Assembly (NCBI GenBank): GCA_025917655.1
Contig: CP084608.1
Location: forward strand, 1,116,001-1,180,000
Direction of reading: 5' to 3'
DNA: 64,000 nucleotides
Source: Chlorella sorokiniana
Lineage: Eukaryota > Chlorophyta > Trebouxiophyceae > Chlorellales > Chlorellaceae
Part shown: positions 1-64,000 of the stretch, in pieces
Position numbering within the stretch: position 1 is the stretch's first letter
Layout: every line of letters starts with the position of its first letter
The notes under the pieces: generated by a model
The model's database searches: none
Seen by the model: only the letters and a program-made list of their open reading frames with translations
What the model was told of the DNA's origin: nothing
Program-made: the position numbers and the translations under genes

Positions 1-1
1 G

Positions 2-2117
2 TCGTGGCGCGAGTTCCCGCACCCCGACGAGGAGGACATAGAGCAGGTGCGGCCCCGCAGGCAGCGTGCGGGACCGCGGCGGTACCGAAGCACACAGGGG
101 CCTGCTGCGGTCACTGCTGCACCCCGCGCTTTCGTCTCGCGCGCCGCCGCCGGCTCATCGTTCCCCGCCCTGCCTGCGCCCCACCCCTGCCAGGCCGAGT
201 CGCGGGAGCACCGGCGGTGGATAGAGCGGTACAACGCCAAGCTGCGGGAGAAGGGGAAGAAGGAGGAGTTCAGGCGCATACGCGACTTTGTGGAGTCGGC
301 AAACCGGCAGGACCCACGGTGCGTCACTGCTCTGCTGCTTGCACGCGGATGCAATGGAATGAGGTGCCGCGGTTTGTTGGACACCGCTCCAGAGCTCACG
401 CCCAGTGCAGCAGGAGGCACACCCCTGGCGCTCACTGTGCATCCTCTGCCTTTTCCCCGCCTCCTTCCACAGCATCCTGCGGCGCAAGGAGGCAGAGCGA
501 GCGGAGCGGAGCGGCGGCGGGCGGAGAAGGAGGCGGAGCGGCAGCGGCAGCTGGAGGAGGAGCGGCGGCGGGCGGAGGAGGAGGCGGCGCGCCTGGCGGC
601 GGAGGAGGCCGCGGCCGCCGAGGCGCGCAAGCAGCGGCAGTTCGAGAAGAAGGCGCAGCAGCGGGAGCGGGCGCGGCTGCGCCGCCTGTGCGGCACGTCG
701 GAGGCGGGCGGCGACGCGGCGGCGGGGCTGCCGCCGGGCGCCGTTGCTGTCGACGACGTCGAGGCGCTGTGCAGCAGCCTGGGCCTGGCTGAGCTGCGGG
801 CGCTGTGTGACCAGCTGGCGGCGGCAGACCTGGACCCTCAGCAGAAGGCGGCGGCGGTGCAGGAGCAGCTGGGGGCGGTGGCGCAGGCGGCGCAGCAGAC
901 GCAGGCGCAGCGGGACGCGGCGGCGGCGGCGGCGGCGGCCAGCCTGCGCGACGCCGCCAAGAAGGAGCAGCAGCAGATCAAGGCCAAGCTGAGCGAGTGG
1001 AACGAGGAGGAGGTGGGCTGTCAGGAAAAGGAGGATGCAGCTTGGGCGGCGGCGGCGGCGTGGGCAAGGGGCCCTATCAGCCGCCGACGCACCGTCCCGC
1101 AGCGCTATGCTGACGCTGCGGCCGGCGCCGCTCCATGCTCCCCCGCTGGCGCACCTTCCACCCCTTCCAAGCTGCTGCCCGCCCTTCCCGCCGCCCCCCC
1201 CGCAGGTGCGGCTGCTGCGCAAGGCCCTGGACAGGTTTCCGCCCGGCACCGCCAAGCGCTGGGAGGCGGTGCAGGCGTACGTGCGCACCCGCACCCTGGA
1301 GGAGTGCATGGACATGGTGAAGCACGGGCTCAAGTCGGGTGGGCGCCCGGGGGGGAGGTTTGGGGGAGGGAGGGGAGGGAGAGGGTTCAGGGGGAGGAAG
1401 AGGGGCCACTTCTGCCTCGCACGCGCGCTCTGCATGGGGGAGGGAGGTATCCAATGCAGGGAGGGAGGCGGGGGCCAGCTCGGTTTAGGCGGAACCCTGC
1501 CCCCTTCCCCCCCACACACCAAACCAACCAGCCCGTTTGTGTCTCTGCGCCCTTTTACACAGGCAAGTTTGCGGCGGCCGCGGACCAGTCGTTTGTGGTG
1601 GCCAAAAAGCGGCAGACCAACCTGGCCAACAAGGCGGAGGCGGACTCTCGCGCCCTGGCCTTCACAGACGTGCAGGCAGGCTCCTCGGGGGGCTACGAGC
1701 TGCATTGTGGAGGGTCGGAGTCTAAGGAGGGGGCTCTGCCGCTTTCAGAGCAGGATTATCTGCTGGGCGCGTGCCGCGGTGGTGGCGCTGCGCCTGCCAA
1801 CGCCGCCGCTGCCGCCTCCTCCTGCCGCAGGTGAACCTCAAGGGCGAGGCAGCCAAGCTGCTGGAGCCCGGGGCTGTGCCCCAGCCTGCTCCCGCCGCGC
1901 CCGCCACCGCCGCCGCGCCGTCGCTGCCGCTGCCGGCGGCGACGAGTGGAGCGAGGAGCAGGAGCTGGCTCTGGTGAAGGCGCTCAAGGCGGTGGGCAAG
2001 GACGTTGAAGACCGGTGGGGCCAGGTGGCAGCGCTGGTGCCGGGCAAGGGCAAGGCGGAGTGCTTCAAGAAGTTCAAGGCCATGAAGGAGGCGCACCGCT
2101 CGGCCAAGAAGGGCTGA
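2..2117 (+). CDS. Zuotin / DNAJC2-type ribosome-associated J-protein, C-terminal part (5' end outside window)
   Basis: This is the C-terminal portion of a zuotin/ZRF1 family co-chaperone, which acts with Hsp70 at the ribosome exit tunnel. The J domain would lie upstream of the window. Likely exons are 2-46, 194-318, 473-1012, 1206-1338, 1563-1675 and 1831-2117. The sequence shows the family stretch SWREFPHPDEED, then ESREHRRWIERYNAK, a long charged Ala/Glu/Arg helix, and two SANT/Myb-like modules (SEWNEEEVRLLRKALDRFP and DEWSEEQELALVKALKAVG). The stop is TGA at 2115-2117. The intron starting at 1676 appears to use a GC donor (CAG|GCAGGC). The last exon changes frame between the start motif VNLKG and the second SANT module, inside a Pro/Ala linker of GCC repeats, so either the exon join or the base count there is wrong. 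Family assignment is firm; the linker is not resolved. Confidence 0.85.
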
Positions 2118-2191
2118 CGGCGACGCTTCTTTGGCTGTGCGGCCCTCTGAATCCAACGCCAGCAGCTTTTGCAGCTTGCCCGTAAAGAGGG

Positions 2192-2196
2192 TGTAA
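2192..2196 (+). promoter_or_regulatory. TGTAA polyadenylation signal of the zuotin gene
   Basis: TGTAA lies 75 bases after the zuotin stop codon. This pentamer is the usual polyadenylation signal in chlorophyte nuclear genes. Confidence 0.6.
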
Positions 2197-2492
2197 CTTA
2201 TGCTGGCTGCCTCGCGGCTGTCGAGCCGGAGCGCCGCTGCAGCCTGCTCAACCTCAGGGCACATGGGTGCAGCGGTCGCCGGTCTGGAGCGCTGCTGCGC
2301 AATCACTGGAAAGCATGCAAACGTGGTGCCCATCAAAGGTCGAGTGACTGGTTCTGGTGTCCAAAGCGCTGCAAAGCACCTTGTGCTTGCCCGGCATTCA
2401 TGTGCTGCTCGCTTCTCATCGTTAGCGGTGGGCGGCGGGCGGCGCAGGCTGGCAGATGACAGCAGCCACAGCTGCACTGGCACGTGTGGATG

Positions 2493-2497
2493 TTACA
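2493..2497 (-). promoter_or_regulatory. TGTAA polyadenylation signal of PGS1
   Basis: TTACA on the + strand reads TGTAA on the minus strand, about 170 bases past the PGS1 stop codon at 2664. Confidence 0.5.
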
Positions 2498-2663
2498 CCG
2501 CGCCCCCAGGGCAAAGGCAGGCCGGCTGCAGCTTGCTCATGCTTGCTCGCAGCGGTGACGAGGCAACACGCTCTGCAGGGGCGCCGCCGCGGGTCTGATG
2601 CCGCCCGGCGCCGACCCCCTGCCGGCCAGCCACTCACGGCGGCCGGGCAATGCTTGCGTCGCG

Positions 2664-5424
2664 TCACAGGAAGCCGCGCAGCAGGCGTACGGCGAGGCGC
2701 GCCATGGGCCCCCGCGCCTGCCTGGCGCCAGCAGGGCAGCGTCCGCCACCGGCTGGCTGTGCGCTTTCAGCGCCGCCGCCTCGGCGCCCAGGGCGGCGCG
2801 CAGCGCGGGGTTGCGGGTGACGAGGATGAACTGGAGCTCCAGGTCGCGGTGCAGGGAGCGGAAGCCGTAGTTGCTGCTCCCAACGGCGGTGGCCAGCGGC
2901 GGCGCCCAGCCCGCTGCGTCCGCCGCCGCCGCGCGCCGCCGCCGCCGCCGCCGTGGGAAGCGCCAGCAGCTGGCGGCTGGCCCTCAGGAGGGTGCACCCA
3001 GATGCCCTTTGCGTGGAACTCCCAGCCCTCGCGGCAGTACTCCCATAGGCGGCGGGAAGGCGTACCGCAGGCGCCGTGCGCCGCCGCCGCACCCGCGCCG
3101 CCGCCGGCGGCGCTGGCCGCGCCGCCCCTCGCGAGCCACCTGCCGCCCGACAGCCGCTGCCGCCACGCCAGCTGCCGCTGCCGCCACGCCGCCGCGGCGC
3201 CCCGCCGCCCGCGTGCAACGGCCCCCGCCGCCGCCTGCCGCCGCGCGCGCGCTGCGCCGCCGTCAGCCGCCGCCAGGTGCGGTGCTCCAGCAGGGAGTAG
3301 GCCAGGGGGATGTAGCCAGAGGCGCCCGCTGAGCCGAAGAAGCCGTTGGCCTGCGGGGAGGCGGTGATGAGCTCCAGAGCGGCTGCGCCAGCCTGCGGGG
3401 GCCGCCAACGGGCGGTTGGAGAGGTGCGGGCGATGGGCGGGGCAGCGAGATGCGAGGTGCAGGCAGCGGCAGCGGCAGCCTGGCCGTGCGCAACGAGCCG
3501 GCGGTGTGCTGACCTGGCGTGCCAGCAAGACCTCGTATGGGCGGGCCAGGTTGAGGTAAGGGGAGGCCAGCTGCAGCAGCGCACGCGCGCCGCCGCCGCC
3601 GCCGCCCGGGCTGCCCGCGCTGCCGCCCGTCTGCGCCGCCCAGGCCAGCAGCGCCAGCGTGCCCCGCTCCTCCTGCCGCACCCCCGCAAACCCCGCCTGC
3701 ACCAGCGGCACCAGCCAGGTGTCCCCCTGCACCCGCCGCCACCCCTCCCTCCGCTGGCGCTGCCGCCGCCGCTGCCGCCGTCGCGTCGCTCGCAGCGACG
3801 GCGATGTCCACGCTGGGGAGCGGCGGCTCGGTCAGGGCAGGCTCCGTTGCTTTCGAGTATGCCCCCTCCGCCGCCGCTGCAGCCGCCGCCTCTTGCGCCG
3901 CCCCCTCTTCCTCTTGCGCCGCCAGCACGGCCACATCCACCACCCGCCGCCACCCGGCCCGCGGCACCAGCAGCTGCAGCAGGTGATGGCGCAGGGCCGC
4001 TGAGAAGAGGTGGGCCTGGCGCACGGGGTCCACCCCGCGGGGCAGGGGCCCAGGCGGTACCGCTGCACCCGCTGCTGCTTGTACCGCTGCAGGCGGTCCG
4101 ATGAAGCACCCGGCGGGCTGTCCTGCAGGGTGGCCTCGCCCGCTGCGGCGCCCGCTGCTGCCCCCTCGCTGCCAGGCCTGGCGCTGCCGCTGCAGCAGGT
4201 CCAGCAACACGTCGCGGCGGCGCGCGCCCGCCGCCCAACCACCGCCGCCGCCGCTGCCGCTGCTGCCGCCGCTGTCGCTCGCGCCCGCTGCTTCTGCTTC
4301 TCGCTGCTCCCGCCGCTCAGCTGGCGGCAGGGGCTGCAGCTGGTACGAGAAGCGGGAGACGCCGTCCACCAGGTCGCACAGCAGGGCCGCCAGGTGGGGC
4401 GCCCCGCGTACCGCGAGGTACCGGTCCTGGCGGGTGGACAGGTAGGTGGAGCTGATGTTGGCGCCGCTGATGACCACTGCGGCGGCAAGGGCGCAGGGGG
4501 GCTGGGCAGGGGCCGCAGAGCGACGCCCGGCGAGGAGAGGGGCGGCCACGGCGCGGGCTGGGCCGGCAGGCGGAGGAGTGGCCCGCGGGCGGGAGAGCGG
4601 CGCGAGGGGCGGGGGACCACCTAGGCTGCATGCACCTCCGCCCAACCCATACAGGGCCACGCAAACAAACGCTTACAGGCGCCGCTGCCGCAGCAGCACG
4701 CAGGCACCCACCTGTGTCGTCAAAGCAGTACGCCTTCATGTGCATCACCCCCACCACCTCGCACACGCGTGGCGGCAGCACCCTGCGCCGCACAGGCAGG
4801 CACGGGAGCCGCTTGCGGGTGATCAGCTGTTGGCAAAGCTGGCCTGCATCGCCTTTTGCCTGCTCCAGCCTGGGCAGGGCCCCACCTCTTCAGCAGGCCG
4901 CGCAGTGCGGGGGTGTGGAAGGGACACCGCCACGCGGGGCTGGCCGTCCGGGGCTGCAGGTGGGGCCTGCCCTTCCAGCAGCCGCGTGGCCAGCATCTCT
5001 GCCGTGCTGGTGAGCGCTGCTGGCCCCCTGCCAGCGGAAGAGGAGCCGCTGGTGGGGCGCGTGCTGCGCAGGGCGTCCAGCAGCAGGCGCACGCGCAGGT
5101 GGGGCCGCGACGCGTCGGCGGCGGCCGCCTCCAGGGCGTCCGCAAACTCGGCCTCGCGGCCGTCGCCGGTGCCAAGGTAGAGCGAGGCAATGGTGATGCG
5201 CCGCTGAGCGGTGGCCAGGCCCGCCTGCGGTGCACGGGGCCAGCCCACCCGTCCCGCGATGGTTGTCAGTGGCATGCCCCAGGCCGCTAAGTGCTCGATA
5301 GCGGAAATGCATGGATCTCACAACACACTTGGATTCTGCAGACTCACTAGGAGCTCTTGAAAAAAAGTCTTCAGGGCTGCTCAGCACCTCCACATCCCCT
5401 CCTGAACCCAGGAAAGGCACGGGC
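2664..5424 (-). CDS. PGS1: CDP-diacylglycerol--glycerol-3-phosphate 3-phosphatidyltransferase (phosphatidylglycerophosphate synthase, PLD superfamily)
   Basis: This enzyme makes phosphatidylglycerophosphate, the committed step toward phosphatidylglycerol and cardiolipin; the PLD-type enzyme is the mitochondrial one in animals and fungi. In order the exons give VEVLSSPEDFF, RITIASLYLGTG, the first HKD motif HMKAYCFDDT followed by VISGANISSTYLSTRQDRY, ASPYLNLARPYEVLLAR, ELITASPQANGFFG, the second HKD-type motif EGWEFHAKGIWV, GSSNYGFRSLHRDLELQF, and the C-terminus MARLAVRLLRGFL ending in TGA at 2664-2666. The first recognised exon reads to a T-run (A7 at 5360-5366 on +). One T fewer would give FFQELL, then a gtgagt donor, in phase with the next exon. 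Frame also changes between the HRDLELQF exon and the C-terminus. The true start was not found and probably lies in a targeting-peptide exon further upstream. Confidence 0.85.
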
Positions 5425-5513
5425 GGCGCTGGTGGCAGCGGGACGGCTGGCAGCGGCGAAGCAAAGAGGTGAGCCTGCGCCTGTCTACTCGCAGCCGACC
5501 CGTTTAATCACAT

Positions 5514-5793
5514 CTATACCGACTTCTCACCCCGCAATGGCAGCACCAAGGCTTGCGGGGCCAGTTTCCCCAGAAGGGCTTCGATGTCAAGCCCCATTGT
5601 GGCCTTCTTCACATCCTGATTCACATGGTGGAGCGAAATTCGACGAGCTCTTCATCAGCATGTCTTCCAGAGATGCTTTGCCCTGCCATGTTGGCGCTGC
5701 AGCCCGCGGGGAGGACAGCTGGCAGAGTCTGATCCGCCAGCAAGACATCAATCACTGCTGCCTCTCTTGGTGCTTGCACTGCGGAACGTATCA
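5514..5793 (-). CDS. Possible small coding region of unknown function
   Basis: I do not recognise this. On the minus strand an ATG at 5793 opens a frame (MIRSAVQAPREAAVIDVLLA) of about 55 codons. In another frame a second stretch reads LHHVNQDVKKATMGLDIEA and continues to LRGEKSV and a TAG at 5514-5516. Both look protein-like in composition, and one frame change would link them, as seen at other run-length errors in this window. It could be a separate small gene, or 5' exons of PGS1, because a good donor (gtgaga) follows the second stretch. It lies in the divergent spacer between PGS1 and GOT1. Confidence 0.25.
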
Positions 5794-6463
5794 TAGCTGG
5801 CAGGATGCTGAGCTTGTCGGCACATTTGCAGGCTGGGCACCTGCACCCCCACCCCGCGGTTTTGCACCTGCTGGCCGCCCGGGCCGAACAGTTGCTTGTT
5901 GCAGGTGCCGCTCAACGAAATCCTGAGCTTGCTTCATGCCGCTTTAAAAACTCAGTGAGGGTGTGCAATGCGAGGGCTGGGATGGAAACTTTGCGACATT
6001 CTGCATGGTCCGCCACTGTAGCGCCAGCACAGCATCAGGTCGGTTGGCAACGCGATCAAGCGCATGCATATGACTGAGAAGGGATCCCTGCAGAGTTGCT
6101 AGCTTATGAGGACTTCACTGAAAGCCCGGCGACACCAATTGATGCCAAGTTAGGGGTAGACTTGATAGCTTTGTTGAGCAATACCGCTGATCGCCGCGAC
6201 AGGCCACGCCAGGACGGGGTCCCTTGCTGCCCAGCCTGCACGGTCTTTGTACCGCAGGGTGCTTTCACGGACGCTCGATCACTTTTTCTAGTCTTTTCAG
6301 AGCTGCCGCCAAGACTTTGGGCGTCTCCGCGCTTGAACTTGTTGTGCCTGGCGCGTTCTTCTTGGCTGTCCGCGGCCCCCCGCTGGCTGTAGGTCAGCCT
6401 GGGATCCTGTATAAAAGGAAGGCGAGGCGGACCCCAGCGCTTGGAAGCTGATTGGCAGCAACC
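5794..6463. other. Rest of the divergent spacer between PGS1 and GOT1
   Basis: No gene was recognised. Base composition is less GC-rich than the flanking exons. The right end carries the GOT1 core promoter. Confidence 0.45.
6410..6417 (+). promoter_or_regulatory. TATA box of GOT1
   Basis: TATAAAAG lies 46 bases before the GOT1 ATG at 6464, preceded by a GC-rich stretch. At the usual distance it would start transcription near 6440 and leave a 5' UTR of about 25 bases. Confidence 0.6.
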
Positions 6464-7430
6464 ATGCTAGACGACCGCCGAAGTGAGCGGGCTGCCATCC
6501 TGTTACCCTCATGATTTGCACTATGGTGCCCTGCAGCAGCGCACACAGCGGAATGGCGGCTCCGCAGACTTACTTGAGCGGCGCCGCTTGCCGTCGTGGA
6601 ACCTGCGCTGTGTTTCCCATTGGCCGTGCAGAAATCGGCGTGGGCCTCACCGGCCTGGGCTTTCTGTTCATTTTGTTAGGCGTGCTCTTTTTCTTCGACA
6701 GGGGTCTGCTGGCGATGGGAAACGTGCGTCTTTGCCGGCCCTGGAACCGTGCTCTGCCGCCTGGCTGCCTGGCTGCCAGCATGCACCGAAAAACTTGCCT
6801 TGCTCCTGGCGGCACCCCCCGCAGGTGTTGTTCCTGTCGGGCGTGGCCCTGACGATAGGGCCGCAGGCGGCGCTGCGCTTCTTCCTGCGGCCCAAGAACT
6901 ACCGGGGCTCCGCTTTCTTCCTGGGGGCGTGGTGCTGGTGGTGTGGGGCTGGACCCTCATAGGTGCGCCCCTGCCTGCCAGCCTGGCAGGGCCGTGGTGC
7001 GCCCTGCAGCAGCTTGCAAGGCGCCGCAACGGGCCTTGCAGCAGCTGCGAGACGCCCGCGCTGCTGAGGGCGGGCCCGCCGAGGTGAGCTGTGCCGCCCG
7101 CCTGCCCTGCAGGCTTTGCGCTGGAGACGTGGGGCTTCTGGCTGCTCTTCAGCGCCTTCTTCCCCACAGTGCTCTCCTTCCTGCGGTGAGCGCCGCCCCG
7201 TCGGACCACGGCCACACGGCTGCCGCCCGCCCATTCGCAGCCGGCCGCCACTGCTGCGCACGCCGCCGGTTGTCGCCCCAGCTCACAGTGCAGGCCGTCC
7301 CGCTGAGCCCCTGCCTCGGTCGCCCTGCTGCCGCAGGCGCATGCCCTTCTTGAAGCGGGTGCTGGACCTGCCGGCCTTCAAGGCGGTGATCAACAAGGTG
7401 GCGCCGCGGGGGCGGCCCTTGCCAGTGTGA
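6464..7430 (+). CDS. GOT1: Vesicle transport protein GOT1 (Golt1) homologue
   Basis: GOT1 is a small four-helix membrane protein of the ER/Golgi that promotes vesicle fusion with the Golgi. Exons are 6464-6482, 6632-6723, 6825-6962, 7113-7185 and 7337-7430. The first coding exon is only 19 nt and joins in phase to give MLDDRRKIGVGLTG, which matches the family N-terminus and fixes the start. The sequence continues LFILLGVLFFFDRGLLAMGN, VLFLSGVALTIGPQAALRFF, RPKNYRGSAFFLGG, TLIGFALETWGFWLLFSAFF and RMPFLKRVLDLP, ending in TGA. Four hydrophobic segments are visible. Exon 3 loses frame by one base at the G-run 6923-6927: one more G restores FFLGGVVLVVWGWTLIG. The length, about 138 residues, is normal for the family. 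Confidence 0.92.
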
Positions 7431-7726
7431 GCAGCGCGCCGCCGCCGCCAGGCGCGCTCCTGCTCCAGCTTTTAGCCCCCAGTTCCCCGCTCCCTGCTCC
7501 CCGCTGCCGTGCTCCCCTGCTCTCTGCATGTGCCCTCCGCCCGCCCTGCTTGTTGTTGAGTTGAGGCGACGCTCAACTCCTGACGCACCGGCAATGCTGC
7601 GCACCCCTCGTCGGCGTCGCCCCACACTTTGACCCAGCACTTGACTTGCTGCCTTGCTTTGCCTGCTCTCGAAGCAGCCCGCCTAAGTCTCTTCCAGCCA
7701 TTGCTACTGCATAACAGATGAGCCGC

Positions 7727-7731
7727 TTACA
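7727..7731 (-). promoter_or_regulatory. TGTAA polyadenylation signal of the CTD phosphatase gene
   Basis: TTACA on + reads TGTAA on the minus strand, about 270 bases past the phosphatase stop codon. It lies inside the predicted 3' UTR of the convergent GOT1 gene. Confidence 0.45.
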
Positions 7732-7743
7732 GCCAGCGCTGTG

Positions 7744-7748
7744 TGTAA
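7744..7748 (+). promoter_or_regulatory. TGTAA polyadenylation signal of GOT1
   Basis: TGTAA lies about 315 bases past the GOT1 stop codon, immediately beyond the opposite-strand signal of the convergent gene. Confidence 0.5.
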
Positions 7749-7997
7749 CTGCTGCGCTCATGCCTCCTCGCGCCTACCACGTTGGGGTTTCAAGTGCTGA
7801 ATGAATGAAGCGTGTAGATGCGTGCTGTGCACCAAAGTGACAACGCAATGTGGGGAGAATGCTAATTATTGGCAAGCAGGGTTTTCCAAGGGCGGCCGAC
7901 GGGCGTGGATCCGGCAACCGGCTCTTCGGCCTCTACAAGCGAGGGCGTGGGCTGGCAGGCGTGCGCAGCCTGCTCGGCTCTGCGACATGCCTCGGCC

Positions 7998-10463
7998 TCA
8001 GCGCAGCTCCTCGTGCAGGGACGCCGCATACGTGTCACGCACCGCACCCTGCTGGGCTGCCGCCGCCGCGCGCGTGCCGCGCATCCAGCGAGCGCCCGGC
8101 GTAGCGGCCGCCGCGGCCCCTGCCGGGAAGGGGGCGCGCGGTCCCTGCGGCGGCGCGTCGAAGTTGACGGCGTAGCCGGCCTGCTGCAGCACCAGCAGCG
8201 CGGCGTGCTGGCGGGCGCGCTTGTCGGCGCGGGGGCCGGCGGCGGCGGTGCCCAGCGCGACGTACTCGCCGCCGTTGATGACCAGGCGGCAGCGGGCGGA
8301 GCTGCGTGGGGGCAGGTGGAAAGCAGGGCGCGGTCAAAGCGGGCACAGCAGCACACACAGGTGGTGACGGGTAAATCAGCAGGCATGCACACGAGTGCGC
8401 AGGACAGATGGGGTTTGCGGGGTGGCAGAGCCGCAAGCGACGAGTGCAGGGGGCGGCGGGTCTGGCTCTCCCCCCCAAAAAAAAAACAAAACTCCTCCTC
8501 AAGCCTCACCCATCGGGCGCGGGCGCCTGCTCCTGCCACTCCACTCGGTTTGTGCCCGCCGGGAAGTGGCCGACCAGGGTGTCAATGGCGGTGCGGCTGG
8601 TGACTCCGCCGCCGCCGCCAGGCGCGGCGTGCTGGGGCGGCGCCGGCGCGGCGGCCCCGGCGCGTGCCCGCGCTGCGCCGCCGGGGGCGGCCGGGGCGGG
8701 GCGAGGCGCAGCAGTGCGTCGTGTGCCGCCGCCTGCATGGCCAGCTGCTGGGTGGGGCCAGTGGCAAAGCCGGCGGGGGCCTCCCGGCGGCGGGAAGTCG
8801 GCGGGCCAGGAGCCCACAAACGCCGCCACGCTCCACGACCCGTCGCCCTGCTGCGTGCAGCGCCACTGCAGCCGCGCCTGGCGCCGCTGCGCGCCTCGTG
8901 CAGCCGCGCCAGGGCGTCGGGGCCGGCGGGCGGCGGGGGCGGCTCGGCGGCGGCGGCGGGGGCCTGCTCGTGCCGCGCCTGCTTGTGGCGCTCGTCGCCG
9001 TCGGGCGCACCGGGCGCCCTGCGCTTGGCCCCTGCCGCCGCCGCCGGGTCGTGCGCGGCGCGGTGCATGGGGCGCGGCGCGCCGCCGCCGCCCCCGCCGA
9101 TGCCCCCCGCGCCACCCATGCCGCCAAAGCTGTCTCTCCAGCGCTGCTGCAGCTCGTCCACGCCCTGCCCCCCTGCTGTGTCCCCTGCTGCTGCACAGGC
9201 GGCGCCTGCGCACGGAGCATCGGGCGGGCGGCGCTGCCGCTCCCGGGGCGGGGGCGCCAGCGGCGGCGGCGCCGACCCGCCCGGCTGCTGCTGCTGCGGC
9301 CGCAGCTGCGCTGGGTCGGCGGGCGGCCCATGCAGGCCCACCAGCCGCTTCATGGGAGGCGGGCGGGGGCGCCTGGGCCCTGCGGCGGCGGCTGCTGCCT
9401 CACCAAGCCCAGCACCTCTGACAGGGTGCCGCTATTGGCTGCGGCCGCGCTGGCAGGCCGCCGCCGCGGGTCCGCTGCAGCCGCCGCCGCCGCCGCGGTC
9501 ACGCCAGGGCCCGGCTGCGGCGGCGCCTCCGCCGCGCCGCCCACCCTGCCCGAGCGCTGGCGCAGCGCCCGCTGCTGTGGGGGCGGCGGAGCCGCCGCCG
9601 CCCGGCGCAGCCGGCGCAGCCCCCAGCTGCTGCTGCTGCTGCCGCAGCTGCAGGCGCGGGTCCACTGGCGGGCCGTGCCCGAGCTGCTGCTGCGGCTGCT
9701 GGGGCGGGGGCGGGCCGCCCAGGATGCCCTGCAGGGTGGCCAGCAGCTCCACCCCTGCCTGCCCCTGCAGCAGCCCGATGGGAGCACCCGCGCCGCCACC
9801 ACCCCCTTGCTGCACCGCCTGCCCAGGCGGCCCCGCCGGCGGCGGCGCCCCTGCCGCCGCGCCTGCCGCGGGTCCACCGGCCGGTTGAGCGCCGCCTGCA
9901 GCGCCGCCGGCAGCGGCTCGGTCTTGGCCTGCCGGTGCAGCCCCGCGGCCAGCAGGCCCTGCACCCAGGGCGGCGGCGCCAGCGCGGCGGCGTAGCCCTC
10001 GTGCAGGGGGCGGGAGAGGGGGAGGGGCTGGCGGCGCAGCAGGTCCAGCTGGGGCCTGCGGGGGGTGGGGGCAGGCACAACGGGTGGGCCCGACGGGCTG
10101 CCGGCAGCAAACACGCCGGCAGGCGGGCCGGGCAAGCAGCACGTCCCCTTCCCACCAAACTACTCATGAACTACCACCACCCCCCCCACACACGCACACC
10201 CCGCCCCCCGGGCTGCGGCGCTCTCACCGCAGCACCTCCTGCACGCGGTGGAAGGCATGTGCCCTCAGGTTGAACAGCTCGTCCTTCAGGCGGATCATCT
10301 GCGCGCTGAGCGACTGCGTGGTGGGGGCCCCGACAGGCCCAGCTCCTGCGCCGCCGCCTCCTCCCAGGGGCGGAAGGGCTCCACCTGCAGCACCTGGCCC
10401 TGGCTGGAGGCATCCCAGATCTGGAGCAGAGGGGGGAGAGAGGGAGGTTCAAGAAAGGTATGC

Positions 10464-10508
<45 letters not shown>

Positions 10509-13177
10509 CGCGCGCGTGTTTGGGAGGCGAGAGGGGGCATGCAGAGGGTTCGAAAGGAAGCAAGAGCAGGGAGAGGAGCGCCACACAGGCGTGCCTGCGC
10601 AGCGAGCGCTTCCGCACTCAGGCTGCGCGCCCCATCACACGCCCCAGCCCACCTCAACGCGGTCGTCCACGATGGCGGCCAGCGGCATGGGGCTCAGCGG
10701 GCGCTGTTGGCACCCGGCTGCGGCGCCCGCGCCAGGTGCAGCACGCCCGCCAGGCTCTTCAGCTTGGCACCCGACTGCAGGCGCAGGCGGCCTGCAGGCA
10801 GCGGGGGGGCGCCGCCGCCGAGCTGTCATCGCAACACTGGGAACGCAACTCCTTGAAGCGCGCCCGCCGCCCCTCCCCTCCCCCAAGGCCAAGATCATCG
10901 CCAAATTGTGCATGCCCATCCACACCCCTTCCACACACACACAGAGGAGGGACCAAGGGAGGCAGCGCAGGCGGCTCACGCTGGTCCTGCGGGATCATCC
11001 ATCCGTCTGGGTCCAGCACCCGCCAGGCCTCCAGCGCATAACCGCGCTCCGCAGCGGTGCACACGTACGCCTCAAACCGCAGCTTGGGGGAGGGGGCCTG
11101 CGGCCGCAGGGCGACGAGCAAGGAGCGCCGGCGCTGGGAGGCTGTTTGGTGGCGAGGATGCGGCACGCGACGCCGGGTCTGAGAAGGCGTGCCATGGCAG
11201 CTGTTGAGGTGGGGGCTGGCAGGCGGCCGCGCGGCACTCACTCGTATGTGATGGGCTGGTGGGTGAAGGGGTCCATCAGCCCTCCCAGGTAGCTCCAGAT
11301 GGCGCGCCAGTTCGGCCTGCAGGCGCGCGGTCAAGCGTGGCGGCATGCACAGAAGGTGGGAACGAATGAGCGGAGGCCACTTGCCGCCTTGCTCCCGCCT
11401 CGCTGCCGCGCATCCGTCAGCGCAGCGCTTGAGCCTTGTCTTCCTCCCCGCCCTTCTTGCTCCCCGCCGCCGCTCCCGCCCCCTCCCCCTCACCGCAGCT
11501 TGAACACCATGGAGGAGTGCGGGTTGGCGGGCTCGATGCGCGTAAAGAGCGTGTCGCCGTTGTCGGGCAGGCGTATGACGGGGCGCTGGATGGGCGACAT
11601 ATCATCGGCAAAGGCCTGCTCAACTCTGCGGGGCGGGGGCGGGCAGGCACGCACACGGCAGGTGGTGCAACGCGCGGCTTGCAGGCCCACCACAACCCGT
11701 GAGGAGCATGCCAAAGGACAGGCTGCTGGCCCACCTGTGTCACAGCCAGTGCGGAAAAACTGCATTGCAAGTAATAGCTCCCGAAGTATCAAACCCTCCC
11801 CCCCCTCCTGCAAGCCCCACTCACTTCGCCACAAGCCTCTGCCCCTTGTAGTTGATGGCGTCATCCTCGGCAAACTGCTGCAGCAAGGCTAGGTCCTCCT
11901 GCGGCGGCACAGCAGAGCAGGAAGATGCCGGCGATGAGTGGCCATCCCACGCACCAGCAGGGAAGGGCGGGCACGGCTGGCTGAGGACCGCCAGCGGCAG
12001 CTGCAGAGCAGACCCTGCGCAGCGGGCCCGCTGCGGCCCTGCAGCATCAGGCAGAGAACGTGCCGTGGCCCTGCACACCTGCATCAGCTGCTCCTCCCGG
12101 TCTAGCGCAGCCAGCTTGGCAGCGTGCTGCGGGTCGGACGACGCGCGCTGCAGCGCCGGGCGCCTGCGGGGCAAGCACATGCGCGTGGCGCCTTGAAGCC
12201 GCGGCTCTCCTTACAACCGAGGTTGGGGTCCCCGCAGCAAGGCCATGCAGCCGCATCTGATGCGTACTTGAAGCGTGCTTGGAGCATAGGCAAGGCTGCT
12301 GGCCCCTTACCACCCTGACCCCCAAGCCCTCACCTGACATCCCGCAGTGCCCTGAGCTCCTTGGCCATCTGGCTCTGGCTCTTGGCCACCAGCAGCGTCT
12401 CATCCAGGTCAAACACCAGGGGAAGGCGCGTGTTGGACAGCAGCTGCACGCGGCAGCAAGCCGGGAGGGCTCGGGAAGCACTTGAGCTGTGCGGGCAGCT
12501 GTGGGGCACGGGTGGGCAGCCGGCGCAGTGCACGCACGCAGCAGCCCCGGTTGGCGCTGGCGCATTGTAACCTCGTGCCCTGCCAGCCAATCGCACCTGA
12601 CGCACAAAGTCGCCGCCAACAAGGGAGGCTACAAAGCCGGCAAAGATGGGCTCCACCGCGCCGTTGGCCGCGTCTTGCACGGCAAGCGGCACAAGCATGA
12701 CCTCTGCGGGTGCACGGCCCGCAGTCTTCAGCACACCCGCACGGTTCTCATTCGCCAGCAAGGCATGCAGATCCGTCCATCTACAACCAGGCAGCGAGGG
12801 AGAAGCTGAGTTGAGCGGGCAGCACTGGCTAACAAGACTCTCGCGACGACGGCTGCTGCCTGCAGTCGGCCGGCTCAAGCGCTGCACACTCACGGGCGGG
12901 ACAGAGCCTGGCCACGGGTGGTTTGACATCGAATGAAGAAGCACGGCCCTGCAGCATACACCAAAAATAAAAGGGGCTGCGGAAAAGGGGCGGAGTGTTG
13001 CATTCGGGGTCGCGCGCTTGCGCAGCGATGAAGCATGTTGGAGAGCTCAAAACTCCCCACAAACGCACCTCCAGCAAGCAGGTGGGCAATCAACAGCACG
13101 GGCGCGTGCGCCGGATCACCGGCAACCCTGAAAAAGAGGATGGCGACCGGCGAGCTCTTACGAGACATTTGACGCAT
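7998..13177 (-). CDS. RNA polymerase II CTD phosphatase of the plant CPL1/FRY2 type, with dsRNA-binding domain
   Basis: CPL-type enzymes dephosphorylate Ser of the RNA polymerase II C-terminal repeat and act in the nucleus on stress transcription and RNA processing. The FCP/HAD signature FDLDETLLVA is at about 12,400, followed by SPIQRPVIRLPDNGDTLFTR, YVCTAAERGYALEAWRVLDP, PLAAIVDDRVEV and WDASSQGQVLQVEPFRPWEE, in the order of Arabidopsis CPL1. Near the C-terminus CRLVINGGEYVALGTAAAGP followed by ADKRARQHAALLVLQQAGY is the second half of a dsRNA-binding fold. The protein ends DTYAASLHEELR with TGA at 7998-8000. A long Gln/Pro/Ala-rich low-complexity region lies between (about 8,500-10,100). 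The start at 13177 (MRQMSRKSSPVAILFF) is a guess. One frame break lies at the G-run 10699-10701 just before the IVDDR exon. At least eight introns are present. Confidence 0.82.
10463..10505. repeat. (GT)n microsatellite in a CTD phosphatase intron
   Basis: An uninterrupted run of about 20 GT dinucleotides, passing into GC-rich alternating purine-pyrimidine sequence. It lies in the intron next to the exon encoding WDASSQGQVLQVEPFRPW. It is a candidate polymorphic marker. Confidence 0.9.
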
Positions 13178-13960
13178 GCAACGGCCGTGCAAGCGTGCAG
13201 GGATCAGTGAAACGTAAAGAAGAGGAGGTTTGCTCTCATTCGCGGGCAGACATGAAAAATGAAATTGCGACAAGAACCGGGCGTTTGGCGGGCGCAGCTA
13301 AGTACCAACTGCCATCTAAGCGCAATGTTGCCGACGGGAAGAGTGCTCCGCAGTCCCAGCCGGGGCAGGGCAGCAGCTGGCAGTCGGATTGCCCAAACTG
13401 CGAGCTGAGGACTTTGCCGATCCCCAGCATTGCCCTGAGGGATTACTGGTGCGCTAGACTCGCCCCGTCATGCCAACCGCGGGTGTGCTCGGCCCTCTTG
13501 GGCCGCAGACGCGCAGAGAGGTGGGCAGGCCTTAGCGGCGGAGGCAGGCGCAGGCAGATGGATTGTCAGTGGCTGGCGGGCATCAGCAAGCTCGCGGAGG
13601 CGCCAGAACGCCTGGTTGTCCGCAGCGCCACTCGGACGACTTCCGCTCGCCAGACGTCCACAGGTTCCGCCAAGGCCGTAGAACCGTTCAAACGAGCATG
13701 AACACTAGCAACAGGCAGGGATGCACATGAGAGCTGACATGAGGCCGCTGCTGTGCTGAGGCCGTTGCTGGCGGCCAGCGTGCTGCGCTCCTGGGTCGCC
13801 GCAGGATGCACTTTGCACAAACTCAAGCATTTACGACACTTGTTCAACTTTTCACATGAAGGGGCAGCTGACTGGTTGAAAAGGAAATTATTTTCACAAC
13901 CGCGCAAGAATGTCGTCCACAACGTACAGCTATACGTGGGTGCCTAACCGGAGGCTGGCA
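13178..13960. other. Spacer between the F-box gene and the CTD phosphatase gene
   Basis: About 780 bases upstream of the CTD phosphatase and downstream of the F-box gene, both on minus. Open frames are present on + (for example 13195-13701), but no family was recognised and they do not look conserved. Confidence 0.4.
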
Positions 13961-15570
13961 TCACATGGGCTCAGCCAGCACCGCGTGCCACAGCAGACTC
14001 AGGCACCCATCCCAGCGCTCCAGGCGCACGTTGGGGTTGCGCTGCTGCAGCAAGGCTGCTGCCGCATCAAAGTCGCAGGCCAGGTCACGACGGCACGGCA
14101 GCAGGCGCAGCGAGCGCAGGGCCGCCTGCTGCGCCGCCCAGTCAACAATGGGCTGCAGATGCTGGGGGCCCTGCAGCTGGAAGATGCCGACGTGCCGCAG
14201 CGGCGCCGTGGCCATTCTGGCCATGCTGGCCAGCAAAGTGGCGGCCGACACCACCAAGCGTTCCAGTTGCAGGCCGGCGGGGAGGGTCGACCCTGGTCCC
14301 GGCTCGCGGCAGAGAAGCGCCTGCAGGCTCCCGGGCAGCGCGGCCGCCACCTGGGGCGCCAGCGGCGTCTCCAGCTGGCGCAGGCGGGCCATGTGCGGCA
14401 GCGCTCGTGCCAGGTTGTGCCAGCTGCGCTGCGCCTGGACGGGCTCCCGCTCGATCTGGAGGCTCGTGAGGCGGGTGAGGCGGGTGAGGCAGACGGGGCA
14501 GTACAGGTTTGCCCCGGTCAGCGCCAGGCTCTCCAGCCTGGTCAGGCTTGCCAGCGGCGCATAGGTCCAGTCGAATATTGGGCTGCGGCCCTCCTCAGCC
14601 CTCCACGTGAGCTCCAAGCTGCGAAGGCCAGTGAGCAGGCCCAGCTGCACGGCAAACACACAAGCCGGACACAGTCGGCAGTCAGCTGCCTGCAGCAGGC
14701 ACCACCCAGAAATGGGCCTAGACCCAGCTGCAGAAGCAGGCCGCCAGCCGCGCGCGGCGCTGGCCAGGACGGCCCGGCGGCTGCAAGGTTGGCATCGCAC
14801 GGACACCCGCTTGCCTGGCTGGGGAAGGAGGCGGGGGCGCCGTACGCGTCGCGGGGCGCGCCATGGAGGTGCAGGCGTGTGAGCGAGCGCGGCATGCTGT
14901 CCCACACGCCCGGCAGCGCGTCGGCGCCCAGCCGCAGCTCCCGCAGGGCGGCCAGGTGCTGCAGCGAGCCGGTCAGCTCCATCATGCGGGCAGCCTCCGG
15001 CTCCAGCACCTCGCCCGCCACCTCCAGGCGGGTGAGCCCCCAGCTGGCGGCCGACCTCCGGCTGCAGCTCCCAGTGCAGGCCGCAGATGAGCAGGGTGAG
15101 GCGGCGCAGGCCGCCGCCCAGCTCGGTCAGGGCCGCGCCCAGCTGGCCCCTGATCTCGCCCTTCACCGCTCGCTCCTCGCCCAGCCCCCTGTAAAGCCAC
15201 GGCGCATCCACGTGCACCGCGAGCCGCGCCACCTTGCCCCTGCCGTGCCGCCCGCACCACTCGCGGAACGAGCACAGCAGGTGCAGCACCTTCTGGCGGC
15301 TGTGCCTCCGGCCGTCCAAGTGGACGGTGAGGTCGGCCACGAGCTCGGGCAGGTTGGCTGCCTCGCGCCAGGTCGCGTTCACCCGAGCGCAGCTGAACCT
15401 GGGGATGATGGCCAAGGGCAAGGCAGGCAGACACGCTTGGCTTCCAGCCGCCCCGCAAGTCCCTCCCTCTAAGTGACAAAACGATGAGCATCTTGGGATG
15501 CACACCTGTTCTTTTGGTCCACGCTGCGCAGTATATCATAAACTACAGCAACAGGCAACTCTGCAGTCAT
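13961..15570 (-). CDS. F-box / leucine-rich-repeat protein
   Basis: This is probably a substrate receptor for an SCF ubiquitin ligase. The ATG at 15570 gives MTAELPVAVVYDILRSVDQK; the first exon ends at 15506 and joins at 15398 in phase (KNRFSCARVNATWREAA), completing an F-box-like motif. Leucine-rich repeats follow: LAALRELRLGADALPG, MPRSLTRLHLHG, LTGLRSLELTW, LASLTRLESLALTGANL and LTRLTRLTSLQIE, ending LWHAVLAEPM with TGA at 13961-13963. A second intron lies near 14,640-14,830. One extra base in the C-run 15037-15041 breaks the frame; removing it gives GRQLGLTRLEVAGEVLEPE, a normal LRR. Such genes form large lineage-specific families in green algae. The substrate is unknown. Confidence 0.75.
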
Positions 15571-16203
15571 GCGTTGCGGGGGACCTGCACGGCGGCGGGG
15601 AGTGGCAGAAGATTGGTTGTACGCTTGTCCATGCGTTTGGCGTTCAGACCCAATCCAGTCTGTGTGCGCATCCTCTCTCAATGCCGATCAATCTCGGGAA
15701 GAACAAGGATAGAGGCACATCAAGGGACTTCACCTACCGGTATATGTGATCACGCGTTGTCTGGGCTGGCCGACCAATACAGTCAGTGTCAATTACTCAA
15801 AACACAATAGAACGCGTAGTTGCCGGGCAAGAGGCTCCATGCGACACTGCAGACGCTTGGAACAAGAATGGAGAAGCCCTAGCGGATGGTGCTATACAGC
15901 CTGCTGCTTTCACATGATTTAAAAAAAAAAAAAGAAGATGGTTACAACGGGATAGGGTCGGAGACTGGACCGCGTGAGGCGCCGCCGTCGGCGGGACGGC
16001 ACCCGGGTATCGCTCAGTTAAGTCATTAGCAAAGGGGCTTTTCAGCCAAGACACAGCCAGGAGGCCAGCAAGTCTAGCGCCATGCGCCATAGGTTATGCT
16101 GACTGTAGAACTCGCACCACGGTGAGGCTGCTCGCCTCCTGCGCCCCAACAAAAAGTGGTGCTGCCCACTCGGAGGCCTGGCAGTTGTTTCCAGCCAGGG
16201 CTC
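15571..16203. other. Spacer upstream of the F-box gene
   Basis: About 630 bases holding the 3' UTR of the low-complexity gene on the right and the F-box promoter on the left. A 13-base A-run (15921-15933) and the TGTAA signal below are the only clear elements. Confidence 0.4.
15942..15946 (-). promoter_or_regulatory. TGTAA polyadenylation signal of the low-complexity gene
   Basis: TTACA on + gives TGTAA on minus, about 260 bases past the proposed stop codon at 16204. Confidence 0.4.
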
Positions 16204-19200
16204 TCACTTGACGCTCCAGGCGGGCCGGCCATCCCCCTGATAGCGATCGGGGCGCTTGATACTGCGCGCCGCCACGCCGTGGAAGACCTGCAGGCAGCAG
16301 TACCCTTTCCCTGAGGGTGTACACGTTTCAAGGAAGGTAGAGCGGCAAGAGGCCTGCACGCCGTCCAACCAGCGAAATGGGGCTGGCATACGCACCTTGA
16401 ATGGGCGCCCTGATGGGTCAGGGCCACAGGAACTTGCGGCATTGGCTCTTTGACAAAGTGGTGCCCATCAGGGTGCAGCTGCTGTGCGGCGGCTGCCATG
16501 CTGGCCTCCTGGTGCTGTTGATACCCCGACTGCTGCTGCTGTTGATACAACTGCGCTTGCTGGTACTGCTGGTAGTACATCGCTTGCTGCTGACCGCTTG
16601 TCAAGTGGCCTGGCCATTGCCCCATCCACATGCCGGGCGGCAACGCACCGCTAAGCCCTGCCGCACCCTCCTGGGCTTGCCATGCATGCGCCGCCCCCGC
16701 TGCCGGAAGCGGTGACCGGCAGGCACTGCGAAACTCGCGGCAGAGTGCACCGCTGGAATGAGGCCAGCTGCCATGCTCACTCGATCCTGCAGCCAGCAGC
16801 GGAAGGCGAGGCAACGGTCGAGCCTTCGGCAGTGGCAGCCCAGCCCGTTTTCAGGGGGTGGAACTTGCCTGGTACAGCGGGGGCAGCCTCGCGCCCTCGT
16901 ACGGCGGCCAGCTGGCCGTCACGTCATGGAGCTCGTGCGCAGGCTGGCTGCGGGCGGCCAGCGCAGGGTCGCCTGCCGTCATCAAGTAAGGGTGGGCCGC
17001 GTTCGGCTCCAGGCCTGCTTGCAGCGGTGTGCCGCCATCTGCAGCAGATGCTGGAGCTGGCAGTGACTGTGCCACAGGACCATCGCCGGTTCCTGCTGCA
17101 TCTCCAGCAGCAGTGTGCTGCTGGGTGGAAGAAGCGGCAGCAGGGTCCTGCTGGTGCTGCAAGGCATCCTCGTCAAAACTTGCAGCCTGTCCATGCAACG
17201 GAACCGGTATGCCTACACGCAGCTCGGCATGCGCTGCTGCAGCCTGCAGCGAAACGTCCGTGGTGGGCATGGCGGGGGCAGAGGGCGCAAAGGAAGCTGC
17301 TGGCACTGGGACGCCTGAAAACCAGCCTGGGGGCACTGGCGCCTGAGGAGCGTGGTGTGCGGCAGGCTGGCGCCGGCTCCAGTGCAGCAGGGTGCCTGTA
17401 GGCGCTGCAGGAAGGACGGGGAAGGAGGAGGAGGGAGGCGCTGTGGATCCCGCCAGCTGGAGGGACATCTTGCCTGCATGGGAAGGGGGCGCCGTCTTCA
17501 GCTGCTGCTTCAAGGGAGCAACGCCAGGGCGGACCCTTGTAGCATGGCCTGCGCGGCGGCGGCAACTGCCGGGAGGATGTTGGAAGGGTGCCATCTGCAC
17601 CACAAACTTGCAGTTTGACCAGACCACCACCTTGCAGAGTGAGGTGCCCAGTCAAGGGACATCTGACCTTGGATGGCGCCAGCCTGTGGAGGGCTCGAGT
17701 GCTGCAGAGGAGGCATCCGCACTGACTGGCCACGCGTGAGCGTGGCGGGCGGCCGGCTGTTGCTGCGCAGCAGGCCGCGGGGCTCCATGGGTGCCATGCG
17801 GCGGTTGGTCGAGTACAACGGAGATGCGGGGGTCGTGCTGTCCGGAGCAGGGGAGGGCAGGGAGGTGCCCCTCCCGAGCTTGCCACGCATGCTGCCCTGC
17901 CTCGCAGGCGGCGCCCACATCAGAAGCGCCGCGTGGTCATCAGGGGCCCTTGCTGCTGCTGGCACGGCGGCGCCGGCAGCAGCAGAAGCTTGTGCTGCTT
18001 GCGCATCTGAAACGCCAGGCGCCATGGCCGCAGAGGAGGCCCGCTCTGCTCTACTATCGCTGTCCTCACCCTGGCTGTCCGCCTGCATCTGCTCCTGCGA
18101 CAGCACCTCCAGCAGCTTGGCACTCACCTCCCGCTGAAACGATGTGACCTGGCTAGCCATGCAATCTGCCTCAAAGCTTGGAGGAGGCTGAACGCTGGGG
18201 CTGTGCCGAGTAAACACGTCTCCATCGAGGCACTGGCTGTGGTGCTTGGTGCCGTTGGCTGTGGTGCTTGGTGAACGCCGTGCCCGTCTGCCTCATCTGT
18301 ACCCGCCTCGTGTGCGACGCCTTCCACAGGCGTATCACCGCCTGATTGGTCTTCTTCAGCATCCTCGAATGCCTCGGCTGCTGCACTGTCGGTGCTGCTC
18401 GCGCTGCTATCTGTTGCCAGCTGGACATGCGCTGCAGATGGGCCTGCATGCAGACCTGCTTCGCCCGGACAGCATCGCGCCCGCCGCCGGCTCGGGCTGC
18501 TCTACTCTTGCTGGCTGCAGTGGCGCACCTGCAACTTCTCCTACCGAGTCTTCACGAGATAGCTTTCCAACGGCAGACAAGGCGTCGCTGCATGGGTCTT
18601 CTGCCTCGCTTGGCAGTGTCTCTGTTGGTGGCTCCACGACCCCCACAGGAAGCTGTGCAGCGGCTGCAGCTGGCTCACGCTGAGATGTCGCTGCTTCAGG
18701 TTCTGCCCTCTCCTGCGCTTCAGCATCAACTGGCTGATCCTCAACCGCCGGCACTGCCAACTCTGTTACGGCATCTGGCTGTTTTTCTGCCTCCTGTGCT
18801 GCGGGCACAGCGAAATCATCTTCACCTTGTGCCACTCCTTCAAGCAGCTCTTCCGTCTCCCGTGCTGTTGCTGAAGCTAGATCATTAGCAGCTGGCGGCA
18901 CAGGTGCCTCTGCTGGGGCAGCCTCGGCCCCTGTGGCATCTGCAGGCTCCAGCTGCTCCCGGCTGTGGCTGGCTGTGCCCAATGGGGACGTCAAGCCCAC
19001 CTCCGCCGCTTCATCTACAGCAATTCAATTCCAAAGTAAACGCATGTTGTGGAATATGAGTGCGCCTCTGCTTTCCGCAGAGCAGATGTTGTTGTGCACT
19101 GCCCTCACCCTCGCTCCTTGAAGCGCTGCCGCAGACGCTGCCGCTCTGCTGCCTGCCGCCCTGCACCTGCGCCGTGCCCTCGATGATTGGGCCCGATGAC

Positions 19201-19217
19201 GTGACTCCGTCATTCAT
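16204..19217 (-). CDS. Acidic, Gln/Ala/Pro-rich low-complexity protein of unknown function
   Basis: I do not recognise the family. The ATG at 19217 (MNDGVTSSGPIIEGTAQVQG) is followed by a short exon to 19109 and joins in phase at 19014 to an acidic region (EDEAAEVGLTSPLG, TARETEELLEGVAQGEDDF). Later parts include FEDAEEDQSGGDTPVEG, an amphipathic stretch (TSFQREVSAKLLEVLSQEQ) and Ser/Pro-rich sequence. Near the C-terminus is a Tyr/Gln-rich segment (MYYQQYQQAQLYQQQQQ) of the kind found in RNA-binding and condensate-forming proteins. The last exon probably reads VFHGVAARSIKRPDRYQGD and stops at 16204; an alternative frame runs to 16074. Frame changes near 18,480 and 18,230 could be small introns or base-count errors. 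It is divergently transcribed from the PEPCK gene. Confidence 0.5.
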
Positions 19218-19824
19218 CCTCAATACCCAGAGCAAGTTCCCTGGTCACAAGGGTGAGCAGGTTTCCTCCTCGAAAACTCGCTCGGTGGTCAACCCAACGT
19301 GCGGGGATTGGATGTCGGAGGGCTTTGCGTGGAGTTCCAAGGATGTCGAAGCGCCAGTTCAGCCTCATTGCGGCTCATTACAGGCGAGGAGGGCTCGTGT
19401 GTCATTCTGTACTGCGCCACTCTTGAATAATGGGTCTCCTCAATCCGCAGGTACATGCAGGAATCTTGATTGTTAATTACTCACAGCGCCCGTTCACCAG
19501 CTTGTGAGGATACATAGGCACTAGAGCCGTTCTCCTCCTGCTACCAGGTTTCCAGGGGTCCCCTCTTCCCCGTAAGCAAACCGGACCTTCGTCGTGATGC
19601 CAGGAGTTCCAAGGTGATTGTGATATACGCAATGCTGCAGCCAAGAGGGCTGCCAGGCGCCGGGACATACTCCCCGGTTCCTGCTATGAACCCTACCCTG
19701 CGCGCACCGCCTGCTCTTATTTTATGAAATTGTTGTTTGGTCAACCTTATTCTCTACAAAGAACCCGCTCAGCCCCTCCTGTCTCACCGCTACTTTGATC
19801 GCCGCCCCGGTTCCGCCACCTGCC
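19218..19824. other. Divergent promoter region between the low-complexity gene and PEPCK
   Basis: About 600 bases between two outward-facing start codons. No coding sequence was recognised. It is expected to contain both promoters. Confidence 0.5.
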
Positions 19825-22529
19825 ATGCACAGCGCTCCAGCCCCGATATCAACTGGCTCCGGGAAGATGGCGAGCGGGCAGGAGGCGGGCGATCTCCGCC
19901 GCCTGGTGAGTCGCGCACGGTCGTTAGTCATGGGCTGCCCGCTGCAGGGCTCAGGCGCAAGCAATCGAGCCTTTGGCATGCATAATGAGGCTGTGCAAGA
20001 CGGCGAGCATCCCCGTAACATGCGCCCATCGGTCACGCCTCCGCCGCTGTGTCGGCAGGTGAACGAGGCGCACCCCCGCGTGCCGCCGACCTCGCCGAGC
20101 TGCACAGCCTGCAGAAAACGCGCAAGGATCGCGGTGAGACCCTGTAATGCAGTCAATTGTCATGCCTCCTCTTGCCTGCATGATTAACATCCGCATGAGC
20201 AGCTGCTGAGCACACCCATTTGAAACAGTCCCACTGTTTGGCGCAAGAGGTTGGCCGGCTGCGCCCACCCTTACCCCGCCCAGCCTCAAACCCTAACCTT
20301 TGCTCCTTGCTGCCATCCACCCCACGCCTCCCCTTCCCTTTGTCCGCGCCTCAGATGACACGGACAAGGCAGCCTCGCTATCTGCCACGCTCAAGTCGGC
20401 GTCACGCGAGGCCGGCCCGCGCGTCGTGGTGCGCGAGCCCAAACACCTCTACCTGCCGCAGTCTCCGCGCTCGCGCGCCGCCGCGGAGGCGGAACAGACC
20501 GACCTGATCAAGGAGATGTTCCATGAAATGGGGGACATTGGTCTGAAGCCGGTGGTGGTCTACCACAACCTGAGGTGGGCCCCCAGGGCGAGGGCAGCGC
20601 CCACCCAGTAGGGGGACCCCGGGGGACCATGCCCCGTATGCAGCGCGCCAAGATGACTGAAACCTGGCGCGGTCGTGCAGCATGTGTGGACGTTCAGTGG
20701 GGCGGGTGTGGGCCCCCAGGGCGAGGGCAGCGCCCACCCAGTAGGGGACCCCGGGGACCATGCCCCCGTATGCAGCGCGCCAAGATGACTGAAACCTGGC
20801 GCGGTCGTGCAGCATGTGTGGACGTTCAGTGGGGCGGGTGTAGCGCCCAGTCGGTCAGCAGAAGCAGGGGCCGGCTGCCCCTGGGATCCAGCTCCATGCA
20901 GCAACCACAGCGCCTGACAACACTCTCTCAGTGCACCTCCTGTACTGCAGCGTGCCGGAGCTGTACGAGCATGCCCTGAAGTACGAGCCCTCCACCCACA
21001 TCGTGGCCAGCGGCGCACTCGCCACGCTGTCGGGGCCAAGACTGGCCGCTCGCCCAAGTGCGCGTGAAGGGGGGGCAGCCGAGCCTGCAGCAACGCAGGG
21101 CGGCTGCTGCCTGGGGTGCTTGCGCATTCTTGGCAGGCCCGCAGGCCCGTTGGAATCTGCTTTGCCCTTACGTATGTCCTCTCTCGCCCCCTCCCCATTG
21201 GCCCATGCAGGGACAAGCGCGTGGTGAAGGAGCCGGGCAGCGAGGCGGACATCTGGTGGGGCGCCGGCAGCCCCAACTACGAGATGGACGAGCGCACCTT
21301 CATCCTCAACCGCGAGCGAGCCGTGGACTACCTCAACACCCTGGACAGGCTGTACGGTGGGAGCGCATGCGCGCCAGCCGCCCTAGCACCTCATTCGCAA
21401 TCGGACGTCTGTGCAGCAGCTGACCCAGCACGTCTGCTTGCGGTGGCTCACCTGGTTGCCTGCCGTGCCGCCTCCCGCCCCGCAGTGTTTGATGGCTACG
21501 CGGGCTGGGACCCGGAGGCGCGCTTCAAGATCCGCGTGGTGTGCGCGCGCCCCTACCACGCGCTCTTCATGCACAATATGCTCATCCGGTGAGGCGGCGG
21601 CACCTCCCACAGCAGGCACAGCATCAAACCTCAAGCGCAGGGTGCCAACCCGTAGCTGAAGCCGCGCTGCCAGCCCACAGCCAGTTAAAGCCGCGCTGCC
21701 AGCCCACAGCTGGTTGAAGCCGCGCTGCCAGCCCACGGCCGGTTGAAGCCGCGCTGCCAGCCCACAGCCACACCCGTGCCCCCTCCGCAGCCCCACCGAG
21801 GACGAGCTGCACGACTTCGGCACCCCGACTTCACCATCTACAACGGCGGCGCCTTCCCCGCCAACCGCTACACCTCCTACATGACCTCCTCCACCTCCAT
21901 CGACGTCTCGCTCAAGCACAACGAGATGGTGGGCGCCCGCGGGGAGGGCAGCGGGCGCTTGGTCGATCGTGGGCCTGGGGCAGGCTGCGGTCGTTGGCGA
22001 CCTGTATGAATCCCCTGGCTGCCTGGCGGCCTCGGCTTACGGTTCCTGCAACGGCCAGCAAGCCAGCCAGGCCCTCGAGCCAGGCGCTGTCGTCGGTCCA
22101 CTAGCAACCCTGTGCCCCTGCCTCCCCCTGCACCTTGGCTGCGCAGATCATCCTGGGCACTCAGTACGCGGGGAAATGAAGAAGGGCGTGTTCTCGCTCA
22201 TGCAGTACGTGCTGCCCAAGATGGGCATCCTGTCGCTGCACTCGGGCTGCAACGAGGGCAAGAACGGCGACGTCACCCTCTTCTTCGGCCTGTCGGGTGC
22301 GGCCCCAGCTCCCACAGCCCCTGCCTGCCGCCTGCACCCGCCGCACTGCAGGAAATCGCTGCAGGCCCTGCCTGTGTCTTGTGCTGTGCTGGCTGGGGCA
22401 GCGTGGAGGCAAGGCCGGCAGGCAGCCCAAACCGCTGCCACCCGGCTCCGCAGGCACCGGCAAGACCACGCTGTCGGCAGACCCCAACCGCCCCCTCATC
22501 GGCGACGACGAGCACGGCTGGAGCGACCG

Positions 22530-22572
<43 letters not shown>

Positions 22573-24456
22573 GGCCTCAAGGAGTGCGGCGGCGGCCAAA
22601 ACCCCGGCATGTTGGGTTCTTGTTTTGGGCAAGGGGAGCAGGATGACCACCCAGTCGTGCAGCAAGCGGGCCCCCAAGGTGGTCCCACGACTTTCTCTTT
22701 CGTCTTCTCGCGAGCGGCCGCCGCCTGCCTGGACCTGGCCCTCCCTGCCCATCGCTTGCCTGCTCTGCCCCTCCGCCGCCTCCGCCGCGCAGGAGAACGA
22801 GCCCGACATCTTCAACGCCATCAAGTTTGGCTGCATCCTGGAGAACGTGGTGTTTGACGAGGAGACGCGCACCGTGGACTACGACTCCAACAGCATCACG
22901 GAGAACACGCGCGCCTCCTACCCCATCGAACACATCCGTGCGCGCCCGGCTGCGAGAGACGACAGAAGGGGGGCTGTGCAGATGGAGGACGGCCTGCCTC
23001 TCCGTTACGCCAGGCTGCAGCAGCGCTGGGCCTCACGCTGCTCCTGTGTCCTCCCGCCCCCTTGTGCAGCCAACGCAAAGATCCCCTGCGTGGGCGGCCA
23101 CCCGAAGAACATCATCATGCTGGCGTGCGACGCGTTTGGCGTGCTGCCGCCTGTGGCCAAGTTGACAAAGGAGCAGGCCATGTGAGAGAGGAGGGGGGCT
23201 GTTTGTGGGCGAGCCACAGCCTCATGCACCCGCCCAGCGCTGCACGGCGTGCGCGCCGATGCCCTGCTTGCCGAGAAGCTGGCTGGTTGGTACCGCAGGT
23301 ACTACTTCATCAGCGGATACACCGCCAAGGTGGCGGGCACGGAGCAGGGCGTGACCGAGCCGGAGGCCACCTTCTCCGCCTGCTTCGGCTCCGCCTTCCT
23401 CATGTGGCACCCGGTGCGCCGCTGGCAGGGCCGCCCGCGCCGGCGCAGCGCAGCGCCGAGGCCTGCAGGGCTGCGTAGCGTTACAAAGTCCTGCCCTGAG
23501 TGTCCGCGGCCTGTTAGGGTTTGCCATCCCAGAGAAGGGTTTGCCGTCCCTTCTCCTTGCGACCCCGCCCCTCCCGCCCGTGATGCCGCCTGCAGACCAA
23601 GTATGCGTCCATGCTGGCGGAGAAGGTGGAGAAGCACGGCACCAACGTCTGGCTCATCAACACAGGTGAGGACGCGGCGTGGTGTGCAGCTTGGCGTCTG
23701 CTTGGCGGCGCCAGCAGCCAGTGCAGCAAGCCGGCCAGACTCTTGCTCTGAGCGCCTACGCCAGTCTAGAACCGTGCCGCGTTTCTGTGGACATGCAAAC
23801 AGAAGATGCATGCCCCGCCCCCCGCGATCAAGCACATACACACGCACTTGCCCCTGATCTGTGTCCCCCTATCCACCCCTCCCCTCCCCTCTGCCAGGCT
23901 GGACGAGCGGCCCCTACGGCGTGGGCTACCGCTTCAAGCTGCGCCACACGCGCGCCATCGTGGACGCCATCCACTCTGGGGAGCTGGAGCGCGGCGAGTT
24001 CGTCAACATGCCCATCTTCAACCTGCGCGTGCCCAAGACGGTGACCGGCGTGCCGGACGAGGTGCTGATGCCCATGAACGCCTGGGCCGACAAGGAGAAC
24101 TACAACCAGACGCTGAGCCACCTGGCGCTGCTCTTCCAGAAGGTGGGCGGGCACCAGGGGGCCGGGACCGGGTGGTAGAGGGTTGATGGTGTGGGATGGG
24201 GGTGGGGGTGTGGGGGCGTGGGGGGCCCGGCTGGGACATGGCAACCGAGGCGTAGGCACAAGGCTCCGAGTGAGAGCGGGTAGGTTTTCTCCGGCGTGCA
24301 GCCCTGCCCTGGTGCTGGTGAGGGCCACGCGCCTTGAGCTCCTCGTCCCCCCCCTTCCCCTGCCCCCTGCAGAATTTCAAGAAGTTTGAGGACGGTGGCG
24401 GCCACGTGACGCCCCAGGAGGCGCAGAGGATCCTGCAGGCCGGCCCGGAGGTGTGA
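19825..24456 (+). CDS. PCK1: Phosphoenolpyruvate carboxykinase (ATP)
   Basis: This enzyme converts oxaloacetate and ATP to phosphoenolpyruvate and CO2 (gluconeogenesis, C4-type or anaplerotic exchange). About 15 exons give the full family sequence: [81 protein letters not shown], the P-loop [20 protein letters not shown], the metal-binding [58 protein letters not shown] and [20 protein letters not shown], with TGA at 24454-24456. The start may be ATG 19825 or the in-frame 19867. The algal/plant N-terminal extension is present. Four exons lose one base at G or C runs (20073, 21032, 21823 and 22170); all active-site motifs are otherwise intact. The join near 22,590-22,790 (LKE to [13 protein letters not shown]) is not fully resolved. 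Confidence 0.95.
20575..20839. repeat. Tandem duplication (2 x about 132 bp) within a PEPCK intron
   Basis: Unit 1 is 20575-20707 and begins exactly at the splice donor; unit 2 is 20708-20839. Read side by side they differ only in the lengths of three homopolymers: G5/G4, G5/G4 and C4/C5. Everything else is identical, so the duplication is young or homogenised, and the run-length differences are probably consensus errors. Confidence 0.92.
21657..21772. repeat. 29-bp direct repeat, four copies, in a PEPCK intron
   Basis: Four head-to-tail copies of a 29-base unit beginning tgaagccgcgctgccagccc, with a few substitutions toward the end of each unit. The array lies between the exon ending at 21588 and the exon starting at 21791. 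Confidence 0.9.
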
Positions 24457-25112
24457 GCCACTTCAGGCACCACAGGCAACAGCGACCGCTCGCCCCTCCA
24501 GCTTTCGCACCGCCCTGCAGCCTGCGTGTCACGCTTGGCGATGGCAGGCCGCACAGCTGAAGCGGCAAGGCAGCACGCCGACGTCGCAGCCAGCTTGTGG
24601 CAGCTATCAGCACGTGGGCATCCCACGTGATGCCGCTCGCTGGCTGCCTTGATCATCTTTCCTGCAGTGTGACCCGTACCATCCCCCTGCCCTCCCATGC
24701 ACCGCCCCTGTTTCCAATTTTGCTCCACTCGAACAGCTCATGTATCGCTCCTTTCATCCACACAACCCCAATCACCTCCTCAGCTCCTGCTTTGCCTAGT
24801 GCGCTCGCCCTTCCTCTTTGTCATGTGTAGATGATGCTTTTGCCGCCACAATTCGAACACACATACGGTGGCTCCGTTTGCTGCGCCCCTGCGTTTGCCT
24901 GAGCCACCAGTCGTCACTGGAACATGATCCTCCAGATGTTTCGGGCTTCATGCTTGCACTGCTCATTGCATGTAAGACAGGACCCTCGTGCAGCGCGCCG
25001 CCAGTCTGTGCGGGTGTGCAGGTGATAGGTGATACAGAAGGTGGTGACTCAGATCCAGCGGCTGCCGCCATCAGAGAGACCAGAGTCGTGAGAGCAGTCC
25101 CCATTTGTGAGC
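24457..25112. other. Spacer between PEPCK and glutamate decarboxylase
   Basis: About 655 bases between tandem genes, comprising the 3' UTR of PEPCK and the promoter of GAD. No gene was recognised. Confidence 0.5.
24971..24975 (+). promoter_or_regulatory. TGTAA polyadenylation signal, probably of PEPCK
   Basis: TGTAA about 515 bases past the PEPCK stop codon and 138 bases before the next start codon. This would be a long 3' UTR. Confidence 0.4.
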
Positions 25113-28100
25113 ATGGCTGAGACAGCGTCCAAGGTTGTGTCTGCGGTGGCAAGCGCCATGAGGGAGAGGGATGGCGCGGCCGGGGCTGAGGCGTCCAAGG
25201 GCGGCGCTGGAGGAACGGGACCCGTGCCTGGGGCCGAAGCGGCTTTCCACGACGAGGAGCTCAGCTTCATCGAGCCTGTGTACGCCACCAAGACCGCCAT
25301 CCATCCAGCGCCCAGGGACGAGTGAGCAGCGGCGGGCAGCGGCCCTGCGCAGCCATTCCAGCCGCGCTGCCGCCCCCGCCTCGTCTCGCTTTATGCGCTG
25401 CTCGCACGGCCCCTTCTGCCTCTGCCCAGGATGCCCCAGCGCACCATGCCCGCCTACATGGCCAAGGCACTTATCGACGGCATGCTGCAGCTCGACTTCA
25501 ACCCAAGGTGCTCCCTGACCAGTGGCGGGGTAAAGGGGGGCGAGGGGGCATATGAGCGGGCTGGAGGTTGGCTGGCAGGGGCCTGCGCCTTTCACGTCTG
25601 TGCATAAGACATGTTTGTTGAGAGTTGCATGCTGTTTCAGTTGTGGGAGCGCTGCACGCGTCCCTCGGTACAGCTGGAGTCGCCTCTGCTTGCAGGCTCA
25701 ATCTGTCCACCTTCGTCAACACATGGGTAGAGCCCGAGGCGGCCGAGCTGATGCAGAAAGCAGGGCGCTGGGGGAAAGGGGGACAGATGCAGGGTCCGCC
25801 TCGCCTTGGGGGTGAAGACGTGTGCAAGGGAGGCCCTGTCCACTCTCTCCGCCCCTCTGCAGACTGCTGCCTACAACCTGGCCGACGCAGTGCAGTACCC
25901 GTCAGCGGCAGAGATGGAGAGACGGTGGGTGTTGAACATACAATCTGGCCACTACAGGCGCACCGCACTGCAAGCTGCGAGCACCTAATGCCCCCCCCCC
26001 CCTTCCCCTCTCCCCCGGGTGTAGGTGTGTGCGCTTCCTGGCCAAGTTGTGGCACGCGCCAGACGACTACCTCGGCACAGGTGCTGGTGCTGAGGCTTGG
26101 GCAGCAGCACACAGCAGGCCTCGGCAGTTTACCTACGACAGCCCGGCACAACTTGCGTGACGCATCACAATGTGTGTGCACTTGCCTCATCCTCAGGCTG
26201 CCTGGGCAGCAGCGAGGCCTGCTGCCTGGGCGGGCTGGCCATGAAGAAGCAGTGGCAGGCGCGGCGTGCCGCCGCGGGGCTGCCCTCTGACCGCCCCAAC
26301 CTGGTCATGTCGCACGTGGCGCAAGTGTGCTGGCAGAAGGTGGGCGGGCACGAGCCCCGCCGGGATGGCAGTTTGCTCTGAAACGGCGGCCTGGCCAGCT
26401 GTAGGCTGGTGCATCGAGGTCGCTTGTGCCATGTTTTGCGTGGCATTGCCACTTCAAGGGGCGTGCCACGGCCCTTTGGCTACTGGTTCACTCCCCAACC
26501 CCGCCAGTTCTGCGCGTACTGGGATGTTGAGCCGCAGTATGTGGACGTCACGCACGACTGCCTAGGTGAGGCGCTTGCCGCACAGGCCTGATGCGACAAG
26601 CTGGCTGGCGGATGGATTAGAGGCCTGCAACAGGCATGTGCCCACTGCCTTTGCTCCTCCTGCGCCATCCCTGCTAATCTCCACGGCTGCAGTGCTGGAC
26701 GCGCAACGCATGCGGGAGCACACTGACGAGAACACCATCGGTTTGTTAAGCGGGTGCCTTGATTGGTGGGGTGGTGGGTGAAGGAGCGGAAGAAGGGGCG
26801 GGGGACAGTTTGGCAGCTTTGCCATATGCAGCCCAGCCTTTTGGCCAGTGGCGGTGGAAACCCTCCTGATCGGTGCTGGTGCGACTTCCTTGCAGGGGTT
26901 GTTGTGATGATGGCCAGCACATATACGGGGCAGGTGCGGTCAGATGCCCAGAATGCTGGAAAAACTCTCATCATGGACGCAAAATGCAACACTCGGGCAC
27001 CCCCTTTGCCCAATTCGTTCACCTCACTGCTGCGCAGTATGAGCCAGTGGCCGAGGTGGATGCCGTGTTGGAACAAATAAAGCAGGTGAGATGGCGAGCT
27101 GGTGCCATGGTTGGCCTGCTACTGCTGCAGCAGAGCTGCATAGAGCTGGCTTCAGGCTCCGTCTCATGAGTCTCATGATCGGCCAGCCTGAGTGCCGACC
27201 CACCATCAAGCAGGAACGCGGCTGGGACATCCCGGTGCACGTTGACGCCGCAAATGCAGGTAGCTGCACCAGTCCTGAGGCCAGCCTTCTCTGCGCAGCA
27301 CAACGGTGCCCAGCCTCAACTCGGCTTCCCTGCTTCCTCCTCTGGCGGTTCGAGCAGGCCTCATCGCGCCGCTGTGCCAGCCGGATGTGCTGTTTGACTT
27401 CCAGCTGCCTCATGTGGTGTCCATCAACCTCTCCGGCCACAAGTACGGCCTGGTCTACTGCGGCTGTGCCTTCATCGTGTGGCGCAACCGGGACTGGCTG
27501 CCCCAAGACATGGTGTTCACAGGCAAGCATCACACACTGTGCAGCAGGGTCTTGACACCCATTGCTGGATGAGGAGCGCTCACGGCGATCATGTGGCTGC
27601 CGCGCCTCTGCCGCATGTGCCCTCCTGCTCCCTCCTGGAGCAGTGGACTACCTGGGCAAGGAGGAGAGCAACCTGACAGTGAACTTCAGCAGGCCTGGCT
27701 CCCAGATCGTTGCCCAGTGTGAGGCACTACATGATGGGTCCATGCTCGAGGGGCCCGCCCTGGCGCCTGCCCCACTCCCGATCCCCTGCCTGAACCCTCG
27801 CAGACTACAACTTCATCCGCCTGGGCGGGACGGCTACCGCCGCATCTTCGACAACCTGTTCCACGTCTATGCCTTCCTGGAGGGCAGGCTTCGCGACACG
27901 GGTGGGGCCCTGGCACGGGCGGAAACCAGGCTCGACATCTCACCGAGGAACTGACGCTGACCCATGCACTCCCTTGCCCGCAGGCCACTTTGAGGTCCTG
28001 TCCACTGGGGACGTGCCTGTGCTGGCCTTCAGGCTGAAGCCTGGGGTGGAGCGGTGAGGCCGCAGCTTGCCTGCCTGCCCTGCCTGCAGTCCTGCTGCAC

Positions 28101-28858
28101 TGGTGCAAGGCCTCCCTTTTCAATCACCTCATCCCAATTCCTCCCGCTGGACACCCTGTCTCCACCTTGCAGCACCTACAACGAGTACGAGTGAGTGCTG
28201 CACCGCACTGCGCCGCTTGTCCCCCATCCGCTTGAGTTTTGGCCGCAATGCGCTCAGCAGATGAGCCCAACAGACAAGTGCTTTTCGCGCGCCCGCCTGC
28301 CTGCCTGCAGCATCATGATGGGCCTGAGCGAGCACCACTGGATGGTGCCCGCCTACAAAATGGCGCCCCGGGCCAGGCACGCGCCCGTCAGGGGCACCAA
28401 TGCAGCGCTGTCCTAGCCACAGCCTTCCCGTCTGCACGGTGCCTATGGGCCCCCATCACTGTGGCCTCCTGCCTGCCTGCACCGCCCGCGCACCGCAGCG
28501 ACGTGCACCTGCGGCGTGTGTGCCTGCGGGTGGGGATGGACCTGGAGATGGCGGAGCTGCTGGTGCATCACTTGCAGCAGGTGGTGTGGGAGGGAGGGCG
28601 TGGGTGGTGTGGAAGCGTGCAGTGACACTCTCCTGCATGCGCCAGGCCTGCCCACTGTTGGGCACACGTTGTCCGCCCCTGGATGATGGTCAAAGCTCAA
28701 TCATTGCCTGTGCCGACAAGGCCGTCTTGCTCTTCCTGCAGGTGATTGACAGGCTGGACAAGCACACCAGCCGGGCTGTGACGTCCCCCGGCCAGGCGTA
28801 CGAACAGAGGCAGGCCGAGCTGGGCTCCGAGTACAAGAAGCGGGCGGGGCCATGCTGA
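25113..28858 (+). CDS. GAD: Glutamate decarboxylase (PLP-dependent)
   Basis: This enzyme converts glutamate to GABA and CO2, consuming a proton, usually in the cytosol. It starts at ATG 25113 ([18 protein letters not shown]) and has about 19 exons. Family blocks in order are [79 protein letters not shown], the PLP-lysine block [55 protein letters not shown] and [16 protein letters not shown]. It ends [10 protein letters not shown] with TGA at 28856-28858. Three introns appear to have GC donors (at 25760, 27523 and 28377), one internal exon is 18 nt (28173-28190), and one frame break lies at the G-run 27826-27828. The C-terminus lacks the Trp/Lys-rich calmodulin-binding tail of land-plant GADs. 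Confidence 0.95.
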
Positions 28859-29031
28859 GCCTGCTGAGCCTGCTGAGCCCGCTGACCTTGCTGGAATTGC
28901 AGCCAAACACTGCCCATGTGCAGCCGCGCCAAGTCTGCAGAGCAGGTGCCTGGTGGTCTGGCCTGACTTGCAGCAATCGACCCCTCATGTTGCACAGCCG
29001 CAACCCAACACAAGCTGCGTGCACAGCCGCA

Positions 29032-31086
29032 TCACGGCTCCGGCACAAAGTGGCCAAACAGGCGCAGCAGGGCGGTTCGCGACGCCGGCGGCTCGGCGCG
29101 GTGGAACCAAGGCTGGCAAATGGGGGCGTCGATGGTGCCCCACGCGCCGCGGAAGAACACCCATTCGCAAGGGTCGCCAGTGACCACCTCGGGCAGAGCG
29201 GCGGCGCTGCCAGCGTGGGGCACAGACGCGCCGCCAGCCCCGCCTGCTGCTGCTGGGCCGCCGTCCGTGATGGCGTCTATGGCATCTGCCGCCGTGTCCT
29301 CCCCGCTGAGCGGGAGAGCGAGGAGCCACGGGAGGGCGCCTGCACCAGCCGCCGGCCCACCCATCGTGCAGCCGAAACGTCGCTGCCGCAGGCGCCGTTG
29401 TCTGCCCTGCCCCCGCTGTCGCCTGCTGCTTGCCCCGCGGGCGGCTCCTCAAGGCGCAACACCTCCAAGCTAGCTGGCAGGGCATCCAAGGGGTTCCCGC
29501 CGTCGGCCGGGCGCTGTCCAGCTGCAGCGCTCCGTGGCGGTCGGCAGCGCCTGCAGGCACAGCAGGCAGGCGGCGAGGGGGCCGCTCAGCAGCCTGTGCG
29601 CCCGCCGCGTGCTGCTTTGCTGCTCATGTGCAATCGCTTTCGATAGTCTGGTGGCCTGAGGCACGGCTGCAGCCAGAGAAGCCCACCTGCTGCCGGCGGG
29701 CCGTGCCCAGGCGCCGCCGCCGCCTCCTCGTGCAGCGGCGGCAGCAGCACGACGCGGCGCGGCCGCCACACCGGCCCCCGCCCGCTGCACAGGTCGTTGC
29801 CCAGGAAGAAGTGGCGCAGCACGCGGCCGGGGCGGGGGTAGGTGCCGTGTCCATGAAGCGCGACGTAGGCGGCGACCCGCCCGCTGGCAGGGTCCCGAGG
29901 CACCTGCCGGCGGTGGGGCAGCAAACGACCAATGTGTGCTTGTGCATGGCAGCGGGGAGGTCCAGCCCACGGTCGCTGGCACAAAGTGCTTGGCTGGCTG
30001 CAAGACGGAGCGCTGCCCTCGCGCCCGTGACGCCTCCAAGCAGCAGCGGCAGCGGCAGCGGCAGCCCGCCCACCTCCTGCGCCGCCACCCAGCACCCGTC
30101 CCGGCTGCGGTGTGCGTTGTACCACAGGCCCAGCAGCTCGCCGCTCACCGGGTGCACCCTGCAGCAGCTGGGGCGGCAGCCAGGGCGGCCGCGCTAACAG
30201 CCAGCGGCGGGCCATCTTGCCAGCCTTGGCGCAGGCGCCGCCACGTCACCTGCCTGGTCGCCCACCATTGGCCGCGTCACGCACCGCTGTGCCTGCCTGA
30301 ACAGCCCATGCTGCTGCCCCCGGCTCCCTGTGCCCCCCTTTTATCCTCGCACCGCGCCGTGCAGTGCTCCCAGTCGCCGTCGTGTGCGCCGGTGGTGATG
30401 AGGCCCAGGCCGCCGACGCGGTACGCGCCGTTGTGGGCGTACAGGGTGCAGTACGACACCTCCACCGCCTCCGCCTGCCCGTCGGGCCCCAGAATTATCT
30501 TGGGGTGGGCATACACGGGCACGTCGTCCAGGTCAGCCTGGAACCGAAGCGACGGGCAGTTTGGGGGACAAGGGAAGGGGGAAGGGGGTCGTGTTTATGT
30601 GTGTGTGTGTGTTGGGGGAAAGGAGGGAAGGGGGGCCTTGTGGGTTTGTGTGAGAAATAATGGAGATGACGAGGGCCAGGCAGGGCGGGTCTGCAAGCGG
30701 AAACACTGGCTGCAGGCAGGCAAACACGCAGGAGGGCTGGGGCAGCGCCGCTGGCAGGCGAGCATGCAGCAGCAGCAACGGGGCGGCGCGGCGCACCAGG
30801 GGCATGCCGCAGCGGGCGGCCGGGTCCAAGTGCAGCCACTGGCAGCGGCCGGGGGCAGGCCGCGCTGCGCTTCCAGCAGCAGCGGTGCCGCGACGCAGCC
30901 GCGCGGCAGCAGCAGCGCGCCGGCGTCGCCGCCCTCGCCCGCCGCCCCCTCCCGCAGCTCGCTGTGCTGCAGGAAGAACTCTGCTGAGCAGGGCAGGTAG
31001 CGGTCGGCGGGGTGCAGGAAGAAGGCAGGGGTGTGGCGCGCCACCACGCCGCACAGCCACCCCAGCTCAACCTCCCCCGCCGCCAT
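29032..31086 (-). CDS. VPS62-like / DUF946 domain protein
   Basis: This belongs to the plant-fungal family named for yeast Vps62 (vacuolar protein sorting); the biochemical role is unknown. It starts at ATG 31086 (MAAGEVELGWLCGVVARHTP) and continues HPADRYLPCSAEFFLQHSEL, DVPVYAHPKIILGPDG, YCTLYAHNGAYRVGGLGLIT, TGAHDGDWEHCTARCED, VSGELLGLWYNAHRSRDGCW, VAAYVALHGHGTYPRPGRV, HFFLGNDLCSGRG and GDPCEWVFFRGAWGTIDAPI, ending LFGHFVPEP with TGA at 29032-29034. The phosphate-binding-like GDWEH motif is intact. Several introns interrupt it; one (near 30,600) contains GT-rich sequence. Its start codon lies only 6 bases after the stop codon of the upstream CHCH gene, in the same frame. It converges on GAD with 173 bases between stop codons. 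Confidence 0.82.
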
Positions 31087-31092
31087 GCCGCG

Positions 31093-31619
31093 CTACCGTG
31101 CAGGGCTGCCGCTGCCGCCGCTGTCCTGCCGCTGCTGCTGCGCAGGTTGCGCGGGCTTGTCGCCGCCGCCGAACAAGTTGTCCAGCCACGACGTCACTTT
31201 CGTCTGGTTGGTCCCCTGCGAGGCCGGCGTAACACAAGGCCAGCATAGTGTATAAGGCCGGCATGACACAAGGCAAGCGTAGTGCAGCACGCCACCAGCC
31301 ACGGCCGCCGGCCGCAGCCCAGGCACAAGCAGCTCACCCGCTCGCGCGAGTAGCACTCCCAGAAGGTTTTGTGCTCTTCGGTGCAGCAGCCCTTGTAGGA
31401 AGACAGGTATGAGCAGGTCTGGAAGCAGGTGATCAGCGCCGCTGCAGGCAGCGCACAACAGACGGGTAAAGGGCGGAGCCGCGGCAAGAGTGACAGGGTG
31501 GGTGTCAATAATTGCCGGCAGATCTTGCCGTGTGACTCCACGCACGCCTGTAAGGCTTCCTCTTTCGTCTTTAAGAGTTGCTTTGCGATGGGCGTGTTGT
31601 CGCCCCGAGAGCTCGCCAT
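31093..31619 (-). CDS. Small twin-CX9C (CHCH-type) protein
   Basis: Exons 31619-31529, 31441-31338 and 31215-31093 give a protein of about 105 residues starting MASSRGDNTPIAKQLLKTKE. The joined exons contain CVESHAALITC and CTEEHKTFWEC, two CX9C motifs typical of CHCH proteins imported and oxidised in the mitochondrial intermembrane space (for example respiratory-chain assembly factors). The C-terminus reads NQTKVTSWLDNLFGGG and then a Gln/Ser-rich tail. The first CX9C only appears if intron 1 uses a GC donor (CACG|GCAAGA); the motif itself supports that junction. The stop is TAG at 31093-31095, directly before the VPS62-like start. The specific orthologue is not recognised. Confidence 0.7.
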
Positions 31620-31983
31620 CAATTGGTGCCACTGACGGCAACAATATAAAAACTCCAAATCAATCCCGTTCAATATTGAAATAAAACAGTAACGCTCGAT
31701 TTGGCCTCGGAGGGCGCATGGGCCTGCTGCGATGCGCCGCTGCTGACGTCAATGCTTACGACGCTTGAGATGCAGGTGCATGGGGAGAGAAGGACTTGGT
31801 GTTTTGGGAGGCAGATGAAGACCGACAGAGCTTGATCACGTTTGTTCCATGATTAAGATAGCCCCACGCAAAGACTTGCATGGACATGCAGGGTGGGCCG
31901 AGCACGACGGCGGTGAAGCCGGCGGGACGGCAACCTGTACAGGGCCAAGCCTGATACAACCCGAATCGGCGAACCCTTGCAGC
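31620..31983. other. Divergent promoter region between the CHCH gene and the coiled-coil membrane protein gene
   Basis: About 365 bases between outward-facing starts. It is AT-richer just upstream of the CHCH gene (around 31,640-31,700). No gene was seen. Confidence 0.5.
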
Positions 31984-32941
31984 ATGTGTTCCATGACATT
32001 CACATTAAGCAGTCATCCTTGCCGCATAATGCTGGGGTTCTACTCTACAACCTCCCTGTTGAGCGGCCAGCGGCTTTCAATCCACACGCAGCACCCTCGG
32101 AATGCGGCAGCTGACGTGTTGCGGCGATCGAGCGGGGTGTCGGTGGCAGCGAGCAGCGGGAACGAGGCCCTCCCAAGCAGCGACAATACCTCGCAGCTCC
32201 AGAACACTATCACCAACATAGATTTGTTGTTGGGGATGGAAGCATCGGCAGACCAAACTCAGCCACCAGCAGCGGCTGCCGAGCAGCCTCCAGAGGTGGT
32301 GCCGTCAGCAGCCTCCACCCCCGTCCCAACAGAGGTTGGTAGCCGGTCGCCGATCTCGGCCGCCCGCGGCCTGCCCTGTGTGGATGCTGATCCCTGCGCC
32401 TGCAGCACATCACTTGGGTCTGCTTGCCTGCTGCAGTGGGCGCACCTGCCTGCGCAGGAGGTGTCACGGCGGCAGGTGCTCGTGCAGCGGCGCGCGATGC
32501 TGGGCCTGCGGCAAGCGGAGCTGCAGCGGGAGTGCGATGTGCAGGAGCGCAAGGTGCGCAGCCGCACGCCAGCAACCAGCACCGAGCTTCGAATAAGCGC
32601 CGGCTCGGCGTTGCCGTTGCCAGCGCTGCAGCAACCCGTTCCCCCATGTGCTCTCCTCTCAGGTGGTGGCGGCCGGCCAGCGGCTGGCCGCGCTGCAGCT
32701 GCAGCTGAGGCAGCTGTCTGCCCAGCAGAGGGAGCTGGGGGACCTGATCGAGCCCGAGGCGGCGGCGCTGCGGCGGCAGGCCCAGGCGGAGGCGGAGGAG
32801 CGGGCGGAGGTGGAGGGGCGGCGCGACGTCTTCATCCTGCTGGGCTGCATCGTGGGCCTGTACGGACTGGCCGCCACCTCGCTGGCCAAGCAGGTCGCGG
32901 AGCGCAAGCGGCAGATGCGCGACCGCTGCTTCCTCGACTGA
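31984..32941 (+). CDS. Organelle-targeted coiled-coil protein with one C-terminal membrane helix
   Basis: Function not recognised. Exons 31984-32334, 32437-32553 and 32663-32941 encode about 249 residues. The N-terminus (MCSMTFTLSSHPCRIMLGFY, then STTSLLSGQRLSIHTQHPRN) is Ser/Arg/hydroxyl-rich and resembles a plastid or mitochondrial transit peptide. A predicted long coiled coil follows (RRQVLVQRRAMLGLRQAELQ, LAALQLQLRQLSAQQRELGD, EAEERAEVEGRRD), then one membrane segment VFILLGCIVGLYGLAATSLA and a short basic tail ending RDRCFLD with TGA at 32939-32941. This is a tail-anchored-like layout. The exon joins are clean GT-AG and in phase. Confidence 0.65.
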
Positions 32942-33737
32942 GCGGCTGTGCCTGGGCAGGTGGCTGGGCGCACCGAGCCGGCGGCAGTCACACACCAGGG
33001 CTGTCTGCCGCGCAGTGCTGGGTCGCCCGGGGCCAACCATTTTCAGTCACTTGCTGCCACGATCCCCAATCACTTCACGTCTGTTTTTCGGTTTGTACTT
33101 GTGTGCTAGCGCAACCTTGCTCGCAGGCCCCTATCACCCCGCTTCACTTGTTTCATACTTTTGCGTCTGCTTCCGATCTTCAGCCTGTACTTTCCTCAAG
33201 CGGTGTACCTGTTAATATCTGCGACGATACTCATACAGCAGTAATGAGGCTGAAGGTCCCCCCAATTCTCTGCCGGGGGAGCGGCGCGCGGTGTGACAGG
33301 GAACGCTTGCGGCACCTGCCCACCGCACCGTGCAGCGTGCGTCAGGCCAGCAAAGCCTGTCCCTCCGATGTGCAACAAACAACATGATGCACACGTACTG
33401 CACTTTCTAACGTGCACCGCCCGTGTTCTTTGCAGCCCTGCAATTGTCATGCAGGGTCCATCAACTGCCCGGTGGGCTCCTTCACACAGCGTGGCGCTGC
33501 TCTCTGAATTGAACCCTTCTAGCGCCCCTCCCTCCATCTGCCCTCACTGATCCTCGCTGCATGGATGGGTCGCATCTGAACATTCCGGCGCAGCATGAGA
33601 TCTTCACTTGTCTGAAGCTATGAGTTCTTCTCTGACAGAACATCGAGAGCACTTCCGCAAGTGAGCTGTGCGTGTCCGATAGGAAGGACTGTCGGGCATG
33701 CTGTGACAACGCAGAGCCACCACCGCCATGGGCCTCC
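32942..33737. other. Convergent spacer downstream of the coiled-coil gene and the secreted protein gene
   Basis: About 795 bases between convergent stop codons. Composition is closer to 50% GC. No TGTAA signal or gene was recognised with confidence. Confidence 0.45.
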
Positions 33738-34797
33738 CTAAGGCTGCTGCGTGCGCGGGAACCAGGCGGGCAGGTTGAACAGCCTGCCGTTGATGCGAGC
33801 GTTGGTGCGTGACTTGCCGCCGTCGACCTCGTTTGCTGCCGCAGTGGCAGAGCCGGTGAAGCTGCCTCCGCCTCCTGGCAGCGCGACGGCGTTGGTCTGC
33901 GGGATCGCCGGTGCAGGATGCAGGCAGCTTGTCAGCCCCCGTTGCACTCACAAGATCCAAGGGCACTCCTTCTATTGCCCACCCGCCCACCTGCACTTGG
34001 CTGGTGGCTGCGGCAGCGGTGCCACCCCTCTGGACGGAGAACGCATCGGCACCCGCGCTGGCAATGGATGCAGTGCCCTCATTCTCAGCGGTGTCCACCC
34101 CTGAGACCTTGGTCTGTGGGATGGGACATGCAGGCGAGGGCAAGCGCGTCACCACAAGGTGTCACAAGCGTTCCCCAAATGTGTGCGTTCTGAGCTGTTG
34201 CATTGCCGTGGCAGGTGACCCCTCCGCCAGCTGGCTCACCCCAGCAGCAGACAGCTTGCTCCCGGACGCATACGCTCCAGCTCCGGCGTTGCCAGCGCCT
34301 ACACCTGTGCTGACCTGCAGGGCACAGAGTGGGTTGGCCAATACAATTCACGGGCAGTGTTCAGCACCCCTAGCCTTCAACTCACCTGTACCACGGGCGT
34401 GCTGCAGTCGCCCGTGAGGCAGCGCGCCCATTCACTGCCAGCGCGCCAGCGGTCGCCACGCCAACGCTCCGCTTGGCGGCGCCGTTCTCGTCAACCGAAG
34501 TTTGCCTGCTCGTCTGGATCTGTACCTTGCCAGCCCATGCGTTGCCCTGGGAGGCGCCAATCTGCTCGACACCGAGGGTGCGAGGGGCGGGTTGGACGCC
34601 ATGCAGCAAAAGGGCGGGAAGCCTGCCCGTCAACCTCTGGACCTTCCCTTCTGCCAGAACCTCTCTGCCACGGCCAGCTCAAGTTTTCAGCCTACCGTCA
34701 GAGTGCCGCGCAGCTTCCTCCCAGCAGGTGAGGCTCCTTGGGCGGTGCAGGCAGCCAGGAGTGCCAGGCAGAGGGGGAGAGCCAACCTAGCACTCAT
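33738..34797 (-). CDS. Secreted Ala/Gly/Ser-rich repeat protein of unknown function
   Basis: Family not recognised. ATG 34797 opens a classic signal peptide (MSARLALPLCLALLAACTAQ, then GASPAGRKLRG); exon 1 ends at 34696. Later exons encode weakly repeated Gly/Ala/Ser blocks, each with a QT-start and an Ala-rich core: IQTSRQTSVDENGAA, VSTGVGAGNAGAGAYASGS, QTKVSGVDTAENEGTASIAS and QTNAVALPGGGGSFTGSAT. The protein ends NGRLFNLPAWFPRTQQP with TAG at 33738-33740. The layout suggests an extracellular or cell-wall protein. It is transcribed in the same direction as the neighbouring metalloprotease gene, about 375 bases downstream of it. Confidence 0.6.
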
Positions 34798-35172
34798 TGT
34801 GTGTTGTTCTGCTGTACTGGGGGTGCGGTAACCTTGCAGCTTTTGTGAGTAAACTGAGAGAGAGAGGCTGTCGCGAGGAAAGTTAAGAACTGAGGAAAGC
34901 GCCAGCGCATGAGATCTCTCTCTCTGGAGCCTCACAAATGCAAGGTTGCCGACAAGGTTGTTTCCCGTCAAACACGCTCTCTTGTCTGCTTATTCAATTC
35001 AAGCAACCTTGCAGACTTTGACCCGGCGCGATTGGAACTTCCGATGGCTCCATGCTGTGCATGCTCTGCACTGAAGGGCGCCAGACCTGAAGCAACCTTG
35101 CCAGGGACTGCTCCCTGGTGTTCTTTTCCACATGTAAATTTTGCTTACAGTAGCAGGATCAGCACTTGACGC
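34798..35172. other. Spacer between the metalloprotease gene and the secreted protein gene
   Basis: About 375 bases carrying the protease 3' end signal and the promoter of the secreted protein gene. No gene was seen. Confidence 0.5.
35145..35149 (-). promoter_or_regulatory. TGTAA polyadenylation signal of the metalloprotease gene
   Basis: TTACA on + gives TGTAA on minus, only 24 bases past the stop codon at 35173. This implies a very short 3' UTR. Confidence 0.5.
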
Positions 35173-38100
35173 TCATAAAACTGTCTCGGGGGACACGGTT
35201 GCCGTTCCAGACAGCAACTGGCTCTCGCGCTTTCGCCGCCCCCGCCGGCACCAGGTCACCAGGCCAACCACGGCGGCGACCGCCACCACGCCTCCGCCAG
35301 CCGCGCCAGCAAGCATGGGCAGCGGCAAGCCACCGCCCTTGCCTCCGCCTTGCTGCGGCAGGCTGCCGCTGTCGCCACCGCTTGCTGTGCTGGTGCAAGG
35401 CGCCGCCAGGAGTGCCTGGCCATACGACAGCTCGCTGCTCTCGTACCGCTTGTACCGCACGCTCAGCTGCTGCTGCATGCTGCCAGCGCCGACGCTGCTG
35501 ACCAGGGCGGTTGGGGTGATGTCGGCCCGGGCAAACCGGCCATCCGGCGCCAGCAGCAGCACGCTGTACCTGGGCTGGCAGTCGGCGGTTGAGCAGGGCA
35601 GGGGCGGGTCGGCGGCGCTGGCACGCAGGGGCCGCAGCGCGGGCAGCGCCACGGCAGGCGTGGCCCAGCCCAGGGCGGCGCCTCCTGCCTCGCTGGCGGC
35701 CGCCGCCAGCTCCTCGCCGCCCTGCACCAGCAGCGTGCGGTTCATGCCGTCCTTCCACACCACGCTGCTGAGCTGCTGCCCCGCTTGCAGGCGCAGGCGC
35801 AGCGTGGGAGCCAGGCCTGCGCCGCAGCTGCCGCCGCCGCCGCCGCCCCCTGGCCCCGGCGCCAGCTGCCCGGCGGAGGAGGGCGCCGGCTGCATGCGCA
35901 GCCGACGCCGCGCGGCGGCCGCGCCAGCCGCAGGCTCTTCCGGCGCCGCCTCCACACTAAAGTCCAGGCTGCCGTGAGGTGGCGGCGCCGCGGTGGTGAT
36001 CACCAGCTGCGCGCACTCCAGCCCCTCAAACCCAGAGTAGTCGCCGTGCTGGAAGGCCTCCTGCCCCGGCCACTCGCCGCGGAAGCCGTGGAAGGCGGCG
36101 GCGGAGTGGTTGTACAGCGGCAGGCCCGGGGCCCCGGGGCACCCCCCACAGCCTCGAATGACAGCAGCAGCCCGCTGGCGGCGTCGTGCCACGCGGTGCC
36201 CTCCTTCATCAGCGCAAAGGCGCTCTGCCTGCGGCGGGGGCGGCACGCAGGGTGCCGGCGTCGGCGGCACGCCGGTGCGAGGGCCGGGCAGGCGCCAGCT
36301 GGCTGGGTCGAATTTGCTTTTTTATTAGCCAAAACAGGGCTGGCCCAGGTGCAGGTGCGAGTGGCGCGTTGGGATGGCTGGCCCGCTGGCCCACCTTGGG
36401 AAAGCGCCCTGCGTGTCGGGCAGCGCGTCGGGCCAGTCCCCCGTCAGCAGGTTGAAGTCCAGCAGGCCGCGGTGGTCAGCCCACTGGCCTGGAAACAGCG
36501 AAGCGGGGCGGGCGCAGGGCGGGAACAGAATGCGTGTCACCGTGTGCTCCAAGCACAGCTGCTGCTAGGACGGCAGGGTGACTTCGGTGGAGGCAAGGCC
36601 GGCGTGTTGGGAAACCTGAACGGGCTCAGGGGCCGGGCCTGGGGGCCCAGGCCAAGGCAGCACTCACCGGTGGCCGCGTCCCTGCGCACCACCTCCACCG
36701 ACAGGCCCCGCACGTTGTGCCTGCTGCCCTGGGGAGCCCACTGGGCACCCGCCACGCCCACGTCCTGCGGGGATGCAGCGAGTTTGGTGAAGAAGGGGGC
36801 CAATACGATGCCTGGCTGGACTGCCAGCCGCCTGAGATGAGGGCAGTCAGGGAGCCTGCCACAAACTCTGCCCTCCGCCCCCTCCGCCCCCGGCCCGTGT
36901 AAAACGCACAACCGCGTGAGCCCCCTGGGCGCTTCACAGCGGCCAGCTGCGCCGCCCACCTCCCAGTGCGGCGCCGAGCGGAAGCCGATGACCAGCACCT
37001 CGCCCGCGCTGCGCCGCAAGCTCAGCGCCATCAGCCTGCCGCGCGACTCGGGCGGTCAAAGGGCCACAGCGCGATGCGGCGGGTGGCGGGGGCCGCGAGG
37101 TCGGCGGCGGTCAGCACGGCGCGCTCGCCGCCGCGCAGCCAGCCCGCAGACAGGCGGTTGAACAGGCCGTAATCGCCTTTGCAGCAGGCCATGATGTCTG
37201 TCTGGTCGCTGCGGGGGCAGGGAGGGAAAACGTCAGTGCAATCGCCAGCGGTGTGCAAGAGCCGGCGGCGGGCGCTGCACAGCAGGTTGATAGTGGGGTG
37301 TGCAAACGCGAAGCATTGCCAACAGAAGCGAGGCATCCCCGGCCCCACCTGTATCCGTTGGTGGTGGTCTGGCCGGGGCCCAGGGGGTCGGTGGGCGCCG
37401 CGGTACCGCCGCCCTCCAGCCGGTACATGTTGGCGTGGCGGAAGCCCAGGCGGTGCCCTGGACAAGGCAAACCAGCAGGAGGGGAGGGGAGTGGACAAAG
37501 GAGGAGCGGTAGGGGCAGAGCAAAGCCACTTGGCCGGTGTGCAGTCAGCCGCGGATTGGACATGCTGCATGCATGCGCTGCGCTGCCCGGCTGCCCCCCT
37601 CACCCGTCTCGTGCACGGCGTAGTAGTAGGAGGGCACGCACTGCGTCACCACCGCCCCCTGCGATTGGAAAGCGGCGCAGCAGCGGCAGGCGGCAGCGTG
37701 AGCGGCCAAGTCTCCCCCGGAGCGGGGCCAGCAGCAGCCACAGCATCAGCATCAGCATCAGCATCAGCATCAGCAGCAGCAGCAGCAGCAGCAGCCCACA
37801 GGGCCTCACCCCGAGCTGCGCCCGCCGCTCCAGGCGCGGAAGGGCGGCACGCGGTGCTGCGCCAGCGGGGCCAGCACCAAGTACATCCAGGGTGCCACCC
37901 CGGCAGCAGCCAGCGCCTGAACCGGGGAGGGCGGAGGCAGCAGGGCCGTGAGGGCAGCGGTGGGCGGGGGGCGGAGGGAGCGGGGACGGCGGTGTGGACG
38001 GCGGCCTGGCTGCTGCTGCTGCCAGCGGGGTACAGCCCCGGATTACGGGCCTCACGTTTCTGGCCGGGGTCTCGTAGTACTGAAAGTTGTCCGGGGCCGG

Positions 38101-40355
38101 GGAATCGTACGGGATGTACTGCTCCGGCAGCACCGCCACATCAGCGCTGAGCGCCAGCTGGCCGTAGGAGGCGGCGGCCAGCGCCTGCGCGTACGCGTCC
38201 CACAGCCCCGTCTGCCGCATCAGCTGCAGCGTGCCCTGGCGCGTGCACGCCGCGGAGCACACGCCGCCAACGGCGCCCGGGAGGGCAGGGTGTGGGGGAG
38301 GAGGCCTGCCAGCCGCTCCAGTGCGACTGGCACGCTACCTGGTCGGTGCTGTTGGCCCAGGAGAAGCCGGCGGGCACAATGGCCAGGCGCTTGCCGCGGC
38401 CACGGCTGGCAGAGGCCAGAGCATCGGTCGTGCCCAGCAGCACAAGAGAGCCTGCACCCATTTTGGGGGGGCAGGCAGGGCGGTGGGTGCAGCAGCCGGC
38501 CCGCACTGCCAAGAACAGGCCAGCAAGCGGCAGCGTTGCGCTCAACCAAGCAGCTTCTCAACAGGCAGCTTGCCAGCCCACGCACCTGCGCCCGCCAGAC
38601 GGCTGTCGAGGCAGGTGGCGAGTGCCAGGGGGTGGCCCCCACCGGCGGCGCCAGCATGGCGAAGTCGAAGAGGCGCTCCGCCTCCAGGTCCTGTTCGCTC
38701 CAGTTCGCCTCCGACCAGCCCAGCGCAGCGGCCTGCTGCCGAGCGGTGGCATCCCGGTACCACGTGTCGCTGATGGGGCGGCCCAGCTGGGCGGCCACCG
38801 GCACCGGGCTGTGGCGGCAGCAGCGCGCGCGCGGCCGGCGTCGCCCTGCTTGCGCACCAGCAGGGCGTGGTCGTGCGTGAGCACGGTGCCGCGCATGTCG
38901 GTGACCTGCCAGGGCGGCGGGCAGGAGTGCAGGCAGCACGGTGATTGCTGGCTGGAAGGGGCCCTGGCCTGCGGGGGCGCAGCAGTGCAGCGGCCCCTCA
39001 GCGCTCCTCCCCTGCTGGGAGCCAGGCGCCGCCCTCACCTCGACGCGCACAACGTAGCGGCCAGGCTTGGGGTAGGTGGCGTTGACGGCCAGCACTGGCG
39101 CCAGCTCGGATGCCGCCATCCCCACAGTCCAGTCGCCGCACTCGGCAGCCATGCAGACGGGGGGTGAGGCCGTACAGCGTCAGGCGCATCCTGCGCGAGA
39201 GCCATTGACGGAAAGAACACTGAGCGGCTTTCCGGCTCGCAGTGCAGCAGATTTTGACATCAAAGCCGTGGCTCGGAAGCGCTCACCTGAGCGGGGTCCC
39301 GGCTGCTGCTGGGGAGGCCGACACTCTGAGCTGCACCGGCTCCTCTACTACGCCGTTGCCGCCCGGCTGCTGCTGCACATCCACGGATGCCAGCGGCTGA
39401 GGGCTTGCCTGGCTGGCTGCCTCCAGGTCCTGCTGCAGCGCCGCCAGCGACTGCCCCGCGCGGGTGCGGTTGCAAGCCACCAGGCTGTCCAGCGCGAAGA
39501 CGGCGGCAACGTCGGCCCTGACTGAGCGGCTGGCGTCGCTGCGGGAGCCCAGCACCAGGGCGGCAGAGCCCAGGAGGGAGCCCCCGCCGTCGCTGCCAAG
39601 CTGCGCGAGCAGCATGGCGCCGCCGCTGCCCAGCGGCGACAGCTGTGCGCCGTTGATGCAGACGTTGAAGCCGCCGTGCTCAGCGTCTTGCGTGAGCAGC
39701 AGAGCGAGCGGGCGGGTGGCGTTCGCGGCGGCCGCCGCCCCGGCGGCAGCTGGAAGCTGGCGGAGCCGCTGCCGGCGCTGGAGAGCACCAGGCGCTGCGT
39801 GCCGCAGTCAATGGCGGCGTCCACCTGAGGCCCCGCACCGCTGCCGCCGCCGCCAAAGCCAGCCAGGATGCCTCTCTTGCCCCCGGCACAGTCGACAGAC
39901 GACAGCAGGAAGAGCAGCGATGTGCGTGGGCCAGCAGAGGGCAGGGAGAAGGAGGGGAACGCTGCCCTCAGCACCTCCAGGTCAGAACAGACCTGCACGG
40001 CACGAGCAGTGCAGCTCAGCGCAGCACGGCGGCCGACCAGCCAGCGCACGCTGTGCAGCCTTGAACTTCCCTCACAAGCAGCCATGCCGACCCGCCGTAC
40101 CTTGCTGCTGTCGTCGAAATCGTTTGGGAAGATTCTCAGGGTCTGCCCGGGCGCCAGCAATGCAGCCACGCGGCTGCTGCCTGCAAAGGTGTCGCCAGTT
40201 GATCCTGCGGGCGGGCTGCCTGGCTGCGGCTGGAAACCGGGAGGCGCCGCTGCCTCTGCCACCATGGAGGCATCAGGTGAGCCTGTGGGTAACCCCCAGC
40301 ACAGTCTGCCTGCCACAGCCAGCCAGAGTAAGAGGTGCATGGCTGCCACGCGCAT
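35173..40355 (-). CDS. Membrane-anchored gametolysin-like zinc metalloprotease (peptidase M11 type)
   Basis: M11 proteases of volvocine algae digest the cell wall (gametolysin) or the extracellular matrix. ATG 40355 gives a signal peptide (MRVAAMHLLLWLAVAGRLCW). A long N-terminal region follows (LAPGQTLRIFPNDFDDSSKV, YPKPGRYVVRVEV, EQYIPYDSPAPDNFQYYE). Exons joining 37604 to 37457 produce HETGHRLGFRHAN, a complete HExxHxxGxxH zinc site. Downstream are DQTDIMACCKGDYGLFNRLS, ATRRIALWPFDRP and HNVRGLSVEVVRRDAATG. The C-terminus has a clear membrane helix (GGVVAVAAVVGLVTW) followed by a basic cytosolic tail (CRRGRRKRE). The stop is TGA at 35173-35175. More than ten introns are present. The membrane anchor differs from secreted gametolysin. 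Family is inferred from the zinc motif and lineage; the anchor is seen directly. Confidence 0.78.
37738..37797. repeat. CAGCAT / CAG compound microsatellite in a protease intron
   Basis: About five CAGCAT hexamers followed by about seven CAG units. It lies in the intron two exons upstream (in protein order) of the zinc-site exon junction. Read on minus it would give Leu/Met runs, but splicing of the flanking exons places it in an intron. Confidence 0.8.
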
Positions 40356-40665
40356 GTGCAGAGGGTGCAGGCTGGCCCTTGTGAGGTGCGGCGGCAGGGC
40401 GGCGGGCACAGGCGCCCCTCCTACGTCTGTGCCACCCGACAGGCCGACGGCGAGTGCTAGGGTAAGAAGGATGAATGAGTGTGCGGGTAGTATAACAACG
40501 AAGCACTGCGGATCGCCACGTGCGATGCATTGTTCGAGGCAGTGGCGAGGCAGTAGCGAGGCAGCAGCGAGCGGGCTCGAAGCACACCAAAGAATCGCTC
40601 TGGAAAGAGCGATGGTATTGACTGAGTAGAACGGGACGCGGAGGGGGCGCGCTCACAGTGGCGGG
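40356..40665. other. Promoter region of the metalloprotease gene and 3' UTR of the next gene
   Basis: About 310 bases. A short direct repeat (gaggcagtggcgaggcagta, around 40,540-40,560) is the only visible structure. Confidence 0.4.
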
Positions 40666-43600
40666 TCACCAAGGAAGGCGGGCGGCGGCGGCGGCACAAT
40701 CGCGATCGGCTTGCTGTGCAGCGAGCAGGCCTTCCCAGCCCTGGCCGAACGCGCTGCCAAACCGGTTGGGCGTATCCAGGTCTCGATCCAGCTTTTCATC
40801 ATAGTAGGCCAACATGGACCAAATCTGCAGGCGGGAACCTTGCATGAGCGGCTTGGAACAGGCAGCAGCGCTTCCGCTAGCTGTTTTGAGGGCCAGGCCC
40901 CCGCATGCACCACAAGCCGCTTGCTGTTCTATCCCTTCAGCAAAGCAAAACTGGCCGGGCCGCGTTGCGCACCTGCTTGCACTGCTTGTGGTTCAGGTGC
41001 TTCTCAAAGAACTTCATGCGCTGCTGGGTGCGGAGGTCGGTCTTGCGCTTGCACACCCAGTCCAGCATGTCGGCTGGCACCGGCTGCAGGGGGAGGAAGT
41101 GGTTGGCAAGGGAAGCAGCTCAGGCTGAACAGGCATGTGAAACGATGGAGGCCAAGCAAGCGGCACAGCGGGCCGTCGGCAGCTCGCGCCTGGAAGAGGC
41201 ACAGGGGCGCCACCCGCACGTGGTAGTCGAAGCCGCGCACAGGGAAGTCGCGGTCCAGCTGAAAACCCCACTCTAGAACCTGCAGCGCGCTTGTGGGGGT
41301 GGGTTCAGGTGGCTGGCAGGTAGGGCCAGGCAAGGCTGGCTGTGGGTTTGAGTGGAGCAGCCAATGTCGGGCGTGACCCGGGTGGCTGCGAAGCCGACTG
41401 CTCGCCCCACCCACCCACCTTGAAGCAGCCGTACACGGCTCTCTCATCCACGCTGTGCATCAGCGCCAGCATGCCCGCCTCCAGCCGATCCACATCCAGG
41501 GAGCTGCGGCAGTGAGGGAGCCACAGGAGGGCATGGTGGGGCCGCCGCCGCATCACGAGCGCGCAGCGGGCACGCATGCGCTGCAGGGTGTTGGGGAGAC
41601 CCTGTGGCCGTGACATGGGTTCTGCACACGCCTCAGCGGTCCCGCTCCCGGCCCCCTGGGCCTCAGCTTTGCTGGGGCAGCGCACCTGTTGCTCACGAAA
41701 ACGCCGCGCTCCATGGAGGCGCTCAGCGTCTCGCGCTTGGAAATGAAAATTTGGCCGTGGAGGATGCCCTGAGGCAGCTGCTGGCGCTGCACCAGTGCAC
41801 GCGGTAGCGGCGTGGGTAGCAGCTTGCGCCACGAACCGCCCGCCGCCGCCGCCAGCCGCTGCCGCAAGGCGCTCAGATGCGGTTCCGCTCCTGCCTTCAA
41901 GCCCGCAGCAGGACGGGGCAGGGAGGGGCTGTGGACCATTGCACCTCTAGGCCCCGTCGGCTGCAGGCAGGAGGGCGGCGGAAACGAGGGTGGCACAACA
42001 CTTGCAGGCACATCAAACAAGCTGACAGGCTCCAACGCAACCAACCATGCCACCATTCATGTTCACCTGACCAGCGTGCTGCTGCAATGGAGCAGGAGGG
42101 CGTCGCTGAACGAGTCGCGAGGCGCGAGCCGATCGCCTACGCCTTGAAGCCCAGCCTTCAGCGGAGGCGCCGATGGCGCCCGCTGCGGCTGCGCTGGGGC
42201 AGGCACACGGCCGCCCCCTCGCCCCGTCGTTGCTTCTCCAGGTGATCGACAGGGCGTCAGCTGCCTCGCGTGCACGCTTGGCAGAGGCGATGCCGGCCCC
42301 GCGCTGTGGCCGCCACAGCGTCAGGGGCGGGGGCAGAGCTGTCCGTCGTGGTCTTGGGGATGCGAAAGGAGCCGCCCTTTGCTTTCTGTGCAGGCTCTGC
42401 TGTTGCCTGTGCCGCTGCCGCGTTGGCCGCCTCAACACCAACGGTGCGCTTGGGAATGACGAAAGGCTTGGGGGCAACGGCGCTGCCGCCCGCGGCATGC
42501 CTGGGTCCCTGCTGCCCCAGCCGCACCGGCTCCTGCTGCTGGGCAGCCAGCCGCTTGCGCTGCCCCGCAGGCGGGGCCTCCTTGCTCGCACCGTCCCACT
42601 GAACCACGCCGCTTCTGCCAGCATCCCTGCCACGCTTCTGTTCCCCCGCCTCGCTTGGATGCCCAGCAGGGCGCTGCTTGCGCTGGCCAGTGTCCGGCTT
42701 TCCAGGCGGCTCTGGCTGCCGTCGCTCGTGCCCTGGGCTGGCAGAGCCGCCGGCTGCTTTGGGCTTCCCCTTGCCGGGCGGGCTCCTCGACACCGGCTTG
42801 CTGACAGCAATGGGAGGGTTGTTGGCGTCAGAGGGGGTGGCCACAGCCCTTTGGCACGCTGGGGGCCCCGGCTGCTCGGCGGCGGCAGGACCGGGGGCTG
42901 GCGCAGCTTCAGCCTCGACCTGGGCACGCTCCAGACAAGACGTGCCCCGATGCGGTGAGGGAGGCGCGGCGGTCATAGGCGCCTCGGATTGCTGCTGCGT
43001 GGAGGCGCTGAGGGGAACAGCTTCCTCACGGCCCGCTTGCTGCCACTCCTCCTCAACCGGCACGTGCTGAGGTGATGCCCGCTGCTCCTGCTGCTCCGCC
43101 TGCAGCTTCTTCTGCTCTTCGCTGCCAGGCCGCCGAGGCTGCCCCGCTGCCTCCAGCCCGCCGTCAACCGCTTGCTGCTCCTGCTGCTGCAACCGTGCTG
43201 CGCCGGTGGGCTCTTGCATCTGCCCTGCCTCCACTGTGCTCCCCTGCTGTGCCTGCTGTGCCTGTAGCAGGTGCACTGCACCGCCGTGCAGTTGAGCCTG
43301 CTCCACCTTGTGGGCCTCGCCTGCCTGCGCCTGCTGCTCCTGCTGCTGCAGCAGGCCCCCTCTGCCTGCACGCTGCGCTCCTCGCTGCCCTGCTGCGACT
43401 GCCGCTGCTGCTGGTGGTGAGCCGGGAGGCGCTGGTCACTGCCTGCTGCCACCACCGTGACTTCGATGCGTCACCTGAGGCCATCCTGGTGGGCCGTCCG
43501 CCGCTGCTGCCGCCTCTGCTGCCAGAGGACGCGGCAGAGCGCAGTGCGCCAGCCGTCTGATGCACCTGCGCCTGCACCTGCACCTGAGCCGCAGCCGCAG

Positions 43601-45179
43601 CCTGCTCCTGCTGCAGCGACGCAGCCTCGCCTGTCGCGCCGTCCGTTCCCGCGCCAACGCCATTCTGAAAAGGCGGTGGTGCCGCCACTGCAGCAAAGGC
43701 GGCGGCCAGCTCCCTGCCGCCTGCGCTGCCCTGAGGCGGAGCCGCCGCTTCACCTGGCAGGGAGCCTGCAGGCTCACCGACTCCATCTGGCGCTGCCGCA
43801 GACGCTGCATTGCGGTTTGGATCCGGCACAAACCGGCCCGTGCCCTCCTCCTTGACATACACGCAGTGCTGCACCACCTTGATCAGCTGCAGAGTGATGC
43901 AGGGTGGGGCCACAGCAGAGTTAGCCAACCCACCGGAGCATGATGTGATGGCAGAAGGCGTCTCCACTGGTGATGGCATGGGTGCCAGGCAGGGTCACGC
44001 TGGCACAGGCAGCACATGCTGAGAGCCAAAATCTCATCAGGACTGGACCCGCCTCCGCCTTCCCAGTGCTTACCGTGCTTCGCTTCCTCCCTGACACCTC
44101 AAACTCTTCCGGCAGTATCCACACAGCTGCAGCACAGCAGGGGTGCGGGCGCAGAGTGGGACCCAGCAGCCTGCCCCTACCAGAATGGCAACAGCAGCTG
44201 TTGGTGCTCTGCGACAGACGCATGCAGCACCCAAGTGCACCGCGCAAGCTGCGTGCCTGCGCCGCCTGCGAACTGGATGCGCAGCAGCAGCAGATCTCCA
44301 TCCGTCCAAGTCTCTGAACCAAGTGGGGGAAACAGCCAGGCAGCAGCAGGTGGCTGCGCGCCCCAGGACCCAGCAAGCCTGCAAGCGCGCACTGCAGCGC
44401 CGCCACCACATGCGGTTTACCGCTGGAAAGAGGGAGCACCTGAGCCCAGCCAGCCCACCCGTAATGCTTGCATCCACATAGCTGCCCTGCCCCTCCACCT
44501 CTCGCCACACGCTGGCATGCATGTGGAGCAGGCTCCGGGCCAGGCGGCCGCATGAAGCATCCTTCCAGTGGGGGTGTGGCTGTCATTGCCGGGCGCAGGC
44601 TTGTCGGCACCGCCCGCTGCGCCTTCAGGCTTGCCTCTAGCACTGGGCGGCTTGGGAGACAGCGGCTGCGCGCTGCTTTCTGGGCTGGCGCCGTTGCTGC
44701 TGGCCTTGTGGGGCGTGGGCGTGGATGCGGCGGCCTGCCCCGCCTGCCTCGGCTTCTTGCCCTGCGGGAGGGCCGCCTCCCGGTGCTGGCCAGCCAGAAA
44801 GTATCGCTTCCACGTTTTTGCCGCGTGAAGTGCCCCTCCTTTTCTCCCCGGTACAGCTCGCTGCTAACCTGCACGGAACGGGGATGCCACCCACACTTGG
44901 CCAGGCAAAAGGGCAGGGAGGGTTGACGAGCGCCCTCAGGCAGGGCACCCTTCTCACCTGCCCCGATGGGTTCTTGCGCTCCTTGAGGCTGGGGCACAGT
45001 GTGAGCAACGGGCCGTCGCTGGCCAGTATCTGCTGCATTGTGGCGCCCTGTGGGAAGCGAGTCGAAAGCACCTCCCACAGACGGAACTTGAGGGTGGGCT
45101 TGTTGGACTTCAAAGTCTGGGCAAATGGGTTGGCAGACATGCTGGCAGCGCTGTCACCCTGGTCGCCTGAATAACTCAT
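40666..45179 (-). CDS. Large protein with N-terminal winged-helix-like domain and C-terminal DCD-like domain
   Basis: No exact family was recognised. ATG 45179 (MSYSGDQGDSAASMSANPFA) leads into LKFRLWEVLSTRFPQGATMQ, LCPSLKERKNPSGQVSSELY and HFTRQKRGSDTFWLA, which has the layout of an HARE-HTH/winged-helix domain. A middle exon reads WTDGDLLLLRIQFAGG, then LIKVVQHCVYVKEEGTGRFV, followed by a long Gln/Ala/Pro-rich region. The C-terminal exons GQIFISKRETLSASMERGVF, DERAVYGCFKVLEWGFQ, FPVRGFDYHVRVAPLCLF and DWVCKRKTDLRTQQRMKFF resemble a plant DCD (development and cell death) domain: GxIF start, loop, YGxF, FPxxxxVRV. The stop is TGA 40666-40668 after DCAAAAARLPW. Treating this as one gene rather than two is an inference from continuous strand and absence of a stop/start pair. 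Confidence 0.5.
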
Positions 45180-46589
45180 GTTAGGCGTGGGTTGTTGCTG
45201 CGTCGAATGCCGTGCACCGACACTACGCCTGGCGGGTGCCCAGGACTGGACGCCTGTTGCGTCTCGAGGCGCCCAGCAAGCCTGTAAGAGCTGTTGTTAT
45301 CTACTGAGAGTGGTCAGGCAGCGCTACTTCTCTGCGCAGCGGCTGAATCGGAAAGGCAGGCATTGTTCGGGGTGGCGGTAAGCTGCTGCTGCTGCTGCTC
45401 ATCGTTTGTTTTATTCTCTGACATATCGATTGAGAATGGGACATGCCCTGGTCCGCTCTGTGAAGCGCCGTGCAATGACAGCACAGCAGGGCGTTTGTTT
45501 GCGATGCTGCAGCTTGCCCAGCGATCAGCCTTCGCTTTGTGGGCAAAATTAAATACTCCCTGATTGGAATACAATTGAATGCAGTGAGGCACGAACGCCC
45601 AGGTCCCGCTACACTTGGCGACTTTGGACGCTCGAAAGCAAAGCCAGGTTTGCAAAATGTATCTGTGCAAACAAATGTCCGCCCAAAAGGCCAGTCACCC
45701 GTCCCGTCCAGCCCTCCAGCTGGTGGCAACAGGTGCCACCGACTGTCCGCTGCTGTCGTCCAGGCGCACAATTAAGCAGCCTCGCCATGGCCACCGCCTT
45801 GAGGCAAGAAAAGCAAGATAAGGACGCTGGAATGTGCCTATCAATGCACCAGGTGCGCCAAACACTGGGGTTGCTCTTCCATGGCCGAAATCCAAGACAA
45901 CCCTTTCGCGCGCTGCCTGCTGTGTGGGTAGAGGTCCCCCATGAGTCCGATGCACTGAGTGAAGCGTGCCCGGCGAGGAATGGCAGAAAGATTGCGGCGG
46001 CGCAGGCGGACGAGACGGCAGGGGCAGCGCAGAGGCGCCGCCGCCAGGGCGTGCTGCCTGCACCCCAAATTGCCATGTTGAGGCAGCTTGTGGCAGCTGG
46101 ACGTCGGGAGGTCGATACTCACCCCACGCTCTTGCAGCAGGACCGATCGCAGACGCACTTGGCAGCCCGGCAGCATCAGGGGGCAGCATCAGGGATTGTC
46201 TGCCGAAAATGATGCCGCCGCACCCGCTGGAAGCAGCAATGCCAGCAATGCCGACGGTCAGCCTGGCAGCTGCCAGCCTTTCTCTGGGTGCTGGGGCGGC
46301 AGGGAGCATCCCAGGGGGCAGTGCAGGCACAGGTGATGCGCAGGAGACCCTTTGCATGCCTGCTGTAGATGCGAAGAGGCGGCAACTATTGTGTCGGTGC
46401 GGCACCCACCACGTTGCGGGCTCGTGCTGAGTTGCAGATGCTTCCCTGACCTGTGACGCTACTGCGGAGGCTGCCATGGCCGTCGAGGACCTGGCAGCTG
46501 CGCACTGCCCTCCTTGTGACACTGGACAGCAATAGTCTCTACGCCACTCGTGAACCCTTGCATGCCAGCAGGGCCTCACAACCAATCTC
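45180..46589. other. Gene-poor stretch with an unassigned minus-strand open frame
   Basis: About 1.4 kb less GC-rich than the flanks on the left, with no recognised gene. A 296-codon open frame on minus (45695-46585) includes a reasonable ATG at 46477 (MAASAVASQVREASATQHEP) but shows no known motif, signal or splice support. It may be a lineage-specific gene or chance. Confidence 0.3.
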
Positions 46590-47700
46590 CCAGCGCGTCT
46601 AGCAGCTAGGCGCTTGTTGCAAGCTGCGAGGCTAGAACATCAGCCAGAGAATGCAAACACCGCTATCTGCATCTCACCGCACTCCCCAACAGTATCTGGC
46701 ACTGCTTGTAGTCAGCGTACTTCCAACAGCGCGCCTTGACGGTGTACCCCAGGCGGAACCCTGCCTGACTGTCTCATTGATGGACTTCAACGTGCCGGTC
46801 AGGCAGGGTTTTGCCTGGGGTACAACGTCGAGGCGCGCTGCTGGAGGTACGCTGACTACAAGCAGAACCAGACCTGGCTGGCGAGTGCGGTCGAGAGAGT
46901 GCCTGCAGAGAGTGAGATTTGCCTCTCTGGCCGGTCTCCTAGCCTCGCAACATGTCAGTCTGGCGAGGGGAGGTCTGCGCATGAGAGCAGCTCTGAGCGT
47001 GCCTAAGCACCTCTTTCAAATAGGTGCAAAGCACACCTGACAATGCCAGGACCATGAGAGAACGGGCAGCGAACCAGCCCGCCAGCAGCTGGCAAGCACG
47101 GGCTGTCAGAACCCCAGTGCCACGGCCCACCTGTGCCTGCCGCCATCTCTCCATGCAGCTCCTCGAGATCGCAATCCACGTCTGGCACCAAGGATGTGCA
47201 AGAGAGCGGACAGAAGGGTTCGGCAGTTTTGCCCGATGCATCGTGCCACTGCTATCAGGCTGCTCCCAGCAGCAAGGAGGACACTGCCAGGTGAGAAACC
47301 GACACAACAAGCACCCTGTGTGCGCATTCATCCCAGCTGCAGCCCTGCCGATCTTTGATGACGGGGGTAGAAGGGCCCACCTGCCAGACCTGGGCCAAGG
47401 GCCTCCAGCCTCTTAACGCAGCCAGCAGCCAACTGGGCCATCTCGTGGTTGCGGTCATCACCGGCTGCATGCAAGTTGGCAAGGCTCACCAGTTGCGCTG
47501 CTATGGCAAGCAGCACTGGTGAGCTTTTCTAGCGTGGATGCGGCCATTGGTGACCACACCACAACCACGACCAATGGACGGCTGGCGCCGGTAAGGAGCA
47601 GGGGTTGAACCTCGAGGAGTGCGGTTGTCCGGAAACCCAATACTTTGAAGCTCATGCGGGGCAGATGGAGGTGGATTCGCCTTCAACCAGGCTTGGCTCA
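46590..47700 (-). pseudogene. Decayed copy (copy A) of the two-helix membrane protein gene at 49.4-50.9 kb
   Basis: Three exon-like segments align in order with the intact minus-strand gene at 49,397-50,957. About 47,510-47,395 (VSLANLHAAGDDRNHEMAQL) matches exon 1; about 47,195-47,120 (PDVDCDLEELHGEMAAGT) matches exon 2; and 46,769-46,702 (GFRLGYTVKARCWKYADYKQ) matches exon 3. The last membrane-spanning exon is missing; similarity ends near 46,590. The exon-3 segment is out of frame with its own 5' part and is present a second time in inverted orientation (46,798-46,865). It reads as a non-functional relic. Confidence 0.6.
46702..46865. repeat. Inverted repeat: 68-base arms around a 28-base loop
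   Basis: Left arm 46702-46769, loop 46770-46797, right arm 46798-46865. The left arm and the reverse complement of the right arm match at 62 of 68 positions. Four of the six differences would be G-U pairs in an RNA copied from the + strand, leaving two unpaired positions. Weaker inverted similarity continues outside both arms. Each arm is a copy of the same exon (ARCWKYADYKQ and ARCWRYADYKQ), placed head to head. Confidence 0.9.
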
Positions 47701-47871
47701 AACAAAGGGGCCTCGCCAAGTGTCAACCGCAACTCGGAAAACCGAAGGAAGTTTAGGAAACAACAAGCAGAAGCACAGAGCCAATCACAGACGTATGCCT
47801 AGAGCACGAGAGCGTCACGAGCGCGCGAGAGAGAGCCAGGCTCCCGTGGCGGCACTACAGTACACTCCGAC

Positions 47872-48990
47872 ATGCTGTTGCAACATGTTTGCGCTGCACA
47901 CTTGTCCGGTGTCGCTGCGCCCCTGGCCTGTGGTTTTTGCTTGCAAGACCCTGTGAGTATCTTTTATGTTCCCACGTACCGCGACCCCTTTTTGGCTGCC
48001 TTGCGGCCTGGTTTGCTCTTCGAGCAGAGCACGCCCCTGACAGCTTCGGTTGTACTGCGACGATCTCACCGCAGGAGCCCCACCACGAGCTGCTGTGCAC
48101 CGCGGCGGCAGGCTCCGCTCAGCGGCGGCAGGCTCCAACCTTGCGCAGCAACGACCAGCACATCGCCTGTTTGAGGGCAGCTGGATGGGCGCGCAGCACA
48201 GTTTACCCAAGCAAGAACACGCTCGACGATGTCAAGTAGACTCCTGGGTGGAAGGCACTCACCGATGGCTTTCCAGGCTCGAGCGCAAAGGAGCACCAGC
48301 CACCCTGAGGAAGGAGTACAGCGAAGCCATCGGTGTGTGGTGTGAGTTGAAGGCCGAGCAACGTGCACGGCGCAAGCGCGAAGGTGCGATGTCGAGGCAG
48401 GTGTGTGTGGGTTTTGGTTGCTGAGCGCCAGTTGTGGGATCCCTGAGCCGCTGTGTTCCCTGTTGCTTGCCTGCCGCCGCAGCTGCCTTCGAGGATGGTG
48501 AACAATTCCAACCAGAGAAGCCAGCACCCATGCCGTGTCCGCCATGGCTGGGTGAGCGGCCACAGAAAGCTTTCTATGCTGGGTGCCTCCCCGCCTGCCG
48601 TGCTGCCTGACTGCCGCTAAGGCAAGCGTGGCCATTCAACCTTCCCACGTGCTGCTGTCTCTGGGTCTCTGGGTCTCGTCTGCTGCAGATGCTGATGGCA
48701 GAGTGTGTACAACTGTCGCCACGTACTTGGCCTCCAACAAGGTGCCGTCGACGCTGATGAGCGCGGACAGTGCAGGGCCTGCACAGAGCACGAGGAGTCG
48801 CCAGCGGCGCAGTCTGCCTGGCGGCAGCACTGAGGGAGGTGATGACGTTGAGGGCAGGCGATGTTGCAGGCGATGTTGCAGGCGATGCGAGGATGCCACT
48901 GTGCTTGCACCGCCCGCAGTTCCCGCCAGGCTGGCATTGCCTGTCACACTGATGAACGCAACACCTGAAACAAACCGCATGTGCTGACCC
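47872..48990 (+). CDS. Unrecognised gene, copy A of a duplicated pair
   Basis: Function unknown. The best conserved part is 48185-48424 (MGAQHSLPKQEHARRCQVDS, then WLSRLERKGAPATLRKEYSE and AIGVWCELKAEQRARRKREG), which aligns closely with copy B at 51,427-51,666. The next conserved block, 48480-48560, lies between splice-like signals (cag and gtgagc). A third conserved block near 48740-48830 reads KVPSTLMSADSAGPAQSTRS. Composition is basic and charged, with no signal peptide or membrane helix. Upstream, the decayed membrane-protein gene runs in the opposite direction, as in copy B. Exon boundaries are uncertain. Confidence 0.4.
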
Positions 48991-49396
48991 GCAGCAGTGA
49001 ACTGGGTCATGAATCTTGTGAGGCATCCAGCCGGCAAGCACCAGCTGGTGTGCTGCTAGCAAAGACTGAGCACGCTGGGGGCCTGACGTGGAGTGAAGAT
49101 GCCAGCGCAAGGTGAAGAGCGTCAGCATCACTGTGCGAATGTGAGCGCTCGCACGGCGGCAGGTGCGTGAGCGCAAACCATCCACAATCTGTGGGCAACT
49201 GGCGTGGCAAGCTCTCACAGGCGCAGCATGCAACCATGTGAACGTGGCAAAGCATACACAAGGCAAGGCAGCCCACAAGCAGGGCGACGTTTCAAAATCG
49301 TCATACTATGTGCACAGAGATAGCAATCGCGCCCTCACTGCAATGCTGCTGAAGCAAGTCAGTGGGCAGGCAGGCCAGCCGCTGCGGTGCCGCATC
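48991..49396. other. Spacer between the two duplicated gene pairs
   Basis: About 400 bases with no recognised gene. It lacks the similarity shared by the copies on either side. Confidence 0.4.
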
Positions 49397-50957
49397 TTAT
49401 TGCACCGCTGCTGCTGCTGCTGCCGCTGCTGGTGCTTCCATCTCCCGCTCCTCCACTGCTGGTGCTTCTAGATCCGGCTCCTCCGCTGCTGGTGCTTCCA
49501 GAACCCGCTCCTCCAATGGGGGTGCTTCCAGATCCCGCTGCCGCTGCGCTGCTTGCACCGAGCCGGCTGCACGAGGTCTGGGAGGCAGGGGTTTTGCCCC
49601 CAAGAGCTGAAAGTCAACGAGGGTTTCATTGAGGGCTTCCAGGCGCAGGAGCGCGGCCTTCGAAACCGCTGCCCACTCATAAAGCAGGCCTTCCAGCCGC
49701 GGCATCCCTGGCACTGCCGCAGAATTGGCTGCTGTCAAAACCGCTGCATCCCCCGCGATCAAAGGCAGATCATCCTTCTGGATGCTGTGGAAGATGGTTG
49801 AGTCCATGTAGATGGCGGCAATCACTGAGACGATTGCAATAAGAGGCCATGCGGGCACGGAAATGCCGACGTAGCGAGCAAATCTGGCCAACAGAAGAGC
49901 ACCTGGCACACGCAGGGGCACGCAAGCGTACTGCCGCTGCAAGCCCAGCGAGTAAGCTGGCCTGCCCAAGAACCAGCCATAACAGCCCAGGGTGTACCAA
50001 CCACAGCAAAGCATAAACCACACACGCATCTGCACAGGAGGGGGCCACACCTTGAGTGGGCACAAGCAACTGCAGCATTCGACAGCTGAGCGCTCGTTGC
50101 ATGCGAGGCTAGCAGACCCGCCAGAGCGTGCAACCGATATTCTCTGCACTGTACCGACCGCACTCACCGGCCATGTCTGGTACTGCTGGTAGTCGGTGTA
50201 CGTCCAGCAGCGCGCCAGGACGGTGGGACCCAGGCGGAGCCCTGCCACCGCCTCGTTTATAATCTTCAGCATGCTAATCATGCGGGTAGGGCCTGCACAT
50301 GAAATCAGATGCAAGCACACTTGAGAAAATCCTCAAACGGATGCAAAGCACACCTGACCCCGCCAGACCGTGAGATGACCGGGCAGCGAGCAAAAGCCCG
50401 CACACAGCTGGCCACCACGGGCTGTCCAGAACCCGGTGCTACAGCCCACCTGTGACTGCGGTCACCTCTTCTTCCAGCTCCTCGGCATTGCAAACCACGC
50501 TTTGCACCAAGGCTGTGCAAGAGGGCGGACAGAAGGATAGTCAGTTTCTCCCCGTTTTTGCTTCCCAACGCTGTCAGACTGCTCCCAGCAACAAGCAGGA
50601 CAATGCCAGGCCATTAACGAAGCAACAAGCAAACTGTCTGAGCATTTGCGCATGCTGCAACCCTGAACTCCTTTGACGTTTGGGGCAGAAGGGCCCACCT
50701 GGCAGAGCTGCAGCAAGCTGCGTCCGCAACCCATCGGCTTGAGCCGTCAGCCTGTCCATCTCTTCGTCGAGGACATCATCGGCCTCTTCCCTGTCCAAAA
50801 TGGCCTTCATCCGTACTGCGGTGATGGTCAGCTCGTCCAGCAGGCTTTGAAACTCGCGAAGAGCTTTTCTCGGCGGAAACGTGGGAACCTCAGGCTCAGG
50901 ATCCACAGGCGGGGCGAGTGGAGCGCATCCTCCTCCATGGGAAAACCTTTGGTTTAA
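49397..50957 (-). CDS. Two-helix membrane protein with C-terminal acidic repeats (intact copy B)
   Basis: Family not recognised. Exon 1 (about 50,930-50,700) encodes a helical region (PRKALREFQSLLDELTITAV, EEADDVLDEEMDRLTAQADG). Exon 2 (about 50,540-50,450) gives VQSVVCNAEELEEEVTAVT. Exon 3 (about 50,295-50,175) gives MISMLKIINEAVAGLRLGPT and LARCWTYTDYQQYQTW. The last exon (about 50,040-49,397) carries two hydrophobic segments (VWFMLCCGWYTLGCYGWFLG; SVPAWPLIAIVSVIAAIYM), a further helical region, and a tail of short repeats of the form LEAPxxEE ending in Ala-run AVQ and TAA at 49397-49399. The start codon is not resolved. It faces away from the + gene at 51.2 kb across a spacer of about 200 bases. 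The same pair, decayed, lies 3.3 kb to the left. Confidence 0.55.
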
Positions 50958-51089
50958 CGGCTAAAGGGGGCCTCGCCACGACGGACCGCAACTCGCACAA
51001 CCGAAGGGGGAAGAGTTGGGAACAACAAGCGAAGTACAGGGGATTGATTTCAGCCGTCTGCCTGAACACGCGAACGACCCGGGGTAGAA

Positions 51090-51107
51090 GAAGAAGAAGA
51101 AGAAGAT
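51090..51107. repeat. (GAA)n microsatellite
   Basis: Six GAA/AGA units in the short spacer between the divergent copy-B genes. Confidence 0.8.
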
Positions 51108-51171
51108 GACGCGCGGAGCGTAGAGATAGCATCAGAGGTGTGAGGCTCCCGTGGAGGCACTACACGCCGGC

Positions 51172-52140
51172 ATGCATGTTCGAGCTGACACCTGCTTGGT
51201 GGCACTGCGCCTCGGCTCTTTTGTTTTGGGCTTGGACGCTCCCGTGAAACATCCAAGTGTTTGTTTGGGCCCGGTTTGCTCTTCGAGCCACCCTCACGAC
51301 GCTGCTTCGTTCACACTGCGAGGAGCTCACCGCGGAAGCCCCACCAAGCGCTGCTGTGCACCGCAGCGCGGCGGCAGGTTCCGCTCTTGCCACTGCAGCG
51401 AGCACGTCGCCTCTGAGGGCAGCTGGATGGGCGCGCAGCACAGTTTACCCAAGCAAGAACACGCTCGACGTTGTCAAGTAGAATCCTGGGTCCGAGGAAC
51501 TGACGAATGGCTGGCCAGGCTCGAGCGCCGAGGAGCACCAGCCACTCTGAGGACGGAGTACAAGGAGGCCATCCGTGTGTGGTGTGACTTGATAAGTGAA
51601 CGAAATGCGTGGCGCAAGCGCGAAGGTGCGGTGTTGAGGCAGGTGTGTGTGGGTTTTGGTTGCTGAGCGCCAGTTGTGGGATCCCTGAGCCGCTGTGTTC
51701 CGTGTTGCGCAGCTGCCTTCGAGAAGGGTGAACAATTCCCGCCAGAGAAGCCAGCACCCGTGCCGTGTCCGCCATGGCTGGGTGAGCAGCCACAGAAAGC
51801 CTGCTATGCTGCGTGCCTCCTTACCTGCCGTGCTGCCCGACTGCTGCCTGACTGCCACCCATGCAAGTGTGGCCATCCTACCTTTCCCAAGTGCTCCTGC
51901 CTCTGGGCCTTGTCTGCTGCAGATCGCAGAGCTTATGCATCTGGCAAGACATCGTCGGCCTCCAACAAGGTGCCGTCGACGCTGATGAGCGCAGACAGTG
52001 CAGGGCCTGCACAGAGCACGAGGAGTCGCCAGCGGCGCAGTCTGCCTGGGGTCAGCGCTGAGCGAGGTGATGACGCTGAGGGCAGCGAGGGCCGGAGGCT
52101 GCTGTCCGATGGGCATGCAAATCGTGAGCATGCAGAGTAA
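51172..52140 (+). CDS. Unrecognised gene, copy B of a duplicated pair
   Basis: Paralogue of the gene at 47.9-49.0 kb. The conserved core 51427-51666 reads SWMGAQHSLPKQEHARRCQV, WVRGTDEWLARLERRGAPAT and EAIRVWCDLISERNAWRKRE. Another conserved block follows after an intron at 51,714-51,781, and a third at about 51,966-52,050 reads NKVPSTLMSADSAGPAQSTR. The in-frame ATG at 51172 (MHVRADTCLVALRLGSF) is the likely start. Between A and B, conservation is highest in the proposed exons and lower in the intervening sequence, which argues for past coding constraint. No known domain was seen. Confidence 0.4.
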
Positions 52141-52161
52141 CCCAGAGGGGGGCACCTCACT

Positions 52162-53659
52162 ATGGCATGTCGGTTCCAGGTTGATGTAGCATCGTTTTGC
52201 TCTGTCAATCACTTTTGCTTCAAGGATTCCAAGGAAGCAGAGAAGAGGCACGTGTGCAGCCTGTGGCGGGCTGCGGTCGTGCGTGAAGCTCTCCCGGGCT
52301 GCGCGTCACGTGGGCTGCTGCATCCTGCCCCCCCTGACCAGCCCTGGGCCAGTCTGCTTGTGTACGGAATCAAGCGCATCGAGGGACGGGGCTGGTCAAC
52401 TGAGCACCGCGGGCGCATGCGGATCGCAGCTACCGTGAAGCAGCCGCTGCCGCAGGAGGTCCAGGTGGCATTGTGCTTGGGCGGGAAGGCCAAGCCACGG
52501 GCTGTCCTGCCATGCTGCCTCTGCGTCGAACACCGACAAGGGTTTAATTAACTTTTGGGTTTTCTGCAGGAGATGGAAGACTTCTCACATCTCACATCTC
52601 GCATTGTGCACATCTCGCATTGTGCACGGGCTGGAAGGGGGCAGCCTGGGGCCCTGGCATTCCCATCTGCTTACCCCACCGGCTTCCTGCTGGGCTGCGT
52701 GGATGTCGTGGGCTGCTTGCAGGCAAGTTGCACATGCACCCTACTGAGAGCGCCTGTCGGAACCTGCTCACCTGCTTCCGCGCTTACTTGCCGCCCTCGC
52801 TCCGTCCCTTATTACAACGCCTCCTGCTGCTATCGGCAGGCTGAGCAAGTCGATGCGTGGGAGGCCCTCCCTGGCAGCCTGAAGGCTGAGGTTGGCAGCC
52901 CTTTCTGCTTCCTGTGCCAGGACGCGCAGCGCTTGGTGGTCCTGCACTCGATGCGCGGTCAGCCCAAGCTGTTCCGGCTGGAGGGCAAGGTGCTGCTGCC
53001 GCTGCCGTGCATAGACAGCAGCGCCGCACGTAGCGTGGTGCTACGCCTGCCTCCCCCAACAGCTCCATTCTGCACTCGCTGGAAGCTCATTGCTGCAATG
53101 CGCCATGGTATCACGCCTGCAGATACACAAGGCTGCACAGCTGGGCCTGAAGCCCGCCCCCAACAGCAGAGGCCTGGACTGGGCGGCGTTTGGGGCGCCG
53201 CCGGCAGCTGGCGAGCATCTGCCGCCCTCACAGAACAGGACCAAGTACAGAGACGTGCAAGAGCAGATGGACGCAACGCGCGGCAGCAGGCAGGGTGCAG
53301 GACAGCATGGTAGAGCAGCAGTAGCCGGCGGTCAGACGGTGGACACGCCTAGCGGTTGCGGCGTGGCCCAAGCCGAGAGCTGCCAGTCGCCGCATACGGC
53401 TGCTGCAAGTGCAGCAGGGCCGCATGCTGTGACGGGCCTGCCCCGTTCAGTGGCCCTCCAGCAGCAGCAGCAGCAGCACGACCCCCAAAAGCGCCTGCGA
53501 GCGGTGCAGAAGAAGCTGCGGCAGATTGCGGCGCTGGAGGAGAAGCGGTGCTCAGGCGCGGTGCAGCTGCTGCCAGAGGAGCTGGCAAAGCTGGAGCAGA
53601 AAGCAGCGTTGGAAGCAGAGGCGCTGCAGCTGCAGACCGCACTGAATGCGTTGTCCTGA
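52162..53659 (+). CDS. ASCH-domain protein (TRIP4/ASC-1 type) with a C-terminal PYM/eIF2A-like helical tail
   Basis: ASCH domains are RNA- or cofactor-binding beta-barrels; in TRIP4 the domain sits in a transcription/translation coactivator complex. Exons are 52162-52464, 52570-52722, 52840-52989 and 53123-53659. The start is ATG 52162 (MACRFQVDVASFCSV). The ASCH core is DQPWASLLVYGIKRIEGRGW, EHRGRMRIAATVKQPLPQEV, AYPTGFLLGCVDVVGCLQ, then VGSPFCFLCQDAQRLVVLHS and GQPKLFRLEGK. The C-terminal exon has DWAAFGAPPAAG, a Gln run, and a helix QKRLRAVQKKLRQIAALEEK similar to the C-termini of PYM and eIF2A. The stop is TGA 53657-53659. Intron 2 uses a textbook GC donor (CAG|GCAAGT). The N-terminal zinc-finger part of animal TRIP4 is absent. 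Confidence 0.75.
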
Positions 53660-53694
53660 TTGTCTCTGCTGCTTTTGCATGGTGTTACATTGCA

Positions 53695-53699
53695 ATTTG
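53695..53699 (-). promoter_or_regulatory. TGTAA polyadenylation signal of the aldo/keto reductase gene
   Basis: TTACA on + gives TGTAA on minus, 53 bases past the stop codon at 53752 and only 36 bases from the stop of the convergent ASCH gene. Confidence 0.5.
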
Positions 53700-53751
53700 C
53701 CAACGGGGGCATGATTTTTGGCAGAGCGCGAGGGACCAGATTTGCCACAGG

Positions 53752-55776
53752 CTAGGGCGTGGGGTTGGGGTACCTCTGGTGTATCGCCTCCACAGCCGCC
53801 GCCAGCTCTGGCTCCAAGGGCGGCTGTCTCGCCGCTTCAGCCAGCTCCCGCAGTTGTGCCTCGCCCGTGGCGCCAAAGACAGCACTGGCCACCAGCTGAT
53901 GGCTCAGCACGAAGCGGATGGCCAAGGCCGCTCCAGACATGCCCCAGTCTGCTGCTAACTGGCAGTATGCAGCCACTGCAGTTTGGGTAGCAGCATGCAT
54001 GGCAGGGTAGGGATAACTGTTGGCGGCCAGGGCAGCGGTATGGAGGTCTCTGCCTAGCGCCAGGTGCAAACGCACCTGCTTCTTGCACGTTGGGTTTTGG
54101 GCCGTACCGCGATTCTGCCTCAGAGTACCGCCCCTTGTACTTATTCAGCCTGGAGGCATGGAGGAGGCGGCCTGAGAGCCGCATGCGATTGTGATCCCAG
54201 ACATGCCCCCAGCGCCAGCCGCGCCCGACCCTTCCCAGGCAGATGGTGGGCCTCACCTGGCGCCTGGAGGGCCGCCCCCACCCCCAGGTACTTGCCCGTC
54301 AGCAGGCCCATGGCCAACGGGGAGTAGGCCAGCAGCGAGACGCGCTCCGCGTGGCAGCACTCGGCCAGCCCCGCGTCAAAGGTGCGGCACAGCAGGCTAT
54401 ACGCGTTCTGCAGAGAGACCACGCCGCCCGGCAGGTCGGGCTTGGCCCTGGCTGCACACGGAGGCCAGGGCGGGGGCGGTTGGGACGCTGGCAGCACTGC
54501 AAGCGGCGCCCTCGGCCTCCTCCTCTCACTGAAGCGCAGGCTCACCCAGCTCGCAGAACCGCATCAGCCCATACGGCGTCTCGTTGCTCAGACCCACGTG
54601 CCGCACCTGCAGGGCAAGCAGACCAGCATGCTGGAGTTGCAGGTTATGCTTCAGACAACCACCAGCACAACAGAAGGCCTTTCATAACATCTGACATCAA
54701 CATCTGAGAGCGCCATGACACATCCATACCCCAAGAAAACTGCCAGGCCAGGCGTGCGCACCTTGCCTGCCGTCACCGCCCTGGACAGCGCCTCCAGCTG
54801 CTCCTCAAAGGGGCAGGCCGCGTACGCCATGGCTGGGTCGAAATCCAGGTCCCCAAACATGGGCACGTACCTGCAGGGGAAAGGGTGCGCGGGACCTCAG
54901 GGTGGCAGCAACAGCCACAACACTGCGCCGCCAGCAGCATAATGAAGGGGGACGAAAGGAGGAGCGTTGGAAGGGGGTGGGGTGGAGTCCTCTGATGGAA
55001 GGCTGGCTTCCACATGGAAGGCACTGCGATCCTGTGTGCTGGCTGCCCACTACCCGGCGCCGGTTGCAAGCCTGCCTGTCTGGCCAGTGCAGCTGCAGCA
55101 GATCCACGTAGTCCAGGCCCAGCCGTGCCAGGCTGGCGTCCAGCGCCGCCGCGATGTTGGCTGCGTTGAGGCGCAGCGGCCCTCCCCGCAGCCAGTCCAT
55201 TCCCCCAGGGCCCGCCACCTTGGTGGCCACAACCAGCTGGGAGCGTGGGCGGTGGCACTGCCGCCGCAGCCAGGCGCCCAGGATCTGCTCTGACCGCCCC
55301 TGCGGCCCGCAGCAGGCATGGCATGATGGATGCGTGGACTCCTGACACGCGCACTATGCATGTCACTGAACAGCAAGGGAGTGCAGCAGCAGGGTTGTCG
55401 CACACCTGTGTGGCGGCGGCTTGAGGCACCGGGTACATCTCTGCAGTGTCAAAAAAGGTGATGCCCTCCTCCACAGCCAGGTCCAGCAGCATCTCTGCTT
55501 CGGAATCAGAGGTGCTATCGCCAAACAACATGGTGCCTGTTCAGCAGGCCCACAGGTCAGGACGATATGTCAGATGGGGATGGAGGCGGTGGAACGAGGC
55601 GGCGCGCAGAACGCACCGAGGCATAGGGAAGAGACGTGCAGCTCACTGCTGCCCAGCTGCCTCATTTGCATACTGCTGGCAGCAACTCTTCGCCGCTTGC
55701 ATTGGGGCCGGGTGGAGGCTCTGCCCGGCCTAAACACCAGTGTGCATCCCTCTAAGCCTGTACATTGCGGCTGCAT
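53752..55776 (-). CDS. Aldo/keto reductase (Tas-like, NADPH-dependent), probably organelle-targeted
   Basis: Reduces carbonyls with NADPH; the substrate is not predictable. ATG 55776 gives an Arg/Ser-rich leader (MQPQCTGLEGCTLVFRPGRA, STRPQCKRRRVAASS) resembling a transit peptide, then the family start MQMRQLGSSELHVSSLCLG joined in phase to TMLFGDSTSDSEAEMLLDLA. Catalytic residues are seen: Asp and Tyr in ITFFDTAEMYP, Lys in LVVATKVAGPGG, His in LLQLHWPDR. Further blocks are AVTAGKVRHVGLSNETPYG, VVSLQNAYSLLCR, AYSPLAMGLLTGKYL, NKYKGRYSEAESRYG and SHQLVASAVFGATGEAQL, ending QRYPNPTP with TAG at 53752-53754. About nine exons. Internal M at the second ATG could give a cytosolic form. Confidence 0.88.
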
Positions 55777-55945
55777 GCAGTATTAAACAATTTAGACAGG
55801 TACTGGAGTTCGAATCCAAGAACCCCTTTTTGTTTTATATATAAAGCGGAACTCAGGCCGAACATCGCGACCGTCCATGTGGCAGTCCTTCGCACTCAAC
55901 CCACACAGTCCATCGTGATGTTAAAAGCTCAGTTGAGATTGGGTA

Positions 55946-56923
<978 letters not shown>

Positions 56924-57419
56924 TCTGCCTACCCGGGCGCAGGAAATGAGCTCTGACTTGGTGGCGATATAAGAGTTGAGAATTGTTGCAGCACTATGTG
57001 GTATTGTGCATGGTGAAACGCGTGTCATGGGCAGCATGCACTAGGGCATAAGATGCGGCCCTGTGTGGACTGGATCATCGTCCTCCTCAGATGAGGCATG
57101 GAAGCGCTGGGGTACATGTGCTGAGTATACTTCACGAGTTTGGATCAGGCCAGAATGTCTTGATAGCTTGATAGCCTAAGCTCTTACATTTCCCATCCAA
57201 ACTCTCCCAACATCATGCGCCGGCGCCCTGCAGGGGTGGACGCCAGCCGCATCCTGCCCTGCCAACACGAATGCATGCGCGTCAGTCTCTATGCTCACAT
57301 CGTTGCTAACAAGCTCGTTATACACACTCTGGGCGCGTCGGGACTCTAGACTGCGCGCCTGCCCAGCGCCGCCATTCTTCACATCATTGCCGCTGTTCTC
57401 TAGAATTCGTCAGTTCATC
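56924..57419. other. Spacer between HINT and the phosphoribosyltransferase gene
   Basis: About 495 bases. No gene and no clear TGTAA were found. Confidence 0.4.
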
Positions 57420-58780
57420 ATGGGCATACTGGTCGAGGAGCATGCGCGGCAGACGGGTGTTATGACGCTGCCAAACTTGCTGCGCAAGAAGAATGGCATG
57501 GGCGCAAAGCTTGGGCACGTTGAGGAGATGGAAGTCTTGGCGCAACCTGAGGCGAGCAAGGGCCACTCATATGAATGCCGGCCGCCAACTCGCCGTCTGC
57601 TACCCTCAGCCGCCATTGTTGTGCAGCGTGGTTTTGGCGCCTGCACGACCGTTCAGGTTCGGGTGTGAACAGGGCCCAGCTCTTCCCACAAATGCATGTC
57701 CTTCTGCCTGGCGTTACACACACTTGCAGGTGGAGGATTGCACGGTAGAGGCTGCAGTGGAGTGTGCACCTGCACCGGCAGCTGCGCCAGCAGGCAAAAT
57801 GCATGTGAGCTACGACGCAATTCACGCAGCCATCGTCGGCTCCCTGCCCAAGCTGCAGCAAGGCGGCTTTGACCGCCCAGACACGCTGCTGGCCATCAGC
57901 GGCGGCGGCCTCATCCCCGCCCGCATCCTGCGCTCGGTGCTGCGCACTGCGGCCAAAGGGACCAGCAGCAGCGGCTGCGCCACCATCAAGGTGCGGCGCC
58001 GGACGGGTGGTGGCAGCCAGGCCTGTGGCGAATCTAGGTGGCCGCGTCTCGCTGCTGGCGCACGCAGCCCTCCAGCCCCCAGCGCTGTATGCGCTGGTAC
58101 ATGTCGAGCCCGGCTCCCAACTTCTGTCGGCGGTGCATTCCCTCTTGTCCTGCCCCAGGTCATCGGGCTGGAGCTCTACTCGGATGAGATGGAGGGGCGG
58201 CCGCATGAGGCAGGCGTGAAGCGCACGCAGGTGAGGCAGCATTCCATGCTCGTCCTCACACAAGCCATCCAGTGTTGTCTGCCAGTTGGCATGGTCTTGA
58301 CCTTGTCACGCCCTGGCCATGCGTGCAGTGGCTCTGTCCCCAAAGCTCTCAGCTGGTGGGCAGCGGATACTCCTCGTGGACGAGGTTGATGACAGCCGCG
58401 AGACGCTGGGATTCGCTGTGCGGGAGCTGCTGGCCGACATTGCGGCGCAGGAGGCGGCGCTGGCGACAGCCGGGCAGCCCGTGCCGCCCACTCACCTGGG
58501 CGTGTTTGTGATCCACAACAAGCTGCGTCCCAAGAAGGGCGTGCTGCCCGACCACGTGCCCGAGTTTGTGGCGCAGGTGGGATGGCTGCATCTGTGGCTG
58601 GGAGCTCTCAATGGGCGGATATTCCAGGCCTGCCCTGCCGTCCTCTGTCGGCTGGCTGCTGAGCTGCTGCTCCGCTTGCTGTCTGCGCAGGAGCTGGATG
58701 GGGCCCCGTGGATTGTGTACCCTTGGGATGCACCGGACATCGAGGAGCACAACCGCCTCGGCCAGGCCAGCACCCAGTAG
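57420..58780 (+). CDS. XPT1-like xanthine/guanine phosphoribosyltransferase
   Basis: Salvages purine bases with PRPP. Exons are 57420-57656, 57729-57990, 58159-58230, 58329-58576 and 58691-58780. The core reads MHVSYDAIHAAIVGSLPKLQ, DTLLAISGGGLIPARILRSV, IGLELYSDEMEG, the PRPP-binding loop ILLVDEVDDSRETLGFAVRE, LGVFVIHNKLRPKKGVLPDH and APWIVYPWDAPDIEEHNR, colinear with yeast Xpt1. The core Met is preceded by an extension of about 115 residues from ATG 57420 (MGILVEEHARQTGVMTLPNL), joined in phase at a GT-AG intron. That extension has no known motif and could instead be 5' UTR. A one-base loss at the G-run 58358-58360 breaks the frame just before the PRPP loop. The stop is TAG 58778-58780. Confidence 0.85.
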
Positions 58781-59478
58781 TGCTCTGCTAAATTGTCTTG
58801 CGCACCAAGATCAGTCTGTCCATTCCCTGCCTGTCGCTAACAATTGAACTTGTCTGTGGTACATCCGTGCACTGTTGAAGGGTGCATCCCTGTTGTGTGG
58901 TCCTCCCTTGTTCAGTTTTCATGTGTGTGCATGGGAGGGACTTCTCCTTTGCTGCCTTTAACTCAACTGCTGCTGGCATCCCAAACCGCCCGTGTAGGGC
59001 CACGTCCTAGACCTATGCCCTTGTGTTTCATTGCCTTGGTGGTGCCTGCCGTCCACCTCTCTTCATTGCATCCTAGATGCCTTGTCTTTTTATCCTCGTT
59101 TTTCAACGCGCTTGCCATCTCCTTTGATGCATGCCCGTATCACCTCACCCGGTTTTCCCCGCGCGTCCCTTGGCAGCAGCTGCACCTTTCAATGTAAGAA
59201 CTATGTTTGGACCAGTGAGGGTAACGACTTCTTGCCCCTGAACCAATGCTTGCACGACATGGGATTGGTCCTGAGCAATGGAGCCGCCGCAAAAGCGGCA
59301 GTACACAGCAAATCCAACATGTCAAGGATTTCGCTGTTTCGCCCAGCATCTTTCCGACCTCCCGCTCTTGGAAACTTGCTCTTATTGATCAGTTCGAAAC
59401 CTTCATCTGTCGTGTGTCGATCAGCGGCAGCTTGTGGCAGTCCACGCTGTGCTACCGTGAGAGCTCTCGAGCTCGATA
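58781..59478. other. Spacer between the phosphoribosyltransferase gene and VID27
   Basis: About 700 bases with a TGTAA at 59193-59197. No gene was recognised; composition is only moderately GC-rich. Confidence 0.45.
59193..59197 (+). promoter_or_regulatory. TGTAA polyadenylation signal, probably of the phosphoribosyltransferase gene
   Basis: TGTAA about 413 bases past the stop at 58780. It is the first such pentamer on this strand downstream of the gene. Confidence 0.4.
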
Positions 59479-62400
59479 ATGTTCGCGTGGCTAACAGGAC
59501 GCGGCGGTGCTGGCGAGGCGGCAGCCACGCCTCAAGGGCAGCAGGCAAGCGGGAACAAGCGCCTCGTTGAGTCCCACCGGCTCCATGAAGCACAAGGGAG
59601 GGTCTGTATGTGCGGTGGGCCGTGACGGCCGTCTCACAAGTGATCAGTGCCCCGCCCGTCCAATCGCCGCTTGTTTTGCAACACCCCCGCCGCCTGCAGT
59701 CCGCCACCACGCTCTTCCGATTCCTGCCTGGACGGTCAGGGGGCAGCTGGGAGGAGGTGTCTAGCAATGCGGCGCCACAGCTTTATGATGCTCATGAGGA
59801 TTCCAACGCACGCTCGCCCGAGTGGCACCTCGAGGTGGAGGGCGCGCAGGTGAAGGCCGAGGCGGACTTGCTGCATCGCGCTTGCAGCGCTGCCCTCAAG
59901 GGTCACACAGCAGCAGGCTGATGATCGCATTGCACAAGTTAAAAGTGTGGCCATCTCTGGTTGCATTTGCCTTGCTCAGCGTTCACAACGCTTGTTACTA
60001 TGTGACGCGACCTTGTCAACTCCTGCCTACCTGCGTTCTGCTTGCCCCCGCTCCTCGGTGCAGGACCCCATCGACACGGTGGTGGATGACAACTTTGAGT
60101 TTGATGCGAAAGAGCTGCGCATGACGTTCATGGCGGGCGACGACATCTGGGCCGTCAAGTTTGGCTCCCCCGCCAGCTTTGAGCGCTTCCTGCAGCGCTA
60201 CAACAAGGCATCCTTTGAGAACCGCTTTGGACAGGAGCAGACCGCGGCCAGCGAGTCCAAGGTGGGCAACAGCCGGCCAAGCAAGCTAAGGCATTCAGCA
60301 GCGTGCGGCAGACCGGTGCATGGATTGGGCGAGTACTCGCAGCATTTGGCAGACTTGTTGCCTGCATCCCCGTTCTGCCCGCAGCTGCTGGGCGACTTCT
60401 CTCAAACCATGAACAACTTTGAGAACGACGAGTCGCGGCAGCACTGGGTGGAGGATATGGACACAGACCAGCCGGACCTGCGGGTGTGTGCGCTTTGGGG
60501 GAGGGGGAGGTCGTGAATGCAGCTGCTTACGCCTCCGAGCTGCGCCTCCATATCTGCACACGGAGTAGCACAGTGCCCAGTGCCTGCTGCAGCTGGTGGA
60601 GGGCAGAAGCGTCGCAAGCCCGCCGCATGGCAGGGCGCTTGTGCAGCTGCAGCTGGCTTCGGCCCATGTTTTGACCCTCTCTGCTCTTCCACGTAACCCC
60701 CGCCGCCACCAGGAGCTGCGCACCCCCACCAAGGACCGCGTGGTGACGGAGAAGCTGTCGCCCATCCACGGCGTGGTGATGGGCGCGGGGAGCGCTCGTA
60801 CCTGATGCGGGACAACCAGATCGACGTGATGAGGGTCCAGTACGGGGGCGTGGAGGACACGGGGCTCAGCTTCCGCCTCACCCCGCCCCCAGCAGCGCGG
60901 CCAAGCTCGGAAGCACGCCCACGCTCACGCCGTCCAAGGCGCTGCTGATGGACAAGGTGGGTGGGCGCGGCAGCGGGGCGCTAGCAGCGAACAAGCTGCG
61001 CACCGAGTATCCTTGCACCTGAGCTCACTGTTTGCCTGCTGTAGGAGAGCAAGATGAACATGATCAGCCCGCTGAGCGGGTTTGCGCTGTGGCACGCTGA
61101 CATCGAGACAGGAAAGGTTGTGAGCGAGTGGAAGTTCCAGAAGGACGGCGTGGATGTGGCCATGAAGGACATTTCCACCGAGGACAAGGCAGCATCGGTG
61201 GGGCATCGAAGGAAGGGGGGCATGAGCGTTGCACTTGTACTGCTGGTGTAGTGTGGCGAGGGGGCTGGCAGCGGCAGAGCAGAAGCTGGCAATGGCCGAT
61301 GACGCCAGTGTGTGCACTTGTAAGAGCTGCCATGGCGCCGATCCTGCGCGGCCTACCGGGGCTGTGCGGCGGCCCCCAATTCCTGCAGCTGCGCGACGGC
61401 TCGGTGTTCCTGGGCCTGGACGCCAACCGCCTGGCGCGCTGGGACATGCGCACCAAGGGGGCGTGGTGGACGCCGCCAGCAGCCCGGTGATGAGCTACAC
61501 CGGCGGCAAGGACTACGCGCGCGGCACCAAGTTCAGGTGCGCGGGTGCGTGTGAGGCGCGCCCAGCTTCTGTGTGTGGGGGAGGGCTGCGAGGGCCACGG
61601 CCCAGAGCGCGCCATGCCGCAGCCAGCATCAGCTTGCGTTACTGGGGACGCTGCGTGCGCTGGAGCCGAACTGCCTACACTACAGGCCTCCCCCAGCCGC
61701 CCACCCCTGGCTGTCCATTGCCTCCCACTGTCCGCTCGGCGGTCCCTGCCCGCGCCCCCTGGGAGCAGCTGCATGGCCGCCAGCGGCGACGGCTACGTGG
61801 TGGTGGGCGCCGACGACGGGCGCGTGCGGCTGTACAGCGAGAAGACGCTGACGCAGGCCAAGACCTCCATCCCGGGCATGGGCCTGCCCATCACGTCAGT
61901 GGACGTCACCTTCGACGGTGGGTGGCCGGCGCCAGCACAATGGATGAAGCGTTGGGTCGGCATGCGGGCGCCTGCGGGTGGCTGGCTGGGCAGGAGTCGG
62001 GGGTTTGGGGGGGGTTGAAGCCTGACTCGAGCTCTCAACTGTGCTCTGCCTATGGCCCCCACCCCACCCCGCAGGCAAGTGGGTGCTGGCCACCACCCGC
62101 AACTACCTGATGGTCATGAAGACGACGTACCGAGACCCCAAGAGCGGCAAGGAGCTGTGCGGGTTCACCTCTCGCATGGGCTCCAGCGCACCTGCGCCCC
62201 GCCTGCTGCGCCTCAAGACCGGTGAGCACGCTCGCCAAGGGGGCCGCAGCGGGCCAGGCACACTTTGGGCCGGCAGCCAGCCTGATGAACACGCCTGCAG
62301 CGTGGCAGCCGCCGAAGGACGGTCCAGCTGCGCTTTGCTGTGCCGCAGCCTGCTGTTCTTGACCAAACCTAGCGGCCCCTGCTTTGCTTTCTCCACCTGT

Positions 62401-63241
62401 CGCTGCGTGCAGAGGATGCCAGGCTGACCAAGGGCGCTCCCCTGGAGAAGGGGCACTTCACGTGGATCACGGAGCGGGGGCGCCAGGAGCGCTGGATTGT
62501 CGCCTCTTGTGGCAACTACACCGTGCTGTGGAACTTCAGGCGAGGGGGCCTGCTGCTACACTCTTCTGCAACTTGCGGTCTGCCCGCATGTTTTTGGTGC
62601 GAGTCTGAGTGCAGCTGGAGGGCCCAGCCAGCATGCACGGGCACCCTGCATTCAGCTTGTGCCGTGCAGCAGCCTTGCACGGCCGTGTTCCTGCGGACAC
62701 GTCATCCTTTTCTTATGCCCCTTTTCGCCAACCTGTCCACCTTTGTCCGCCCCTCCCAACCCCGCAGGTCTGTCAAGGTGGCTGAGCCCGAGGTTGTGTC
62801 TTACGGCGGGCTGACCACGGTGACCAAGTACCACCTGGCCCGCAAGGATGAGCATGTGGTCGACTCGGGTGGGTGCTGGGGGCGGCAGGACCCCAAAACC
62901 AAAGGGCTGCCCGCGCAGCGGGCTTATGCTGGCTGCTGACGCCACGCGACGCACAAGAATTGCGGGATGGAGGGTTTGGGATGCTGCTGCCAGAACTGCT
63001 GCAAACCCCTCCCCTGTCCCGCCGTTATGTCCGCTCCGCCACCTGCCAGGTAGAGCCTCCTTGCCCGCCTGCTGCCTGCTGCTCTTCAGGGTGTGAAGCT
63101 GTGCCTGCTGCCCTCCCCCTGTTCCCCCCCCGCAGTCTTCCTGCACGACAACTTTGCGCGGGCCACGGGGAGACGCCCATGATGGTGGTCACAGACAAGA
63201 GGGTGTACGCGGTGGCTGAGGAGGACTCGGACGAAGAGTGA
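59479..63241 (+). CDS. VID27: VID27 / DEM-type protein
   Basis: Homologue of yeast Vid27 and plant DEM (CYPRO4) proteins, a beta-propeller family linked to vacuolar import/degradation in yeast and meristem development in plants; the molecular role is unclear. ATG 59479 (MFAWLTGRGGAGEAAATPQG) joins in phase at 59700 to TTLFRFLPGRSGGSWEEV. Blocks follow in family order: DPIDTVVDDNFEFDAKELRM, MAGDDIWAVKFGSPASFERF, GDFSQTMNNFENDESRQHW, LSPIHGVVMGAGERSYLMRD, ISPLSGFALWHADIETGKVV, LRDGSVFLGLDANRLARWDM, SGDGYVVVGADDGRVRLYSE, GKWVLATTRNYLMVMKT and KGHFTWITERGRQERWIVAS, ending AVAEEDSDEE with TGA 63239-63241. Three exons lose one base at G-runs (60787, 61457, 63167). Confidence 0.9.
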
Positions 63242-63378
63242 CGCGGCCCAGGGGCCAGCGCCATGGCAGCGACAGGCAGCCCGCTACGGCACACAGGGCG
63301 ACAGCACTTGCACTTGGAGAGGTTGAAGCGAAACGCAACCACTTGAATGACATTTTCATCAGTTTACCATGCCACGCG

Positions 63379-63383
63379 TGTAA
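63379..63383 (+). promoter_or_regulatory. TGTAA polyadenylation signal of VID27
   Basis: TGTAA 137 bases past the VID27 stop codon, in the short convergent spacer before the RimO-like gene. Confidence 0.55.
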
Positions 63384-63477
63384 TGTAGGCCTGCCTTACG
63401 AACAACACACACTGCTTTTTGAGTGGAAGGCGCCCCGCTGTGCCGCGGTGCCTCAAAGGGTTGCGCAGATGGTAGAG

Positions 63478-64000
63478 TTACACAGCGACGAGCGCATGCA
63501 ACCAGCAACAAGAGCATGCTGCCATCCCTGCTTGAGTGGCCAGATTGCTGCAGCTGCGGCCCGCCGCCGACGCGTCATGCCACGGGGTTGCCTCCAGGTC
63601 AAAGGTGGAGTTGCCCAGCACGCGGCAGCGACGCATCTGGCCCACCTGCAGCGGCGGCAGGGCGACCCCTCCTCCGGGGGCACCAGGAAGACGATGGGGT
63701 CGACGTCAGGCGCGTCCCACTGCGTGCGCCCGTACAGCTCCCCGTCCTCGGTGTAACCATCCACCAGCACATCCACCTGTGTCAGTGCAAGGGAGGGGTG
63801 GGGGAGACGACGGGTGGAGGAGTGGGAGTGGGGAGCAGAAAGAACAGTGGCCGTGGGGTGGAAGGGGGACAGAGTGAGCAGCCCGGCACCGTTTGGGGAG
63901 AGCTGCCTGGTCGCCCGCCCACCCTCACCTCCTGCCCTGCCAACGACGCCGCCCACTCCTCGCCGACGCGCTGCTGCAGGAGACGATTTCGTCGCGCCGC
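63478..64000 (-). CDS. RimO/MiaB-type methylthiotransferase, C-terminal TRAM region (5' end outside window)
   Basis: Radical-SAM methylthiotransferases modify ribosomal protein S12 (RimO) or tRNA (MiaB); in algae the RimO form is likely plastid or mitochondrial. Only the C-terminus is present. The exon at the window edge reads RNRLLQQRVGEEWAASLAGQ and joins at about 63,776 to VDVLVDGYTEDGELYGRTQW and DAPDVDPIVFLVPPEEG, the linker and TRAM domain typical of RimO (GRxQxDAPxVD). The final part LQVGQMRRCRVLGNSTFDLE, then ATPWHDA, completes the TRAM fold. The stop is TAA 63478-63480. One base is missing in the C-run 63666-63669. The radical-SAM Cys cluster lies outside the window. Confidence 0.75.

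What the first reader, a model, noticed from the sequence alone, without database searches (positions are those of the whole stretch)
46702..46865. Long hairpin made by head-to-head copies of one exon
68-base arms with 62 matches, and 66 of 68 pairable with G-U in a + strand RNA, around a 28-base loop. Both arms are copies of exon 3 of the membrane-protein gene whose intact copy lies 3.4 kb away (50,175-50,295). An inverted duplication of a gene fragment is the accepted route by which new microRNA or small-RNA loci arise, and this one could silence the intact paralogue.
Basis: partly seen in the sequence, partly recalled or inferred. Interest (0 to 1): 0.75.

Follow-up and report, generated by a model that had tools for sequence, protein, structure and literature searches.

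The report
Old inverted exon duplication, unproven function
In what is probably a green alga, a broken copy of a gene carries one of its exons twice, head to head, so its RNA would fold into a very long hairpin; the hairpin is old, was found in three related places, and carries marks of a known DNA-copying error, but nothing shows yet that it silences any gene.

Summary
The 68-base arms match at 62 positions plus 4 G-U in + strand RNA, with a 28-base loop. The full palindrome is longer, 46625-46949, and folds 20.8 SD below shuffles.

It is not a one-off. Two further copies lie about 280 kb away on the same contig, in tandem units of the same gene pair, so the inverted duplication is older than the copying of those units. 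The inner 67 bp of the arms stayed alike within each hairpin while the outer arms drifted apart. In one copy the loop is inverted (35 of 36 bases match when flipped, 23 when not). Arm homogenisation plus spacer inversion is the published footprint of template switching.

The three hairpin copies look like pseudogenes; copy B, with sound exons 3-4, has no second arm. Silencing of B is weakly supported: 0 of 305 21-mers come within one mismatch of it. The genome encodes an Argonaute and a Dicer-like protein, so the hairpin could feed RNAi if transcribed. A second inverted duplication sits in the same units.

Ordinary in kind, a good natural experiment; function untested.

The parts
46625..46949 (.). 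Full palindrome (hairpin W), arms of about 160 bases around a centre near 46787
   Evidence: 46670-46900 folds at -183.8 kcal/mol, z -20.8
46702..46769 (-). Core left arm: exon 3 in its original place and orientation (- strand gene); carries 2 more bases than B there, so the exon-3 frame is shifted
46770..46797 (.). 28-base loop, first part of exon 3 (- strand); the same loop is inverted in copy Y
   Evidence: 35 of 36 vs 23 of 36 matches for 46766-46801
46798..46865 (+). Core right arm: inverted copy of exon 3, lying upstream of exon 3 in the - strand gene
   Evidence: an excess of about 160 bases relative to B follows from the match coordinates
46866..46949 (+). Outer right arm: inverted copy of the end of exon 3 and the start of intron 3; left and right arms have drifted apart here
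   Evidence: left-right divergence in the outer arms 30% (W), 17% (X), 28% (Y)
47412..47595 (.). Second palindrome of the same unit (arm identity 61% in W, 67% in X, 66% in Y), at the place of exon 1; similarity to B's exon 1 is weak (left arms 53-57%)
46594..48857 (.). Tandem unit A (hairpin-bearing): remnant of the - strand membrane-protein gene plus a + strand gene; homologous units at about C7:1437.6-1440.1 kb (X) and 1440.6-1442.8 kb (Y)
49397..50292 (-). Copy B, exons 3-4 of the membrane-protein gene, sound as far as checked, without the inverted arm; exon 4 encodes the 210-aa stretch P0001
   Evidence: no Pfam family

Best explanation
The feature is an old, local inverted duplication of exon 3 plus the start of intron 3 in a tandemly copied membrane-protein gene without known family. 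It arose before the hairpin-bearing units W, X and Y separated (shown by the outer arms) and was carried along when the units were duplicated (shown). The hairpin-bearing gene copies decayed (shown by sequence, by B's gene model). The inner 67 bp of the arms were kept alike by arm-to-arm copying, most likely template switching at replication, which also flipped the loop in copy Y (footprint shown, mechanism inferred). If transcribed (not shown), the RNA would be a near-perfect stem of about 70 bp, extended by a mismatched stem to about 150 bp, that Dicer and Argonaute of this genome could process (inferred). It would then act like a proto-miRNA or hairpin-siRNA locus whose best matches are its own sister copies rather than copy B. 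Most likely it has no selected regulatory role.
For: One origin: in the outer arms left arms resemble left arms and right arms resemble right arms across the three loci (54/214 differences between arms within a hairpin vs 54/451 between loci for the same arm; ratio 2.11, bootstrap 95% 1.45-3.23). Concerted core: 10/199 within vs 29/398 between, ratio 0.69 (0.45-1.00). Loop inversion in Y: 35/36 flipped vs 23/36. Both signatures are described for template switching between inverted repeats (PMC8604942 and PMC8794818, passages read; the latter tells of MIR633 made as a reverse-complement repeat with a later loop inversion). Pseudogene state: W has no BLAST match to B, X or Y below 46594, so no exon 4, has GGGAGT in place of the GTGAGT donor and a 2-base difference in exon 3; X and Y have no AG at the aligned acceptor before exon 4. 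Place: the hairpin search gave 7 matches at 4 places (W, X, Y and B), all on C7.
Against: The core changes more slowly across loci than the rest of the unit: 14 of 134 columns vary vs 356 of 1737 (Fisher P = 0.005; columns of the two arms are not independent, so P is too small; left arm 3 of 66, right arm 11 of 68). Neutral arm-to-arm copying alone should not slow change, so some constraint is possible. The second palindrome in the same units shows no such homogenisation (arms 61-67% alike within, 86-91% between loci). Copying by gene conversion or recombination between arms would fit as well as template switching. Three copies are few for a quantitative model.
Confidence: 0.68

Rival explanations
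1. A working small-RNA locus (proto-miRNA or hairpin siRNA) that selection keeps paired, silencing members of this gene family in trans.
For: Argonaute: Piwi domain over the cut-off, spliced PIWI pieces match Argonaute-2 in the PDB at E 1.6e-67. Dicer-like gene: Dicer dimerisation domain over the cut-off at C1:1090937-1091110, with helicase and RNase III pieces below their cut-offs on the same strand within about 6 kb. Core variable columns 14/134 vs 356/1737. 21-mers of W match X (21 of 305) and Y (52 of 305) perfectly. Pairing is kept in all three copies found. Rfam's mir-4436 model scores the stem at E 1.2e-5.
Against: B is a poor target: 0 of 305 within 1 mismatch. The perfectly matched copies X and Y look broken. 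Arm homogenisation has a neutral cause with an independent signature, the flipped loop. The mir-4436 score is 37 bits against a gathering score of 74, as any long stem may give. No RNA data. No RdRP match, but no control rang either, so that is uninformative.
Confidence: 0.18
2. The pairing is kept because both arms are coding exons, used in alternative or opposite transcripts.
For: The core lies in exon 3; frames are open across both arms; the core varies less than the rest of the unit.
Against: W and Y differ by 2 bases from B in exon 3, shifting the frame; the W donor and the X and Y acceptors are lost. X against B over 26 aligned exon-3 codons: 16 same, 8 amino-acid-changing, 2 silent, so little protein constraint.
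Confidence: 0.07
3. A mobile fold-back element inserted into the gene.
For: Long, strong inverted repeat present in several copies.
Against: The arms are the gene's own exon and intron; the hairpin sits at the same place in each of the three units; the genome searches found it only there; spread follows unit duplication.
Confidence: 0.03
4. The inverted arm is an assembly artefact.
For: Inverted repeats can be misassembled; no reads were available.
Against: Three places carry it with about 12% divergence in the outer arms and locus-specific changes in both arms.
Confidence: 0.02

Closest known systems
Proto-miRNA loci from inverted duplication of target genes (model of Allen et al. 2004, recalled and as told in PMC3237417, passages read; S-locus precursors in PMC13128112, passages read)
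   Same: Head-to-head copies of a gene fragment, near-perfect long stem, extended similarity to the source gene family, pseudogene setting, host with Dicer-like and Argonaute genes.
   Different: No transcript or small-RNA evidence; the sound source paralogue is not closely matched; three related copies in tandem units; a second palindrome in the same units.
Template-switch (quasipalindrome) evolution of inverted repeats (PMC8604942, PMC8794818, passages read)
   Same: Arms homogenised near the centre and the spacer inverted in one of three copies.
   Different: Arms of about 67 bp and a spacer of about 28-36 bases; the yeast cases in the passages I read have arms of 7-16 bp and spacer inversions of 2-5 substitutions, so recombination or gene conversion between arms is an alternative here.
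Chlamydomonas miRNAs (PMC5511227, passages read)
   Same: Alga; [quoted passage not shown]
   Different: Those are Argonaute-bound small RNAs found by sequencing; here only the DNA is known, and no call named the organism.

Membership tests
Inverted-duplication proto-miRNA / hairpin-siRNA locus | Inverted repeat with extended similarity to a gene | tested here: met
   Left arm region vs B 72.5% over 200 columns, right arm vs B 76.5% over 162; 74% for both in the joint alignment
Inverted-duplication proto-miRNA / hairpin-siRNA locus | Transcribed and diced into 20-24 nt RNAs | not testable with these tools
   No RNA data held
Inverted-duplication proto-miRNA / hairpin-siRNA locus | Near-perfect match to a sound target gene | tested here: not met
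   21-mers against B (50060-50340): W 0 of 305 with 0-1 mismatch, 6 with 2; Y 0 of 315 with 0-1; X 0 of 302 perfect, 6 with 1. In 92 kb outside the hairpins no other site for W with up to 2 mismatches. Short sites elsewhere in the genome were not searched; the 80-base genome search missed even B, so it cannot exclude them
Inverted-duplication proto-miRNA / hairpin-siRNA locus | Host has Argonaute and Dicer | tested here: met
   Piwi over cut-off, PDB match to Argonaute-2; Dicer_dimer over cut-off. Of six open frames from the Dicer region sent to Pfam, three matched: Dicer_dimer over its cut-off, Helicase_C (23.2 vs 23.5 bits) and Ribonuclease_3 (22 vs 27) below theirs; three had no match
Known miRNA family (Rfam 15) | Match over the gathering score | tested here: not met
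   Best is mir-4436 at 46744-46823, 37 bits against a gathering score of 74, E 1.2e-5; mir-7948 at the second palindrome, 20.2 against 82
Template-switched inverted repeat | Arms homogenised near the centre relative to the rest | tested here: met
   Ratio within/between 0.69 (core) vs 2.11 (outer), intervals do not overlap
Template-switched inverted repeat | Spacer inversion | tested here: met
   Copy Y, 35/36 flipped vs 23/36; X is oriented as W (29/36 vs 21/36)
Template-switched inverted repeat | Copying by polymerase template switching rather than recombination between arms | not testable with these tools
   Both leave the same footprint in three sequences
Fold-back transposable element | Dispersed copies outside a common segmental duplication | tested here: not met
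   Found only in three units of this gene pair on C7; the tool's counts are lower bounds

The most novel reading that the evidence does not exclude
The units are two-hairpin small-RNA loci: a decayed gene family in which two exons were each inverted-duplicated, of which the exon-3 hairpin is kept paired in three copies by template switching together with selection, so that they silence their own family; template switching would then be the means by which a small-RNA precursor is kept near-perfect in an alga.
Probability: 0.15. Interest if true: 0.6.

Novelty: new member of a known kind. Interest (0 to 1): 0.36.

Why it matters
Three related hairpins of one origin, with a loop flip and a homogenised core but drifting outer arms, make a clean case for asking whether long hairpins are kept near-perfect by mutation or by selection. 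That question bears on how new small-RNA genes survive their first period. If small RNAs are found, this would be an intermediate in small-RNA birth with a readable history; if not, it is a caution against reading good pairing as function.

Tried and rejected
Protein family of the source gene: no Pfam match. The search of 5.8 billion proteins returned one protein at E up to 0.001, the window's own 210-aa stretch; its sensitivity is limited. In the own genome the protein has one more distant match, C1:4067809-4068291 (34%, E 1.4e-11, residues 86-249, that is exon 4 and not exon 3); not followed.

Naming the organism: PEPCK exon pieces (521 hits, best 120 listed) gave a mix of plant, bacterial and unnamed hits; an LRR-like frame gave none. 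That it is a green alga is my inference from genome size, G+C and introns, not shown.

Rfam: sub-threshold matches only. RdRP: no match, but no control rang, so uninformative. The two over-cut-off RNase III hits on C3 look by eye like single-domain enzymes, not Dicer.

Mobile-element, coding and artefact readings: see the rivals. Literature: six searches. Eight papers were opened: seven as found passages and PMC7599482 as abstract and outline. None of the passages read concerns this locus; none of the searches named its gene, which has no name.

Full report
What was checked. The stated arms and loop are exact: 62 of 68 Watson-Crick pairs, 4 G-U and 2 mismatches in + strand RNA, 28-base loop. 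The palindrome is longer than stated, 46625-46949. RNA of 46670-46900 folds at -183.8 kcal/mol, 20.8 SD below dinucleotide shuffles, and the other strand at -182.7. In the 92 kb compared with itself (window plus 28 kb around the other copies; low complexity masked, E up to 1e-3, arm centres within 1.5 kb) close inverted repeats were of only two kinds, both in these units.

Copies. The window is part of contig C7 of a 38.8 Mb genome in 15 contigs. Searching that genome with the hairpin gave 7 matches at 4 places, all on C7: the hairpin W itself, two more hairpins X (C7:1439769-1440080) and Y (C7:1442457-1442791), and the single-armed copy B in the window (ends of X and Y). A search with 80 bases of the left arm at E up to 10 gave 6 matches, both arms of the three hairpins; it did not list B, so weaker relatives can be missed. 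The tool notes that its counts are lower bounds.

Setting. The hairpins lie in tandem units that pair a - strand gene (the membrane protein) with a + strand gene. The window holds unit A with hairpin W and unit B without. The region 280 kb away, in the opposite orientation, holds units X and Y with hairpins and two partial units without. By the match coordinates, unit A has about 160 bases more than B between exon 3 and the upstream exon, which is the right arm. The right arm is thus an inverted copy of exon 3 and the start of intron 3 placed next to its source.

State of the genes. In B, exon 3 (about 50168-50292) joins exon 4 in frame through a GT..AG intron, read by eye; the upstream exons of B were not checked. 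In W the donor reads GGGAGT, exon 3 differs from B by 2 bases, and BLAST similarity stops at 46594, before exon 4. In X exon 3 keeps B's frame, but X and Y have no AG at the aligned acceptor of exon 4. So the three copies with hairpins look decayed, and the copy without looks sound as far as checked. These are readings by B's gene model; another model could exist. Over 26 aligned exon-3 codons X and B share 16, and differ by 8 amino-acid-changing and 2 silent codons, so protein constraint on exon 3 is weak.

History of the arms. In the outer arms (82 alignment columns) the left and right arms of one hairpin differ at 54 of 214 cells, whereas the same arm at different loci differs at 54 of 451: ratio 2.11 (bootstrap 1.45-3.23). 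In the core (67 columns) the counts are 10 of 199 and 29 of 398: ratio 0.69 (0.45-1.00). The outer arms therefore show an inverted duplication older than the split of the three loci, and the core has evolved in concert within each hairpin. The loop of Y is inverted: 36 bases around the loop match W at 35 when flipped and at 23 when not; X matches at 29 unflipped and 21 flipped. One core column has a clean change shared by both arms of one hairpin only (Y). RNAalifold on the three lists 4 of 137 pairs with a two-sided change and an unfavourable covariation term of +3.08, so covariation gives no support for selection on pairing.

Reading. Homogenised arms and an inverted spacer are what PMC8604942 (passages) describes for template switching between inverted repeats, and PMC8794818 (passages) reports microRNA loci made as reverse-complement repeats, MIR633 with a later loop inversion. 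The arms here are longer than the yeast cases in the passages I read, so recombination or gene conversion between arms is also possible. Either way there is a mutational cause for the good pairing, and pairing alone is no evidence for a small RNA.

Hints of constraint. The core varies at 14 of 134 columns among W, X and Y, the rest of the unit at 356 of 1737 (Fisher P 0.005; the arms are not independent, so this is generous). The low value comes mostly from the left arm (3 of 66) rather than the right (11 of 68). Of 508 overlapping windows of 68 bases, 21 were less variable than the left core and 153 less than the right. The stretch 48691-48845 in the + strand gene is about as conserved as the left core (8 of 152) (all).

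Could it silence? The genome encodes an Argonaute: Piwi domain over the cut-off; PIWI pieces spliced by eye align to Argonaute-2 at E 1.6e-67 and share its DVTHP, RDGVSEGQF and YAHL stretches (that these hold catalytic residues is recalled). It also encodes a Dicer-like protein: Dicer dimerisation domain over the cut-off, with a helicase C piece just under its cut-off and RNase III pieces under theirs on the same strand within about 6 kb; three of the six frames sent had no match. PMC4014436 (passages) reports single Dicer and Argonaute genes in Chlorella and Coccomyxa, and PMC7599482 (abstract) and PMC6678167 (passages) report miRNAs from such algae, but no call named this organism. Of 305 21-mers from hairpin W, none matches B (50060-50340) with 0 or 1 mismatch and 6 with 2; 21 match X and 52 match Y perfectly. 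For X against B, 6 of 302 have 1 mismatch; for Y against B, none of 315 has fewer than 2 (both target strands). In the whole 92 kb outside the hairpins the same 6 sites in B are the only ones with up to 2 mismatches, one starting in exon 3 and five in intron 3. PMC13128112 (passages) describes proto-miRNA loci as inverted repeats forming long hairpins with heterogeneous small RNAs and little evidence of an effect on expression, which is the most I would expect here. Rfam's mir-4436 model scores the stem at E 1.2e-5 but at half its gathering score (37 of 74 bits); I take it as a resemblance of stems.

Second palindrome. The same three units carry another, 47412-47595 in the window, at the place of exon 1 of the same gene; its left arms are only 53-57% like B's exon 1, so that assignment rests mainly on position. 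Its arms are 61-67% alike within a locus, while like arms are 86-91% alike between loci. It has not been homogenised, although X's copy still folds at -170 kcal/mol for 271 nt (no shuffle control). At C7:1444305-1444407 the search found a match in one orientation only. Two separate inverted duplications in one gene are unusual and unexplained.

Verdict. A real, old inverted exon duplication, in pseudogene-like copies, with the footprint of arm-to-arm copying. It is a new member of a known kind. Regulatory function is possible but unproven, and the specific claim of silencing the paralogue is weak.

Noticed in passing
47412-47595; also C7:1439143-1439326 and C7:1441825-1442002: Second inverted duplication (probably exon 1) in the same three units, not homogenised, unlike the exon-3 hairpin.
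   Followed up: partly
48691-48845: Stretch of the + strand gene far more conserved among units (8 of 152 columns vary) than the rest of the unit; probably a coding exon.
   Followed up: no
49423-49539: Three overlapping copies at 30-base spacing in exon 4 of copy B, encoding an acidic, alanine- and proline-rich repeat.
   Followed up: no
20575-20850: Tandem pair of about 145 bases at 96% identity.
   Followed up: no
C1:4067809-4068291 of the own genome: Distant relative (34%) of exon 4 of the membrane-protein gene on another contig.
   Followed up: no
C1:3585026-3586341 and C1:1086348-1092147 of the own genome: Argonaute and Dicer-like genes; the only places over the cut-off in the Piwi and Dicer_dimer searches.
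   Followed up: partly
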